From Desulfoprunum benzoelyticum (GTDB taxonomy: Bacteria; Desulfobacterota; Desulfobulbia; Desulfobulbales; Desulfocapsaceae): 64,000 nt of DNA. The notes under the pieces were generated by a model. That model did not search any database, had not been told where the DNA came from, and saw only the letters and a program-made list of their open reading frames with translations. Shown piece by piece: positions 1 through 64,000 of this stretch. The first letter of the stretch is position 1. Each line of letters begins with the position of its first letter. Location of the stretch: assembly GCF_014201505.1 (NCBI RefSeq), contig NZ_JACHEO010000003.1, forward strand, positions 62,001 through 126,000, written 5' to 3'. Position numbers and translations under genes: made by a program.

Positions 1-1
1 C

Positions 2-211
2 AATACCGGGCTATCGATCCCCGCCGCTGATCTGCCGAGGATCTTCGATCAATTTTACCGGGTGGAAAAGTCGCGCTCCCAGGCGTATGGCGGCTCGGGC
101 CTGGGCCTGACCATCGTCAAACGGATCGTCGAACTGCATGGCGGATCGATCGAGGCGGCCAGTCACGACGGCTGGATCACGTTCACCATTGTTTTACCCG
201 AGATGTCCTGA
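2..211 (+). CDS. Sensor histidine kinase, C-terminal fragment (gene enters from the left edge)
   Basis: This is the last 69 codons of a two-component sensor kinase whose 5' part lies outside the window. The ATP-binding HATPase_c domain is recognisable: an F-box-like IFDQFYRVE stretch, then the G2 box SGLGLTIVKRIVELHGG, then a terminal beta-strand ending in LPEMS. This is the pattern of PhoR/BaeS-type kinases, where ADP-binding glycines precede a helix reading IVKRIVELH. The signal sensed cannot be known because the sensor half is missing. pagP follows on the same strand after about 100 bases, so envelope stress is a possible theme, but that is inference only. Confidence 0.9.
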   Translation, partial: NTGLSIPAADLPRIFDQFYRVEKSRSQAYGGSGLGLTIVKRIVELHGGSIEAASHDGWITFTIVLPEMS

Positions 212-307
212 CTCGAAAGCCATATGTATCGCAGCGTTCCGACCAAATTCCGGCCGCCAGTTTGGCTGTGCCGCCAACACCTGGCATCCACTCGCCCTGT
301 CGCCGCC

Positions 308-919
308 ATGAGGTCGCTGTACCATCTCACTGTCATGATGCTGCTCTTCTGTCTGTTTGCAAACGGTGTAAACGCGAGCGAAAATGACAGTCTCTGGGAA
401 CGATCGCTTACGGCCGTGAACGACACCACTCCCTTCGCCATCGCTGATCCGGAAGACCAGGAAAAAGGCTGGTTCCACGGGGCCTGGGGCGGAATCAAAC
501 AGATATGGGACAAGGGAAATTCGGATTTCTACCTCTCCGGCCGATACTGGCACACCTCCTTGGGTTTCACGGACGAGGACCGGGACCGGTACGACGACTG
601 GGGACTCGGCGGCGGCTACGGCCGAAGCCTCACTGACGAGAAGGGCAACCAGCGGATGCTGTACGCCCTGATCGCCCAAGACTCCTTCGAAAAACCGATG
701 TACCTCACGGGCGTCGGCTGGTTGGCGCAATGGCGGATGCCCGGGGACCTGCGCGTCGGCGCCGGCTACTCGGTGGCAATCATTGCCAACAGCATCGCCA
801 CCGACTATATTCCTTTTCCCGCTCCGGCCCCCCTGGTGAGCATCGGCAACGAAAAAGTCTCCCTCTACTGCACCTTCTTCAATTCTATCCTCTACTTCTT
901 CGCGAAGACGAGCTTCTAG
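308..919 (+). CDS. pagP: Lipid A palmitoyltransferase PagP
   Basis: PagP is an outer-membrane beta-barrel enzyme that moves a palmitate from a phospholipid sn-1 position to lipid A. I start it at 308 because this gives a clean signal peptide (MRSLYHLT, then a hydrophobic run ending near VNAS); an in-frame ATG at 224 would add an un-signal-like leader. The mature protein has the family landmarks: SGRYWHTS (the catalytic His region), YDDWGLGGGYGRS, a DEKGN turn, and AQDSF, which carries the Asp-Ser pair matching Asp76-Ser77 of the E. coli enzyme. The chain ends in Phe, as outer-membrane barrels usually do. At 203 residues it is near the usual PagP length. PagP is best known from gamma- and beta-proteobacteria, so its presence here is notable. 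Confidence 0.88.
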   Translation: MRSLYHLTVMMLLFCLFANGVNASENDSLWERSLTAVNDTTPFAIADPEDQEKGWFHGAWGGIKQIWDKGNSDFYLSGRYWHTSLGFTDEDRDRYDDWGLGGGYGRSLTDEKGNQRMLYALIAQDSFEKPMYLTGVGWLAQWRMPGDLRVGAGYSVAIIANSIATDYIPFPAPAPLVSIGNEKVSLYCTFFNSILYFFAKTSF

Positions 920-1212
920 CCTTCCAGTGTTGCCGATTTGCGGCGAGAGACCGGCCAGTGCCGGCGAGGGTTTTCAGTCTGTTCCGGCCCGCAATCGACA
1001 TCACCTCTTCCACCTCCCGGGCGTTTTTTCGACGGCTGCGCGATGGTTTTCCATCCCTCTATCCATTGCAATGACCCGTCCGATTGATGGGGGGCCCCAC
1101 GGGATTCTCCCAATTTTTATGGTGCACGCCACTTAGCTGATGTTATATGTGATGATTAGCTTGGGACAGTCTTTGTGTGGCCAAGGGTTTCCTGGGCATA
1201 AAGGCTGAGCAG
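920..1212. other. Intergenic stretch without a recognised gene
   Basis: About 290 bases follow pagP. I see no convincing reading frame, no T-run terminator and no tRNA. Several overlapping frames are open but lack ribosome-binding sites and resemble no family. The GC level falls towards the right end, where the decayed accessory region begins. Confidence 0.5.
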
Positions 1213-1535
1213 ATGAATACGACCGTTCAGAGGTTGAAGGAAGAACAGACCGCGCGCCCTTGAACTGCTGAGCCGCAGCAAACCGGAGCTGCAGGCCCGG
1301 TTCGGCAGGCATGACCCGGCTGTCGTTGTTCGGCTCGACCGCCCGCGATACGGCGACCAGCGGCAGCGATGTCGATATTCTGGTAGCTTTCGACGGCCCG
1401 GCTACCCCCAAACGTTATTTCGGGGTGCAGTTCTGCCCCGAGGATCTGCTCGGCGGCCCGGTCGATCTGTTGACAGAAATGGCCCTGCGGTCGGAGTTGC
1501 GCCCCTACATCGAACAGGAGCGGGTCGATGTCTGA
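1213..1535 (+). pseudogene. Frameshifted MntA-like nucleotidyltransferase (antitoxin of a HepT-MntA pair)
   Basis: The parts of a minimal nucleotidyltransferase lie in three successive frames. The ATG at 1213 begins MNTTVQRLKEEQT and soon reaches a stop. The next frame, from about 1256, reads LELLSRSKPELQARFG. The third, from 1311, reads LSLFGSTARD followed by SGSDVDILVAF, the GSx(9-11)DxD active-site motif of the family, then a normal C-terminus to 1535. Together they rebuild one standard MntA-like protein of about 107 residues with two single-base frameshifts, so the gene is dead unless these are sequencing errors. A frame overlapping its stop (near 1526) starts MSDAKQRERR and stops after 25 codons; this is where a HepT toxin partner usually starts, but it is too short to name. 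Confidence 0.7.
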
Positions 1536-1822
1536 TGCCAAACAGCGCGAACGGCGTTTATCTCTCGGCGATTTGATATCGACATCCTCATCGCTCCGGT
1601 AATATGGCTTCAGGTGTTGAATCATCGGGCTTGCCTTTCGCATCGGAAAAAGCGGTTACGGATGCCGACGGACAAGTCATATGTGTCGTTGTAGGGATAA
1701 TCGAAAAAGCAACCGATGAACGGTTTAAAAGAAATGGAAGAGTTATTCGATGAGTTCTTGAGAAAGTACGAAAGCGGCGAGATCCATAAAGAAGAGTGGG
1801 AGACCAGGCCACCGGCAGAATT
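1536..1822. other. Decayed sequence, no intact gene recognised
   Basis: This stretch follows the broken MntA-like gene. Short open frames exist, for example an 80-codon frame from 1716, but none has a good ribosome-binding site or a family resemblance. A second frame reads SEPENRAVQSLAGIFGKR followed by VVFIRNDSDLEDRDF near 1830-1940, which looks like a real protein fragment but is bounded by stops. I read the region as gene debris. Confidence 0.4.
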
Positions 1823-2561
1823 ACACCTGTTCAGGTGTCGGAGCCCGAGAACCGTGCCGTCCAGTCTCTTGCAGGAATTTTCGGGAAGCGAGTCGTCTTC
1901 ATCCGCAACGACAGCGACCTCGAAGACAGGGATTTCGTTTGCTCCCCCTGAAGGGTGAGCAAAGACCGGCGGAAAGATATGTGTTGAATATAACTTCCCA
2001 CCCGAGGCCGGAAAGCACATCCCCACGTTGAGGGGGGCTGATAGTTACACCTTCAGTTACCCCCTCAACCATCAATGCAACCATCAACGAACCGCCACCT
2101 TGTCCGCGAGTTCTCCCCCCTCAGGGGTGCGAACTTCACTGCGCACCTATTCAAAAAAGGGGACAAAAAGGTGCGGATCAGAGTGCGGACCAACTGGCTT
2201 CAACCGATGGGTTGTCCATTCAAGGAAGACAGAAATGCGGAGGGCCTTTTTCCTGTGTTCGCTCGCCTTTTTGGGCGAGCGAAGAAAATCGCCCTGCTAA
2301 GGCGCTAGGGGCCTGCGGGGAACAATTCCCTCAATCTGAGGAAATGTTCAGCGGGGCCAGTTCTGGACTGGTAGAATCAGATAGACGAACGCTGAGCTCA
2401 ATTCTGAGCCGAGTGTTTACCAGACATCCCCCGCCCAAACGGCGGACACCCGAGACCCGGGGAGTCCTCGTTCACCCAAAAGGGCGAGCGAGATTGGTTC
2501 CCCTGTTCTGGTGAATCAAGATGGGTGACAGTCCAAAATTGGATTCTCATCAGGCTGAAGA

Positions 2562-2636
2562 AATCCCCACGCGCACCAGGACGTTCCGAATGGTTTTTCC
2601 CCTTTTTGGGGGGAAACTACGGAATCCCCACGCGCA
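2562..2636 (+). repeat. 14-bp direct repeat at 61-bp spacing, bracketing a hairpin
   Basis: AATCCCCACGCGCA is perfectly repeated at 2562-2575 and 2623-2636. Between the copies lies a nested hairpin (TTCCG/CGGAA outside, TTTCCCC/GGGGAAA inside). The arrangement looks like an insertion flanked by a duplication. A weaker relative (12 of 16) lies at 2674-2689. Confidence 0.6.
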
Positions 2637-2716
2637 GAGAGGTGCCGCTTTGATTCGCCTAAATAGGCGAACCAATCGACGAGCGCACCTTTGCGCTGGA
2701 TGAATACAAGGACGCT

Positions 2717-2786
2717 TCGGGCAACTTCCACCAATGGTGGAAGTTAAAATCCCCCATTGGGGGAAAGCTCCACCAGCTCGGGCAAC
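2717..2786 (+). repeat. 9-bp direct repeat at 61-bp spacing, bracketing two hairpins
   Basis: TCGGGCAAC is repeated at 2717-2725 and 2778-2786, again 61 bp apart. The segment between holds the perfect hairpins 2723-2745 and 2750-2764. Removing one repeat unit would join an upstream frame ending ALDEYKDASGN to a downstream frame starting SSTDTDHP without a stop. That is what a recent small insertion would leave, but protein identity is unknown, so this is only suggestive. Confidence 0.5.
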
Positions 2787-2919
2787 AGTTCCACCGACAC
2801 CGATCATCCCCACCGGCTAAGAGCAAGACAACGGCCAGGGCACAACAACCCGAGCTCACCGGCCGCACAGCCTGGCTGTCACCCTAACCTGTTCCTGAGA
2901 TCGATTACACATTTTTACA

Positions 2920-3123
2920 GATCAAATACACCACCGGCAGCGGATCGGCGCCATCCTGACGCCATCCTGACGCCGATACTGACCGCCCGGCCGCACTCCT
3001 ACAACCAGGTCATCACTACGCTGGACACGATCGCCACCACCGGCAGGAAACCACCACGGCCATACCGAGGCCCGATTTTTCGGCCCGCCGATCGATGTCA
3101 GCTCAAAGCTGAGCGCACATATC
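2920..3123 (-). pseudogene. Broken copy of a small membrane protein gene
   Basis: Plus-strand positions 2981-3070 align without gaps to 4221-4310 at about 70% identity by my count. On the minus strand both copies read alike: RSAG, then YGxGxFxPVVAI, then WLxxCGRxV, so the conserved frame is on the minus strand. In this copy a TAG stop interrupts the frame directly after the WL, and no good start is visible, so it appears dead. The intact-looking paralogue is at 4125-4349. Function is unknown; the central hydrophobic stretch suggests one membrane segment. Confidence 0.4.
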
Positions 3124-3166
3124 GTTTCCGGAGACGAAACCAAGAACTACTCTGCTGTCGCAAGTA

Positions 3167-3358
3167 ATGGAGTTATCGAACTTCCTCCAATTGAGGAAGT
3201 TAACGAGCTGGATTTTCAGCTCGGCTCACCTTGCCGGCGATCCGTCAATCACATCACTGAACGATTACAGACCGCTTGCCGGCGTGGGGTTCACTGACAC
3301 CATCGGTTTCACCGTACGCATGAAGGACGGTGCGGTCGAGGTCATCGACACCGAGTAA
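3167..3358 (+). pseudogene. Coding-like fragment, unknown
   Basis: An open frame on the plus strand ends at 3358. Its last 45 or so residues look protein-like (SLNDYRPLAGVGF, FTVRMKDGAVEVIDTE), while the first part of the frame runs through two hairpins. A neighbouring frame upstream also looks coding-like (SGDETKNYSAVASNG), so the piece may be the tail of a longer, frameshifted gene. The stop codon is part of the perfect hairpin 3355-3369. I do not recognise a family. Confidence 0.25.
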
Positions 3359-3896
3359 CGAATCGTTACCCCCCACCTGCCGGCCAACTTCATTATTACT
3401 GAAGTCAGGCAGGGTGAACGATACGTTCACCCTGGCGGGCCATCTTCGACATAGGTTGTCGATAGTATCTACCCCCTTCCATCTTGCCGACGGACGCCCG
3501 AGGGGGCCTTGACTCAGGGCATCCCTACTGCCGGCGGACACCCGAGGGAATCGTCGACCTGCCGGAGATGCACTTAATTTTTAGGAGCGAGATGGGCCGC
3601 CCGCAAAATTGCGGAGCATCGGGGGCGAGATGGTACCGTCCCGAAAAATGGGGGCTTGTGTCCGCCCCTTCCTTCGCTCGCCCAAATAGGAGGAGGGGCA
3701 AACACACAAGTCCCCAACAACCCCCGATGGGGGAACTTGTCTGACTGATACACTGGTATCCACCCCAGGTATCCACCAAAGAGCTGGTTACTGAAAAAGG
3801 GGCCCGTAGCTGTCAACACCTCGGCCAGAGCAAGGCGAATGTCTATCCCAAGCATGATTACGCCACTCCTGCAGGAAAGCACCCACTTCAATGTAT

Positions 3897-4112
3897 TCAG
3901 CGCTGCATCGCGGCCGGTTCCCTCCATTCGCGGATCTGATCGAGAATGGAGAAGTAGCGCTCCATCTTCCCGAGATCCACCGAGCCACCGTACACCTCCA
4001 CCATTCGTTCGATGGCAGAGGCTCGGTCTTCCAGGTCCATCACTTCATAGATCGAGTAGTCGCCAAAGAGATCGTGGGCGACATCGATCAGTTCTTCAAG
4101 CTCGTCCTTCAT
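3897..4112 (-). CDS. Small acidic protein, unknown
   Basis: This 71-residue frame begins at an ATG with a usable ribosome-binding site (GGAAAAGGAC just upstream). It encodes a mostly helical, charged protein beginning MKDELEELIDVAHDLFGDYS and containing EVMDLEDRASAIERMVEVYGG. There is no signal peptide and no membrane segment. It follows the small membrane gene at 4125-4349 by 12 bases on the same strand, so the two are probably one transcript. I recognise no family. The composition is unlike the surrounding debris, which supports it being a real gene, perhaps carried in by a mobile element. Confidence 0.5.
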   Translation of the reverse strand: MKDELEELIDVAHDLFGDYSIYEVMDLEDRASAIERMVEVYGGSVDLGKMERYFSILDQIREWREPAAMQR

Positions 4113-4124
4113 GTCCTTTTCCCA

Positions 4125-4349
4125 CTATATCAAAACCAGCAGGATGCCCGGCCATTCTGGCAATTCTGCCACAGGAGGAATCCAACTCGGCGGGACATTA
4201 GACACCCTGGTGCTGATCCGAACCACCCGGCCACAGTCATTCAACCATGCCGCCAACACAGCAGCCAGGATCGCCACCACGGGGCGGAAGACGCCACAGC
4301 CATACCAAAGCCTTTGCCCTGCCGACCGACCAGGGGGCAGCCTGATCAA
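4125..4349 (-). CDS. Small putative membrane protein, paralogue of the 2.9-3.1 kb remnant
   Basis: This is an open frame of 74 codons, with TTG at 4349 as the farthest possible start; the true start is uncertain. The centre reads VFRPVVAILAAVLAAWLND, a single hydrophobic segment preceded by Arg, followed by CGRVVRIS and a Pro-rich tail. A diverged copy in the same frame on the same strand lies about 1.24 kb away, and conservation of the membrane segment between the copies argues for past selection as protein. It resembles small phage or plasmid membrane proteins such as holins only in general layout, so no function is given. Confidence 0.4.
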   Translation of the reverse strand: MIRLPPGRSAGQRLWYGCGVFRPVVAILAAVLAAWLNDCGRVVRISTRVSNVPPSWIPPVAELPEWPGILLVLI

Positions 4350-4474
4350 TCTATCATCGAGGTCCAGGGGCCGGCGGTGGGATCAGTGCTTCCAAAAAAT
4401 GGGGGGAGTTCTCAGACTTGAGGACGGGGTCGGATGATAGAGGCGGGATGGGATAACCCCCTTGGAATGAAAAA

Positions 4475-4496
4475 ATGTGGGATAAATGTGGGATAA
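4475..4496. repeat. Tandem 11-bp repeat downstream of tRNA-Phe
   Basis: ATGTGGGATAA occurs twice in direct tandem (4475-4485 and 4486-4496), 58 bp past the tRNA-Phe CCA end. A pair of TGTAGCC repeats, also 11 bp apart, lies 59 bp past the tRNA-Lys CCA end. One-helical-turn direct repeats just downstream of a tRNA resemble arm-type sites of tyrosine recombinases, so these may be remains of an attachment region. Confidence 0.5.
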
Positions 4497-4507
4497 ACTA
4501 CTTTGAA

Positions 4508-4545
4508 ACAAAAAAGCACCTAGAGCCTTTAAACTCTAAGTGCTT
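4508..4545 (-). terminator. Rho-independent terminator of tRNA-Phe
   Basis: Read on the minus strand, the arm AAGCACTTAGAG, a loop and the arm CTCTAGGTGCTT are followed by a run of Ts. It sits nine bases after the tRNA CCA. The outer arm and flanks match the terminator behind tRNA-Lys at 55674, while the inner stem differs. Confidence 0.85.
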
Positions 4546-4553
4546 GAATTTGC

Positions 4554-4629
<76 letters not shown>

Positions 4630-4705
4630 ACCTTGTAGGTGGGCTTTTTACACGAGTTGCAAAACCATGTCAACCATTTTCTCCCCCGGACTGGAGCCTG
4701 CGGCT

Positions 4706-5584
4706 TCAATCCTTGTCAAGGGTAAGGCCGCCCAGATCGAGATCGAAATCGAGTTCCGGATCGATATCCCCGGCTGAAGACGCCTTCCTGCCTGCCGTAT
4801 CCGGGCGGGTCTTCAATTCATCGATTCCCAGATCAAGGCTGAAATCGAGTTCGTCTTCGGCCTGATTCGCGACCTTCGATGTACCGCCTCCCAAGTCATC
4901 CATATCCAGATCAAGGCTGAAATCGAATTCGTCATCATCCTGCTTCGCAGCCGGCTGCGCCTCCATCGATTTACTCACGGCGAGGTGGGTATCACCTTCC
5001 AGGTCATCCGTATCCAGATCAAGACTGAAATCGAAACCGTCTTCTGATTTTTCCGTTACCGGCGGGAAGGTTTCTCTGGGCGGTGGAGCCAGATCGGAAA
5101 TATCGGCAAGCTCTTCCGGCAATTCCCGGCCGATCGTGGTCCCACTTCCAGGAGCCGCAACCGAACCGCCGAGAACCGGCCCCTTCAGATCATTCTCGAA
5201 TTGCGAAAGATCAATCGCAATATCCCCTTCTTCATCCTGGCCGGGTTCGAGCGGAAGTTCCATTCCATCCCTCAACCCGCTCTCATCACCGGTCTCCATC
5301 TGCAAGGAAGATCGCTCAGCGATGGTTTCAGGTTCCTGATCATCGAAAAGAATTTCGAGATCAGGATCCTGCACCTCGAAATCCTCGACGACCTCATCGC
5401 TTATTCTGATATCCTCGCCGTATGTCTTCGTCTCATCCAGATCCTGGATTTTCAGAAAGAGAGGGGCTGTGACGCTGAAAGCCGTGCCATGCACCAAATC
5501 CGCGACATTATTAAAATCTTTACCGCATTTGCCACATTTCGGCAGTTGGTCGAACGAAATGAATCCGCATTTTGGACAGCGCAT
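4706..5584 (-). CDS. Zinc-ribbon protein with acidic DFSLDLD repeats
   Basis: The 292-residue protein begins MRCPKCGFISFDQLPKCG and continues CGKDF, giving two CxxC knuckles of a short zinc ribbon. The rest is strongly acidic and low in complexity. The C-terminal 110 residues carry four near-copies of a motif: DFSLDLDTDDL, DFSLDLDMDDL, DFSLDLGIDEL and DFDLDLGGLTL. There is no signal peptide and no long hydrophobic segment, so it is probably cytoplasmic. Proteins with an N-terminal zinc ribbon and a disordered acidic tail are common in delta-proteobacteria, but their role is not established. It lies about 137 bases downstream of nadC on the same strand and just upstream of tRNA-Phe. Confidence 0.8.
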   Translation of the reverse strand: MRCPKCGFISFDQLPKCGKCGKDFNNVADLVHGTAFSVTAPLFLKIQDLDETKTYGEDIRISDEVVEDFEVQDPDLEILFDDQEPETIAERSSLQMETGDESGLRDGMELPLEPGQDEEGDIAIDLSQFENDLKGPVLGGSVAAPGSGTTIGRELPEELADISDLAPPPRETFPPVTEKSEDGFDFSLDLDTDDLEGDTHLAVSKSMEAQPAAKQDDDEFDFSLDLDMDDLGGGTSKVANQAEDELDFSLDLGIDELKTRPDTAGRKASSAGDIDPELDFDLDLGGLTLDKD

Positions 5585-5721
5585 GAGTGTTCCTCTATTG
5601 AGATATTTCCCAGTCCCGGCTTACACATTCTGGCGACCGGAATCGCCCCTGATATCGATTGTGCCGCATTATCACACGTTTTTTTGCGATTAATCAAGAA
5701 TTATTCCATGGCCGCGGATAC

Positions 5722-6558
<837 letters not shown>

Positions 6559-6567
6559 GGTTGCGTC

Positions 6568-9237
<2,670 letters not shown>

Positions 9238-9484
9238 GACCAGTATGATGAATGTTTGAAATAGTCGGCCCGTCCCGCTGTTCACTGCCGTAAAATCGGC
9301 GGGAAGACGCCGACGATGGACAAGGCCGGTGGGAGACATGCAGAGGGGATACGGGAAAATCGAATCTGCCCAGACACTACCTAGGAAGGATCTTTAATTC
9401 AACAGTTTTTCCGTGAAGAAGAGGGAAAATGCGGCCATTTCGGGCCAATGCGAGAGCGAGCCGAACGGTGGCGGCAAGCGGCCC

Positions 9485-10579
9485 CTACCTGGCCCCCCAT
9501 GGCTTGGGCAGGAAGATCTGCTCGTAGAGATTGAGCGCATAGCGGTCGGTCATCCCGGCGATATAGTCGCAGACCCGGCGGTGGGCGATCTTTTCGTTCG
9601 GCCAGTCGCTCTCCTCCTCGCCCGGTTCCCAGCCCTCGTCGATCCGCCCCGAGAGGCCGTTCTCAAAGAAGTAGCCGTAAAGCTCGCGGATGATCTTCTG
9701 CGCCTTCTCGAATTCGTTGTGGACCTTGTAATAGCGATAGACGTTGTCGTACAGAAAGGCGCGGAGGTCGGTGATCGCCTCGAGCATCGCCTCGCTGACG
9801 TGGAGCCGGCCGTCATCCGCCCCGAGGGTCTCGACGATCAGGTCCCGGACCATCGCCCCGATCCGTTTCGAATGCCGCTCACCGACGACGTTCTTGATTT
9901 TCTGCGGCAGATCCTTGCCCTTCAGCACCCCCGAACGCAGGGCATCGTCCATGTCGTGGTTGACGTAGGCGATGATGTCGGCCAGCCGGACCAACTGGCC
10001 CTCGAGGGTCACCGCGATCTCCGCGGTATCTTTGGGCAGAATATCGCCGTTGCCTTTGGAATGCTTGACGATGCCGTTGCGGACCTCGAAGGTCAGGTTG
10101 AGGCCCTGGCCGCCGTTCTCCAGGGTGTCGACGACCCGCAGGCTGTGGATATAGTGGCGGAAACCGCCGGGGTGAAGTTCGTTGAGGGTCGCCTCGCCGG
10201 CGTGGCCGAACGGGGTATGGCCGAGATCGTGGCCGAGGGCGATGGCCTCGGTCAGGCATTCGTTGAGGCACAGGGCGGTGGCCATGCTGCGGGCGATCTG
10301 GGAGACCTCGAGGACGTGGGTCAACCGCGTCCGATAGTGGTCGCCGGTCGGGGCCAGGAAAACCTGGGTCTTGTGCTTGAGACGGCGGAAGGTTTTCGAG
10401 TGGGTGATGCGGTCCCGGTCGCGCTGGAAAGGCAGACGGATGTCGCGGAGATCGTCATCCTCCGGCTTGATTCGCCCCCTGGATCGCTTGTTCAGGGTGG
10501 CGTAGGGAGAGAGGATCTGTTCCTCCCGTTCTTCGAGCTGTCTTCTGATCGAGGTACCGACCACAGGGATAAATGCCAT
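9485..10579 (-). CDS. dgt: Deoxyguanosinetriphosphate triphosphohydrolase-like HD protein
   Basis: This family removes the whole triphosphate from dNTPs and helps control nucleotide pools. The 364-residue protein carries the HD-domain metal ligands: RLTHVLEVSQIARSMA supplies the first His, GHDLGHTPFGHAGE supplies His-Asp and the extra His of the dGTPase family, and LADIIAYVNHDMDD supplies the later Asp. The N-terminal FQRDRDRITHSKTFRRL is the conserved substrate loop. The size fits the shorter type-2 dGTPase-like group rather than the 500-residue E. coli Dgt, so the preferred nucleotide is not certain. It is transcribed towards valS, separated by about 250 bases with no recognised feature. 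Confidence 0.9.
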   Translation of the reverse strand: MAFIPVVGTSIRRQLEEREEQILSPYATLNKRSRGRIKPEDDDLRDIRLPFQRDRDRITHSKTFRRLKHKTQVFLAPTGDHYRTRLTHVLEVSQIARSMATALCLNECLTEAIALGHDLGHTPFGHAGEATLNELHPGGFRHYIHSLRVVDTLENGGQGLNLTFEVRNGIVKHSKGNGDILPKDTAEIAVTLEGQLVRLADIIAYVNHDMDDALRSGVLKGKDLPQKIKNVVGERHSKRIGAMVRDLIVETLGADDGRLHVSEAMLEAITDLRAFLYDNVYRYYKVHNEFEKAQKIIRELYGYFFENGLSGRIDEGWEPGEEESDWPNEKIAHRRVCDYIAGMTDRYALNLYEQIFLPKPWGAR

Positions 10580-10701
10580 TCCGCTTCTCTGCCTGTCCAG
10601 GAATAGAGATTCTTGACCTCACCGGCTTTCTTTACACACCGGGGGCGACAAACGCAAGCAGGAATGGCGGACCGGACCGAAACGGCAGCGGGCGGTGTTC
10701 G

Positions 10702-11052
10702 CTATTCGTAGCGTGCCATCGGCAGACCGTCCTCGAACGACAGCACGATCGTCGAGATTTCGGTAAGGTCCACCTCCGGCCAGTCGATCGCATCGCCTTC
10801 ACCGTCGACGACCCTGATATTCCAGTAATCAGCCTCTTCCTCCAGGTCGAAACTGATTTCGATTTCCTGTCCGTCCGGCAGAGTATCGGCCGACAGCACG
10901 TCCTCCTGCCAGTCATCGGCAAAGGCCGGCCTGATATACAGCTCATAGATCTCGACTCCGGTCCTGTTGACCAGGGTGAAATCCTGTTCACCCGCCGTTG
11001 CCGGGCCGAAGGCAAGGAGAACCAGCAGCACGGTCGGCACCAGATTGTTCAT
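10702..11052 (-). CDS. Secreted protein, unknown, one beta-sandwich-like domain
   Basis: The 116-residue product begins with a signal peptide (MNNLVPTVLLVLLAFGPATAG) cut before about residue 22. The mature part is acidic and rich in beta-strand residues: DFTLVNRTGVEIYELYIRP, then WQEDVL, LPDGQEIEISFD and YWNIRVVDGEG. Small periplasmic proteins of this layout recur in proteobacteria, but I know no established function. It lies between the DUF748 gene and dgt on the same strand. No Cys is present in the mature protein. Confidence 0.75.
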   Translation of the reverse strand: MNNLVPTVLLVLLAFGPATAGEQDFTLVNRTGVEIYELYIRPAFADDWQEDVLSADTLPDGQEIEISFDLEEEADYWNIRVVDGEGDAIDWPEVDLTEISTIVLSFEDGLPMARYE

Positions 11053-11095
11053 GGCTCATGCCCCTTGTTGGTATTGGCCCCGCCGCAGCCCGCGC

Positions 11096-14000
11096 TTACA
11101 GGGCTTCGAGAGCGAGCGTGGCAGAAGGCTGCGCTTTCGCGGGCAGCGGCTCTGCGGCCTTGACGGCGATCCTGGCCTTCGCAATCCGGCCTTTGCTTTC
11201 CAGCCTGGAGACGATCAATTGCGCCCGCTCCTCGGCAAGCCGCCGGAAATCGGCATCCGCCACCGCTTCGCTGTCAACGAGCCGGCCGTACAGTTCCTTC
11301 GCCCACCGGACCGCCTGCCGCGGCCGCCCTCCTTCTTCCGGATCCTCTTTCCTGCCGGCGGCTGCAGATGTTTGAGGCTGCCGCTTTGCCGCAGCGAAGA
11401 CCTCTTCGAGTTCCTCCAGCGCCTGCGGCCCGAACCGCTCTCGATACAGTTCCTCCAGGAGCTCGCGGACGTCGAGGTCACTGAAATCGAGCGGGCCGAC
11501 GTTGTCCTCCGGCGCGATCTCTTTCCCCAGGCGGGCGGCAACCGTGCGGCGGACGCTCCGGGTCCTGAGCTCGATGCCGTCGGCCTCGGGGCTGTAGCGC
11601 CCCTGGACGATCAGCTTGAGCTGCGGCCGGTTTCCCAGGGCAGCGGCGAGTTTGATCAGTTTTTCCTTTTCCGGGGGCAGGAGTTCGGCGCTGCCCGGAT
11701 CAAACGCCAGCATATCGAATTTTTCCGCCTTGCCGCCGAACATCTTCGCCAGAACCTGGAACGGGGCGGTTGCCGTCTTGGTGATCAGGTTGGCAAACAT
11801 CTTGCCAATCAGCGAACCGAAGCTGAAACGGGGATCGTTGAGATCGCCGGTCACCGGCAGACCGATATCGATCCGGCCGCTTGCATCCCGCAACAGCGCC
11901 AGGGCCAGATCCAGGGGGAGATTGGCGGCATCGGGGTTGTCGACCCGCTCGCCCAGAATCAGGTTGTCGATGACGATCTTATTCTCGCCCATCATCCGGT
12001 AGTCCTGCAGCTTGTATTTGAGATCGGCGGAAATCTTGCCCGACTTGATGAAACGGCCGGCGAATCTGCCCGAGTACGGCGACAGGCTTTGCATCTCGAG
12101 GTTGCGGAAGATCATGTTGAGATCGGATGAACGGCGGAAATCATCGGTTCGGATCACCCCGTTGATTTTGGCAATCCCGAAACGATCGACCTGCCCGTCG
12201 AGCTTGACCCGGGCCTGAGCGTCGGGCTTCGACGACAGCCCCGCGACGACGCCCTCGAGGTGATGGATGCGGGTCCTGAACTGCGGTTGCAGGCTAAGAT
12301 CGGCAAAGACCATATCGCCCTTGTCGACCAGGATGCGGGAAACATCGAAGGCAAAGGCGTCATCGCCGTCTTGGGACTGCCTGGTTTCAACCGCCGACAC
12401 CGCCGAGGATGGGGCAGGACCGGCGGCCGGCCGATCTTTCAGGACCCTGGCAATATTCAAGGTCCTGTCCTCGCCGATAATCAACTCCCCGACCGGTCGG
12501 GAGATCCTGATCTCCTGGGCCTTGAGCCCATTCGGCTGCAGCGTCAGACTGAACTTGGGCAAGCGGACGGCATCGACACTGAGGTAAGGCTTCTCGGCCG
12601 CGGGATCGGTCAGCCGCAGCTTGTTGAGGCTGAAATTCCCGGCAAAGACTGCCTTTGCCGACTCACCCGGAAAGCCATACCGCAGCTTGCCTTTGGCGGA
12701 GGCCAGGGCCGACTCCAGCTGCAGGGTGACATACGGCTGAAGATAGGGCTGCAGGGAGGTCAGCGCCACATCGGTCGCCTCGATCTCGGCCTCCACCGCC
12801 GGCTTGGCGGGGTCGACCGTGCCGCTGATGGTTGCCGTCCCCCCCGGTGCCACCTGAAATCCGGCGGTGAAACCCATCGGTGATCGGCCGTCGATCCCGG
12901 TCAGCCTGGCCTTGAAATCCTGGAGATTGACCACGGGCGTTGCCGCCGGCGTCGTCAGGTCGGTGAAGCCGGCGGTGAATCCTTCGACCTCGAAGGATTT
13001 GACCAGGTATTTCCACGCCGGGCCGGGATCGGAGGCCGGGGCGGCCTTGCCTGATTTCGCGACCTTGGCGTTCGGCTCCAGTAGCTGCCCCCAGTTCAAG
13101 TTTCCTGCGCCATCGCGGGCGACGTCCAGCCCGCCCCGGCGCAGCGCCAGCCGTTCCAGGGAAAACGACCGGGCGCCGAGATCGCATTCACCGCCTTCCG
13201 CCGTCAGCGTTTCGACGGCAAACAGCGGCTGCGGCGACTGGCCGCGGTCGACCCGGATGCCCCGCCATTCGCCGGCGATCCGGCCCAGGACGGCTCGGGT
13301 CGATCCGCCGCCGACGGCAAGTTCCGCCTGGAGATGGAGATCGGCGCCGGCGACCACCGCCTTGACCGGGACCTTGCGGCTCCTGTCATCGAGGGTAATG
13401 GCGATATCCTCCAGATCAACGGCGTTTGCCTTGACCGTGAAGGGCCGGTCGACGGCGGCCGGCGGCGGCTCCTGCGGCTCGGTTTTTTGCGACGATGCCT
13501 GCCGGACGACCTGCTGCAGGTTGAGAACGCCGGCATCGTTTATCCGGGCGTCGATGGCGCCGCCTCCCAGCAGCAGCCGGGTCACCTGCAGTTCGCGGCT
13601 CGCCGAATCGAAACGGGGCGCTTCCAGTTCCAGCTTTCGGGCGTGGAACAAGGCCTTCTCGGCCTTGGGCAGTTTGAGCGCCAGCTCGGTGACGGAGAGA
13701 TCCAACCCTTCCAGGGTCAGGTGAATCGGGGTGGATTCGGCGCTGAACCGGTAGGCGGTGGCGAGATCGATCCGCCCCTCGGGTTCCTCCAGGTTGACGC
13801 TGTCGCGGACGAATTGCCACAGGCTGGCGGTCCGGACGGCATTGAGAGTGAGCCTGCCGCTTGAACGGAACGGGGCCAGGGCGATCTCGCCCTCCCAGCC
13901 GATCGACTCGCCCTCGTCGGTGACGGCGGCAAGATGGCAGGCGCCGCTATGATCCCTGACCGTGGCCAGGCCCTGCAGGTCGAAGTCGAGGTTGTGCAGC

Positions 14001-14518
14001 GTGAAACCGGCCGGGGTGCTCGGGCGCCTGTCGACCACGACCAGTCTCCCGTCGCGGATGGCAGCATTGCCGAGGATCAACGGCAGGGGGCCGGTATCGG
14101 GTTTGTCCGCCGCAGTCGGCGACGGCGAGGCGGCCAGCCTCGCCAGATTGAACGAACCGTCGGCCTCGGCGACCAGATGCACCTCCGGCCGGGTGAGGGC
14201 GATCTCCCGCAGCACCACGGCCCACTGGAACAGACTGCTGGCCTCGAGGTCGACGAACAGCCGTTCGAAGCTCACCAGCGGCGATCCATCCGTCTGCTGC
14301 AGGCTGAAGCCGTTGACATCGATGGTCAGCAGGAAGGGATTGATGGCGATCCTGTCGACCGCGGCCCGGCAATCAAGATGCCGGGCCGCATAGCCGGGCG
14401 CATACCATCGCAGGATCCTCGGCGCCGCGACAAAACCGGCAAGGGCATACAGCAGCACGGCGACCGCTGCAATGATCAGGTATCTGTTGGTCAGCGCCTT
14501 TCGAATCGTGGGATGCAT
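11096..14518 (-). CDS. DUF748 / AsmA-like envelope protein
   Basis: A 1140-residue protein with one N-terminal membrane segment (YLIIAAVAVLLYALAGFVA) and a very long periplasmic part of repeating beta-strands. The start of the periplasmic domain (LDCRAAVDRIAINPFLL, TIDVNGFSLQQTDG) matches the DUF748 family, related to AsmA and the bridge-like lipid-transport proteins. The tail includes LAFDPGSAELLPPEKEKL and LKLIVQGRYSPEADG, which resembles an OmpA-like peptidoglycan-binding fold, followed by a charged helical end. Related proteins are proposed to carry phospholipids between the membranes, which is an inference for this one. The product ends near a small secreted protein gene. Confidence 0.85.
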   Translation of the reverse strand: MHPTIRKALTNRYLIIAAVAVLLYALAGFVAAPRILRWYAPGYAARHLDCRAAVDRIAINPFLLTIDVNGFSLQQTDGSPLVSFERLFVDLEASSLFQWAVVLREIALTRPEVHLVAEADGSFNLARLAASPSPTAADKPDTGPLPLILGNAAIRDGRLVVVDRRPSTPAGFTLHNLDFDLQGLATVRDHSGACHLAAVTDEGESIGWEGEIALAPFRSSGRLTLNAVRTASLWQFVRDSVNLEEPEGRIDLATAYRFSAESTPIHLTLEGLDLSVTELALKLPKAEKALFHARKLELEAPRFDSASRELQVTRLLLGGGAIDARINDAGVLNLQQVVRQASSQKTEPQEPPPAAVDRPFTVKANAVDLEDIAITLDDRSRKVPVKAVVAGADLHLQAELAVGGGSTRAVLGRIAGEWRGIRVDRGQSPQPLFAVETLTAEGGECDLGARSFSLERLALRRGGLDVARDGAGNLNWGQLLEPNAKVAKSGKAAPASDPGPAWKYLVKSFEVEGFTAGFTDLTTPAATPVVNLQDFKARLTGIDGRSPMGFTAGFQVAPGGTATISGTVDPAKPAVEAEIEATDVALTSLQPYLQPYVTLQLESALASAKGKLRYGFPGESAKAVFAGNFSLNKLRLTDPAAEKPYLSVDAVRLPKFSLTLQPNGLKAQEIRISRPVGELIIGEDRTLNIARVLKDRPAAGPAPSSAVSAVETRQSQDGDDAFAFDVSRILVDKGDMVFADLSLQPQFRTRIHHLEGVVAGLSSKPDAQARVKLDGQVDRFGIAKINGVIRTDDFRRSSDLNMIFRNLEMQSLSPYSGRFAGRFIKSGKISADLKYKLQDYRMMGENKIVIDNLILGERVDNPDAANLPLDLALALLRDASGRIDIGLPVTGDLNDPRFSFGSLIGKMFANLITKTATAPFQVLAKMFGGKAEKFDMLAFDPGSAELLPPEKEKLIKLAAALGNRPQLKLIVQGRYSPEADGIELRTRSVRRTVAARLGKEIAPEDNVGPLDFSDLDVRELLEELYRERFGPQALEELEEVFAAAKRQPQTSAAAGRKEDPEEGGRPRQAVRWAKELYGRLVDSEAVADADFRRLAEERAQLIVSRLESKGRIAKARIAVKAAEPLPAKAQPSATLALEAL

Positions 14519-14581
14519 GTGTCGGTAATGTGGAAATTGTCGGTTGTTGCCTTCAGACCACCGCCAGGGCCGGCGGGAAAT

Positions 14582-15556
14582 TCAGGGCTGCCATCTTTTG
14601 ATCCTGCCGGCGTCGGCCTGTTCGGAACCATCATCATCGGCGGCCTCGAACGGCCGGTTCTGGCGGAAATCGGGGATCAGCAGATCCTGGCTTGTCAGTT
14701 CCTGGATAAAGGCGTTGTCGAGCCCGAGATCGAGGGCATAACCCATGATGTCATCATACTCTTCCTCCGTCAGGGTCCGATCGATTCCGGGATACTGGCA
14801 GGCCCGGTACTGGGGCGAATACTGCGACATGATGCTGACGGCGATATCCGGCGACAGTTCAGCCAGAAACTTGAGGCATCTGCGGCTGTTGTCGAGGTGG
14901 CCGGGCAGAACGAGATGGCGCACCAGCAGCCCCCGGGTGGCGATCCCGGCCTCATCGAGCTGCAGGTTCCCGACCTGGTGAAGCATCTCCCGCAGAACGC
15001 CGGGGACGATATCGGCGTAGTCGCCGGCCGCCGACAGTCTGCCGGCCAGGGCATTGTGAAGGTACTTGAAATCGGGCAGGTAGATGTCGACCAGGCCCCG
15101 GATCAACCTGAGGGTCTCGACCTCGTCGTAGCCGTTCGAGTTGTAGACCACCGGGATCTTCAGCCCCCGGGCCCTGGCCAGGACGATGGCATCGGCCATC
15201 TGCAGGACCATGTGCGAGGGGGAGACGAAGTTGACATTATGGGCGCCCTCGTCCTGCAACTGCAGCATGATGGAGGCCAGTTCGTCGATCGTCAGCAGCC
15301 AGGTCGGATTGTCCTCGAACTCCTGGCTGATCTGGTAATTCTGACAGAAGACGCAGCGCAGGTTGCAGCCGGCAAAGAAGATTGTCCCCGACCCGCGGCT
15401 GCCGGACAGTGGCGGTTCCTCGCCGAAATGGAGACCGGCATGGGAGATCAGGATGCCGGGCGGCACCCGACAGAATCCAGCCTCGCCGGCCAGCCGATCG
15501 ACCCCGCAGTGCCGCGGGCAGCATTCACAGTGGCTGAGTCGCGCCGCAAAGGACAT
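14582..15556 (-). CDS. Radical SAM protein, PflX / COG1313-like
   Basis: The 324-residue protein has the radical SAM cluster motif in FFAGCNLRCVFCQNYQIS (CxxxCxxC variant) and an N-terminal Cys group (CECCPRHCGVDR, then AGFCRVPPG). It aligns in layout with the pyruvate-formate-lyase-activase-like PflX group: VNFVSPSHMVLQMADAI, then PVVYNSNGYD, then VDIYLPDFKY are typical of that group and of AmrS. The substrate of PflX proteins is not known. A clear ribosome-binding site (GAGGAGGAAG) precedes the ATG. It stands upstream of the DUF748 gene; the HD-domain gene lies further upstream on the same strand. Confidence 0.85.
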   Translation of the reverse strand: MSFAARLSHCECCPRHCGVDRLAGEAGFCRVPPGILISHAGLHFGEEPPLSGSRGSGTIFFAGCNLRCVFCQNYQISQEFEDNPTWLLTIDELASIMLQLQDEGAHNVNFVSPSHMVLQMADAIVLARARGLKIPVVYNSNGYDEVETLRLIRGLVDIYLPDFKYLHNALAGRLSAAGDYADIVPGVLREMLHQVGNLQLDEAGIATRGLLVRHLVLPGHLDNSRRCLKFLAELSPDIAVSIMSQYSPQYRACQYPGIDRTLTEEEYDDIMGYALDLGLDNAFIQELTSQDLLIPDFRQNRPFEAADDDGSEQADAGRIKRWQP

Positions 15557-15706
15557 CTTCCCTCCTCCTCGACAATCCGTACCTTTCCGCCCAGACCCGG
15601 CGGATCCTCAGTCAGTCCGGGCCGGTCGATACCTGACGCCGGTTGTTGTTCGACCACTTCCTGCAGTGTGGAACCCCTGGCGCCGATGGCCTCGACGCCG
15701 ACAATC

Positions 15707-16303
15707 CTATGTCCGTTCGAAAGCGATCTGGGCGGCGGCCGTGTCCTGTCGCAGGGTCTCCAGCAGGGACACGGCCTTGTCCCAGGGATAGCCGGGATAC
15801 AGGTCTTTCGCCTCGTCGATCTTGCCTCCGAAGATCTGGTGCAGCCCGCTGCAGACGGCGCGGGCATGGGGACCGATACCCTCGTGGTCGATGAACAGGA
15901 TGGCATCGATCAGGTCCGCCAGCTTGATCGCCACCAGATGCTCCGGGTTGCGCCGGCGGATGTCCTCCCGCATGTCCTCGAGCCAGGGCGCGATCTGCCT
16001 CTCGATCTCGCGCACGGGGTTGTCGGCGCCGCTGATCGCCTCGATATGCCGTTTCAGCGGGCTCGGCAGATCGCCCATCAGCAGTTCCGGAGCGTCGTGC
16101 AGCGAGGCGTATTCCATGATCCGCAGCAGGGCGGCATCGTCGAGATCGGGCCCGAACAAGTCCCTCGCCAGATGATTGGCGATCCGGGTCACCATGAACA
16201 GGTGCTCGGCCAGGGTCTGGTCCCGGGAGGTACGGACGCTGTGCCAGCGGGTCACATGACCGGCGCGGGCGAGATCGGCGAGTTCGAGTTTCGGCAGGGT
16301 CAT
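15707..16303 (-). CDS. HD-domain hydrolase, YfbR-like 5'-nucleotidase
   Basis: The protein is about 198 residues from an ATG at 16303; a GTG five codons earlier is an alternative start. The HD metal site is visible: QTLAEHLFMVTRIANHLA gives the first His, MEYASLHDAPELLMGDLPSP gives His-Asp and the family's E-x4-GDxPxPxK region, and VAIKLADLIDAILF gives the last Asp. YfbR removes phosphate from deoxynucleoside 5'-monophosphates. The order W-H-S-V-R...D-Q-T-L-A-E-H is typical of that group. Substrate preference cannot be read from sequence. Confidence 0.82.
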   Translation of the reverse strand: MTLPKLELADLARAGHVTRWHSVRTSRDQTLAEHLFMVTRIANHLARDLFGPDLDDAALLRIMEYASLHDAPELLMGDLPSPLKRHIEAISGADNPVREIERQIAPWLEDMREDIRRRNPEHLVAIKLADLIDAILFIDHEGIGPHARAVCSGLHQIFGGKIDEAKDLYPGYPWDKAVSLLETLRQDTAAAQIAFERT

Positions 16304-16564
16304 CGGCAGTTGCGGCACGGAGTTGCCGGAGCACGCCGGCGCGCACTCCGTCGTTCACGAACGATATCAGCCGGGCAAACCTTGTCCGGCTCTGATACCC
16401 CCCATCCTACCATCTTTTGCCGGGCCTGTCCAAGGACCTCTGCGCCCGGCGGCTTTCTGGTCGGCGCAGCGGAATTTCCTTTGCATCGACAGCCGGGCCA
16501 ATTACATTTCGACAACCGGGCCGGATGACGGCCGGCAGGCATATTCAACCGATATCAACGGATC

Positions 16565-17344
16565 ATGACGACGCTCTACCAGTTCAACCGCCGGATCGTG
16601 CTGACCGAGGTCGATTTCCCCGACTTCCTGGTCCGGGGCGCGGCGATTTTCGGCACGGAGGCGGTGGTCATCTGGGACACCCTGACCCACCCGGACGACC
16701 TGCAGCCCCTGCTGCCGCTGCTGAACGACCGTCGCCGCATCGTCGTCTACAGCCATGCCGACTGGGACCATGCCTGGGGGACGGCGGCGGTGGCCGGCGC
16801 CGGTCTCTCCGTTGTCGGCCACCGCCTCTGCCGCCGCCGCTTCGACGCCGACGTCCCCACCACCCTGGAGCAGCGCCGGATCGAGGAACCAGGGCGATGG
16901 GACGCCGTCCGCCTGCTGCCGCCGGATGAGGTGTTCGACGAACAGATGGTTCTCGATCTGGGCGGGCTGAGCCTGGAGCTGCGGGCGCTGCCCGGCCACA
17001 CCCCGGATTCGATCGTCGGCCTGATCCCCGAGCACCGCCTGCTGCTGATGGGCGACACGGTCGAAACGCCCCTGCCCTGCATCCCGCCGGGCTGCCGGCT
17101 CAATCGGTGGCAAAGCGAACTCGAGCGGTGGCTGGCCGACCCGCGGGTGACGACCGTGGTCCCCGCCCACGGGCCCTGGGGCGGCAAGGAGATCATCCGC
17201 CGAACGCTCGACTATCTCGAAGACCTGGGGGCCGGTCGGCCGCCCATGAACCTCGGCGATCTCACCCCGTTCTACCATCAAACCCACGCCGACAACCTCC
17301 AACACTGCCATCCGGCCATCTCTGCCAACACGGACAACCAATGA
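16565..17344 (+). CDS. Metallo-beta-lactamase-fold hydrolase with altered metal motif
   Basis: The 259-residue protein has the MBL fold: an N-terminal strand region, the metal loop YSHADWDHAWG, then LRALPGHTPDSIVGL, LLMGDTVE and VVPAHGPWGG. The usual HxHxDH motif is here HxDxDH, so the second His ligand is an Asp. The third His (PGHT), the bridging Asp (GDT) and the last His (AHG) are kept. This may indicate a changed or single-metal site. The substrate is unknown. Its stop overlaps the start of the cupin gene (ATGA), so the two are translated together. Confidence 0.85.
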   Translation: MTTLYQFNRRIVLTEVDFPDFLVRGAAIFGTEAVVIWDTLTHPDDLQPLLPLLNDRRRIVVYSHADWDHAWGTAAVAGAGLSVVGHRLCRRRFDADVPTTLEQRRIEEPGRWDAVRLLPPDEVFDEQMVLDLGGLSLELRALPGHTPDSIVGLIPEHRLLLMGDTVETPLPCIPPGCRLNRWQSELERWLADPRVTTVVPAHGPWGGKEIIRRTLDYLEDLGAGRPPMNLGDLTPFYHQTHADNLQHCHPAISANTDNQ

Positions 17345-17712
17345 CCAGCATCTTCCCCGACTCGATCACCGCCCTGCCCCTGGCCGATATCCCGCTGGAC
17401 GGCGCCACCGCCTTCCTCTCCCAGGCCGTCTCCCACCAGATCCTGTTCATGGAGTTCGCCGACGATGTCGATCTCCCCGAGCACGCCCACAGCGCCCAGA
17501 CCGGCTTCGTCCTTCAAGGGCGTATCGATCTCGTCATCGACGGCCAGGAGTTCACCTTCTGCAAAGGCGACCGTTACCACATCCCGGCCGGGGTCCGCCA
17601 TTCGGGCAGAGTTCATGCCGGTTACGCCGACATCACCTTTTACGATGAACCCAGCCGCTACGCCGTCGGCAAGGGCCCAGGCCCCGAAGCCCCCCGGCCG
17701 GCCAGGTACTGA
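17341..17712 (+). CDS. Cupin-domain protein
   Basis: A 123-residue single-domain cupin. The first cupin motif is seen in LPEHAHSAQTGFVLQG and the second in GDRYHIPAGVRHSGRVHAGY. The His and Glu/Gln residues that would hold a metal are EHAH, Q and RH. Its ATG overlaps the stop of the MBL gene by four bases, so it is clearly co-expressed. Cupins of this size often act as small-molecule sensors or isomerases; nothing here decides which. Confidence 0.85.
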   Translation: MTSIFPDSITALPLADIPLDGATAFLSQAVSHQILFMEFADDVDLPEHAHSAQTGFVLQGRIDLVIDGQEFTFCKGDRYHIPAGVRHSGRVHAGYADITFYDEPSRYAVGKGPGPEAPRPARY

Positions 17713-17867
17713 CGCCCCGCCGGCGAGCCGCGATCAGACGCCCCTCTTGACAGAAGGGCGCAGGATACGAATAGTTGTTGTGCATACCTGCTGTTCAAGA
17801 GTCGTACCCAGATGCGGTAGCGCGGGATGGATCGCGTTGCCCGAAACCTTCACTCAGGAGTACACTG

Positions 17868-18368
17868 ATGGCGACAATCACACTGAAAGGCAATCCAATC
17901 GAGACTGCAGGCAATCTGCCGGCCATCGGCAGCCAGGCGCCGGCCTTCACCCTGACCCGGACCGATCTTTCCAATTGCAGCCAGGACGATTTTCCCGGCA
18001 AGACGGTCGTCCTCAACATCTTTCCCAGCATCGACACGTCCGTCTGCGCCGCCTCGGTGCGCCGCTTCAACGCCGAGGCCATCCTCCAGAAGGATACGGT
18101 CGTGCTGTGCATTTCCGCCGATCTGCCGTTTGCCCACAAACGGTTCTGCGAGGCGGACGGCCTGGATAACGTCATCCCACTGTCGGTCTTCCGCTCACCT
18201 ACCTTCGGCAGCGATTACGGCGTCACCATAACCACCGGGCCGCTGGCGGGATTGCTGGCCAGAGCGGTCGTCATCATCAATAGCGACGGCAAGGTGGTCT
18301 ACACCGAACTGGTGCCGGAAATCGGCCAGGAACCCGACTACCACAAGGCCATCAGCGTACTTTCATAG
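17868..18368 (+). CDS. tpx: Thiol peroxidase
   Basis: Tpx reduces hydrogen peroxide and alkyl hydroperoxides with electrons from thioredoxin. The product is 166 residues, standard for Tpx. I start at the ATG at 17868 (MATITLKGNPIETAG), preceded by a CAGGAG ribosome-binding site. The peroxidatic Cys lies in FPSIDTSVCAASVRRFN, with the Thr and Arg of the active site, and the resolving Cys in AHKRFCEADGL. PAFTLTRTDLS is the thioredoxin-fold entry. A perfect inverted repeat that follows (18391-18425) probably ends its transcript. Confidence 0.96.
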   Translation: MATITLKGNPIETAGNLPAIGSQAPAFTLTRTDLSNCSQDDFPGKTVVLNIFPSIDTSVCAASVRRFNAEAILQKDTVVLCISADLPFAHKRFCEADGLDNVIPLSVFRSPTFGSDYGVTITTGPLAGLLARAVVIINSDGKVVYTELVPEIGQEPDYHKAISVLS

Positions 18369-18390
18369 TACACCGCGACTCCCGATCGAT

Positions 18391-18425
18391 CTCCACCCTG
18401 ACTGCCACCGACAGTCAGGGTGGAG
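18391..18425 (+). terminator. Long inverted repeat after tpx
   Basis: Two perfect 14-base arms (CTCCACCCTGACTG and CAGTCAGGGTGGAG) with a 7-base loop lie 22 bases after the tpx stop. No T-run follows, so it may end transcription with help or protect the 3' end of the message. Confidence 0.65.
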
Positions 18426-18498
18426 CGGTTGCCGACGCCAATCCCCAACGGCCATCGAATCCACCTCATTTATTACCACCCAGGACATCCATCCGGTC

Positions 18499-19506
18499 AT
18501 GAAATATCCGCTGCCAGACAACTCCTCCGTGCTCATCACCGGCGCCACCGGTTTCACCGGCCGCTGGCTGGTCGACAAACTCCTCAATGAAAAGGTCAGG
18601 GTCAAGGTTATCGCCCGCCCCTCCCGCCGCGCCGAAGAGTTGAAAGCCCTTGGCTGCGAAGTCTTCGAAGGCCAGATCTACGACCCGGCGACGGTGGCGG
18701 CCGCCTGCCGCGATATCGACTATATCATCCATATCGCCGCCGCCTTTCGCGAGGCCGGAATCTCCGACGACATCTACGGCAAGGTCCATGTCGACGCCAC
18801 CAAACTGCTGGCCCGGGCGGCGACGGCCATCCCGGGATTCAAGCGCTTCGTCCACGTGTCGACGATGGGGGTGCACGGCCACATCGAGAACCCGCCGGCC
18901 AACGAGGAATCGCCTTACGGCCCCGGCGATCTCTACCAGGAGACCAAACTCGAGGCGGAACTGTGGCTCAGGGATTTCGCAAAGAAAAGCGGGATGTCGC
19001 TCGCCGTCATCCGCCCCACCGGCATCTACGGCCCCGGCGACCGCCGCCTGCTGAAGGTCTTCAAGATGGCGCAGTGGCCGGTATTTCCGATCCTCGGCTA
19101 CGGCAAGTGCCTCTACCACCTGACCCACGTCGAGGACCTGACCAACTCCTTCCTGCTGGCCGCGACCCACCCGGCGGCCGAGAACGAGGTCTTCCTCTGC
19201 GGCGACCCCGAGGCGATCTCGCTGGTCGACATGGTCGGAATCAGCGCCGAGGTCACCGGCCATATGCCGAAGATCCTGCGGCTGCCGGTCACCCCCTTCT
19301 TCTGGCTGGGGGACCTCTGCGAACTGGTGTGCAAGCCGCTGAAGATCGAGCCGCCGATCTACCGCCGCCGGGTGGCCTTCTACACCAAGGACCGCTCCTT
19401 CGACACCTCGAAGATCCGCACCCGACTCGGCTTCGAAAACGTCTATTCCAACCGCTCGGGGATCATCGAGACCGTGAAGTGGTACCAGGACAAGGGCTGG
19501 CTGTAG
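18499..19506 (+). CDS. NAD-dependent epimerase/dehydratase (extended SDR)
   Basis: The 335-residue protein has the Rossmann signature VLITGATGFTGRWLV and the active-site YQETK (YxxxK), preceded by HVSTMGVHG with the Ser/Thr of the catalytic set. Related enzymes act on nucleotide sugars or on steroid-like and polyprenyl substrates; IRPTGIYGPGDRR is typical of the broad SDR family that includes 3-beta-hydroxysteroid dehydrogenase-like proteins. Its place next to a glycosyltransferase, a pyruvyltransferase and galE suggests a role in cell-surface sugar chemistry, which is inference. It converges on the glycosyltransferase gene with only three bases between. Confidence 0.85.
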   Translation: MKYPLPDNSSVLITGATGFTGRWLVDKLLNEKVRVKVIARPSRRAEELKALGCEVFEGQIYDPATVAAACRDIDYIIHIAAAFREAGISDDIYGKVHVDATKLLARAATAIPGFKRFVHVSTMGVHGHIENPPANEESPYGPGDLYQETKLEAELWLRDFAKKSGMSLAVIRPTGIYGPGDRRLLKVFKMAQWPVFPILGYGKCLYHLTHVEDLTNSFLLAATHPAAENEVFLCGDPEAISLVDMVGISAEVTGHMPKILRLPVTPFFWLGDLCELVCKPLKIEPPIYRRRVAFYTKDRSFDTSKIRTRLGFENVYSNRSGIIETVKWYQDKGWL

Positions 19507-19509
19507 GGA

Positions 19510-20709
19510 TCAGCCCGTGCAGTGGGCGTAGCAGTCGCGGAGCACGCCGCTGAAGATCCGGTGCTGCTCGTCGCCGCCGATCCGCCGGGCCGCAGTCGTC
19601 AGCACCTGCCGCTCCTCGTCGCCGATCTCGGCCAGGCCGCGGTAGAGGGTGCGGGCCAGGGACGCCGGGTCCGGATTCGCCAGCAGGCAATTGCCGGGAT
19701 TGAGCACCTGGGTGTGGGAGGGGATGTCGGTCGCCACCAGCAGCCGGCCGGAGGCGAGATAGGTATAAATCTTGAGGGGGACGTTGTTGCCGGTGCTGCG
19801 GCTCGACACCAGGAGATCGGCCCCGTCCATGAAGATCGGCATCGCCTCGGCCGGATGGGCGCCGCAGAACACCACCTCCTCGGCAATCCCCAGATCCGCG
19901 ACCTTCTGGCGGTAGGCGGCCACCGATCCGGCCTCGCCCTCGCCGCCGCCGACCAGCAGCAGGGCGAAGGGAAAGCGGCCGGCCACCAGGGCCTTCAGTT
20001 CCCTGACGCCCTCCAGCAGCAGATCGATACCCTGGTAGGGGTGGAAATTGCCGGTATAGAGGATGACCTTGCGTGGCACGGCAAAGAATTCCTGCGTAAT
20101 CCGCTGCCGCAGGTCGCCGGTGTCGAGATCGTCGAAGACGAGCGGGCAGTCCGGCAGGGTGGCGGCATAGACACCCGGCGCCAGCTTCGTCCGCAGGATT
20201 TCGGTCATCTCCGGGCCGACGGTGATGATCGCCCGGGCCCGCTGCATCGCCCGTGACTCCATCTTCCTGAACAGCGCCAGCAACGGCGCAAACGGCAGGT
20301 AGTTGCCGTCCTCGATCTGCTGCGACATCCACGAGTGCATGTCGTAGATATAAGGGACATTGTACTTTTTCCCCAGCCAGGCGGCGATGAAGCCAGCCTC
20401 CTCCACCCCGTGAATGACGGCATAGCCGTTGCGCCGCACCATCCGGTGGGCGGCGCAGGCCAGGGGGATGTCGAAGATGACCTTCTGCGGCGACGGCCCG
20501 ATCTTCACCGAGGTCAGCAGCGGCGGCCGCAGGGACCGGTGGATCTCGTATTTTTTCTTTTTCGGATCGACCCCCAGGGGATAGCAGAGCAGGTCGACCC
20601 GGTAGCCGAGTTCGGCCAGGGCGTTGACCGTGGCCAGGGCCCGGAAGGAGCTGCCGCGCGAGAGAAGGAAGGGTTGCGGCAGGATGTAGAGAATCTTGTG
20701 TGCGGTCAT
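19510..20709 (-). CDS. Glycosyltransferase family 4 (GT-B fold)
   Basis: The 399-residue protein has the GT4 plan. The acceptor domain starts ILYILPQPFLLSRGSSFRA and includes LAELGYRVDLLCYPLG. The donor domain has VILYTGNFHPYQGIDLLLEG, then LLVGGGEGEAGSVAAY, and the nucleotide-sugar region SRSTGNNVPLKIYTYLASG, equivalent to the E-x7-E region of GT4. It likely adds a sugar to a lipid-linked or surface glycan. It starts 15 bases after the pyruvyltransferase stop, so the two form an operon. Confidence 0.88.
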   Translation of the reverse strand: MTAHKILYILPQPFLLSRGSSFRALATVNALAELGYRVDLLCYPLGVDPKKKKYEIHRSLRPPLLTSVKIGPSPQKVIFDIPLACAAHRMVRRNGYAVIHGVEEAGFIAAWLGKKYNVPYIYDMHSWMSQQIEDGNYLPFAPLLALFRKMESRAMQRARAIITVGPEMTEILRTKLAPGVYAATLPDCPLVFDDLDTGDLRQRITQEFFAVPRKVILYTGNFHPYQGIDLLLEGVRELKALVAGRFPFALLLVGGGEGEAGSVAAYRQKVADLGIAEEVVFCGAHPAEAMPIFMDGADLLVSSRSTGNNVPLKIYTYLASGRLLVATDIPSHTQVLNPGNCLLANPDPASLARTLYRGLAEIGDEERQVLTTAARRIGGDEQHRIFSGVLRDCYAHCTG

Positions 20710-20724
20710 CGCCCCGGTCTTTCC

Positions 20725-21909
20725 TCAACGTCCGGCATCGAGTTCGGCGACGCAGTCGGCGGCGATCATCGCCTTCTGCTGCAGCTGCGGGATCCGCTCG
20801 GCCAGGATATCCCGCGTTGCCTGCCGCCTCTCCCAGTTGGCGAGGAGAAAACGGTGAATCCGCTCGCTGCTGAACTGCTGGAAATCGGTGCAGGAATCGG
20901 CGATCCCCAGCTGATCGAAGTAGTGCTGGACCTTCGGCTGGTAGGCCAGGCCGGCAATCGGCGTCCCTGACGACGAGGCCAGGATCATCGCATGCAGCCG
21001 CATCGCGAACAGCATCGACACCTTCGACAGCACCCCCTTGATCTGGTAGTGGTCATACTGGCGGTTGTCGATCGCCGCCACCGGCTGGCTGACCTGCAGG
21101 CGCTTGCGCAGTTCGGCGGTCAGTTCGATATCGCCGTGGTAGGTGCTGACGAGCAGCAGCGGCGCCGCCACCGTCCGGCACAGCTGGTTGATGGCGGTCG
21201 CGATCAGGTCGAGAAAGCCGCCGACATCGAGCTTCACCCCGCTCTGCTCCGACCAGGTGTTGAGGTACTTGTTGATGTTGATCGCCAGGATCTCCTGGTT
21301 GGGATTGAGGCCGATGGTACGGTAGATCGAGTCGATCTCCCCGTCGCTGATCCCGGGGGCGTTGAGGGCGGCGTCGGCGGTGACGAGGAAGCGGCTGTCC
21401 GGCACCCCGATCCGCCGCAGGACCTCGGCCGAGCCCTCCTCCCGCACGGTGATGAAATCGCAGCTGTCGCAGACCTTTTTCAGCATCTTCGCCCCGAGGT
21501 CGGTGGTGATCGGCCCGACCCCGCAGTTGTAGAGACCGACCCTTCGTCCCGCCTTCTTCGCCGCCGGCAGCAGAAAATAGAGCGACGACAGGAAGTTGAA
21601 CATCGGGTTGAAGAGCGAACGATCGAAGAGCACGGCATCGAAGACCAGGGACAGGTCGCTGGTGGTGACGGCGCGGTAGGTCGGCCACCCCAGCAGCTTC
21701 AGCGAGCCGGTCCAGGGCATGACGTTGACCGCCTCGACCCGGTTGTGGCGGTAGGTCTGTTCGACAAAACGGGGAAAGAGGGTCGGGACCCGGTAGAGGA
21801 GCCGGCACTTCAGGCGCAGGTCGATGGCCTCCATTATGCCGGAGATCAAGGCGGCATCGCCGGCGTTGCGGCCGGCGGCGGAACCGAGCAGACAGACGGA
21901 ATTGATCAT
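20725..21909 (-). CDS. Polysaccharide pyruvyl transferase family protein
   Basis: A 394-residue member of the CsaB/WcaK-like family that transfers pyruvate ketals from PEP to sugars. The N-terminal glycine-rich segment (LLGSAAGRNAGDAALISG) and the mid-protein segments YNCGVGPITTDLGAKML and TADAALNAP are typical; SKVSMLFAMRLHAMILA carries the conserved RLH near the C-terminal active site. A GAGGT ribosome-binding site precedes the ATG. With the following glycosyltransferase it makes a two-gene surface-glycan operon. The acceptor is unknown. Confidence 0.85.
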   Translation of the reverse strand: MINSVCLLGSAAGRNAGDAALISGIMEAIDLRLKCRLLYRVPTLFPRFVEQTYRHNRVEAVNVMPWTGSLKLLGWPTYRAVTTSDLSLVFDAVLFDRSLFNPMFNFLSSLYFLLPAAKKAGRRVGLYNCGVGPITTDLGAKMLKKVCDSCDFITVREEGSAEVLRRIGVPDSRFLVTADAALNAPGISDGEIDSIYRTIGLNPNQEILAININKYLNTWSEQSGVKLDVGGFLDLIATAINQLCRTVAAPLLLVSTYHGDIELTAELRKRLQVSQPVAAIDNRQYDHYQIKGVLSKVSMLFAMRLHAMILASSSGTPIAGLAYQPKVQHYFDQLGIADSCTDFQQFSSERIHRFLLANWERRQATRDILAERIPQLQQKAMIAADCVAELDAGR

Positions 21910-22085
21910 GATGGTGTACCTCGTCGGCCGGAAACGGGCGAAGGAGACACTCCTTCGGCCTGTTTCCCGGTCAATTTATTAAAAATACGTCGATTCCAGC
22001 ATTCCTTCGCTGTGCCGAAGGCATGCAAGTCTAAATCATTCGGCCGCAGATGACAATCTCTCAATGGCCGAAACGCCTTCCACCC

Positions 22086-23063
22086 TCACCCCTCCCGGCT
22101 GTGCCAGTTCCAGGCGTCGGCGACGATGGTCGCGATCGCCGACCGCTGCGGCACCCAGCCGAGGACCTCCCGGGCCCGGCCATTGGCCGAGACCAGGCGG
22201 GGCGGGTCGCCGGGACGCCGGGCCCCCCGCAGCACCGGAACTTCCCGCCCGGCAATTGCGGCCACCGTCTCGATCACCTCTTGGACCGAAGAGCCGCGGC
22301 CGGTGCCGAGGTTGCAGACGACACTGGCCCGTTCCCGACGCAGGTGGGTCAGGGCGCGGACATGGGCGTCGGCGAGATCGGTGACGTGGATGTAATCGCG
22401 GATCGCGGTGCCGTCCGGGGTCGGGTAGTCGCTGCCGAAGATCGTCAGCGGGCCGGCCTGCCCCAGCGCCGCCCTGATCGCCAGCGGCACCAGATGGGTC
22501 TCGGGGTCGTGGCGCTCGCCGATTGCCCCGTCCGGATCGGCGCCGGCGGCGTTGAAGTAGCGGAGGATGCCATGCCGGATGCCGTAGGCGGCCTGGTAAT
22601 CCCTGAGGATCGTCTCGACCATCAGCTTGCCGCGACCGTAGGGATTGATCGGCTCCTGTCGCGTCTCCTCGCCGATCAGGTCGGCGTCGGGCATGCCGTA
22701 GGTGGCGCAGGTGCTGGAGAAGATGATGTCGCTGCAGCCGCCCCGGCGCATCGCCTCGAGCAGGCTGATGGTCCCGGCGACGTTGTTGCGGTAGTATTTG
22801 CCGGGATCCTGAACCGACTCGCCGACATAGGCGAAGGCGGCGAAATGGATGACGGCGGCAAACCGGTGTTCGGCAAACAGCGCATCGAGAAGGCGGCCGT
22901 CGGCGATGTCGCCCTGAACGAAGGGACCCCACTGCACGAACTCGCGATGGCCGTAAACCAGATTGTCGAGGCTGACCGGCACCAGCCCGTTGCTCGCCAG
23001 TTCCTTGCAGGTATGGCTCCCGATATACCCGGCGCCGCCGGTGACCAGTACGTTCTCCACCAC
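22086..23063 (-). CDS. galE: UDP-glucose 4-epimerase
   Basis: GalE interconverts UDP-glucose and UDP-galactose, using bound NAD. I start at the GTG at 23063 because GGAGGGGGAG lies about seven bases upstream and the Rossmann motif follows at once (VENVLVTGGAGYIGSH); a longer in-frame ATG exists at 23108. The 325-residue length fits the family. FSSTCATYG supplies the catalytic Ser/Thr, and NPYGRGKLMVE is the YxxxK site. Later RYFNAAGADPDG and RDYIHVTDLADAHVRAL are GalE hallmarks. It supplies sugar for the neighbouring glycan genes. Confidence 0.95.
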   Translation of the reverse strand: MVENVLVTGGAGYIGSHTCKELASNGLVPVSLDNLVYGHREFVQWGPFVQGDIADGRLLDALFAEHRFAAVIHFAAFAYVGESVQDPGKYYRNNVAGTISLLEAMRRGGCSDIIFSSTCATYGMPDADLIGEETRQEPINPYGRGKLMVETILRDYQAAYGIRHGILRYFNAAGADPDGAIGERHDPETHLVPLAIRAALGQAGPLTIFGSDYPTPDGTAIRDYIHVTDLADAHVRALTHLRRERASVVCNLGTGRGSSVQEVIETVAAIAGREVPVLRGARRPGDPPRLVSANGRAREVLGWVPQRSAIATIVADAWNWHSREG

Positions 23064-23375
23064 GATCTTCTCCCCCTCCGGCGCCTGGTTCCTGGCGCTG
23101 ACTGTCATCCGGACCGGGACGTCTTCCCCCGGCCCCCGTTGCCCTCTGGAAAAATGCGGCCATCCTAGCGCAGCGGCGGTCCGAGGGCAACAGGTTTTCG
23201 CGATTCCTGCCGCCCGCACTCCCCTGCCCGCCCCCAGGACCAGCCGGGAAAAGCCTTGACAGGAGCCATGCCATTGGCTATGAGATTCACCACCGCGTCC
23301 CACCCCGGCACAGGTTCCGGCAGGATCGACCACCGCAGCCCGGCCGATCCGACTTCACTCTATCCCGAACATCGC

Positions 23376-24194
23376 ATGCCCCCGATTTCGCCCCCACTCG
23401 GCACCATCGTCGCCGTTGACAGCCATGTCCACTTCCATGACCTGAGCGACCCCGCCGCCCTGCTCGATTCAGCCCTTGCGGCCTTGCGCCGCAACCTCGG
23501 CGACAAGCCCCTGACCGCCGCCCTGCTGTTGACCGAGCCGGCCGCCCGACCGACCTTTGCGACCCTCAAGGAGTTCACGGCGAAACCGCTGCCGACTATG
23601 ACAGCTGCCGCCTGGCGGCTCGAGGCGACCGAAGAGGCCATCTCGCTGCAGGCCCGCAACCGCAGCGGCGACACGATCCACCTCATCGCCGGTCAACAGA
23701 TCGTCACCGCCGAGAACCTCGAGGTCCTGGCGCTCTGCGCCCTGCCCGAGATCGCCGACGGGATCGATCTCCAGGCGACGGTACGACGGGTGCGGCAGGT
23801 CGGCGGCCTGCCGCTGCTGCCCTGGGGCGTCGGCAAATGGCTGGGCCGGCGAGGCAGGGTCATCAGCGATTTTCTCGCCGGCAGTCAAGAAGGCCCGATC
23901 CTGGTCGGCGACAACGGCGGCCGCCCGGCGTTCTGGTCCTTCGTGCCGCAGTTCCGGCAGGCCACGGCCGGGGGGATCAGGATCCTCCGCGGTTCCGACC
24001 CGCTGCGCTGCAGTTTCAAGCGGCGGGGTCCCGGCAGTTTCGGCAGCCTCATCGACGGCCCCTTCGATCCGGCCCGGCCCGGCCACTCCCTGGCTCAAAC
24101 CCTGCCGGCCGCCGCTACCCGGTTCCAACCCTTCGGCAGCCTCGAATCCCCCTGGCATTTCTGCCGGGACCAGATCGCCCTGCGGCTCAGCTGA
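23376..24194 (+). CDS. Unknown protein with DSHVHFH metal-like motif
   Basis: The 272-residue product begins MPPISPPLGT followed by VAVDSHVHFHDLSD. That HxHxH-like start is seen in PHP and amidohydrolase phosphoesterases, but the later ligands of those families are not obvious, so I do not name it. Other features are LIAGQQIVTAENLEVLALC, PLLPWGVGKWLGRRG and GIRILRGSDPLR, which give it a recognisable core. There is no signal peptide and no membrane segment. It stands 28 bases before the GlpD-like gene on the same strand, so the two are probably expressed together. Confidence 0.7.
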   Translation: MPPISPPLGTIVAVDSHVHFHDLSDPAALLDSALAALRRNLGDKPLTAALLLTEPAARPTFATLKEFTAKPLPTMTAAAWRLEATEEAISLQARNRSGDTIHLIAGQQIVTAENLEVLALCALPEIADGIDLQATVRRVRQVGGLPLLPWGVGKWLGRRGRVISDFLAGSQEGPILVGDNGGRPAFWSFVPQFRQATAGGIRILRGSDPLRCSFKRRGPGSFGSLIDGPFDPARPGHSLAQTLPAAATRFQPFGSLESPWHFCRDQIALRLS

Positions 24195-24222
24195 GCCTTA
24201 ACCACTTCATCCACCCCTGATC

Positions 24223-25899
24223 ATGAAACGAGACCTCTCTCTCCTCCGCGACCACCAATTCGACGCCGTCGTCGTCGGCGGCGGCATCCATGGCGCCACC
24301 GTCTTCCGCCAGCTCGCCGCCGCCGGCCTCAAGATCGCCCTTATCGAAAGAAACGATTTCGGCAGCGGCACCTCGGCCAACAGCCTGAAGATACTGCATA
24401 GCGGCCTGCGCTACCTGCAGCACCTGAACTTCCACCGCATCCGCGAATCGATCCGTTCGCGCAAGCTCTTCATGGCGATGGCTCCGCACCTGATCAAGCC
24501 GATGCCCTGCATCATGCCGACCTACGGCCTCGGCCTTCAAGGCCGGCCGGTGATGGCGATCGCCCTCACCCTCTTCGATCTCGTCGGCTGCGACCGCAAC
24601 CAGGGCGCCCCGCCGGCCAACCGGGCCGGGCGCGGCCGGATCCTGTCACGGCGGGAGTGCCTGGCGATCGGTCCGGGGATCAAGGCCGAGGGCTTGACCG
24701 GCGCCGCCCTGTGGTACGACGACATGATCGTCAACACCGAGCGGATGACCCTGGCCTTCATCAAGGCGGCGATGCGCCACGATGCCGTCTGCGCCAACTA
24801 CCTCCAGGCCGACCGGATCATCATCGCCGACCGGGAGGTCAGGGGGGTGGAGGTCAGCGACCGGCTCGGCAACACCGCCTTCGCCATCAACGCTCCGCTC
24901 GTCATCAACGCCGCCGGGCCCTGGCTGGGCGAGATCCAGCGCCGGTCCCGGCAATTGCCGACGACCGAGGACCTGGCCAAGGCGGTCAACATCGTCGTCG
25001 ACCGCGCCCTCTTCCCCGGCTACGGGGTGGGACTCGCCGGCTCCACCGACTATGTCGACCGCGACGCCGCCTTCAAACGCGGCAAACGGCTGTACTTCTT
25101 CGCTCCCTGGCAGAACCGGACGATCATCGGCACCACCTACAAGTACACCGCCGGGCAGGACACGGCGACAATCGTCACCGACGAGGACATCGTCGAAATC
25201 CTGAGGGAGGTCAACACCATCTACCCGATGGCCCGACTGACCATGGAAGATGTGATCTTCAGCCACGCCGGGCTGGTCCCCGCCTACCGGCCCACCGGCA
25301 GCGTGCGCCACAGCGCCGCCCCGCAGATGGTCAAGCACTCGAAGATCATCGACCATACGCGCCAGGATGGCATCAAGGGCCTGCTGACGATCGAGGGGGT
25401 GAAGTACACCACCGCTCCGGCCATTGCCAGGGAGGTCGAACAGCTGCTGGCGGCCGGCGGAAGCGCCGACGGAACCGCCGCTGTCGGCCCCCGGCCCCAT
25501 GGTTTCGCCGACCGGAGACTGGTCGAAGCATATGGCCGGCGCTTTCGTCACATCGAACAGGTCTATGGTCCGGACTGTGTCGAGATCTTCCGGATCATCG
25601 CCGCTGATGAACGGTCGGCCTGTTACCTGCGGCTCGACCCGCCGCTGCTGGCGGCCGAGGTGATAAACGCCGTCCGCGAGGAAATGGCCGTCAAGCTGAG
25701 CGATGTCGTCCTGCGGCGGACCGACAGCGGCACCACCGGTTGTCCGGACCGTCACGATCTGCGGGCAATCGCCGGGGTCATGGCCGGCGAACTGGGATGG
25801 GATGAGCCACGGATCGAGCGGGAGATCGCCGAGGTGCTGGCCCATTACGCCGGCAACCTCGGTCTCAAGAGAAGGGAAGAAAACAGGGAGAGCCGCTGA
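24223..25899 (+). CDS. FAD-dependent glycerol-3-phosphate dehydrogenase family protein
   Basis: The 558-residue protein has the GlpD/GlpA plan. The FAD site is VVVGGGIHGATVFRQLAAAG followed by an acidic end (ERNDF). FGSGTSANSLKILHSGLRYL is the conserved substrate/flavin loop. The middle contains LVINAAGPWLGEIQRRS and FFAPWQNRTIIGTTY. A C-terminal helical domain (from about residue 430) matches the DAO_C region of these enzymes. Classical members pass electrons from glycerol-3-phosphate to quinone. Its neighbours are an unknown metal-type protein and surface-sugar genes rather than glpF or glpK, so the true substrate may differ. Confidence 0.85.
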   Translation: MKRDLSLLRDHQFDAVVVGGGIHGATVFRQLAAAGLKIALIERNDFGSGTSANSLKILHSGLRYLQHLNFHRIRESIRSRKLFMAMAPHLIKPMPCIMPTYGLGLQGRPVMAIALTLFDLVGCDRNQGAPPANRAGRGRILSRRECLAIGPGIKAEGLTGAALWYDDMIVNTERMTLAFIKAAMRHDAVCANYLQADRIIIADREVRGVEVSDRLGNTAFAINAPLVINAAGPWLGEIQRRSRQLPTTEDLAKAVNIVVDRALFPGYGVGLAGSTDYVDRDAAFKRGKRLYFFAPWQNRTIIGTTYKYTAGQDTATIVTDEDIVEILREVNTIYPMARLTMEDVIFSHAGLVPAYRPTGSVRHSAAPQMVKHSKIIDHTRQDGIKGLLTIEGVKYTTAPAIAREVEQLLAAGGSADGTAAVGPRPHGFADRRLVEAYGRRFRHIEQVYGPDCVEIFRIIAADERSACYLRLDPPLLAAEVINAVREEMAVKLSDVVLRRTDSGTTGCPDRHDLRAIAGVMAGELGWDEPRIEREIAEVLAHYAGNLGLKRREENRESR

Positions 25900-25903
25900 A
25901 CGG

Positions 25904-25930
25904 CTGCCGGCCCCCGCCTCCGGCGGGCAG
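25904..25930. terminator. Probable bidirectional terminator between the GlpD-like gene and usp
   Basis: A GC-rich inverted repeat with CCCGCC/GGCGGG arms inside CTG/CAG lies between two convergent genes, five bases after the first stop. There is no strong T-run, so strength is uncertain. Confidence 0.45.
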
Positions 25931-25958
25931 GCCCGATTGGATCATCCGCCGGGAATGA

Positions 25959-26351
25959 TCAGCGGATCGAGACCACCGGGCAGTCGGCCTTGAGGATGAC
26001 ATACTGGGCGGTCGAACCGAAGATCAGCTTGCCGACCTTCGACCGGCTCTTGACGGCGAGAATGATTTCGTCGCACCCGTTCTCTCGCGCGTACTGGACG
26101 AGATCCTCGCCGGGGGTGCTGCCGCGGATCAGCAGATGGGTCTCGTTCTTCACCCCCTGTTCGTCAAGGAACTGTCCGGCCTTGACGAGATTCTCCTCGG
26201 CCTCCCTGATCTTTTCTTCCTCCGTCATCCCCCCTCCGAACATCGAAGTGACGACATGGACCTCGTCGTCGCCGGTCCGGGCCCGCTTGGCCGCCTCTTT
26301 CAGCAGGTCCTTTCCGACATTCACTCCCCGATAGCCGACAAGAATTTTCAT
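25959..26351 (-). CDS. Universal stress protein (UspA family)
   Basis: A 130-residue single Usp domain. It begins MKILVGYRGVNVGKDLL and ends IFGSTAQYVILKADCPVVSIR, both typical. The nucleotide-binding G-2x-G-9x-G-S/T motif is altered: the segment reads KSRSKVGKLIFGST, so the first Gly is missing and ATP binding is doubtful. AMP or other ligand binding, or a role by dimerisation, remains possible. A possible promoter lies about 60 bases upstream. The ribosome-binding site GGAGGGAGG is strong. Confidence 0.88.
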   Translation of the reverse strand: MKILVGYRGVNVGKDLLKEAAKRARTGDDEVHVVTSMFGGGMTEEEKIREAEENLVKAGQFLDEQGVKNETHLLIRGSTPGEDLVQYARENGCDEIILAVKSRSKVGKLIFGSTAQYVILKADCPVVSIR

Positions 26352-26409
26352 GTAGTGTTCCTCCCTCCCAGGTTGTTGATAAGCAGCAGGTAGATAGCGA
26401 TACTACACG

Positions 26410-26439
26410 ACAATACCTGCGCCGATGCCTGCCTGTCAA
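26410..26439 (-). promoter_or_regulatory. Putative sigma-70 promoter of usp
   Basis: On the minus strand TTGACA (26439-26434) and TATTGT (26415-26410) are 18 bases apart, about 60 bases before the usp start. The -35 is a perfect match and the -10 matches four of six. Confidence 0.45.
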
Positions 26440-26517
26440 GGACAAGACACCGCTGCCCCTTCGCCGTTCCTCCCGGCGGATGGCAACGGAACAGGGGCGG
26501 CCCGGATGCAATGGTAC

Positions 26518-26547
26518 TTGACCTGGGCTATGGCGGAGACATACAAT
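26518..26547 (+). promoter_or_regulatory. Putative sigma-70 promoter of eno
   Basis: TTGACC (26518-26523) and TACAAT (26542-26547) are separated by 18 bases, about 70 bases before the eno start codon. Both boxes match five of six consensus bases. Confidence 0.5.
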
Positions 26548-26615
26548 GATTCAGACTTCTTCGGCAGGCCGCACGGCACTGCAGCCCCACCCGCTGCACC
26601 ATGGAGGAAAAGCTC

Positions 26616-27890
26616 ATGACAGGAAAGATCACGGCAGTCAAGGCGATGGAAATACTCGATTCCCGCGGCAACCCGACGGTGCGGGTCTTTGTCGCCCTGA
26701 ACGACGGGACGACCGTGTCGGCCTCCGTACCTTCCGGGGCCAGCACCGGCGAGAATGAGGCCATCGAGCTGCGCGACGGCGACGCCGGACGTTATCTCGG
26801 CAAGGGGGTGCTGAAGGCGGTGGCCAACGTCAACGCGGTCATCGCCCCCCGGCTGATCGGGATGGCCGCCGGCGACCAGGCCACCATCGACGAACTGATG
26901 ATCGACCTCGACGGCACCCCCAACAAGTCGACCCTCGGCGCCAACGCCATCCTCGGCGTGTCGATGGCGGTCGCCCGGGCCGCCGCGACCTCGCTCGGCC
27001 TGCCCCTTTACCGCTACCTCGGCGGCACCGCCTGCCGCCGCATCCCGGTGCCGGCGATGAACATCATCAACGGCGGGGCCCATGCCGACAACAGCGTCGA
27101 CATCCAGGAATTCATGGCCGTGCCGTTCGGGGCGCCGTCGTTTGGCGAAGGCCTGCGCTCCATCGCCGAGACCTTCCACACCCTGAAGAAGATCCTCAAG
27201 TCCCGCGGCCTGGCGACCGGCGTCGGCGACGAGGGCGGTTACGCCCCCAATCTGGCGAGCAACGAAGAGGCGATCGAGACCATCATCGAGGCCATCGAAC
27301 AGGCCGGCTACCGCCCCGGGGTCGATATCGGCATCTCGCTCGACAGCGCCGCCAGCTCGTTCTCCCCCGACCTCGGCACGACCTACGAACTGAGCCGTTC
27401 CGGCGGCGGGCGGCTGTCGTCATCCGACATGATCGCCCTCGGCGAACGCTGGGTGGACAAGTACCCGATCCTGACCTGGGAGGATCCGCTGGCCGAAAAC
27501 GACTGGGAGGGCTTCCGCCGTTTCACCGAAAGACTCGGCCACCGCATCGACGTCGTCGGTGACGATATCTTTGTCACCAACACCCGCTATATCGAGCGCG
27601 GCATCCAGGAGAAGACCGCCAACTCGGTACTGATCAAGCTCAACCAGATCGGCACCGTCACCGAGAGTATCGATGCGGTGCGGATGTGCCGCGATGCCGG
27701 TTGGCGCTATTTCATCTCCCATCGTTCGGGCGAGACCGAGGATACCTTCCTCGCCGACTTCGCGGTGGCGATGGACGGCGGCCAGATCAAGACCGGTTCG
27801 GCCAGCCGCAGCGAGCGCATCGCCAAATACAACCGGCTGCTCGAGATCGAGCAGGAACTGGGCGCGACGGCGCTGTACTACTGGAAATAA
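26616..27890 (+). CDS. eno: Enolase
   Basis: Enolase converts 2-phosphoglycerate to phosphoenolpyruvate. I choose the ATG at 26616 ([19 protein letters not shown]) because GGAGG lies eight bases before it; an ATG five codons earlier has no such site. The 424-residue length is typical. Key parts are [15 protein letters not shown] (mobile loop), [31 protein letters not shown] (catalytic Glu), [32 protein letters not shown] (catalytic Lys) and [10 protein letters not shown]. It stands alone with its own promoter. Confidence 0.97.
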
Positions 27891-28179
27891 GGGTCAGCGC
27901 CGTCGTCCCGCCTCTCTGAAGATCGCGGCGGCCATGGCCGTTGGATGCAGACCAACCGGGGAAAAGGCGGGGCGAGGGGCGTCGCCGGTCGATTTATCGG
28001 CTGCACCGAATCGCCGGGTGCAACGGTGAAATGAAGATCGGTCGCATTGACTTCCCCGGGCCGAAGCACAACCAGTAAACGTATATGACAGCGCATCGCC
28101 GAGGCCTGGGCGCGGGAACACCCGTTGAAACCGGAGCTAAGGCGAAGCAGGCGAGTATTCAGAGCCAAAAGGAGAGAAT

Positions 28180-28368
28180 ATGGCCCCACCAGAACAGCTC
28201 AAGGAAAAACCGGATCCCAAGCGGGTCGCCGTGCTGCGCTCCCTGCCGCTTGCAGTCAAGGAGAAGATCACCGGCGAGGAGGCGGCCGCCTTCATGTACA
28301 ACCGGCCGCTGCCCGATTCGCTGCTGGAGAAGCTGAAAGATTACGTCGTTCTCGACCAGGAAGAATAA
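28180..28368 (+). CDS. Small conserved-looking protein, unknown (62 residues)
   Basis: The ATG at 28180 follows AAAGGAGAGAAT, a strong ribosome-binding site. The product (MAPPEQLKEKPDPKR, then VAVLRSLPLAVKEKITGEE, ending VVLDQEE) is charged and helical with no signal or membrane part. I know no family. It is followed after 62 bases by a small zinc-knuckle gene on the same strand. About 290 bases before it, after eno, hold no recognised feature. Confidence 0.6.
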   Translation: MAPPEQLKEKPDPKRVAVLRSLPLAVKEKITGEEAAAFMYNRPLPDSLLEKLKDYVVLDQEE

Positions 28369-28430
28369 CCACGACAGGCCGGATGACCCGGTCATCGTGC
28401 CCATCATTCTCTTACCAGAAGGAGTTCGCC

Positions 28431-28631
28431 ATGTCAGAGACAAACAGACGGCCCTGCCCCACCTGTCAGGGAAAGAAGATCATCGAAGGAGTCTGCGAGG
28501 CCAGCTCGGAATGGAGGGGCACCAGCGAAGACGAAAAGAATGACACCCAGTGCACCCCGGACCAGGAATGCCCGACCTGCCACGGCAAGGGGTATGTGGA
28601 GGTCGACGGGAGCGGCCCGGGCAGAAAATGA
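28431..28631 (+). CDS. Small DnaJ-type zinc-knuckle protein (66 residues)
   Basis: This short gene has a good ribosome-binding site (AGAAGGAG) and codes for a protein with two CxxCxGxG-like knuckles: PCPTCQGKKIIEGVC near the start and ECPTCHGKGYVEVDG near the end. These match the zinc-binding repeats of DnaJ and related redox or chaperone proteins. The stretch between is polar and acidic. Zinc binding is likely; the partner is unknown. Confidence 0.75.
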   Translation: MSETNRRPCPTCQGKKIIEGVCEASSEWRGTSEDEKNDTQCTPDQECPTCHGKGYVEVDGSGPGRK

Positions 28632-28752
28632 GCTGCCACGGCAAAGGCAGCGAAGGCGCCGCGTCCACCCATCTTCAGCCCTCCATCGCCTCTCCCCGCG
28701 GCAGGTCCTGCGGCGGCGGGGAAAGGGCGAATCCGCCTCCGGGAGATACCGC

Positions 28753-29538
28753 ATGATGAAGCAACCGGCGCTCTTCGTCTCACACGGCGCCCCCAATCTG
28801 ATCCTGAAAGACGATGACAACTGCCGCTTCTTCCGGGACCTGGGGCAATCCCTGACCCGACCGGCGGCGATCGTCTGCATCTCCGCCCACTGGGACACCG
28901 ACGAGCCGTTGACCAGTGGTGTCGACCTGCCGCCGACGATTCACGATTTCTCCGGCTTCGAGGCCGAACTGTACGCCACGCGCTATCCCTGCCCGGGGCA
29001 ACCGGCGCTCGCCGCCAGGATCGCCGACAGTCTGGTGGCGGCGGGAATCCTCTGTTTCGTCTCGGAACATCGCGGCATCGACCACGGGGCCTGGGTGCCG
29101 CTGAAACTGATGTTCCCTGCGGCTGACGTTCCGGTCGTCCAGTTATCGATCCAGACCGACCGCGACACCCGCCATCACTACAACCTCGGCCGGGCCCTCG
29201 CCCCGCTGCGCCAGGAAAACATACTGATCATCGGCAGCGGCGGCGCCACCCACAACCTGCGGGAATTCGGGCGCTACCCGATCGATGCCCCGCCGGTCGC
29301 CTATGCCGCGGCCTTCGACGAGTGGCTGGCGGAACGCATCGAACGCAACGCGGTCAACGACCTGCTGGACTACCGGGACCTTGGCCCGGAGGCCCGACGC
29401 AACCATCCCAGCGAAGATCACATCCTGCCGCTCTTCGCCCCGTTAGGCGCCGCCGCTGGGAAAACCGGCGGCCGCAGGATCCAGCACCGGATAGAGTACG
29501 GCATCCTGTCGATGGCCGCCTTCGCCTGGGGACTCTAG
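28753..29538 (+). CDS. LigB/DODA-type extradiol ring-cleavage dioxygenase
   Basis: The 261-residue protein belongs to the class III extradiol dioxygenases. It starts PALFVSHGAPNLIL, with the first metal His; AIVCISAHWDTDEP gives the second; RGIDHGAWVPLKLMFP gives the active-site His; and ENILIIGSGGATHNLREFG gives another. The best-known relatives are YgiD-like 4,5-DOPA dioxygenases. In an anaerobe the true substrate is open. It is read in the same direction as the two small genes before it but is 120 bases away from them. Confidence 0.85.
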   Translation: MMKQPALFVSHGAPNLILKDDDNCRFFRDLGQSLTRPAAIVCISAHWDTDEPLTSGVDLPPTIHDFSGFEAELYATRYPCPGQPALAARIADSLVAAGILCFVSEHRGIDHGAWVPLKLMFPAADVPVVQLSIQTDRDTRHHYNLGRALAPLRQENILIIGSGGATHNLREFGRYPIDAPPVAYAAAFDEWLAERIERNAVNDLLDYRDLGPEARRNHPSEDHILPLFAPLGAAAGKTGGRRIQHRIEYGILSMAAFAWGL

Positions 29539-29601
29539 CGCTCCCCCCTTCACAGCGGCCGGGGCGGTATTCCCCCGTTGATCCCGCAATGATGCCGCGA
29601 C

Positions 29602-30909
29602 TCAGGAATGATCGTCCTGAGCGGGCCGGGAGGGCAGCATCTTCCTCCCCGCAATCAGATACCCGAAGACCGAGGTCAGGATCAGGTAGCCGAAAAGGTG
29701 GGCGCTTTTGGTCTTGAGGATGAAGGCGATGGTGATGATCATCAACGCGCTTACCAGGAAAAACAACGGCTTGGGTATCTGTTTGAGGATCACCCGGCCG
29801 AAATGGGCAAAGCGCACATGGCTGACCATCAACCCGACCGAGACAGCGGCGATGCCCCACAGAACGACCGGCGGGGCGACCAGGGCGGCGCCGAGAACGA
29901 TCAGCGCCCCGGCCGGGCTGGGCAGACCGTTGAACACGCCCTCGGGCAGATCGGTCCGCTTCTTGTCGACGGTGACGAACCGCACCAGGCGGTAGGCGAC
30001 GCCGACAAAGAACAGCGTCCCGAACAACCAGGCATAGTCGCCGCCGGATTTGAAGATGATATAGGCGGGAGAGAGGCCGAAACTGGTGAAGTCGGCGATA
30101 TCGTCAAGGTACGGTCCGTATTTGGTGCCGCCGTGCTTGACCGCCATCCGGCCGTCGAAGAGGTCGAACAACTGGCCGAGGACAATGGCGAAGATCGCCC
30201 AGGCGAAACGCCGGTCGTAAGTCAGGATCAGGCTGGCGAGGCCGCAGAAGAAATTCAGCGTCGACAGGATATCGGCGTAGAGCCGGTTGGGAATGAATTT
30301 GAAAACGATCGACGCCGCCGACAGGGTGATGCAGGCAATCAGCACCTCGTTGCCGATATTGACGAAGCCGGGGTTGCTGTCGAGCAGGGCGCAGTAGATG
30401 ACGAGGGCGAAACAGATGATGGCCTTGATCTTGCCGAAATTGTTGGCCGCCACCGAAAAACTGAGATAGGAGAGCAGCTTCCTGGCAAAAAACTGGCCGA
30501 AGAGTTCGACGGCAACCAGCAGCCAGATAAGTTCCGGGGCCATGATCCCGAGGTAGGCGAAGCCGATGAGCGGCGGCAGATAGGTCAGCTTGTCGCACAT
30601 CGGATCGAGAGATTCCCCCCACTTGGTAACGAGGTTCATCCCCCGCGCCACGACTCCGTCGACCCCGTCGAGGATCGCGGCAAAGGTGAAGATGATGATC
30701 GCCGTCGCCTGGAAGGTCGTATGGAAATAAAGGACATAGCCCCCCAGGGCCATCGCCGTCCGCCAGTAGCAGATCGAATTCGGGTGCAGCAGCCAGAGAT
30801 GGGAACGGATGTAGTCCTGCATCGGCTGCCTCTTGATCATCGAGGCAAACCAGTAATAGAAGCCGGTGCCGAGGGCGGCGGCGAAAACGATCACTCCAAG
30901 TCTTTCCAT
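29602..30909 (-). CDS. Protein with two CDP-alcohol phosphatidyltransferase domains
   Basis: The 435-residue integral membrane protein carries two full CDP-alcohol phosphatidyltransferase signatures. The first, near residue 70, reads DGVDGVVARGMNLVTKWG, then ESLDPMCDK. The second, near residue 260, reads DLFDGRMAVKHGGTKYG, then YLDDIADFTSFG; it is like phosphatidylserine synthase, though its usual A-R is A-V-K. Each half has several membrane helices. The known family has one such domain of about 200 residues, so this looks like a fusion that could make two phospholipid head-group reactions in one chain. I start at the ATG at 30909 after GGGAGAAAAA; an earlier in-frame start exists. Confidence 0.8.
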   Translation of the reverse strand: MERLGVIVFAAALGTGFYYWFASMIKRQPMQDYIRSHLWLLHPNSICYWRTAMALGGYVLYFHTTFQATAIIIFTFAAILDGVDGVVARGMNLVTKWGESLDPMCDKLTYLPPLIGFAYLGIMAPELIWLLVAVELFGQFFARKLLSYLSFSVAANNFGKIKAIICFALVIYCALLDSNPGFVNIGNEVLIACITLSAASIVFKFIPNRLYADILSTLNFFCGLASLILTYDRRFAWAIFAIVLGQLFDLFDGRMAVKHGGTKYGPYLDDIADFTSFGLSPAYIIFKSGGDYAWLFGTLFFVGVAYRLVRFVTVDKKRTDLPEGVFNGLPSPAGALIVLGAALVAPPVVLWGIAAVSVGLMVSHVRFAHFGRVILKQIPKPLFFLVSALMIITIAFILKTKSAHLFGYLILTSVFGYLIAGRKMLPSRPAQDDHS

Positions 30910-31250
30910 TTTTTCTCCCGAAAGTGGCGCTGCGCAGCGAGAACAGGTACAGTTGCTCAGGGGAGGGAATCCCCACACGGGTATTTAGCACTTTCATCCT
31001 CAAATGTCCATTCCCGTACATTGCCGTCCGGATATCATTTATTTGATATTTCATGTAAAAAATCATGGAACCGGAATCTGCCCGCAACCGGCGGGCAGCC
31101 GCTGCATCCAATCGCCCAGCAGGTTTTCCATCGGAACGATATGGACATGGATCGGCGGAAGGACTATCATGGAGCCAGGCAGCAACCACCGGCCCGCCCC
31201 TGCCGGCAGGACCGATACGCACCCGGATATCCATTTCCCAGGAGGGTTCC

Positions 31251-31838
31251 ATGACACCTTTTGCCCGTCTCGCCACCATCATCTTCTCCCTCTTTCTTCT
31301 CAGCGGTTGCGGCTACAATGCCCTGCAGATGAAAGAGGAAACCGTCTTCAAGGCGTGGTCCGACATCGAGTCCACTCTGCAGCGCCGCGCCGACCTGATC
31401 CCGAATCTGGTCGAGGTCGTCAAGGGCTACGCCAAGCACGAGCAGGAGACCCTCGAGGCGGTCATCACGGCCCGGGCCAAGGCCACCTCGGTGCAACTGC
31501 CGCCGCAGGCCCTGAGTGATCCGGGGGCGATGCAGCAGTTCCAGGCCGCCCAGGGGGGGCTGACCTCGGCCCTGAGCCGGCTGATGGTCGTCGTCGAACA
31601 GTATCCCGACCTCAAGGCCAACCAGAATTTCCTCGACCTCCAGACCCAGCTCGAGGGCACCGAAAATCGGATCAACGTCGCCCGCCAGCGCTACAACCAG
31701 ACCGTCGAGGATTTCAACGCGGCAATCCGCCGGTTTCCCGAGAGCCTGACCAACAAGATCCTGCTGCACCTGGATCGCAAGGAATACTTCAAGGCCGACG
31801 AAGGGGCCAAGGCCGCACCGCAGGTCAAGTTCAACTGA
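31251..31838 (+). CDS. lemA: LemA family lipoprotein
   Basis: A 195-residue LemA protein. The N-terminus is a lipoprotein signal ([17 protein letters not shown] then SGCGYN), so it is probably anchored by a lipidated Cys. LemA hallmarks follow: [58 protein letters not shown] and [17 protein letters not shown]. LemA proteins are helical and their job is not settled. The ATG follows GGAGGG. It heads a three-gene operon with two TPM-domain proteins, the usual partners of LemA. Confidence 0.93.
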
Positions 31839-31852
31839 CGGCCTCACCCATC

Positions 31853-32749
31853 ATGACCGCATTTCGCCTCCCGCTCCCGGGAAAAATCCTCCTGACCGTG
31901 CTGCTGGTCTGCCTGCACCTGCCGGCAACACGAGCCCTCGCCCTCGAGATCCCGCCACTCAAGGGGCGGGTCAACGACTACGCGGCGATGCTGGCGCCGG
32001 CCACCGTCGATCAGCTCGAAAGATCCCTCACCGCCTTCGAGCAGGAACAATCGACCCAGATCGTCGTCCTGACCGTGGCCTCGCTCGAAGGCGACAGTCT
32101 CGAAGATTTCTCGCTGCGGGTCGCCGAGACCTGGAAGATCGGCCGGCAGGGCCTGGACAACGGCGCCCTGCTGCTGGTCGCCCGCGACGACCGCAAGATC
32201 CGGATCGAAGTCGGCTACGGCCTCGAGGGCCGACTGACCGACCTGACCGCCGGCCGGATCATCCGCGATGTCATCACGCCCCAATTCCGCAACGGCAGCT
32301 TCGACCAGGGGGTCATCAACGGGGTGTCCGTCATGATGGCGGCCGTCAAGGGCGAATTCTCGGCCGAACAGATCGCGGCCCAGCGCGGTGACGGCCAGGT
32401 CGACTTCGGCAGCCTCGTCGGGCCTTTTCTGATCGGACTGTTTTTCATCAGCCGGCTTGTCGGCAGGAACAAGATGGTGACCGCCTCCCTCGGCGGCATC
32501 GCCGCTCCCACCCTCGGCTTTCTCGCCTTCGGCGGCCGCTGGCTGACGCTCCTCGCCCTGGTCCCAATCGGTTTCGTCGCCGGTTTCCTGATTGCCGCGA
32601 TCGCCGGTGCAACCACCTCGACCCGGTCGGGGCGGGGAACCTGGAGCGGCGGCGGTTTCGGTGGTGCCTCGGGCGGATTCGGCGGCGGCGGTGGCTTCAG
32701 TGGGGGCGGCGGCGGTTTCGGAGGCGGCGGCGCCTCGGGAGGATGGTAG
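31853..32749 (+). CDS. TPM-domain protein (YgcG family)
   Basis: The 298-residue protein starts with a signal peptide (ILLTVLLVCLHLPATRALA) and a TPM (phosphatase-like) domain: RVNDYAAMLAPATVDQLE, STQIVVLTVASLEGDS, then NGALLLVARDDRKIRIEVGYGLEG. Two membrane segments follow, and the end is a Gly-Ser-Phe-rich tail (GGGFGGASGGFGG and so on), common in this family. It lies 14 bases after lemA. TPM proteins are linked to membrane quality control, but the reaction is not settled. Confidence 0.9.
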   Translation: MTAFRLPLPGKILLTVLLVCLHLPATRALALEIPPLKGRVNDYAAMLAPATVDQLERSLTAFEQEQSTQIVVLTVASLEGDSLEDFSLRVAETWKIGRQGLDNGALLLVARDDRKIRIEVGYGLEGRLTDLTAGRIIRDVITPQFRNGSFDQGVINGVSVMMAAVKGEFSAEQIAAQRGDGQVDFGSLVGPFLIGLFFISRLVGRNKMVTASLGGIAAPTLGFLAFGGRWLTLLALVPIGFVAGFLIAAIAGATTSTRSGRGTWSGGGFGGASGGFGGGGGFSGGGGGFGGGGASGGW

Positions 32750-32750
32750 A

Positions 32751-33401
32751 ATGCAGACTCTGGCACAGCGGTTTCTGACGGCAGCGGAGCGGCAGCGGAT
32801 CAGCGAGGCCACCCGCCAGGCCGAAGCACTGACCTCGGGCGAGATCGTGCCGATGGTGGTCTCGGCCAGTCATGACTACCCGCTGGCGGCAATCGTCGGG
32901 GCGGTGGTCTTCGCCCTGCCGCCGGCCCTGGCCCTCACCCCCTTCATTGCCGCCCCGCTCTGGCTCGGCCACCAGGACACCTGGATTTTTCTCGCCCTCT
33001 TCTGTCTCTTCGCCCTGCCTGCCCACGCGCTGATCAGACGCACACCGGCGCTGAAGCGATGGTTCCTGAACGCCGACCAGATCGACGAAGAGGTGCGGGA
33101 GGCAGCGGTGACCGCCTTCTTTAACGAGAGACTGTACCGGACCCGACAGGAAAACGGCATCCTGATCTTCATCTCGGTCCTCGAACACCGTGTCTGGGTC
33201 CTTGCCGACAACGGCATCAACAGCCGGATCAGGCCGGAACAGTGGCAGGAGATCGTCGACCACATCACCTCCGGCATCAAGGAGAAACGCCAGGGCGAGG
33301 CAATCGGCGAGGCGATCGCCAGGGTCGGCGAAATCCTCCGCGACCATTTCCCGATCACCGCCGACGACCCCAACGAGCTGCACGACCTGATTATCCGCTG
33401 A
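32751..33401 (+). CDS. Second TPM-domain membrane protein
   Basis: A 216-residue protein starting one base after the previous stop. The TPM domain is split around two membrane segments: TSGEIVPMVVSASHDYPL, then IVGAVVFALPPALALTPF and WIFLALFCLFALPAHALI. Beyond these come RTRQENGILIFISVLEHRV and WVLADNGINSRI, typical of the cytoplasmic half. It completes the lemA operon; no strong terminator is seen before the convergent CMD gene. Confidence 0.9.
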   Translation: MQTLAQRFLTAAERQRISEATRQAEALTSGEIVPMVVSASHDYPLAAIVGAVVFALPPALALTPFIAAPLWLGHQDTWIFLALFCLFALPAHALIRRTPALKRWFLNADQIDEEVREAAVTAFFNERLYRTRQENGILIFISVLEHRVWVLADNGINSRIRPEQWQEIVDHITSGIKEKRQGEAIGEAIARVGEILRDHFPITADDPNELHDLIIR

Positions 33402-33425
33402 TCGCCAGGCGGTGCAGATCCGGGA

Positions 33426-33758
33426 TTATTTAACCTTGGTCGTTTTGTCGACAACCTGCTGGGCCCAGGACATCGCCGCCATGACCTGCGGGAAGCCGAT
33501 CGTCGAGATCAGCAGCAGCAGGGTATGAGAGATCTCCTCCGGGGTCGCCCCCACCTGCAGGGCCCGTCGGGTATGGGAGCATACCGCCCCCTCCGAGTGG
33601 CCGGCCGCCGCCGCCGCAAGCTGGATCAGATGCGAGGTCTTCTCGTCGAGCGGACCGGCCGTGCGCAGGGTTGTGCCAAGGTTTTCGGCGGCAGTGAAGA
33701 TCTCCGGATACTGCTTGTTCATCTTCTTGTAAAACGACGGTTTTCCCTTCTCGGACAT
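33426..33758 (-). CDS. Carboxymuconolactone decarboxylase (AhpD-like) family protein
   Basis: A 110-residue helical CMD-family protein. I start at 33758 (MSEKGKPSFYKKMNKQYPEI) because AGGAGGGAAT lies just before; a longer in-frame start exists. The core is TSHLIQLAAAAAGHSEGAVC followed by SHTRRALQVGATPEEI. The AhpD-like active site is usually CxxC plus His; here only one Cys remains (C-S-H), so disulfide reductase activity is doubtful. It is transcribed after the HerA-like gene. Confidence 0.85.
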   Translation of the reverse strand: MSEKGKPSFYKKMNKQYPEIFTAAENLGTTLRTAGPLDEKTSHLIQLAAAAAGHSEGAVCSHTRRALQVGATPEEISHTLLLLISTIGFPQVMAAMSWAQQVVDKTTKVK

Positions 33759-33824
33759 ATTCCCTCCTGGTAAGTAATTGCGATCACCATGATCGCTATC
33801 GTAGACCGTTGTCATCCCCGGTAT

Positions 33825-36248
33825 TCATGAAGCCGCCGGCATCACCTGTTCCGGCACCATCTGCCACAGCAGTGCCAGGCGGATGTTGAAGAGGTCGCTG
33901 CGCCGCGGCTTGACGGCAAAGGTCTCGACGGTATAGTGCTCCGGGTTGAACGTATCGGCCAGGGCCAGGGCCTTCGCCTCGACCTCGACGCCAAGACCGT
34001 TCAGCTCCTGCTGCAATTGCTGGACCTCGACTTCGGCCCGCTGGACGTCGCCCTTCTCCCTCGCCACCCGCCCGGCACTGCGTATCCCGGTCGCCGCCTT
34101 CGACACCGTCGTCGCCGATACGGCCCTGCGCCCGAGGAAGGCCCCGAGCACCGCCGCCCCGAAGGAGATGACGGTGTCGGCGGTCTTGGCGACGACATCG
34201 GCCTTTTCCCGTTCGACCCGGTTCATGGCCGCGTCGAGCCTGTCCTCGAGCCGTTTCTGCCGCGCCGCATAGCTCTGGCGCAGTTTTTCGACTTCGGCGT
34301 CCTTGCGTTCCCGCAGGAGATCGGCGAGCCGGACCTTGAAATCACCCAGTTGCTCGCCCGGCCGCGACTCCAGTTTCAACGCCGCGACCCGGAACAGCTC
34401 CAGCCTGCTGTTGTGGTAGAGATGATCGGAGAAGGATCGGGCCAGGCCCCCCAGATCCTTGAGCCGGACCACGGTCTCCGGCAGGGGGTAGTAGCGGCTG
34501 TTGGTCGGCGCCTGGAGCGCGCACTGGTCGAGAGGGCAGGGACATTCCTCGGCCGAGGCCCAGTCCGGGGTCGAGAAATTCTCATGAAGGTACAGTCGCA
34601 CCGTCTTTTCCTCGACGATATCGATGTTGCGCGAGCTGTTGTAGAATCGGATCGAGGCGGCGGCCGCCAGCCACGGTTCGAACGCCGGCTGCTCGGTCGC
34701 CAGGTTGTGAAGCAGGTAGAGCTGCTCGATCCCCTGCGCCACCAGCGGCGGATGATCGCTCAGGCCGGCGGATGCGCCCGCCGGAACCGGAGCCGCCACC
34801 ACCGCATTCATCGGCGTTGCCCCCTCCTCGCCGCCGGCCGGCCGCCCCTGCGACAGCCGCTTGATGTCGGCCGCCGACAGCGGGCCGCGGAGGTAACTCA
34901 GGACCCAGCGCGTTTCAAAGAGGAGCGGAACGTCGAGGTGCGCCGAGGTCAGGACGAACTGCCGCCCCTTCATCGCCGACAGCATCCCCTTGACCTGCTG
35001 CCGGTCGAGTTTGCCCTCGCTCGCGCCGACAATGCCGTCGAGTACCCGCTCCTGGTCCTGGCTGGTCTGCAGCCGGCCGACAAACCAGGTGCCGATGTTG
35101 GCCAGCCCCTTGTAGTCGAGGTCGACCGGATTCTGGGTCGACAGCACCACCCCGAGACCGAAGGCCCGGGCCTGCTTCAGCAGCAGCAGCATCGGCCGTT
35201 TCGACGGCGGGTTGGCGGTCGGCGGGAAGTAGCCGAAGATCTCGTCCATGTAGAGCAGGGCCTTGAGCGACGAGGTCCCCGACTGCCGCCGCATCCAGCC
35301 GATAATCTGGTTCAGCAGAGTCGTGACGAAGAACATCCGCTCGCTGTCGCTGAGGTGGGAGATCGAAAAAATCGCCGTCCGCGGCCGGCCGTCGTCGCCG
35401 TAGAGGATCCTCTGGATGTCGAGCGGCACCCCCTGGAGCCAGGCGGCGAAGGTCGGGCTGGCGAGCAGCCCGTTGAGGCTCATCGCCAGGGTCATCCGCT
35501 GGCTCTGGGGATAGAAGGTGTCGAGGGGAAAGACCCCGACCTTGGTGAAGGGCGGATTGACGATGTTGCCGATCAGGCTCTCGAGGGTCAGGCTTTCTCC
35601 CTGGCGCCAGAAATGGATGAGGATCGAGCTGAGAAGGATATGCTCCCGGCTCTGCAGAGGATCGCCCTCGACCCCGATCAGGGCGAGCAGACTGGTGGTG
35701 GTCGAATTGACCAGGGCGTTGAAGGTGTCGGTGTCGCCCACGACCTCGGCGGCCGGGGCCTGGAAACTGCTGAGCACCGACACCGGCACACCGTTGCCGC
35801 TGCCCGGGGTGTAGATGGTCATCGTCGTCGCCGCCAGCATCGCGGCGATCCGCTCCCGGCCCTGACCCCAGCCCTGCAGCCCCTCCTGCCATTCCCTGGC
35901 GGTCTTGTCGGCATAGGCCTCGACCGTCATCTCCTTGCGCGCGGCGTCGGCGGGGTCGATCCAGGGCAGGAAATCCTCCGGCCGCAGTTCCGGAAAGGCC
36001 AGCAGGAGATTGCCCATATCCCCCTTGGGATCGATGATGATGGAGGGGATGTTGTCGAGAATCGCCTCCTCGATCAGACCGATGCCGAGACCGGTCTTGC
36101 CGCTGCCGGTCATACCGATGATCGCGGCATGAGTGGTGAAATCCTTGCTCTTGAACAGAAGGGGCGGTTGGGCGGGGGGCTGGCCGGCACCATCGAGCTG
36201 ACGCCCGAGATAGAACAGGCCGAGTTTTTCGTAAAGTTGGGGATCCAA
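33825..36248 (-). CDS. HerA-like ATPase (DUF87 / helicase HerA-like)
   Basis: An 807-residue P-loop ATPase. The Walker A lies in FTTHAAIIGMTGSGKTG, the Walker B in KALLYMDEIFGYFPP, and VVLSTQNPVDLDYKGLAN carries the sensor region of the FtsK/HerA group. The N-terminus SIIIDPKGDMGNLLL and the C-terminal half with a coiled-coil and Gly-Ala-rich membrane-like stretch (TVISFGAAVLGAFLG) fit the family described as bacterial HerA-like or DUF87 proteins. The start is a TTG after AAGGAGAATCGCC. The family may act in DNA translocation or defence, but no NurA partner is next to it, so the role is open. Confidence 0.82.
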   Translation of the reverse strand: MDPQLYEKLGLFYLGRQLDGAGQPPAQPPLLFKSKDFTTHAAIIGMTGSGKTGLGIGLIEEAILDNIPSIIIDPKGDMGNLLLAFPELRPEDFLPWIDPADAARKEMTVEAYADKTAREWQEGLQGWGQGRERIAAMLAATTMTIYTPGSGNGVPVSVLSSFQAPAAEVVGDTDTFNALVNSTTTSLLALIGVEGDPLQSREHILLSSILIHFWRQGESLTLESLIGNIVNPPFTKVGVFPLDTFYPQSQRMTLAMSLNGLLASPTFAAWLQGVPLDIQRILYGDDGRPRTAIFSISHLSDSERMFFVTTLLNQIIGWMRRQSGTSSLKALLYMDEIFGYFPPTANPPSKRPMLLLLKQARAFGLGVVLSTQNPVDLDYKGLANIGTWFVGRLQTSQDQERVLDGIVGASEGKLDRQQVKGMLSAMKGRQFVLTSAHLDVPLLFETRWVLSYLRGPLSAADIKRLSQGRPAGGEEGATPMNAVVAAPVPAGASAGLSDHPPLVAQGIEQLYLLHNLATEQPAFEPWLAAAASIRFYNSSRNIDIVEEKTVRLYLHENFSTPDWASAEECPCPLDQCALQAPTNSRYYPLPETVVRLKDLGGLARSFSDHLYHNSRLELFRVAALKLESRPGEQLGDFKVRLADLLRERKDAEVEKLRQSYAARQKRLEDRLDAAMNRVEREKADVVAKTADTVISFGAAVLGAFLGRRAVSATTVSKAATGIRSAGRVAREKGDVQRAEVEVQQLQQELNGLGVEVEAKALALADTFNPEHYTVETFAVKPRRSDLFNIRLALLWQMVPEQVMPAAS

Positions 36249-36346
36249 GGCGATTCTCCTTCATTTTCTGCCGGTCGGCAGGCATCCCGGATGCGGATAC
36301 ACCCCTCATTCAGGCGGCATCGGACGAGCCCGGGTCAGCATTACAT

Positions 36347-36375
36347 TTGCCCTGAGCGGCATTCGTGAATATAAT
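36347..36375 (+). promoter_or_regulatory. Putative promoter of the nqr operon
   Basis: TTGCCC (36347-36352) and a perfect TATAAT (36370-36375) are 17 bases apart, about 130 bases before the nqrA ATG. The leader between holds a short hairpin around 36460 (GCCCC...CGGGGC with a T-rich loop). Confidence 0.4.
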
Positions 36376-36502
36376 AGCAGCAATCTGATGTGAAAACTAT
36401 GATATACGATTTGCCTCCCTATTCTCAAGCAGGCTTTCAGGAATACCTGCGCCCCTTCCGTTTTTTTCGGGGCCAGAAAAACCGACAGGGATACACCCGC
36501 AT

Positions 36503-37849
36503 ATGAACCATATCCGCATCAAAAAAGGATTGGACATCCCGATATCCGGGGGACCGGTGCAGAACGTCAGGCCGGGGCGGGATGTCGGCCGCGTCGCCCT
36601 GCTCGGTAACGACAGTTTCGGCATCCGCCCGTCGTTGGCCGTCGGCGAGGGCGACCGGGTCAAGGTCGGCCAGGCGCTGTTCACCGACAAGAACAACCCC
36701 GAGGTCGTCTACACCTCACCCGGCTGCGGCACCGTCGTCGAGATCAACCGCGGGGCCAAGCGGCGCTTCCAGTCGCTGGTGATCGCCGTTGACGGCGACG
36801 ACGACATCGCCTTCCTCGACCACCCCGGGGACGACCCGCAGACCCTGACGGCGGCGGCGGTGCAGGCGACGCTGATCGCCTCCGGCCTGTGGACCAGCCT
36901 GCGCACCCGGCCCTTCGGCCGGATCCCGGCCGTTGCCGCGCCCCCGGCCTCGTTGTTCGTCACCGCCATCGACACCGAGCCGCTGGCGGCCGACCCGCTG
37001 GTGATCATCGCCCTCGCCGCCGCTGACTTCCGCCGCGGCCTGCAGATCCTGCGCCGCCTGGCCGCCTGCCCGATCCACCTCTGCAGCGCGCAGCCAATCG
37101 ACGGGATCGACGATATCGACGACCTCCACTCGTGGCTCTTTTCCGGCCCCCACCCCGCCGGTCTGGCCTCCACCCACATCCATTTCATCGATCCGGTCCA
37201 CGAGCACAAGACCGTCTGGCAGATCGGCTACCAGGACGTCATCGCCATCGGCCACCTGTTCCGGACCGGCCGCCTGCAGACCGAGCGGATCATCGCCCTC
37301 GCCGGCCCGGCGATCAGCAAGCCCGGCCTCGTCACCACCCGGATCGGCGCCTCGATCACCGAACTGTGCCGGGACGAGACCGGCGACGCCCCCTGCCGCC
37401 TGATCTCCGGCTCGGTCCTGAGCGGACGGGCGATGGCCGCCCCCGTCGATTTTCTCGGCCGCTACCACAACCAGGTCTCGGCGGTACGGGAGGACAGCGG
37501 CCGCAGTCTGTTCAACTGGCTGATGCCGGGCCGCGACCGTTTCTCGCTCAAACCGGTCTTCCTCTCCGCCTTGCTGGGCCGAAAACCGCTGCCGATGATC
37601 ACCGCCACCTGGGGCGGCCGGCGGGCGATCTTTCCGATCGGCAGCTATGAACAGGTCATGCCGCTCGATATCATCGCCACCTCGCTGCTCAGAAGCATCG
37701 CCGTCCAGGACAGTGAAAAGGCCCAGGAACTCGGCTGTCTCGAGCTGATCGAGGAGGATCTGGCCCTCTGCAGTTTCGTCTGTCCCGGCAAGAACGATTT
37801 CGGACCGATGCTGCGGCAATTGCTGACAACCATCGAAAGCGGGGGCTGA
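36503..37849 (+). CDS. nqrA: Na+-translocating NADH:quinone reductase subunit A
   Basis: NqrA is the cytoplasmic quinone-side subunit of Na+-NQR, which pumps sodium while passing electrons from NADH to quinone. The 448-residue length is standard. It begins IRIKKGLDIPISGGP and contains DVGRVALLGNDSFGIRPSL, then VKVGQALFTDKNNPEVVYTS and PGCGTVVEINRGAKR, all typical. The C-terminus has LGCLELIEEDLALCSFVCPGK, with paired Cys residues. The ATG has only a weak ribosome-binding site (CAGGGA). It leads nqrABCDEF and nqrM. Confidence 0.96.
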   Translation: MNHIRIKKGLDIPISGGPVQNVRPGRDVGRVALLGNDSFGIRPSLAVGEGDRVKVGQALFTDKNNPEVVYTSPGCGTVVEINRGAKRRFQSLVIAVDGDDDIAFLDHPGDDPQTLTAAAVQATLIASGLWTSLRTRPFGRIPAVAAPPASLFVTAIDTEPLAADPLVIIALAAADFRRGLQILRRLAACPIHLCSAQPIDGIDDIDDLHSWLFSGPHPAGLASTHIHFIDPVHEHKTVWQIGYQDVIAIGHLFRTGRLQTERIIALAGPAISKPGLVTTRIGASITELCRDETGDAPCRLISGSVLSGRAMAAPVDFLGRYHNQVSAVREDSGRSLFNWLMPGRDRFSLKPVFLSALLGRKPLPMITATWGGRRAIFPIGSYEQVMPLDIIATSLLRSIAVQDSEKAQELGCLELIEEDLALCSFVCPGKNDFGPMLRQLLTTIESGG

Positions 37850-37892
37850 TTCCCCGGCAATAAAGGAACCACCACCCGCTGGACGACAATCT

Positions 37893-39101
37893 ATGCAAAA
37901 ACTCAGCACACTCATGGAGAAGCTCGGTCGCCATTTTCAACAGGGCGGCCGATACGAACGCTGGTATTCGCTCTACGAGGCCGTCGACAGCTTCCTCTTC
38001 GGCAGCAACACCCGGACGGTCGGGGCGCCGCATGTCCGCGACGGCCTCGACCTCAAACGGATCATGAGCACGGTCCTGGTCGCCCTCATCCCCTGCGTCG
38101 TGATGGCCCTGTGGAATACCGGCCATCTCGCCAATACCGCCCTCGCCACCCTCGGCCTGGCCACCCCCGAGGGCTGGCGCGGCTCGGTCATGGCCCTGAT
38201 CGGCTGCGATCCCGCCAGCCACCTCTCGAACCTGGTCCACGGCGCCCTGTACTTCCTGCCGATCTACCTCGTCACGATGGTCGTCGGCAGCTTCTGGGAG
38301 GCGATCTTCACCCTGGTCCGCGGCCATGAGTTTTCCGAGGCCTTTCTCGTCACCGGCCTGCTCTTCGCCCTGACCCTGCCGCCGACGATCCCCATGTGGC
38401 AGGTGGCGCTCGGCATCAGTTTCGGCGTGATCTTCGCCAAGGAGGTGTTCGGCGGGGTCGGCCGCAACTTCATGAACCCGGCCCTGGCCTCCCGGGCCTT
38501 TCTCTTTTTCGCCTACCCGGCCCAGATCACCGGCGATCAGGTGTGGTCCGCCGTGGACGGCGTCAGCGGCGCCACCCCGCTGGGCCAGCTGGCCGCCGCC
38601 CAGCCGGGGCAGATCATGCAGTCGCTCGACTGGAGCTGGTCCCAGGCCTTTATCGGCACGATCCCCGGGTCGATGGGCGAGACCTCGACCCTGGCCTGCC
38701 TGCTCGGCGCCGCGGTCCTGCTGGCCACCGGCATCGCCTCCTGGCGGGTGATGCTGGCGATGACCCTGGGGGCCCTGGCCTGCGCTCTCTGGTTCTGGCT
38801 GACCGCCGACGGCATCAACCCGCTGCGGGAGATCCCGCCACACTGGCATCTCGTCCTCGGCGGCTTCGCCTTCGGTCTCGTCTTCATGGCCACCGACCCG
38901 GTGTCCTCGGCCCATACCGCGACCGGCCAATGGCTCTACGGTCTGCTGATCGGCATCCTGGCGATCATGATCCGGGTGGCCAATCCGGCCTTCCCGGAAG
39001 GGGTGATGCTGGCGATTCTGCTGGGCAATGTTTTCGCTCCTCTCCTTGATTTTTTCGTGATCGAGGCCAATGTCAAAAGGAGGAGACTGCGCCATGGCTG
39101 A
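37893..39101 (+). CDS. nqrB: Na+-NQR subunit B
   Basis: A membrane subunit with a covalent FMN and the Na+ channel together with D and E. The 402-residue protein has about ten membrane segments. FMN attaches to the Thr of the S-G-A-T motif, seen here as DGVSGATPLGQL. The start (LGRHFQQGGRYERWY, then YEAVDSFLF) and VGRNFMNPALASRAFLFF are typical. Its 3' end overlaps nqrC by eight bases. Confidence 0.96.
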   Translation: MQKLSTLMEKLGRHFQQGGRYERWYSLYEAVDSFLFGSNTRTVGAPHVRDGLDLKRIMSTVLVALIPCVVMALWNTGHLANTALATLGLATPEGWRGSVMALIGCDPASHLSNLVHGALYFLPIYLVTMVVGSFWEAIFTLVRGHEFSEAFLVTGLLFALTLPPTIPMWQVALGISFGVIFAKEVFGGVGRNFMNPALASRAFLFFAYPAQITGDQVWSAVDGVSGATPLGQLAAAQPGQIMQSLDWSWSQAFIGTIPGSMGETSTLACLLGAAVLLATGIASWRVMLAMTLGALACALWFWLTADGINPLREIPPHWHLVLGGFAFGLVFMATDPVSSAHTATGQWLYGLLIGILAIMIRVANPAFPEGVMLAILLGNVFAPLLDFFVIEANVKRRRLRHG

Positions 39102-39879
39102 TCAATCCCCGCTCAAGCCCTTCTACTCGGTGCTGATCCTGGCCTTCGTCTGTTCGGCCCTGGTCGCCGGGGCGGTGGTCGGTCTGCAGCCGCTGCAGGA
39201 GGCCAACCGCCAGCTCGACCGCAAAAAGAACATCCTCGCGGCCGCCGGCCTGTACCGGGAGGACCAGCCGATCGATCGCCTCTTCGCCGGCGTCGAGACC
39301 CGCATCGTCGACCTGGCAACCGGCCGCTACGTCCCCGACGACCAGCTCGACCCCGAGGCCTACAACCAGCTCAAGGCCGCGCTCAGCACCGATCTGGGCC
39401 GCAGCCTCGATGCCGCCGAAGATCCGGCCCGCCTCCGCCGCCTGGAAAAATATTCCCTCGTCTACCTGGTGAAGCAGGGCGAAACGGTGGAGCAGTACAT
39501 CCTGCCGGTCCGCGGCAAGGGCCTGTGGTCGACGATGTTCGCCTACGTCGCGGTCGATGCCGATCTCAACCGCATCCGGGGGGTGGCCTTTTACGACCAC
39601 GGCGAGACCCCGGGGCTCGGCGGCGAGATTGAAAACAGCCGCTGGCAGCAGCTGTGGCAGGGCAAGCGGATCTATGCCGATTCGGGCGAGATCGCAATCA
39701 GGGTCGTCAAAGGCAAGGCTGCCACCGACGGGGCCCAGGCCGCCTACGAGATCGACGGCCTGTCCGGGGCCAGCCTGACGACCCAGGGGGTCGACCGCCT
39801 GCTCCACTTCTGGTTCGGCGACGACGGTTTCAAACCATTTTTCCGGCAATTGCGGCAGGAGGAGACATCCAATGGCTGA
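39094..39879 (+). CDS. nqrC: Na+-NQR subunit C
   Basis: NqrC carries the second covalent FMN, on the Thr of SGAS/T-L-T-T: here [18 protein letters not shown] single N-terminal membrane helix ([18 protein letters not shown]) anchors a periplasmic flavin domain with [20 protein letters not shown] and [13 protein letters not shown]. At 261 residues it is normal. The AGGAGG ribosome-binding site lies inside the end of nqrB. It overlaps nqrD by eight bases. Confidence 0.95.
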
Positions 39880-40495
39880 GAGCAACAGGGAACTGCTGAC
39901 CAGGTCGATCTTGCGGCGCAACCCGATCGCCCTGCTCGTCCTCGGCATCTGTTCGGCACTGGCGGTCACCGGCCAGATGGCGACCGCCGTCGTGATGGCG
40001 ATCTGCGTCACCCTGGTGACCGCCTTCTCCAGTCTGATCATCAGCATCGTCCGCTTCCAGATCCCGAGCACGGTGCGGATCGGCATCCAGATTACGGTCA
40101 TCGCCACGCTGGTGATCCTGGTCGACCAGATCCTCAAGGCCTTCTATTTCGACCTGGCCAAACAGCTGTCGATCTACGTCGGCCTGATCATCACCAACTG
40201 TATCGTCATGGGAAGGGCCGAGGGTTTCGCGATGAGCAACCCGCCTCTGGCCAGCTTCGTCGACGGCATCGGCAACGGCCTCGGCTACGGCTTCATCCTG
40301 GTCGTCGTCTCGTTCATCCGCGAACTGTTCGGTTCCGGCAGCGTCTTCGGCGTCGAGATCCTGCCGCTGACGACGAGCGGCGGCTGGTACGTCCGCAACG
40401 GCCTGCTGATCCTGCCGGCAAGCGCCTTTTTCCTCATCGCATTGATCATCTGGGTCCTGCGGACAATCGACCCGAGCCAACAGGAGAAAGACTGA
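39872..40495 (+). CDS. nqrD: Na+-NQR subunit D
   Basis: A 207-residue, six-helix membrane subunit that with NqrE forms the inverted pair holding a 2Fe-2S centre. The start [20 protein letters not shown] is typical, and [19 protein letters not shown] carries the conserved Cys-bearing segment. Its stop touches the nqrE start (TGATG), so translation is coupled. Confidence 0.95.
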
Positions 40496-41100
40496 TGCAT
40501 TACCTCGACATCATCTTCCGCTCGATCTTTCTCGAGAACCTGCCGCTCAGCTTCTTTCTCGGGATGTGCACCTTCCTCGCCATCTCCAGAAAGGTCAAGA
40601 CCGCCTTCGGCCTCGGCACGGCGGTGCTGGCGATCCTCGCCATCGCCACCCCGATCAACAACCTGATCCTCAACCACCTGCTGAAGCCGGGGGCCATGGC
40701 CTGGGCCGGCCAGCCCGATCTCGACCTGACCTTCCTCGGCCTGCTGACCTATATCGCCATCATCGCCGCCATCGTCCAGGTCATGGAGATGGCGATCGAC
40801 CGCTACCTGCCGGCGCTGTACAACAGCCTGGGGATCTACCTGCCGCTCTTGACCGTCAACTGCGCCATCCTCGGCGGGGTGCTGTTCATGGTCGAACGCG
40901 ATTACAGCCTCGGCGAGAGCGCCGCCTACGGCATCGGCGCCGGGGCCGGTTTCTTCCTCGCCGTGGTGGCCCTGGCCGGGATCCGGGAAAAACTGGAGTA
41001 CGCCAACCCGCCCCCCGGCCTGCGCGGCCTCGGCCAGACCTTTATCGTTGCCGGCCTGATGGCCATGGCCTTCATGGGCCTGGCCGGCATGGAACTGTAA
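40495..41100 (+). CDS. nqrE: Na+-NQR subunit E
   Basis: The 201-residue partner of NqrD, with the same six-helix fold in opposite orientation. It starts [21 protein letters not shown] followed by MCTFLAIS, and has [17 protein letters not shown], where the Cys lies that helps bind the intramembrane 2Fe-2S. The start codon shares one base with the nqrD stop. nqrF follows after 15 bases with a GGAGG site. Confidence 0.95.
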
Positions 41101-41115
41101 CGGAGGATCGCGACG

Positions 41116-42339
41116 ATGCATCTTATCCTGTTCGCCGTGGCGACCTTCGTCCTGATCCAGTTCGTCCTCGTCTCCATCATCGTTCTGGCCAAGCGGTCCC
41201 TGCTGCCGGGGGGCGATATCACCATCGACGTCAACGGCCTGCGGCAGATCAAGGCCCGGCCCGGCGGCAAGCTGTTGACGACCCTCGCCGATCACGGCAT
41301 CTTCCTGTCCTCGGCCTGCGGCGGCGGCGGCAGCTGCGGCCAGTGCCGCTGCATTGTCAGGGAGGGGGGCGGGCAGATCCTGCCGACCGAGCGGTCGAAG
41401 ATCAACATCCGCGAGGCAAAGAAGGGGATGCGCCTGTCATGCCAAGTCGGAGTCAAGCGGGACCTGGCCATCGAAGTGCCGCGGGACGCGCTGGAGTCGA
41501 AGAAATGGCGCTGCACCGTCCTCTCCAACAACAACGTCGCGACCTTCATCAAGGAGCTGGTCCTGACCCTGCCGCCCGGGGAGGATGTCGATTTCAAGGC
41601 CGGCGGTTTCATCCAGATCGAAGTGCCGCCGCACACGTTGTCCTACGCCAATTTCGATATCGATGAACGCTTTCTCGCCGACTGGACCAAGTTCAAGATG
41701 TTCCAGTACAAATCCCATGTCCACACCCCGGTGTCGCGGGCCTATTCGATGGCCAACTACCCCGGCGAGAAGGGGATCATCAAGCTCAACGTCCGTATCG
41801 CCAGCCCGCCGCCGGGGGGCAGTCCGGATATCCCGCCGGGGCAGGTCTCGTCCTATATCTTCAACCTCCAGCCGGGCGACGAGGTCACCATCGCCGGGCC
41901 CTTCGGCGAGTTTCTGATGCAGGACAGCGACGCCGAGATCGTCTTCATCGGCGGCGGCGCCGGCATGGCCCCGCTACGCAGCCATATCTTCGATCTGTTC
42001 CTGGATAAAAAGACCAAACGCAAGGTTTCCTTCTGGTACGGCGGCCGCAGCCTGAAAGAGGTATTCTACGACAAAGAGTTCGAACAGCTGGCGGCGAAGC
42101 ATGACAACTTCACCTTCCACCTCGCCCTCTCCAACCCGATGCCCGAGGACAACTGGCAGGGTGCGACCGGCTACATCCACCTCATCCTCTACGACCAGTA
42201 TCTCAAGGACCATCCGGCCCCCGACGACATCCATTACTACCTGTGCGGACCGCCGCCGATGCTGAAGGCGATCAGGGAAATGCTCGACGACCTCGGGGTC
42301 GACGATGACAACATCCACTTCGACGACTTCGGCGATTGA
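41116..42339 (+). CDS. nqrF: Na+-NQR subunit F (NADH-binding, FAD and 2Fe-2S)
   Basis: NqrF is the entry point for NADH electrons. One N-terminal membrane helix is followed by a plant-type 2Fe-2S domain ([15 protein letters not shown], then LSCQVGV supplying the fourth Cys), an FAD domain ([14 protein letters not shown]) and an NADH domain ([17 protein letters not shown], then [13 protein letters not shown]; the end [13 protein letters not shown]). The 407-residue length is standard. Confidence 0.97.
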
Positions 42340-42363
42340 GCCGACAGTGCGTATATTCGAGCC

Positions 42364-42609
42364 ATGAACACCTTTCTCCTCTTCCTGATGTTCACCTTCC
42401 CGCTGGTGCTGATCATGGCCTTCATGATCAACTTCGCCCGCCGCCGCCTGCGCCGCACCCGGCACGGCCTCACCGGCATGTGCCACAAGGACGGCGGGAC
42501 GATGTGCTGCAGCTGTTCGGCCCTGGCGAGCAAACCCGACACCGCCGTCGACCCATCCATCCCCGCCGCTGAGCCGCCGGCAGCGGCAAAATCCCCGCCG
42601 ACGCCCTGA
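42364..42609 (+). CDS. nqrM: Na+-NQR maturation protein NqrM-like
   Basis: An 81-residue protein right after nqrF. It has one N-terminal membrane helix (TFLLFLMFTFPLVLIMAFM) followed by a Cys-rich part (MCHKDGGTMCCSCSALAS). Known NqrM (DUF539) is a small membrane protein with four conserved Cys that delivers iron to the NqrD/E site, and it is usually next to nqrF or apbE. The layout and place fit, but the Cys spacing is unlike the common form and the Pro-Ala tail is extra, so this is a diverged member. No apbE flavin transferase lies in the window. Confidence 0.75.
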   Translation: MNTFLLFLMFTFPLVLIMAFMINFARRRLRRTRHGLTGMCHKDGGTMCCSCSALASKPDTAVDPSIPAAEPPAAAKSPPTP

Positions 42610-42655
42610 CGACAGGCCGCCCACGCCCCTTCATCCCAGAACAAGGACCAGAATC

Positions 42656-43771
42656 ATGATCATCGGAATTCTCAAGGAAATCAAAACAGCCGAAAACCGC
42701 GTGGGCATGACCCCGGCCGGGGTGGAGACCATGACCCGCCACCGGCACCAGGTCCTCGTCGAACAGGGCGCCGGTGCCGGCAGCGGTTTCACCGACGACG
42801 AATACCGGCAGGCCGGGGCGACGCTTCTCGCGACGGCGGCCGAGATCTATGCCGGGGCCGATATGGTCATGCACGTCAAGGAACCCCAACCCTGCGAATA
42901 CCCGTTGATCCGGCGCGATCAGATCATCTTCACCTACCTCCACCTCGCCGCCGAGGAGGAACTGACCAGGGCCCTGATGACCGCCGGCTCGGTCAATATC
43001 GCCTATGAGACCATCCAGAAAAACGACCGCAGCCTGCCGCTGCTGACCCCGATGAGCGAGGTCGCCGGCCGCATGGCGGCCCAGGAAGGCGCCAATTACC
43101 TGCAGATGAGCAATGGCGGCCGCGGCATCCTGCTTGGCGGGGTTCCCGGAGTCGAACCGGGGAATGTCGTGGTGATCGGTTGCGGCGTCGTCGGTCTCAA
43201 TGCCGCCCGCATCGCCAGCGGCCTCGGGGCCAGGGTCTACATGCTCGACATCGATCTCGACCGTCTCCGCTACCTCAGTGAGATCATGCCGGGCAACTGC
43301 TACGCGGTGATGAGCTCCCGGCCGAAGTTGCGCCAGCTGCTGCGAGAGGCCGATCTGGTCGTCGGCGCGGTCCTGATCCCCGGCGCCAAGGCGCCGAAGG
43401 TCGTCAGCCGGGAGATGTTGCAGGAGATGAAGCCGGGATCGGTCGTGGTCGATGTCGCCATCGACCAGGGCGGCTGTTTCGAAACCTCGCGCCCGACCAC
43501 CCACACGCAGCCGACCTACATCGTCGACGGCATCATCCATTACTGCGTCGCCAATATGCCGGGCGCGGTCCCCCTGACCTCGACCCTGGCCCTGACCAAC
43601 GCCACCCTCCCCTACGCCCTGCAGATCGCCGACAAGGGCTGGAAGCAGGCCTGCCGGGACAACGAGGAGATCCGCCCCGGAGTCAACGTCGTCGGGGGCA
43701 GGATCACCTTCAAGGGCGTGGCCGAGGCCTTCAACATGGAGCACACGCCGATCGAGTCGTTCCTCGACTGA
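42656..43771 (+). CDS. ald: Alanine dehydrogenase
   Basis: Ald reversibly converts alanine and NAD+ to pyruvate, ammonia and NADH. The 371-residue length is exact for the family. It begins [19 protein letters not shown] and includes [15 protein letters not shown] (with the catalytic Lys), [13 protein letters not shown] (His), [17 protein letters not shown] (NAD site) and [20 protein letters not shown] ribosome-binding site AAGGA precedes the ATG. It may be read on from nqr, but the gap holds no clear terminator or promoter. A hairpin after the stop ends the transcript. Confidence 0.96.
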
Positions 43772-43787
43772 TACCGGCAAGACCAGG

Positions 43788-43808
43788 GGCCGGGCACTAT
43801 GCCCGGCC
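43788..43808. terminator. Hairpin between ald and the histidine kinase (convergent)
   Basis: GGCCGGGC, a five-base loop and GCCCGGCC form a perfect palindrome that covers the last codons of the kinase on the minus strand and lies just after ald on the plus strand. It could serve both genes, though no T-run is present. Confidence 0.5.
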
Positions 43809-46280
43809 GTAACCCCGGCAATAGCGGCGGCCGGCGACCTTCCGCATGATCTCCCGCAGTGATTCGGCCCTGATCGGCTTGGTCAGGTAATCATCCATGC
43901 CGGCGGCCAGGAAGCGCTCCCGGTCACCCTGGATCGCATGGGCCGTCAGGGCGATGATCGGGATGTCGTGGCGGTTGCACCCGGCGTGCTCCCTGATCGC
44001 GGCCGAGGTTTCGAGACCATCCATTTCCGGCATCTGGATGTCCATGAAAATGCAGTCGAACATTTCGTTTTCAAGGGTCTCGAGGGCCAGCCGGCCGTTC
44101 GGCGCCACTACCACCCCATGCCCCTGATTGCGGAGCATCGCCGACACCACCTGGGCGTTGATCGCCTCATCCTCGACCACCAGGACATGGAGGGAGACGT
44201 CACCGGGATCGTCGGCCTTCACCGTGTCGTCCATCGCCGTGTCGTGATCGTCGCAGATCTGCACCGGAATTGAAAATCGCACGACGGTCCCCTCGCCTTC
44301 GATGCTCGACAGCCTGATCTCGCCGCCGAGCATGCCGACCAGGCGTTTGACGATGCTCAACCCCAGTCCGGTACCGCGGTACCGGCGACGGAAGGAGCCG
44401 TTGGCCTGGACGAAGGGCTCGAACAGCTGATCGGACAGATTGGCGGGGATGCCGACCCCGGTATCCCGGACCTCGAACAGCAGATTCGCGGTTCCGCCGT
44501 CGTCATGGGATCTCGCCTCGAGCGTAACCGCAATATCACCCTCGTCGGTGAACTTGACGGCGTTGCCGAGAAGGTTGAAGAGAATCTGACGCAGCCGCAA
44601 GCCATCGCCCACCACCCATTCCGGCGGACTGCCGTTGACGATGTACCGGATGTCGACCCGGTCCCGGTCGACCATGCTGTCAAAGGAGCGGAGCACCGAT
44701 TCAACCAGGGGAACGGGGGCGAAGGGTTCGCAGACCAGTTCGACCTTGCCCGCCTCGATCTTCGAAAAATCCAGGATATCGCTGATCAGGCGGAGCAGGC
44801 TTTCCCCCGCCACCAGGGTGGTGTCGACATAGCCTCGCTGCTCCCGATTGAGCGGAGTCTCCCGCAGCAGCTGCATCATGCCGAGGATCGCATTCATCGG
44901 CGTGCGGATCTCATGGCTCATATTGGCGAGGAACTCGGACTTGGCCCGATTGGCGGCCAGGGCGATCTCCTTGGCCTGCTTGAGATCGCGGAGCACCCGC
45001 ATCTGGCTGGTCGTGTCGCGGCTCACCCCGATCAGCCCCCGGAACGAGCCATCGTCGTTCCTGAGGATCGAGATCAGGCTCTCGACCCAGATCACCGAAC
45101 CGTCCTTGCACTGCCACTCGAATTTCCACAGCCGCGGCGATTCTTCGCGGATGCCCCGGGCCTCCCGGGCCAGCCCCTTGCGCACCGCATTCTCGTACAT
45201 CAAGCGGGAGCGCGGCACCAGATAGCTGTCTGGCGACAGGTTCAGAAACTCTTCCGGGCTGTAACCGGTCAGGGCGGTGACCGACGGAGTGACGAAGGTG
45301 AAGCGGAGGTTTTCATCCATGATCCAGAGCACATCACGGATATTGTTCAGCAGCAGCCGGTAGCGCTCCTCACTCTCACCCAGGGCCTGCCTGGTCCGCC
45401 AGTCCTGGGTGACGTCACGGCCGACTCCGACCGTGCCGATCATCCGTTCGGATTCGTCGAACAGCGGAGTTTTGTAGACATCGAGGATCAGATTTTCCCC
45501 GCGGACAAGCCCCGACTCGACAAAACGCCCGGCCTCCCCGGTCTGCCTGACCACCGCATCGGAATCGACGCAACCGTCGCCGAAGGTGAAGCCGACCCCC
45601 CGCTGTTTCTCCCGTTCGGCAAAATATCGGAAATCCTTGCCGATCGGTTCGTCGACGGTGTCGCTCATCAGCAGCCGCAGGCAGAGGGCCTTGTTGGCGA
45701 AGAGATAGCGGTCATCAAGGTCCTTGACCCAGATGAAATCCGGAACCGTATCGGACATCAGCCGCATCAGGTTGTAGATGTCGAGGACCCGCGTCTCGCT
45801 CTCGAACAGGGCCTCTTCGGTCTTTTTCCGGTCGGTGATATCGGCGAAGAGGGTCAGCGTCGCCATCCGGCCGGCAAAGGTCACGGAATGGGCCGAGAGG
45901 AGGGCATGGAGAACCCGGCCGTCCCGCGCTCGGAAACTGGTCTCGAAATCCTTGGCCATCCCCTGGCGGTTGATCTCGGCCACGAACCGGCTCCGGTCTT
46001 CGGGGACCAGCCAGAACTGAAGGTCGATCATGCCGACGGCGTCCTCCGCCCTCACCCCCAGATAACGCGAAGCGTAGCCGTTGAGATAGAGAATCCGCCG
46101 GTCAGGCATCGAGGTGATGACGACGGGGGCCATGAAATCATCCATCAGCCGCTGCAGCAGATCGTCGCCGCCATGCGGCCCCCGGTCGTCGAGCCGCGCC
46201 GCTGCCGTGCCAAGCCGCTGTCGCAGGACAGCCAGTTCGGCGAGGAGTTCTTCTCGGGTCTTGAGGTCGTCCGCCACCAT
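43797..46280 (-). CDS. Hybrid histidine kinase with three PAS domains and a receiver domain
   Basis: An 827-residue soluble-looking sensor from the ATG at 46280 ([16 protein letters not shown]); an ATG five codons earlier is possible. In order: an N-terminal coiled coil, three PAS domains (starting near residues 40, 160 and 285; the third reads [18 protein letters not shown]), a HisKA domain with the phospho-His in [15 protein letters not shown], an ATPase domain with [18 protein letters not shown], and a C-terminal receiver with acceptor Asp in [13 protein letters not shown] and the Lys in YLTKPI. There is no membrane segment, so the cue is cytoplasmic. No response regulator gene is adjacent. 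Confidence 0.92.
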
Positions 46281-46468
46281 TACCGTCTCCATCCAGCCAT
46301 TCACTCGGTCAATGCTTCCGATGCCTGCCGCCCCGCGGACGGGCAGACCCATAGCACCAGTATATACGCTTTATGAAGACGAAATGAAGGAAAATCAGGC
46401 GGAACGACCATCCCGGCGGCCCGGTCGACGGATCGCAGCGGATCGATACCCTGCAGGGCGAAGGCGAG

Positions 46469-47713
46469 TTACAAAGGGGATGCGGGCGCGAGGGAGGGGG
46501 CGGCCATCAGGCGCAGCAGTTCCGCCAGGTGCATGACCGCAACCGGCGACCCGGCGGCGGTCAGCGCCGTCTTCCACTGCATCAGACAGCCCGAGCAGGT
46601 GCTGGTGACGATATCCGGCTGCAGGGCGAGGACCTTCGCCGCCAGATCGTCGCGGATCAGCGCCGCCAGTTCGGGGGCGCCGAGGTGGAACAGTCCGCCC
46701 TGGCCGCAGCACTGCGGCCCGCCGGGCAACTCCACCAGGTCGACGCCCGGGAGTCGCTGCAGGAGCCGCCGCGGTTCCTTCACGATTGCGACCTCATGGC
46801 GGAGATGACAGGGATCGTGATAGAAGACCCGCAGCGGCCGTTGCGTCGTCGCCGCGGCAGATCCTCCATCCGTCGGCGGGGCAAGGCCATCGACAAACTG
46901 CATCATTTCCGCCAGGCGGTCGCCGACCGCCGCCGCCCGCTCCCGCCACAGGGGGTCGTCGGCCAGCAGATCGCGATAATGGCGGAGATGGGCGAAACAG
47001 GAGGCGCAGGAGATCAGGATCGGGCCGGGGCGACGCTCCAGGGCCTCGATATTGCGACGGGCCAGGGCCTGGGCCGCCTCGATATCGCCGGCGGCATGGT
47101 GGGCCAGGCCGCAGCAGCCGAGGCCCTCCGGGGCAACCAGGTCGAAGCCATGGCCGGCCAGCAGGTCGCGGCAGGCGTCGGCAATCTCGGGAAAGAGATA
47201 CTCGGCGGCACAGCCGGGAAACCAGGTCAGCGACGAGAGCGACGGTAACGGTCTGGGTGCAGCCTCTTGCGCCGCCGGCAGTTCCGCCGCCGGCGGTTCG
47301 AACATCGCCAGCCGCAGCCGCAGGCCGCTGTCGGTCGGCAGCCGCCTGGTCAATCGCCCGGCGGTCCGTCCCAGCCGCCCGGCCGCGCCCAGGATCTCGG
47401 GATGCCGCAGCGCCTGGCGGGCCAGGTACTTCTGAAAGCCATGGCGGCCGTACAGGCGGGTGAAACCGGCACGGGCACGGACCGTCTCGCGGTTGACATC
47501 GATCCCGCGGGGACAGGCTTTGGTGCAGGCCCCGCACAGCAGGCACTTGGAGAAGATGTCCTCATAGGCCGGGGTCGGCCGGGCATACTCCGGGACCGTC
47601 GCCAGATGGTTGCGGCCCCGGGCCGAATAGGACTCCAGGCCGCCGCTGGCCCGGTAGACCGGGCAGACGACGGTGCAGGCCCCGCACTTGGCGCAGCGAA
47701 CGGGATTCGTCAC
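46469..47713 (-). CDS. GlcF/CCG-domain iron-sulfur protein
   Basis: The 414-residue protein starts with two 4Fe-4S ferredoxin sites (CAKCGACTVVCPVYR and CLLCGACTKACPRGID), then has two CCG domains: SCASCFAHL with the earlier GLGCCGLAHH, and HDPCHLRH with GGPQCCGQGGLFHL and STCSGCLMQW. This is the plan of the Fe-S subunit of glycolate or lactate oxidase and of heterodisulfide-reductase-like proteins. No FAD subunit (glcD) is adjacent, so the partner is unknown. The start is a GTG after AGGAGC. It lies 28 bases after prfB on the same strand and is probably read with it. Confidence 0.87.
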   Translation of the reverse strand: MTNPVRCAKCGACTVVCPVYRASGGLESYSARGRNHLATVPEYARPTPAYEDIFSKCLLCGACTKACPRGIDVNRETVRARAGFTRLYGRHGFQKYLARQALRHPEILGAAGRLGRTAGRLTRRLPTDSGLRLRLAMFEPPAAELPAAQEAAPRPLPSLSSLTWFPGCAAEYLFPEIADACRDLLAGHGFDLVAPEGLGCCGLAHHAAGDIEAAQALARRNIEALERRPGPILISCASCFAHLRHYRDLLADDPLWRERAAAVGDRLAEMMQFVDGLAPPTDGGSAAATTQRPLRVFYHDPCHLRHEVAIVKEPRRLLQRLPGVDLVELPGGPQCCGQGGLFHLGAPELAALIRDDLAAKVLALQPDIVTSTCSGCLMQWKTALTAAGSPVAVMHLAELLRLMAAPSLAPASPL

Positions 47714-47741
47714 GGGGCCGGGCTCCTGCCGGGTCGCCGCC

Positions 47742-48852
<1,111 letters not shown>

Positions 48853-48920
48853 AATTGCGTCCTACACGATAAAGTTGATCAAATCCGCCGCCAGGCCGAC
48901 AGGGGCCGCGGAGCATGTTG

Positions 48921-50504
48921 TTACAGGGTTTGTCGACGGCGCCGGGGTCCGGCGACGCTCCAGCCGATGGCGGCCAGCGCCGCTCCGGCGCACAGCGGGG
49001 CGAAGAGACGGCCGCCACGCAACCAGAGGCTCTTGCCTTCCATCAGGACCACGTCCTCGGCAACCGCCCACGGTTCGAACAGCCCAGATTGCCGAACGAC
49101 CCGGCCGAGCGGGTCGATAAACCCGGAAATCCCGGTATTGGCCGAACGGACCAGGCTGCGCCTGGTCTCCACCGCGCGGAAGACCGTCATCGCCAGACTG
49201 TGGTGAGGGGCACTCGATTTACCATACCAGGCGTCATTGGTCAAATTGACAAGCACATTGGCCCCGTTTCGCACCCACTGCCCGGCGATGGCGGGGAAGA
49301 TGCTCTCGAAGCAGATCAGCACCCCGAGCCGTCCCTGCCGCCATTGCGGTGGCCGGCCGATGACCCCGGGCGAAAAATCGCCCACCGATTCGACCAGCGG
49401 CGCCAGAAACGGCAGCAGCGGTTTGAGCGGGACATATTCGCCGAACGGAACGAGGTGACTCTTCGAATAGCGGTCGATGAACTTCCCGGTCGGGGCAATC
49501 AGCACGGCACTGTTATAGTAATCATACTCCCTCTTTTCCCGGTCGACGACCTCATACCATGGCGCCCCGGTCAGCAGGGCCATGTCGAACCGGGTGTTCA
49601 GCCGCTGCAGGTCCTCGACGAACATGCTGTTCGCGGGATAAAATGGCAGGGCCGTCTCCGGCCAGACCACCAGGGTCGGCCGCCGCGCTCCAACGCCGCC
49701 GGCAAACAGCGAGGCGGTCTGATCGATATAGATCGCCATCGTCTTGCCCTGGTTCTCGGGCGACCACTTGAGGTCCTGGTCGATATTGCCCTGGACGATG
49801 CCGATGGGCATCCGCCCGGCCCCGGCCATCTGCTGCCCGACCTGGGTCCAGCGCACCGTCGAGTAGACCGCCACGACCGCGACCACGAGGACGACAGGCG
49901 CGGCCAGCCTCAGCCGCCCCCACCCCCCCGGCCCTGATTCCTGCCCGACACTGAGCAGCAGGGCGAGCAGGGTGTTGACGAGAACGAGGAGAAAGGTGAC
50001 GCCGTGGTGGCCGAGAAGGTCGGCCACCTGGATCAGCGCCGGTTGCCCCCACAGGGCATAACCAAGGTCCATCCACGGAAAGCCGCTGAACAGAACGCCG
50101 CGCAGCCAGTCGAGGCCGACCCAGAGAGCCGGCACCAGCCACAGCGCGGCCGGAGGCGGCAGCGTCTCGACCAGCACCCGGGCGCCAAGGGCGAAGAATC
50201 CGACATACAGCGCCATGTACAGGGCGAGCAGAACCAGCGCCGGCACCGAAAAATACCACGGCAGGCCGCCGTAGTGGCCGAGGACGGTGACGAGCCAGTA
50301 GAGCAGGATAACAAAGTGGACCATCCCGGCGACCAGCCCGGCCCGGAAGGCCCGGGCCCGACTTCCGCCCCGAACGGCAAGCAGCAGCGGCACCAGGGCG
50401 ACCGCCAGCAGCGGCCACAAGCCCGGCCCGCCGGGAAAAGAGAGGGCCAGCAGCAGCCCTGACAACCCGGCCGCCAGCAGCGGTGAACGGACGGTCACAG
50501 CCAT
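48921..50504 (-). CDS. lnt: Apolipoprotein N-acyltransferase
   Basis: Lnt adds the third acyl chain to lipoproteins in the inner membrane. The protein is 527 residues from the ATG at 50504, which shares one base with the corC stop (TGATG). About six N-terminal membrane segments are followed by a nitrilase domain with the catalytic triad: Glu in LVVWPETALPFY, Lys in RYSKSHLVPFGEYVP, and Cys in LGVLICFESIFP. A last membrane segment closes the chain. The corC-lnt order is conserved in many proteobacteria. Confidence 0.96.
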   Translation of the reverse strand: MAVTVRSPLLAAGLSGLLLALSFPGGPGLWPLLAVALVPLLLAVRGGSRARAFRAGLVAGMVHFVILLYWLVTVLGHYGGLPWYFSVPALVLLALYMALYVGFFALGARVLVETLPPPAALWLVPALWVGLDWLRGVLFSGFPWMDLGYALWGQPALIQVADLLGHHGVTFLLVLVNTLLALLLSVGQESGPGGWGRLRLAAPVVLVVAVVAVYSTVRWTQVGQQMAGAGRMPIGIVQGNIDQDLKWSPENQGKTMAIYIDQTASLFAGGVGARRPTLVVWPETALPFYPANSMFVEDLQRLNTRFDMALLTGAPWYEVVDREKREYDYYNSAVLIAPTGKFIDRYSKSHLVPFGEYVPLKPLLPFLAPLVESVGDFSPGVIGRPPQWRQGRLGVLICFESIFPAIAGQWVRNGANVLVNLTNDAWYGKSSAPHHSLAMTVFRAVETRRSLVRSANTGISGFIDPLGRVVRQSGLFEPWAVAEDVVLMEGKSLWLRGGRLFAPLCAGAALAAIGWSVAGPRRRRQTL

Positions 50505-51382
50505 CAAACAGACTCCGCGACAGTCAGGCGCGTGATTTCGATCATCTTGATGTGGCGCTTGGCGGCGCTCCTGACCACCAGCCTCAGGCCGTTGACCGCC
50601 ACCGTATCGCCGACCTGGCCGAGACGGCCGAGGATGTGGATGATCAGACCGCCGATCGACTCATACGGGCCCTCCGGCAGCTTCAGGTCGAAATGATCCT
50701 CGACCTTTTCGAGATCGACCCGGGCATGGACCATGATCGTGTTGTCGTCGACGATCTCGAGGTTGTCCTGGTCGTCGTCGTACTCGTCGTCGATCTCACC
50801 GACAATCTCCTCGACGATGTCCTCCATCGTGATCAGCCCGCGGATGGCCCCGAACTCGTCGGTCACCATCGCCATGTGCACCTTGTTCTTCTGAAACTCC
50901 CGGAACAGTTCGCCGATCGGTTTGTTCTCCGGCACGAAGTGGACCGGGCGGAGGAAGCTGTCGAGGGTCATCGGTCCGGCCTGGGGCCGGGCGCAGATCT
51001 TCAGCAGGTCCTTGGCATGGATGATACCGATGACCCGGTCGGCGTTGCCCCGGTAGACCGGGATGCGGGTAAAACCGTTTTCGATCACCAGATCGACCAG
51101 CTCGGACAGCGACAACGATTCATCAAAATCGACGATCTCGGCCGCCGGGGTCATGATCTCGGCCGCCACCGTCTCCCGGAAGTCGAAGATCGAGTTGATC
51201 ATCTTCTCTTCCATGCTGGTGATCAGTCCCTGCTCCTCGCCCTCCTCCAGCAGATCCTGGATTTCCTGTTCGAGATCGGCGGTCGTTCCCGGGCGGCCGA
51301 AGGAGATCGAGGCCAGCAGACGTTTGAAAATACCTTTGCGTTCAGCAGCATCCTGCTGATCAGTGACATTATCCGTTTCCAT
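50504..51382 (-). CDS. corC: CorC-type CBS-domain protein
   Basis: A 292-residue protein with a short N-terminal part (MVEEKMINSIFDFR-like region reading MEEKMINSIFDFRETVAAE), a CBS pair (TPAAEIVDFDESLSL to VYRGNADRVIGIIHAKDLL, then VHFVPENKPIGELFREF to MVTDEFGAIRGLITMED) and a CorC_HlyC transporter-associated domain at the end (VDDNTIMVHARVDLEKV). It lacks the DUF21 membrane domain, as CorC does. The family is tied to Mg2+/Co2+ efflux and possibly to adenine-nucleotide sensing. lnt follows with overlap. Confidence 0.92.
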   Translation of the reverse strand: METDNVTDQQDAAERKGIFKRLLASISFGRPGTTADLEQEIQDLLEEGEEQGLITSMEEKMINSIFDFRETVAAEIMTPAAEIVDFDESLSLSELVDLVIENGFTRIPVYRGNADRVIGIIHAKDLLKICARPQAGPMTLDSFLRPVHFVPENKPIGELFREFQKNKVHMAMVTDEFGAIRGLITMEDIVEEIVGEIDDEYDDDQDNLEIVDDNTIMVHARVDLEKVEDHFDLKLPEGPYESIGGLIIHILGRLGQVGDTVAVNGLRLVVRSAAKRHIKMIEITRLTVAESV

Positions 51383-51769
51383 GTATCGTTCGGGAACTGG
51401 TGTTCGGGATGGAGGCCCGGGATCATCAGGCAGTGCCGACTCTCCCTGCCTGTGGCGAAAATGCGTCCGCCGTTAATGCCAAGACTTTTATCATCAGCGG
51501 GGGAAAAAGCAATATCGGCGCTCATTCCTCCCTGCATTTTTCCAGAGCCCGCCCATCGCCGGCCATCGTCCCACGGGTTGCCCTCGTCGGCCGCTAAGCC
51601 GCACTGTTCCTGGCCCGGCGGCGGACATACATCTTTTTTCTTTGCTTATTAAGGAGGCGAGACTATAGTAGGCTCGAGTTATTGGGTGTCCATTTCCGGT
51701 TCATTTCTGCAGCGCCACTGCCCTCAACGACAGCGCGGCGCTCTTTCATTATAATAAACGAGGAACAGT
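51383..51769. other. Divergent intergenic region between corC and the biotin carboxylase gene
   Basis: About 390 bases. The left half holds no recognised feature. Towards the right lie a promoter candidate (51642-51669) and a possible hairpin (AGCGCC...GGCGCT, around 51710-51743), then an AT-rich TATAATAAA stretch just before the TTG start. The leader is long enough for regulation, but no known riboswitch is seen. Confidence 0.5.
51642..51669 (+). promoter_or_regulatory. Putative promoter of the acetyl-CoA carboxylase genes
   Basis: TTGCTT (51642-51647) and TATAGT (51664-51669) are 16 bases apart, about 100 bases before the accC start. Four and five of six bases match consensus. Confidence 0.4.
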
Positions 51770-53173
51770 TTGGAAGGAAAGGTTCTTATCGCCAACCGGG
51801 GGGAAATCGCCATCCGGATCATGAACGCCTGCAAGGATCTCGGTCTTGATTACGCCGTGGTCTACACCGAGGCGGACAAGGATTCCGAGCATGTTCAGCG
51901 CAATATCACCCGGGGGCCGGACCAGAACGCCTGGCGGATAACCAGCTACACCGAACCCAACGATATCCTGGCGGTCGCCGACCACAGCGGCTGCACCGCC
52001 ATCCATCCGGGATACGGATTCTTCTCCGAGGACTACCGCTTCGCCCGCCGGGCCTCGAACCGCGACCGGTCCCTGACCTTTATCGGCCCGAGTTGGGAGG
52101 TCATCAAGAGTCTCGGCGACAAGATCAACACCAAGCGCACCGCCAACCAGCTCGGCATCCCGACCATCCCCGGCACCGACGCCCCGATCTACAACGAGAT
52201 GGAGGCCGAGGAGATCGCCCTGCGGCTGCTCGAGGGCCAGGAAGCCGACGGCATCGACAACCCGTCGATCCTCGTCAAGGCGGCGGCCGGCGGCGGCGGC
52301 ATGGGAATCGAAGAGGTCACCGAAATCGAGCACTTCCGCCGCATCTACCGCCAGCTGCAGAACTATGCCAAACGCCAGTTCGGCGATGGCGGGGTCCTGA
52401 TCGAGCAGTGCCTGCGCGATTACAACCACCTCGAGGTCCAGCTGGTCTGCTCCAAGCACGGCGAACGGATCCATTTCGGCACCCGCAACTGCACGATCCA
52501 GTCGACCGGCCGGCAGAAACGGGTCGAGGCCGCCCCCGGCTTCCACAACTCCTGTTTCGCCTACGATTTCGACGAACGGCAGGTCCTCGACCAGATCGTC
52601 GATTACTCGCTGAAACTCGCCGCCCACGTCAACTACGACAACGTCGGCACCTGGGAGTGGATCGTCTCCCGCAGCGGCCAGCCCTACCTGCTCGAGGTCA
52701 ACACCCGGATCCAGGTGGAAAACGACATCTCGGCCCGCATCAGCTACATCAACGGCAAACAGCCGAACCTGCTGCGCGAACAGATCCGCCTTGGTCTCGG
52801 CGACAAGATCGGCTATCGCCAGGCCGATGTCGACCTGCGCGGCGCCGCCATCGAGCTGCGGATCGTCGCCGAGGACACCCGACGAGGGTTCGCCCCGTGG
52901 ATCGGCACCATCACCGACTTCACGTTCCCGCAGCACGAGTGGTCGGCGGTGTACACCCATGTCCCCTTCGACCGGCCCTATCCCATTCCCAGTGATTTCG
53001 ACCCCAATCTCGCCCTGGCCCTGGTCTGGGGCGATTCGATGGACGAGGCCAAGGCCCGGGCCGCCAGCTTCATCGACGAGGTGGTGATCCGCGGCAAGGA
53101 TTCCAACGACAGCCCGATCGTCACCAACCTGACGTACCTCAAAAACAATCTCGATCGCCTGCTTGCCTTCTGA
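51770..53173 (+). CDS. accC: Acetyl-CoA carboxylase biotin carboxylase subunit
   Basis: This subunit carboxylates biotin with ATP and bicarbonate. The start is TTG at 51770 after a GAGGAA site, as nothing earlier is open with a good start. The 467 residues are slightly longer than usual. It begins KVLIANRGEIAIRIMNACKDLG and has IHPGYGFFSEDYRFA, ILVKAAAGGGGMGIEEV (ATP loop), a QRKRVEAAPG-like segment reading RQKRVEAAPGFHN, and LLEVNTRIQVENDIS (active site). It differs from standard AccC in several places, for example SSLTFIGPS-type text reading LTFIGPSWEVIKSLGDKIN. No biotin carrier protein gene lies nearby. Confidence 0.93.
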   Translation: MEGKVLIANRGEIAIRIMNACKDLGLDYAVVYTEADKDSEHVQRNITRGPDQNAWRITSYTEPNDILAVADHSGCTAIHPGYGFFSEDYRFARRASNRDRSLTFIGPSWEVIKSLGDKINTKRTANQLGIPTIPGTDAPIYNEMEAEEIALRLLEGQEADGIDNPSILVKAAAGGGGMGIEEVTEIEHFRRIYRQLQNYAKRQFGDGGVLIEQCLRDYNHLEVQLVCSKHGERIHFGTRNCTIQSTGRQKRVEAAPGFHNSCFAYDFDERQVLDQIVDYSLKLAAHVNYDNVGTWEWIVSRSGQPYLLEVNTRIQVENDISARISYINGKQPNLLREQIRLGLGDKIGYRQADVDLRGAAIELRIVAEDTRRGFAPWIGTITDFTFPQHEWSAVYTHVPFDRPYPIPSDFDPNLALALVWGDSMDEAKARAASFIDEVVIRGKDSNDSPIVTNLTYLKNNLDRLLAF

Positions 53174-53200
53174 GACCAGCACCGGACGAAACACTGCCCT

Positions 53201-55474
53201 ATGAACGAACAGTTAAAACAACTGCATAAAATCGACGAGAGGATCAACTACCTGCTGCAGATCAAGGATTTCAGCAACTGGGGCAACCTGGACGGCTTCA
53301 AATCCACCTGCGACCGCCTCAAACAGACCGTCTACGACCATACCGTCGAGGAACTGTCCGGCGAGATCCGCAAACTTCATGAGTCCATCAGCTTTCTCGA
53401 GGAACGGGCCGAGGAGCAACTGACCCCGATGGAACGGGTGCGAATCGTCCGCAGCGCCCAGCGCTTCAGCCTCAAGGACATCCTCGAAAACGTCTACGAG
53501 GACTATACCGAACTCGGCGGCGAGGGCGACGCCAATATCGACCCGGCAATGATCTGCGCCAAGGCCACCATCGTCCGCCGCATCAGGAACAAGCCCTACA
53601 CCGCCTCGGTCATGGTCATCGGCCAGGAGACCGGCCACGGCGAGGAGTTCCGCAACGGCGGCTCCTGCCGGCCCGAAGGCAACGCCAAGGCCAAGCGGTT
53701 CATGAAGGTCGCCGAGACCGAAGGCATCCCGATCCATTTCTACATCTTCACCCCCGGATCGTACCCGGTCGAGGAATATCCCGGCGCCGCCCAGCAGATC
53801 GCCCGCAACATCTACGCCATGACGAAGCTGCGGGTGCCGATGATCTCGCTGATTTCGGAGGGCGGTTCCGGCGGGGCCGAGGCCATCGGCCTGTCCGACT
53901 ACCGCCTGATGGTCACCCACGGTTACTACTCGGTGATCTCGCCGGAGGGCGCGGCCGCCATCGAAGGCCAGATCAGGGAAGGGTCGAAGGTGCCGAAGGA
54001 ACTGATCGAAGTCTGCGCCGACCGGCTGCGCCTCACCGCCTTCGACAACCTGAAGAACGGCACCATCGACCGGATCATCCACGAGCCGCCGCTCGGGGCG
54101 CGGCGCGACGACTTCAACTTCTTCGCCACCCTGCGCTCCGAGATGCTCCGGGCGACCGACCAGGTCGTCCTCTCTACCAAGAGCTTCCGCGCCTTCCGGG
54201 CCCGGGAGATCGGCCGTAAAAAGAACACCGCGGAGGCTCAGGAACTGCAGGTCGAGGTCCCCTGGGATCTCAATCGCGACGAGGTCAGGCGACTGCTGGC
54301 CCAGCGGTCGAAAAAATATCTGAGCCTGGCCCGGCATGGGTTCACCGGCACCCCCGGCACCGGCGCCCACCTCGCCCACCAGACCTGGACCGGGGTCGAG
54401 AAGGTCTACTACACCCTGCGCTACGACATCCTGAAAAATCAGAAACGGCAGGTGCACAAGGTCATCAAGGACGTGTCGGGCGAAGGTTCGGTGATGCTCA
54501 AGCGGATCAGCGAACCGTTCCACGCCGTCGTCAATTTCTGGTCCGACAAGAAAAAGGGCCGGAAGCCGGTGCCGCGCCTTGCCGCCCCGCCGATTCCCGG
54601 CCAGGACAACGGCCGGATCATCGATCCCCTCGAACTGACCGACACCTACACCAGTCCGCTGGCCAACGAGGACCGGACCGTCACCTGCCCCAACGCCGCC
54701 CGTTACGGCTGCAAGGACCTGTGGATCCCCGATCTCTACGGCGAATTCGCCGGGGTCTGCGAGACCTGCGGCCACCACTTTCCACTCGAGCACCAGTGGT
54801 ACCTGAAGAACATCTTCGACCCCCGTTCGATCAAGTTCTTCAACAACGAGATCACCTCCGGCAATCCCCTGGAGTACACCGGCTTTACCGAGCGGCTGGC
54901 GGTATCGAAGAAGAAGACCGGCAGGAATTCCGGCAACATGACCTTCCATGCCCAGGTCAACGGCATCCACATCATCGTCGCCATGCTTTACTCCGATTTC
55001 CGCAACGGCACCGTCGGCGCGGCCGAGGGCGAGAAGTTCGTCCAGGCCTGCCAGCTCGCGAAGCGGAAGAAGCGGCCGTTCCTCGCCTACATCCACACCA
55101 CCGGCGGCATCCGCATCCAGGAGGGCACGCTCGGCGTGGTCCAGATGCCGAAATGCACGATGGCGGTCCGAGAGTACATCGACGCCGGCGGACTCTACAT
55201 CGTCGTCTACGACAACAACTCGTACGCCGGACCGGTCGCCTCCTTCCTCGGCTGTTCGCCGTACCAGTTCGCCATCCGCTCCAGCCGGGTCGGTTTCGCC
55301 GGGCCGCGGGTCATCCGTGAAACGACCGGGGTCGATATCCCGCCGGATTACCACTCCGCCCGCAACGCCTTGAAACGAGGGCATATCCAGGGCATATGGG
55401 ACCGACGGGAGTTCCGTCGCAACCTCCATAAGGCCCTGCTGACGATGGGCAGTCCGAGCCTGTATTACCGGTAG
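53201..55474 (+). CDS. Fused acetyl-CoA carboxylase carboxyltransferase (alpha-beta, AccA-AccD)
   Basis: A single 757-residue chain combines both carboxyltransferase subunits. The first half is AccA-like: IRKLHESISFLEERAEEQ, then VMVIGQETGHGEEFRNGG, ISLISEGGSGGAEAIG and YYSVISPEGAAAI. The second half, from about residue 480, is AccD-like with a zinc ribbon whose first Cys pair is widely spaced (CPNAARYGC) and whose second is normal (CETCGHHF). The substrate region IHTTGGIRIQEGTLGVVQMP and SFLGCSPYQFAIRSSRVGFAG follow. In most bacteria accA and accD are separate; the alpha-then-beta order here differs from the beta-then-alpha order of plant-type and propionyl-type chains. It follows accC by 27 bases. 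Confidence 0.92.
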   Translation: MNEQLKQLHKIDERINYLLQIKDFSNWGNLDGFKSTCDRLKQTVYDHTVEELSGEIRKLHESISFLEERAEEQLTPMERVRIVRSAQRFSLKDILENVYEDYTELGGEGDANIDPAMICAKATIVRRIRNKPYTASVMVIGQETGHGEEFRNGGSCRPEGNAKAKRFMKVAETEGIPIHFYIFTPGSYPVEEYPGAAQQIARNIYAMTKLRVPMISLISEGGSGGAEAIGLSDYRLMVTHGYYSVISPEGAAAIEGQIREGSKVPKELIEVCADRLRLTAFDNLKNGTIDRIIHEPPLGARRDDFNFFATLRSEMLRATDQVVLSTKSFRAFRAREIGRKKNTAEAQELQVEVPWDLNRDEVRRLLAQRSKKYLSLARHGFTGTPGTGAHLAHQTWTGVEKVYYTLRYDILKNQKRQVHKVIKDVSGEGSVMLKRISEPFHAVVNFWSDKKKGRKPVPRLAAPPIPGQDNGRIIDPLELTDTYTSPLANEDRTVTCPNAARYGCKDLWIPDLYGEFAGVCETCGHHFPLEHQWYLKNIFDPRSIKFFNNEITSGNPLEYTGFTERLAVSKKKTGRNSGNMTFHAQVNGIHIIVAMLYSDFRNGTVGAAEGEKFVQACQLAKRKKRPFLAYIHTTGGIRIQEGTLGVVQMPKCTMAVREYIDAGGLYIVVYDNNSYAGPVASFLGCSPYQFAIRSSRVGFAGPRVIRETTGVDIPPDYHSARNALKRGHIQGIWDRREFRRNLHKALLTMGSPSLYYR

Positions 55475-55589
55475 CAACGGCAAGGATATCAAGGCGGAAA
55501 ACGGCGGTGATTTTTCCCGATCGAGCGGCATTCGGGCTTGACGTCACCACCGGCCTGTGATACATACATGGCACCAATGCCACAGGTGA

Positions 55590-55665
55590 GGGCCGTTAGC
55601 TCAATTGGTAGAGCATCTGACTCTTAATCAGCAGGTCCCCGGTTCGACTCCGGGACGGCCCACCA
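55590..55665 (+). tRNA. tRNA-Lys (CTT)
   Basis: A 76-base cloverleaf with encoded CCA. The acceptor arms are GGGCCGT and ACGGCCC, the D arm is GCTCAATTGGTAGAGC, the anticodon loop is ACTCTTAAT with anticodon CTT, and the T arm is CCCGG TTCGACT CCGGG. It lies 115 bases after the accA-accD gene. To its right the base composition changes to lower GC, so its 3' end is the probable border of an accessory region. Confidence 0.97.
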
Positions 55666-55673
55666 GTAAAATC

Positions 55674-55707
55674 AAGCACTTACCCTTAATCGGGTAAGTG
55701 CTTTTTT
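55674..55707 (+). terminator. Rho-independent terminator of tRNA-Lys
   Basis: AAGCACTTACCC, a short loop and GGGTAAGTGCTT are followed by TTTTT. The outer arm and the flanks (TCAAGCACTTA before, TTTTTTGTTT after) match those behind tRNA-Phe, although the inner stems differ. Confidence 0.9.
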
Positions 55708-55723
55708 GTTTTCAAGGCCTCCA

Positions 55724-55741
55724 TGTAGCCCCTGTGTAGCC
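55724..55741. repeat. 11-bp-spaced TGTAGCC direct repeat downstream of tRNA-Lys
   Basis: TGTAGCC occurs at 55724-55730 and 55735-55741, one helical turn apart and 59 bp past the tRNA CCA. It is the counterpart of the tandem repeat behind tRNA-Phe and may be a relic of recombinase arm sites. Confidence 0.5.
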
Positions 55742-56222
55742 AGAATTCATATACTTGACCTTTGAACACGCGAAATCTTTTCAGGAATAGTCTTAACTTG
55801 CGGCTTTGCTTAAATGGTTAAGGTTGGCAGCAACATCCTCTTTTATTTTTTCTACAAGATTTAACCACTCTGAAGAAGAAGGAATTTACCGAAAAAGACA
55901 TTCATCGGTTGATATTGACCTCATTGCTGAATGACCGCCGGTTGGTCCAATGCCGGTTATTGGTTCAGTGTAAAAATATTTGCGAAAGTTTTCCGGGAAA
56001 GGTAGCTTTGATGCATAAGATCGGATGGCCATTCGTTGGACGGGGCTTTTTGGGGAAGCCCGAAGAAGGCGACCTTATCACCTCTCATCCCATCACCCAC
56101 CCCAGCACTCCTCTTCGCGTCCCGTCGGTACATTGCCTGATGACGATTTTTGAGCTTATGCTGGATTTGCTTGGCCGGACATCGATGTCAGTGAGTTCAC
56201 ACCAACCGTTTCGGAGAATCGC
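55742..56222. other. Accessory intergenic stretch after tRNA-Lys
   Basis: About 480 bases of lower-GC DNA. An open frame of 117 codons from 55909 overlaps the nfeD start and resembles no family, so I do not call it. No integrase or phage gene is seen. Confidence 0.4.
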
Positions 56223-56675
56223 ATGGACGTGCAATACTGGCATTGGCTTGTTTTTGGATTGATCCTCATCATTGCCGAGGTCTTTATCCCAAGCTTCACC
56301 ATTTTCTGGTTCGGTCTCGGAGCGTTGGCCGTAGGCGGCATTCTCTGGATTTCGCCCATGGAACTGACTGCGCAACTCCTGCTCTGGGCATTTTTTTCCG
56401 CCCTCCTTACCGTGTTCTGGTTCGTGGTCATGAAACCGCGTATGCTCGACAAGACCCGGGCCGGCATGTCGCGTGAGGCCCTTCTCGGGGAAACAGGGCA
56501 AGTCATCAGCGTGCCGGAAGGCGATCGCAGGGGTATAGTCCGTTTCACAAAACCGCTCTTGGGTTCCGACGAATGGTCATTTATCTGCGACGAACCCGTT
56601 CAGCTCGGAGACCGGGTCCAGATCCGCGACGTGTCAGGCAACACCCTCATCGTCGCTCCGAAAATTTACAGATAA
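56223..56675 (+). CDS. NfeD-like membrane protein (short form)
   Basis: A 150-residue NfeD protein. Its two N-terminal hairpin membrane segments (WHWLVFGLILIIAEVFIPSF and LTAQLLLWAFFSALLTVFW) are followed by a C-terminal OB fold (LLGETGQVISVPEGDRRGI to RVQIRDVSGNTLIVAPKI). A GGAGAA site precedes the ATG. Short NfeD proteins work beside stomatin-like SPFH proteins, and such a gene follows 36 bases later, so they form an operon of membrane microdomain proteins. Codon use is less GC-rich than the core genes to the left. Confidence 0.9.
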   Translation: MDVQYWHWLVFGLILIIAEVFIPSFTIFWFGLGALAVGGILWISPMELTAQLLLWAFFSALLTVFWFVVMKPRMLDKTRAGMSREALLGETGQVISVPEGDRRGIVRFTKPLLGSDEWSFICDEPVQLGDRVQIRDVSGNTLIVAPKIYR

Positions 56676-56711
56676 CAAACGTTTCATTCTTTTTTTTCAA
56701 GAGAGGTTCGT

Positions 56712-57572
56712 ATGTTCAGTCCCGGCTTGACCATTGTCATTTTTCTGCTTTTTCTGGTCATCATCACCATCAGCATGGGGGTTCGCATCGTTCCCCAGGG
56801 GTTCAAATTCGTGGTGCAGCGTTTGGGAAAGTACCATTCCACCCTCGCCCCCGGTCTGAACATCATCATCCCCTTCATGGACACTGTTGCATACAAGGTG
56901 ACCACCAAGGACATCGTCATGGACATCCCCTCACAGGAGGTCATCACCCGTGACAACGCGGTCATCGTCACCAACGCCGTGGCCTACATCAACATCGTGT
57001 CTCCGGAGAAGGCCGTGTACGGAGTCGAGGATTTTCGCATGGCCATCCAGACCCTGGTTCAGACGTCGTTGCGATCCATCATCGGCGAAATGGATCTTGA
57101 CGACGCCCTGTCCTCTCGAGACAGAATCAAAGCCAGACTGAAGGAAACCATCTCCGACGACATTTCGGACTGGGGTATTACACTCAAGACTGTTGAGATT
57201 CAGGACATCAACCCATCCGACACCATGCAGCACGCAATGGAGGAGCAGGCCGCTGCCGAACGGGCCCGCCGGGCTACGGTGACCCGGGCCGAAGGCGACA
57301 AGACTGCGGCCATCCTGCAAGCCGACGGACGCCTTGAGGCTTCCCGCCGTGACGCCGAGGCCAAGGTCGTGCTGGCAGAAGCCGATCAGGCAGCCATCAA
57401 CAAGGTTGCCGAAGCCAGCAAGAGCGGAGAATTGCCCCTGGTTTTCCTGCTCGGCCAGCGCTACGTGGACGCCATGCGCTCCATGGCCGAGGCGAACAAC
57501 GCCAAGATCGTGGTCCTTCCGGCCGATCTGCCGGCAGCCGTGCGTGGGATCATGGGCACGCTGGGGAAATAG
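56712..57572 (+). CDS. SPFH/band 7 (stomatin-like, QmcA-type) membrane protein
   Basis: The 286-residue protein has one N-terminal membrane helix (LTIVIFLLFLVIITISMGV) and a band 7 domain: RIVPQGFKFVVQRLGKYHST, then APGLNIIIPFMDTV, NAVIVTNAVAYINI, and QTSLRSIIGEMDLDDALSSR. A coiled-coil end rich in Ala, Glu and Arg follows (EEQAAAERARRATVTRAEGD). It oligomerises in the membrane and is thought to organise protease or transport complexes with NfeD. Confidence 0.93.
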   Translation: MFSPGLTIVIFLLFLVIITISMGVRIVPQGFKFVVQRLGKYHSTLAPGLNIIIPFMDTVAYKVTTKDIVMDIPSQEVITRDNAVIVTNAVAYINIVSPEKAVYGVEDFRMAIQTLVQTSLRSIIGEMDLDDALSSRDRIKARLKETISDDISDWGITLKTVEIQDINPSDTMQHAMEEQAAAERARRATVTRAEGDKTAAILQADGRLEASRRDAEAKVVLAEADQAAINKVAEASKSGELPLVFLLGQRYVDAMRSMAEANNAKIVVLPADLPAAVRGIMGTLGK

Positions 57573-57846
57573 CGCAGACAACCTTACGCCCCCACCTTGT
57601 CTGAAAAGAACATTTCGCTGGTTCAAGCCAAGGTATCAGTTCCATTCTCGATGGCTGAAACTGAGGAAGAACCGGCAGTAAAAGAGACCAAGTCCATTGA
57701 TCCAACTAAATGTCAATCTTCTCTCCGCCCGTATCGAGAAGCGGGGAGCCCTCGTCCTGGGTGTGTCCTTTCGGCAAGCCTCCATGACCCCGAAAAAGTG
57801 ATCTACTACAATCTGTACCCTTCTTATAACCAATGGAGGATTAACG

Positions 57847-57996
57847 ATGGAACAATCACCAGCCTTTCCCCCTGCGACACTGCCACAAATTCAATCCAGA
57901 TTTGCCGACTGGCGCCAAACCAAGCACCACCCAGGCCGTATCCCGGAAAATTTATGGGCGGCAGCGGTGATGCCGAGTCAGGAGTATTCCCTCTGA
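57847..57996 (+). CDS. Insertion-sequence accessory ORF remnant (IS66 TnpA-like)
   Basis: A 49-residue frame with a strong GGAGG site: MEQSPAFPPATLPQIQSRFA, then DWRQTKHHPGRIPENLWAAAV. The W-R-x-x-x-x-x-x-RIPxxLWxxAV pattern is like the N-terminus of IS66-type accessory proteins (TnpA). The protein stops early and no TnpB or TnpC follows, so it is a stub of a lost insertion sequence. After it comes GGGGACAGATTTA, a common transposon-related phrase, but no inverted ends are seen. Confidence 0.5.
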   Translation: MEQSPAFPPATLPQIQSRFADWRQTKHHPGRIPENLWAAAVMPSQEYSL

Positions 57997-58488
57997 GGAA
58001 CAGAGGGGACAGATTTATATACGGAAGGCAGCACAACTACATTGGATTTTAGCAGCGACTAGAGTCCAGATATCTCCTATCAGGGTTGGCCAATACACCT
58101 CCAAAATGTCCAGGAAACATCTTCAAAAGACAACATCGGCGATAATTGACTATTGCCGATGTAAATCTCAACGTTGATCCTATACAATACTGTCACGATA
58201 TCTGATAAAATGCCTAACGCTTCCCACAGGAGTCGTTGAACCTTTTTCAACAGCCCCAGTGGTCCGTAGAGTCAGCAACAGGCTCTGACGGGACTGACCG
58301 ATAAAATATTAGGTAGATTAATCTTTTCGGCATGTATTATGGCCAAACACAAATATTACTCCAGCTCTGCCTATATTTGTGTACCTAACAACGACAAAAA
58401 TGCCCTACGATCAATGACCGTTATTGATAATGGTCTGGAGAGGCCATCCGTTTTACGGATTAACCCTAACTGAAGATAATGATACACT
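57997..58488. other. AT-richer intergenic stretch with one hairpin
   Basis: About 490 bases without a recognised gene. A near-perfect hairpin at 58133-58162 (arms ACATCGGCGATA/TATTGCCGATGT, six-base loop, one G-T pair) is not followed by a T-run. The rest is low-complexity AT-richer DNA, consistent with insertion-sequence debris. Confidence 0.5.
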
Positions 58489-59013
58489 ATGATTCGCTCT
58501 TTTAACGGCAAAACCCCTAAAATTTCACCAACAGCTTACGTCGATGAAATGGCAGTAGTTATCGGTGATGTGGAAATCGGAGATGAGACCAGTGTCTGGC
58601 CAGGCGCGGTCATCCGGGGGGATATGGGGAAAATAACCATTGGAAAGCAATGCGTGATTGAAGATAACTGCGTCATCCATTCCGGCATGCCCGGCAAGGA
58701 AAGCTCTCCAGTCACAATCGGAGACCGGGTGACCGTAGGCCATTGCGCCGTAGTCCACAGCCTGCAGGTGGGCAGCCATATTCTTATCGGCATGAATGCC
58801 TCCCTGCTGCACGGCTCCATTATCGGGGATTACTGCATCATTGCCGCCCAGAGCCTGGTAGGTGCTGGCAAGGAAATCCCCGCCCGCTCCCTGGTTATGG
58901 GCGTGCCGGCTCAAATCAAGGGAGAACCAACCGAGCACCAGCTCTGGTGGCCAAGACATTCGTTTGAGGCATACCAGAACTGCATCTTGAAACATCTCAA
59001 ATCCGGGAGCTGA
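58489..59013 (+). CDS. Gamma-carbonic anhydrase family protein
   Basis: The 174-residue protein is a left-handed beta-helix of hexapeptide repeats (VVIGDVEIGDETSVWPGAVI, then RGDMGKITIG). The metal His residues are seen in VIHSGMPGKE and VTVGHCAVVHSLQVG. These correspond to the three His of the gamma-carbonic anhydrase site. Relatives include YrdA and PaaY, several of which show weak or hidden activity. The C-terminal helix is LWWPRHSFEAYQNC. Its ATG has only a weak ribosome-binding site. Confidence 0.9.
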   Translation: MIRSFNGKTPKISPTAYVDEMAVVIGDVEIGDETSVWPGAVIRGDMGKITIGKQCVIEDNCVIHSGMPGKESSPVTIGDRVTVGHCAVVHSLQVGSHILIGMNASLLHGSIIGDYCIIAAQSLVGAGKEIPARSLVMGVPAQIKGEPTEHQLWWPRHSFEAYQNCILKHLKSGS

Positions 59014-59137
59014 TCTTTGATTTTGGCTGCAAACCCCATTATCGATGCCACTCAAGACCATTGGACCATCGTCGTTGCAGTGTAACCGCTCCCAAGGGAC
59101 CGTATTTTCGCAAGACACCCGAAGGCGAGGATCGGCC

Positions 59138-59953
59138 TCACAACCAGGTGATGACGGCTGGTTTACGTTCGGGCAGGCGGTAGTAGCGGGCCTTGGCATA
59201 GCCGACCATCATGGGGTAATGGTAAGGGCATTCCTCCGGAATGCCCACGGCAGTCTTGATTTTGGGGTTGCATTCCAACGCATATTGCAAGAGCCCGGCC
59301 CAGCAGGTGCCCATGCCGAACTGCGGAGCGGCCAGTTCCAGATAGGAAAGCGCCAGGGAGATATCGATCATACCATTGCTCGCGCCGGCCGGTGCCGTGG
59401 CCACCACCAGGCAAGGAGCGGTGTGGAAAATCGGATTGAAGCCCTTGTCCCAGGCCTTGATCACCACGGGCATGTAAGGTGTTACACCCTCGCCGGAGGC
59501 AACCACAGCGCGCATCCATTCGATAACCTGACCGGCAAGGGCATCCAGGCGTGATTTATCGTTGATCACCAGCCAGCGCAGCACCTGGGCATTGCTGGCC
59601 GTGGGCGCGTAGCGGCCGATGTCGATCAGGCGCTGAATATCGGCCTGTTCCACCGGGCCGGGCTTGAAACGGCGCACCGAGCGGCGTGAGCGCAAAAACT
59701 GGACGGCCTGGTCCGGTGTGACGGAAAGGGCCGGGTCGATGGGCGGACAGTCGACCAGGGGCACCTCGGCGTGGTCCATGGCGCCGTGAGGGCAGATGGC
59801 CACGCAATGGCCGCAGCGCAGGCACATGGCCTCGGCACCCCGTTTGAGTTCCGGGTATTGGCCGGGCTTGAAAAAGATCACCCCTGCGGGGCAGTCGTTG
59901 GCGCACAGGCCGTCTTGTTTGCATTTTTCGTGGTCTACGTTGAGCAGTGTCAT
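59138..59953 (-). CDS. Nitroreductase with N-terminal ferredoxin domain
   Basis: The protein is 271 residues from 59953 (ATG with GGAGAAG six bases before). The first 70 residues hold two 4Fe-4S sites (CKQDGLCANDCPAG and CLRCGHCVAICPHG). A flavin nitroreductase domain follows: FLRSRRSVRRFKPGPVE (FMN-binding Arg pair), RYAPTASNAQVLRW, LALSYLELAAPQFGMGTCW and PMMVGYAKARYYRLPERK. Such fused proteins are common in anaerobes and may pass ferredoxin electrons to small electrophiles. The GlxA-like regulator gene lies 90 bases before it on the same strand. Confidence 0.9.
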   Translation of the reverse strand: MTLLNVDHEKCKQDGLCANDCPAGVIFFKPGQYPELKRGAEAMCLRCGHCVAICPHGAMDHAEVPLVDCPPIDPALSVTPDQAVQFLRSRRSVRRFKPGPVEQADIQRLIDIGRYAPTASNAQVLRWLVINDKSRLDALAGQVIEWMRAVVASGEGVTPYMPVVIKAWDKGFNPIFHTAPCLVVATAPAGASNGMIDISLALSYLELAAPQFGMGTCWAGLLQYALECNPKIKTAVGIPEECPYHYPMMVGYAKARYYRLPERKPAVITWL

Positions 59954-60043
59954 CATCTTCTCCACTAGCGGCTTTTTACGTGTTTCAGGAAAAAGGTTAA
60001 CGACTGAGCCTTGTTCCACAAGCTGAGCTTGCCGAGGGGTATC

Positions 60044-61045
60044 TCAATTGACGCCCGATGCTCCGCCATCACCACGAATGAACCTGTTTCGATATTCACT
60101 GGGTGACAGGCCGGTTGCCTCCTTGAATAATTTTCTAAAACTACTGCTGTTTTCATAGCCTATAACCTGGGTTATCTCGTTCACCGTCTCCAAGGTCGTC
60201 TCCAGATAGTCTTTTGCCCTCTCAATACGGATCTGCTGTAAGTAGCTCAGAGGGGTTTCATCGGTAGCCTTTTTGAACCGACGGATAAAGTGTCTGGGGC
60301 TTATCCCTACTTTTCTCGCAAGATCTTTCATGTTGATTGAATCGGCGAAATGGGACTCTATCAATTCCTGAGCTCGCAATATTTCCTGGTCGCCATGACC
60401 TTTGTGGACATTAAATACCGCATAAGAGGACTGGCTTGACTTGTTTGGATCGACCAGTAATGACTTTGAGCATTGCGCCGCAAGGTGAGGAGAACCGTAC
60501 CATTCGATCAGATGCAGTGCCAGATAATAAAAGGCCGAAACAGAGCCGGAACAGATCAAGCCCTTATCTCGCGTGAGGACTCTGTCCGGCTCCAAGAGAA
60601 CCTTTGGATAACGGCGTTTGAAGAGTTTTGCGTAAAACCAGTGAGTGGTTGCCAGTCTGCCATCCAGCAACCCGGTCTCCGCAAGGACAAAACTCCCGGT
60701 GCAGACACTTGCAATCGTTACCCCCTGTTCATACCTGGCAACGATCCAGTCCAGCAACGGCCTGGCATTGGCAGGAAGAAGATCGGCGCTGGGAAGATAT
60801 GGCGGGACGACAACAACATCAGTTTGCAGGGAATCTTGAAACGCGCCATCAGGTATGACCTGAAACCCGCCACTTACTTTGACCGCCTTTCCATCCTGGC
60901 TAAGGATTCGTGTCGTAAAGAGAGGTGCCGACCATTCCCCGGTGTTGGTTGCATGCCAGCGATTCGCTATTGTGAAACTGTCAATCAATCCCGAAATCCC
61001 GGAAAATTGACAACCTGTATCGACGATAAAGGTGATGTTGACCAT
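60044..61045 (-). CDS. GlxA-type AraC-family transcription regulator
   Basis: A 333-residue regulator with an N-terminal DJ-1/PfpI-like domain (VVVPPYLPSADLL, then VTIASVCTGSFVLAETGLLDG with the nucleophile-elbow Cys) and a C-terminal AraC helix-turn-helix pair (DLARKVGISPRHFIRRFKK, then ETVNEITQVIGYENSSSFRK and LFKEATGLSPSEYR). It lies divergent to the thioesterase and QueG-like genes, and upstream of the nitroreductase, so it probably controls one or both sets. The ligand is unknown. Confidence 0.92.
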   Translation of the reverse strand: MVNITFIVDTGCQFSGISGLIDSFTIANRWHATNTGEWSAPLFTTRILSQDGKAVKVSGGFQVIPDGAFQDSLQTDVVVVPPYLPSADLLPANARPLLDWIVARYEQGVTIASVCTGSFVLAETGLLDGRLATTHWFYAKLFKRRYPKVLLEPDRVLTRDKGLICSGSVSAFYYLALHLIEWYGSPHLAAQCSKSLLVDPNKSSQSSYAVFNVHKGHGDQEILRAQELIESHFADSINMKDLARKVGISPRHFIRRFKKATDETPLSYLQQIRIERAKDYLETTLETVNEITQVIGYENSSSFRKLFKEATGLSPSEYRNRFIRGDGGASGVN

Positions 61046-61188
61046 GAGTCCCCCTGAGGCATAGCAGTCTCACGTTGTTATCAGTACCATTATGGCGTTT
61101 ATGGATCGTTTTTTGTCAATTATGCCACTTTTGCCGAATCCAGGCAAATGATACCATCACGCTATCATCATGCCGGAAGGAGAATACG

Positions 61189-61369
61189 ATGCCCTATGAC
61201 CATTATTTCGGTGGTGCCCGGTGAGATTATTTTCACCGCAGCCGCTGGACAGCAGCATCGTAACCCATTGGGCGGAGTACATGGCGGTTTTGCGACGACC
61301 GTTCTCGACTCGGTAACCGGTTGTGCGGTGCATAGAGTTGAAATAGGTGCAGGCGGTGGTCAAACCTAA
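61189..61369 (+). pseudogene. Broken hotdog thioesterase (PaaI-like)
   Basis: A PaaI-type fragment is clear in VVPGEIIFTAAAGQQHRNPL followed by GGVHGGFATTVLDSVTGCAVH, the hallmark NPxGxVHGG and D region. But the frame opened by the best ribosome-binding site (GGAAGGAG before the ATG at 61189) stops after 11 codons. The frame holding the motif has its own ATG at 61196, and the 3' half of the domain is missing (stop at 1369 of the last kilobase, 61369). The likely history is a frameshift plus a truncation. It sits at the head of the QueG-like operon. Confidence 0.6.
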
Positions 61370-61387
61370 CGATACGGGGAGGAGATT

Positions 61388-62383
61388 ATGAATTTGAACG
61401 ATCATCCAGATGTAATAGCCTTTCGACAGAGGCAGCAGAATAACCACCCCGAAGCAATGACATCGAGACGACTGAAGGCTATCGTCCTGGAAGCCGGGGC
61501 CGATGATGTCGGTGTTGTGGAAATTGACCGCCCGTCTCTGCAAGACCAGAAGGAGGCGATCCTGCAGGCTTTTCCACGAGCCAAAACCCTTGTCAGTTTT
61601 ATTTGTCGGATGAATGCGGCACAGATCCGCTCAAACGACAGATCGTTGGTGGATGGAGAGTTCATAGCCTACGACGCGGAAATGCTGCATATCTCCCGCA
61701 CCGTCGTCAAAGCGTTGAGGGGTGAAGGGATCACCGCGGTCACTCCTTCCGAATGCTTTCCCCAGGATATGAGTAAATGGCAAGGCAGGATGCTGACGGT
61801 TTCACATAAACCGGTAGCGGAAGCGGCAGGCCTCGGTATGATCGGCCACCATCGGCTGTTGATCCATCCAATTTTCGGCAGTCATCTTTGTCTGGGGACC
61901 ATAATCATAGATACAGCCATGGAGGTCTATGACCAACCCATCGCCTACAATCCATGCATCGATTGCCAACTCTGCGTTGCCACCTGTCCAACCGGAGCCA
62001 TAGCCCCGGACGGGTCCTTCGCGTTTATCAAATGTCTGGTCCATGCCTACCGGGATCGGCTGGGAGGTTTTTTAAACTGGGTCGAATCCCTTGTCACCAG
62101 CCAAAACATGGAAGAATATCGGGAAAAACGAACAGACGGTGAAACAATGGCTCTCTGGCAGAGCCTCACCTATGGCGGCGGATATCGATGTGGCTATTGC
62201 ATGAGTGTCTGCCCGGCAGGCCAGGACCTGCTCGGGCCCTATCTCGATAATCGCAATGAATACATACAACGTGTTGTCAAGCCTCTGCAGGATAGGAACG
62301 AGAACGTCTATGTTCTTCCCGGCCAGGAGCAAGCGACAGCGGTAAGCAAGAGGTTTCCGAAAAAAACTGTCCGGCCTGCCTGA
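61388..62383 (+). CDS. QueG-like 4Fe-4S protein
   Basis: The 331-residue protein looks like epoxyqueuosine reductase or reductive-dehalogenase relatives without the HEAT part. It has AVTPSECFPQDMSKW, then KPVAEAAGLGMIGHHRLLI, HPIFGSHLCLGTIIID, and a double cluster: CIDCQLCVATCPTGAI and CGYCMSVCPAGQD. The N-terminal part (SRRLKAIVLEAGADDVGVV) is as in QueG. Corrinoid binding is known for QueG; whether it applies here cannot be read. A GGAGGAG site precedes the ATG. The DUF3786-MaoC gene follows after 31 bases. Confidence 0.85.
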   Translation: MNLNDHPDVIAFRQRQQNNHPEAMTSRRLKAIVLEAGADDVGVVEIDRPSLQDQKEAILQAFPRAKTLVSFICRMNAAQIRSNDRSLVDGEFIAYDAEMLHISRTVVKALRGEGITAVTPSECFPQDMSKWQGRMLTVSHKPVAEAAGLGMIGHHRLLIHPIFGSHLCLGTIIIDTAMEVYDQPIAYNPCIDCQLCVATCPTGAIAPDGSFAFIKCLVHAYRDRLGGFLNWVESLVTSQNMEEYREKRTDGETMALWQSLTYGGGYRCGYCMSVCPAGQDLLGPYLDNRNEYIQRVVKPLQDRNENVYVLPGQEQATAVSKRFPKKTVRPA

Positions 62384-62414
62384 AAGCACCGCTTGCAAAG
62401 AATGGGAGCAGAAG

Positions 62415-63506
62415 ATGACGGACGTTTCAGGCTTTGGCGGACACGGAAAAATCTATGAAGATCTTGTCAAGCGCTTGGAAGATGCGGATATCGCTACATT
62501 AGCCAGGCATGTCAATCTTCCGATAAACACTGCTGGAGAGATCGAAGTTCCATTTCTGGGTGCAACCTACCTGATATCCAATACAGGTGTCCGGAGGGTT
62601 GATCGGAGAAGGTGCTCGGATGTCACGGCGAGTGCATTGATCCACTATGTGCTGACAGGCTGCAGAAATCTACCGGCAGGGATATTTGTGCCCTTAGCTG
62701 AACTCGCCGGGCCATTATTCAGAAACAGCAGTTTTTCTCACAGTGCCCTGGAAGGCCCTATAATTAAACGATTCCAGGGACGCATTCAGGAATTGCTATC
62801 AATAGCAGTATCTATCGGTGGTCACGAGGGTGGAATTTCCGGATCTGGTTCCGTAAGCGTCATCTTTGATGTACTGCCCAACGTATTGCTTCAACTCATC
62901 TTCTACGATAAAGACGATGAATTTCCTGCCCGCGCAACCCTGCTGCTTGATGCGCACGCAACGAAATTCATCGATTTTGAAGCCCTGGCAGTCTTGATCT
63001 CGATTTTTGTTCAATTTTTGACAAATCAAGCAGCGATGGAGACAGGCGATATGAAGGAACGATACCTGGAAGATTTTGAAGCTGGACAAACCTTTCAGTC
63101 CGAGCGTATCCGTATCGATGTGGACCGCATCAAGAGCTTTGCCGCCGAATTTGATCCGCAACCGTTCCATCTCGACGAAAGAGCCGCCACCGACACGATA
63201 TTTCGTGGTCTTGTCGCCAGCGGTTGGCACACGGCCGCGATCACGATGAAACTTCTGGTTGAAGGCGATCTCAAACCTGCCGGCGGCATCGTCGGCGCCA
63301 GCTTTGACGAATTCCGCTGGCTGCAACCGGTTCGGCCAGGCGATGAGCTTCGGGTCGAAAGCGAAGTGCTTGCAGTGCGAGCCTCCACATCTCGCCCCGA
63401 CCAGGGAGTCATCAAGGTGAGGACCACGACGCTGAATCAAAACAACGAAGCCGTTCAGGTGCTTGTGGGTAATTTGATCGTGCTCCGTAGTCCGGTGTCT
63501 TCATGA
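62415..63506 (+). CDS. DUF3786 - MaoC-like dehydratase fusion
   Basis: The 363-residue protein has two domains. Residues 1 to about 205 match DUF3786: VRRVDRRRCSDVTASALIHY, IFVPLAELAGPLF, then VLLQLIFYDKDDEFPARATL with LLDAHATKFIDFEAL. From about residue 213 a complete MaoC/hotdog domain follows: ERYLEDFEAGQTFQSER, DPQPFHLDERAA (catalytic Asp and His) and VASGWHTAAITMKLL. A free-standing MaoC would start at the internal ATG at 63051, which has an ATGGAGAC ribosome-binding-like site seven bases before it, so two products are possible. DUF3786 occurs in anaerobes near corrinoid enzymes; its role is unknown. Confidence 0.82.
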   Translation: MTDVSGFGGHGKIYEDLVKRLEDADIATLARHVNLPINTAGEIEVPFLGATYLISNTGVRRVDRRRCSDVTASALIHYVLTGCRNLPAGIFVPLAELAGPLFRNSSFSHSALEGPIIKRFQGRIQELLSIAVSIGGHEGGISGSGSVSVIFDVLPNVLLQLIFYDKDDEFPARATLLLDAHATKFIDFEALAVLISIFVQFLTNQAAMETGDMKERYLEDFEAGQTFQSERIRIDVDRIKSFAAEFDPQPFHLDERAATDTIFRGLVASGWHTAAITMKLLVEGDLKPAGGIVGASFDEFRWLQPVRPGDELRVESEVLAVRASTSRPDQGVIKVRTTTLNQNNEAVQVLVGNLIVLRSPVSS

Positions 63507-64000
63507 GAAATATCCCGACGAACATCGGATGGATGTTTTTAGAATCGCAATACTATGTGATTACGCATATTCCTATCATCACTATTGGGCCGGCAAGAGG
63601 AGAAAGGAGGTGAACCGTAATGCAAAGCTTTTTTAAAGATATTCAAATCCTGCTGAGTCAATGTGGCCGAGACATCTACCATTGAAAAAGTTGAAGCGGC
63701 ACGGAAAAGTGAACATTAACCTTGTCGATCATAAGCTCAAGAACTTCTCAATACACCCATGGTTAAAGCTACTACTGTATCCTCAAACCTTCGATTCACA
63801 ATTCCGTAACTGGTCGTTGCGACCACTTTATTCGAGACACTTTCAGGAAGAAATTTGACGACCTATGAGGTGTGCTTTTCAATTGAAGCTTGCCAATGGA
63901 AATCATGTAGGTTTGAAATCATTATTGAATCATTTTCTATTCCAACCATTCCAAATTTCAGCCCATCTCCGCACGAATTGGGAACAGATTTTCACGCGAG
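63507..64000. other. Right edge, no intact gene recognised
   Basis: About 490 bases of AT-richer DNA. At 63602-63612 stands AAAGGAGGTGA, a perfect anti-16S match, followed by an ATG at 63620 and a 21-codon frame (MQSFFKDIQILLSQCGRD and so on) that ends at 63685. It may be a leader peptide or the stub of a broken gene. Another open frame (63661-63858) has no start signal. Confidence 0.45.

Follow-up and report, generated by a model that had tools for sequence, protein, structure and literature searches.

What does a 1.9-kb stretch of DNA that is crowded with short perfect hairpins stand for, and does it belong to any class of element that is found elsewhere? This question is raised by a locus of Desulfoprunum benzoelyticum (contig NZ_JACHEO010000003.1, positions 62,001–126,000), of which the whole stretch of 64,000 nucleotides is called the window in the following. 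The hairpin field is placed between a PagP gene (224–919, PF07017) and tRNA-Phe (4554–4629). Its features are given below by window position—unstranded unless a strand is named.

1823–3760: hairpin field (rha-type palindrome field), with scattered rha-type 12-mers on to about 4400
1823–1838: palindrome ACACCTG tt CAGGTGT
1938–1963: palindrome TTTGCTCCCCCT ga AGGGTGAGCAAA
2109–2135: imperfect palindrome AGTTCTCCCCCC tca GGGGTGCGAACT
2258–2283: palindrome TTCGCTCGCC tttttg GGCGAGCGAA; a cousin, AACGCTCGCC cgtttt GGCGAGCGTT, lies in phage field L549
2325–2345: palindrome ATTCCCTCA atc TGAGGAAAT, with the core CCTCAATCTGAG common to fields L142 and L549
2396–2409: GCTCA attc TGAGC
2467–2492: imperfect palindrome CTCGTTCACCC aaaa GGGCGAGCGAG
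2531–2543: GTCCAAAATTGGA, a core common to rha palindromes (L462) and fields L526 and L488, also L142
2596–2616: palindrome TTTCCCC tttttgg GGGGAAA
2650–2675: palindrome TTGATTCGCCTA aa TAGGCGAACCAA, containing the perfect stem 2654–2671
2723–2745: palindrome AACTTCCACC aat GGTGGAAGTT, identical to the LPPMVEV-encoding palindrome of rha genes
2750–2765: palindrome TCCCCC att GGGGGA, with 12-mers in common with rha palindromes
2963–3110, plus strand: divergent copy of a ~228-bp repeat unit that occurs in the C17 integrative element (second copy at 4203–4312)
3179–3201: palindrome AACTTCCTC caatt GAGGAAGTT, within a rha-like stretch (...GVIELPPIEEVN...)
3204–3223: palindrome CGAGCTG gatttt CAGCTCG
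3355–3369: palindrome GTAACG aat CGTTAC
3387–3405: palindrome ACTTCA ttattac TGAAGT
3410–3434: palindrome CAGGGTGAACG ata CGTTCACCCTG
3446–3462: palindrome TCGACA taggt TGTCGA
3601–3614: palindrome CCGCAA aa TTGCGG, with the core CGCAAAATTGCG common to rha palindromes (L466, L467) and fields L526 and L528
3721–3735: CCCCCGATGGGGGAA, common to rha palindromes (L320, L307)
4554–4629, minus strand: tRNA-Phe, border of the variable island

Hairpin excess

A sequence-only reading of this DNA had counted eight perfect stems with 7 or more base pairs between 1823 and 3740, and all eight are present—7 bp long at 1823–1838, 2596–2616, and 3204–3223, 8 bp at 2654–2671, 9 bp at 3179–3201, 10 bp at 2258–2283 and 2723–2745, and 11 bp at 3410–3434. 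Dinucleotide-preserving shuffles (n = 200) yield a mean of 0.76 such stems and a maximum of 5; none of the 200 reaches 8. For longer stems, five of at least 8 bp are observed versus a shuffle mean of 0.15, and three of at least 10 bp versus 0.015. With mismatches allowed, 18 hairpins compare with a shuffle mean of 3.8. The density is similarly rare within the genome: at least five stems of at least 8 bp occur in just 7 of 2,650 segments of 2 kb, in a control that covers 1.43 Mb or 38% of the own genome. Two of these seven are the hairpin field itself; the others are a CRISPR array (C18), GC-rich coding DNA (C1, C16), and AT-rich DNA (C1), and no second stretch of the same kind as the field was found in this 38%.

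The non-random density proposed by the earlier reading hence stands, whereas two of its candidate explanations—a large structured RNA and a family of mobile mini-hairpins—are disfavored, and the link to rha genes described below was unseen by it. RNA fold z-scores are strongly negative for 2001–2400, 2601–2800, and 3201–3800, and this on both strands, as is expected of palindromes in DNA; of the Rfam 15 covariance models, nothing but the tRNA, outside the field, is matched. The genome contains 19 copies of the most frequent arm, TTCGCTCGCC; outside the field, no second arm lies beside it among the site contexts listed, which are part of the 19. For the patterns tried, no hairpin copies appear elsewhere in the own genome. 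The earlier reading placed neighboring hairpins roughly 55–80 bases apart between about 2200 and 2740 and had them stop near 3740; weaker ones occupy the gaps, and rha-type motifs run on to about 4400. Nor do the hairpins strictly avoid the gene remnants, as had been claimed, since those at 3098–3112 and 3179–3201 sit within a protein-like frame. The protein-like pieces (3095–3358) have no relatives in Pfam, PHROG, IMG/VR, or GTDB, and a six-frame read-through of the field gave no match to Pfam or PHROGs. A weak match of the pieces to a major head protein was dropped as chance.

A palindrome inside phage rha genes

When IMG/VR was scanned for the palindromic sequence AACTTCCNCC..GGNGGAAGTT, 49 contigs were returned, and most matches lie inside one gene, where the encoded protein reads ...ERLAERGVI-QLPPMVEV-KNHLGQ.... 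This gene encodes the antirepressor-type phage regulator Rha (PF09669)—a very common phage regulator. Among 258 genomes of the window's order, the same palindrome occurs in one, namely in the window field only.

The rha palindrome consists of arms of about 10 bp around 2–4 bases; its place in the gene is fixed and its sequence varies between phages. For the first IMG/VR subfamily, it is found at the same place in 61 of 61 parsed genes, a count by locus in which the same contig or close strains may recur. Here, base changes are paired across the dyad and alter the amino acid as well: CCA..GTG, CCC..GGG, CCG..GCG, and CCT..GAG correspond to V, G, A, and E in LPPMVEV, LPPMGEV, LPPMAEV, and LPPTEEV, respectively. 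A second subfamily carries other palindromes at the equivalent place in 18 of 26 distinct genes, as compared with 19% of control stretches. Within the window's own order, 22 of 23 rha genes bear a palindrome at domain residue ~29–34, nearly all differing in sequence and with arms of up to 17 bp. It is also present in rha of Gordonia phage Malisha and of Bacteroides, Paenibacillus, and Campylobacter phages, and slightly displaced in rha of a Lactobacillus phage; at the fixed place, it is absent from the Fusobacterium and Enterococcus examples and weak in P22.

Hairpin centers cluster in a single region of the Rha domain. Against a null of synonymously recoded versions of these proteins, the best hairpin scores stand out strongly: scores of at least 10 are reached by 65% of the Desulfobacterota rha set versus 0.4% after recoding, and by 23% versus 0.5% and 11% versus 0.1% in the other two sets. 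Watson–Crick pairing amounts to 73–100% through pair 10 and falls at pair 11. Among mispairs, G.T (19) is not favored over A.C (34), which speaks for DNA rather than sense mRNA.

In the predicted Rha fold (pLDDT 93), helices precede a β-hairpin of two strands; the palindrome covers the codons for the last part of the third main helix and for the first β-strand. Foldseek returned weak matches only, among them several MarR/PadR-type regulators. Within the domain, the palindrome falls in aligned sequence without insertion, and hence simple insertion—as the mobile mini-hairpins of the earlier reading would require—does not fit. Rickettsia palindromic elements are likewise palindromes in coding genes, but they arise as insertions, which sets the rha palindrome apart from them. 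Fields adjoining intact rha genes were considered and rejected, as 80 flanks of such genes carry at most three strong hairpins per 800 bp.

Some further palindromes in phages were observed on the side. In Corynebacterium phage StAB (L290, 1495–1570), the palindrome GGGTCGGATTTCAAATCCGACCC directly follows the antirepressor gene and precedes a tRNA-like 3′ half. TTCGCC..GGCGAA palindromes occur twice in single phage ORFs, at L184 3544–3630 and L230 8221–8322 (GSPTLANLFS, RSPMANDL); these ORFs might represent another class of genes that contain palindromes.

Link between the field and rha genes

To connect field and genes, a 12-mer library was built from 99 distinct rha palindromes. It matches the field at six places (2531, 2722, 2750, 3179, 3602, and 3721), compared with a background of 0.145 per 2 kb of the sampled own genome, and clusters of three matches within 1 kb are found in the field alone in 1.43 Mb. 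Hereby, the two best matches (2723 and 3179) are not independent, as they led to rha in the first place, so that the comparison is partly circular; the rha genes behind the matches at 2531 and 3602 were retrieved afterwards in a search of the family. Some window palindromes have no match to a known rha palindrome. Several of the field palindromes share identical 12- to 23-mers with those of rha genes (PF09669), and the membership of the field palindromes in the class carried by rha genes is well supported. They differ in setting: in rha, the palindrome occupies one fixed place in a gene, whereas in the field palindromes stand alone, many together, in non-coding DNA.

A mere succession of decayed rha genes does not account for the field, as the stretches separating the palindromes are not matched by Rha protein profiles; just 3150–3208 scores above controls, at 5.5 bits. 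Decayed rha genes as the identity of the field were rejected on this basis, the Rha similarity around palindromes being confined to that one spot. A rha gene is not detectable in the own genome.

The self-complementarity of the palindromes suggests a rather improbable alternative at the RNA level. The field would putatively be transcribed, and its RNA would pair with rha mRNAs carrying the same palindrome and silence them. Two RNAs that contain one and the same palindrome are able to pair through it, the structure is strong on both strands, and cores are common to fields and to rha palindromes of unrelated phages. The Rfam result and the missing G.T bias of the rha palindromes argue against it.

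Comparable fields elsewhere

Comparable stretches are present in a provirus (L142) and in the Acinetobacter plasmid pANC7912.3. A scan for two neighboring palindromes led to a Psychrobacter prophage (L529), an IMG/VR phage (L549), Deltaproteobacteria (L526, L528), a clostridial MAG (L534), and a Novosphingobium MAG (L494); most other fields thus come from a scan seeded with two palindromes, and the additional hairpins around these are independent. Hairpin counts exceed every shuffle for L142, L529, L549, L534, and L528. The field of pANC7912.3 is borderline (1 of 100 shuffles), and for an A. pittii plasmid (L488) the hairpin excess is not significant by count. Independent fields have 12-mers in common far above chance, mostly palindromic cores. 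With hairpins in excess of shuffled sequence and cores shared with rha palindromes above the genome background, the stretch fits a class that we propose here, the rha-type palindrome field. A prior description of the palindrome in rha genes or of non-coding fields was not found in the open-licence papers searched. As a side observation, about a dozen Bartonella loci (L489–L533) show a pattern of CCTCA..TGAGG and TCCAA..TTGGA that is repeated within genomes.

A hairpin-pair segment of the Acinetobacter plasmid L292 is missing from its relative L487 with the flanks intact, implying that such units come and go. Edwardsiella phage PVN06 has a tandem of two partial rha pieces, whose palindromes lie ~120 bp apart. 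Both observations, together with the mosaic nature of rha genes, would be in line with recombination or template-switch sites—palindromes as exchange points that reshuffle rha domains, with fields as left-over or donor copies. Nevertheless, there is no conserved core of the kind a recombinase needs, and the rha palindrome is located inside the domain rather than at its border. We consider this explanation highly improbable.

A decayed island at tRNA-Phe

The surroundings of the field contain relics of mobile DNA. A ~228-bp tandem repeat of an integrative element located at tRNA-Leu on contig C17 has two diverged copies in the window (2963–3110 and 4203–4312). On C17 itself, arrays of this repeat occupy 54350–58180 (L009 7350–11180) at the distal end of the element; judged by sequence, its genes include one for a tyrosine integrase-like protein and one for a large protein that resembles a primase. 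The site beside tRNA-Phe is variable among relatives by synteny: they carry a tyrosine integrase-like or an IS110-type transposase-like gene there (again named from sequence) and no field, and DNA homologous to the field is absent from 58 relatives. No exact repeat (at least 12 bases) of the tRNA-Phe 3′ end is present in window positions 1–4500. Relic repeats, gene remnants, and the variable site mark the stretch, as judged from sequence, as part of a decayed, foreign mobile island adjoining tRNA-Phe.

Further inhabitants of this region may be mentioned. For the PagP-type lipid A acylation protein (224–919, PF07017) at the island border, a search of four congeners gave no match. An MNT-type nucleotidyltransferase remnant (PF01909) at 1311–1535 is perhaps the relic of a toxin–antitoxin pair. 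In congener G003, a homologue of a 71-aa window ORF (3897–4112, minus strand) lies next to tRNA-Phe (L098, ~5384–5560), near an IS110-type transposase-like gene.

An island of this kind immediately suggests the main rival explanation: a passive graveyard, in which repeated phage insertion and decay at an integration hot spot left palindromic pieces of many rha-type genes behind that are functionless now. The decayed genes and relic C17-element repeats fit such a history, as do the tandem partial rha pieces of PVN06 and a decayed rha piece that lies near the field of L142. On the contrary, the sequence between the palindromes is unlike rha, many palindromes remain perfect, and with a few tens of bases from one to the next, they lie too densely for each to stem from a separate gene remnant. 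In addition, fields occur within phage genomes and on small plasmids, beyond decayed loci. Taken together, we regard the graveyard as somewhat unlikely.

Possible role of the field

The explanation that we tentatively prefer, although with slightly less than even confidence, is that the field is an array of rha-class palindromes that would act as dyad sites or decoys. Each palindrome would be a DNA dyad of ~22–24 bp linked to one Rha type, most simply a putative binding site of that Rha, and the field would gather many such putative sites. As a decoy array, it might titrate—or sense—the Rha regulators of incoming phages; alternatively, it might be a control region that several phages can use. 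The function is thus inferred from sequence, and the window field may be just the remnant of such an array.

A broader version of this idea is speculative and in our view unlikely: the hypervariable dyad might be an identity tag of rha, and arrays of tags from many phages, located on phages, plasmids, and islands, might bind or pair with the incoming Rha systems, forming a sequence-specific layer of defence or hijacking against phage antirepressors. If the rha palindrome varies between phages with its symmetry kept despite amino-acid changes, this would reflect a strong, so far unexplained constraint. If non-coding arrays gather such palindromes, they may record or exploit contacts between phages, plasmids, and hosts in a similar way to CRISPR spacers.

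Relation to known palindromic arrays

Among known systems, the stem-loop type of TIGR array comes close in architecture, as it consists of tandem, variable, and consistently palindromic units with paired spacers and box C/D motifs, is accompanied by a Tas gene, and occurs in phages and phage-related DNA (PMC12045711). If the field were such an RNA-guided system, a Nop-domain Tas protein would be expected, yet a PF01798 search of the own genome gave no match—a Tas protein may be too divergent for this profile. TIGR also does not predict that cores are common to rha genes. We hence deem this assignment extremely improbable, despite the tandem, variable, and palindromic layout of both.

The remaining systems differ more clearly. 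REP/BIME-type families are clustered short intergenic palindromes as well, with one consensus repeated across the genome; the palindromes of the field are, in contrast, nearly all different and form the sole cluster in the part of the genome that was read. Compared by eye with integron attC arrays, the hairpins of the field are shorter and stand closer together than cassettes allow. CRISPR arrays likewise hold phage-related sequence in an array, but a CRISPR-type constant repeat with regular spacers was not found in the field, which lacks spacer periodicity. The CRISPR array of the own genome (C18:119–560, L044) consists of seven units with the repeat GTCGCCCCCCGCGCGGGGGGCGTGGATTGAAAC.
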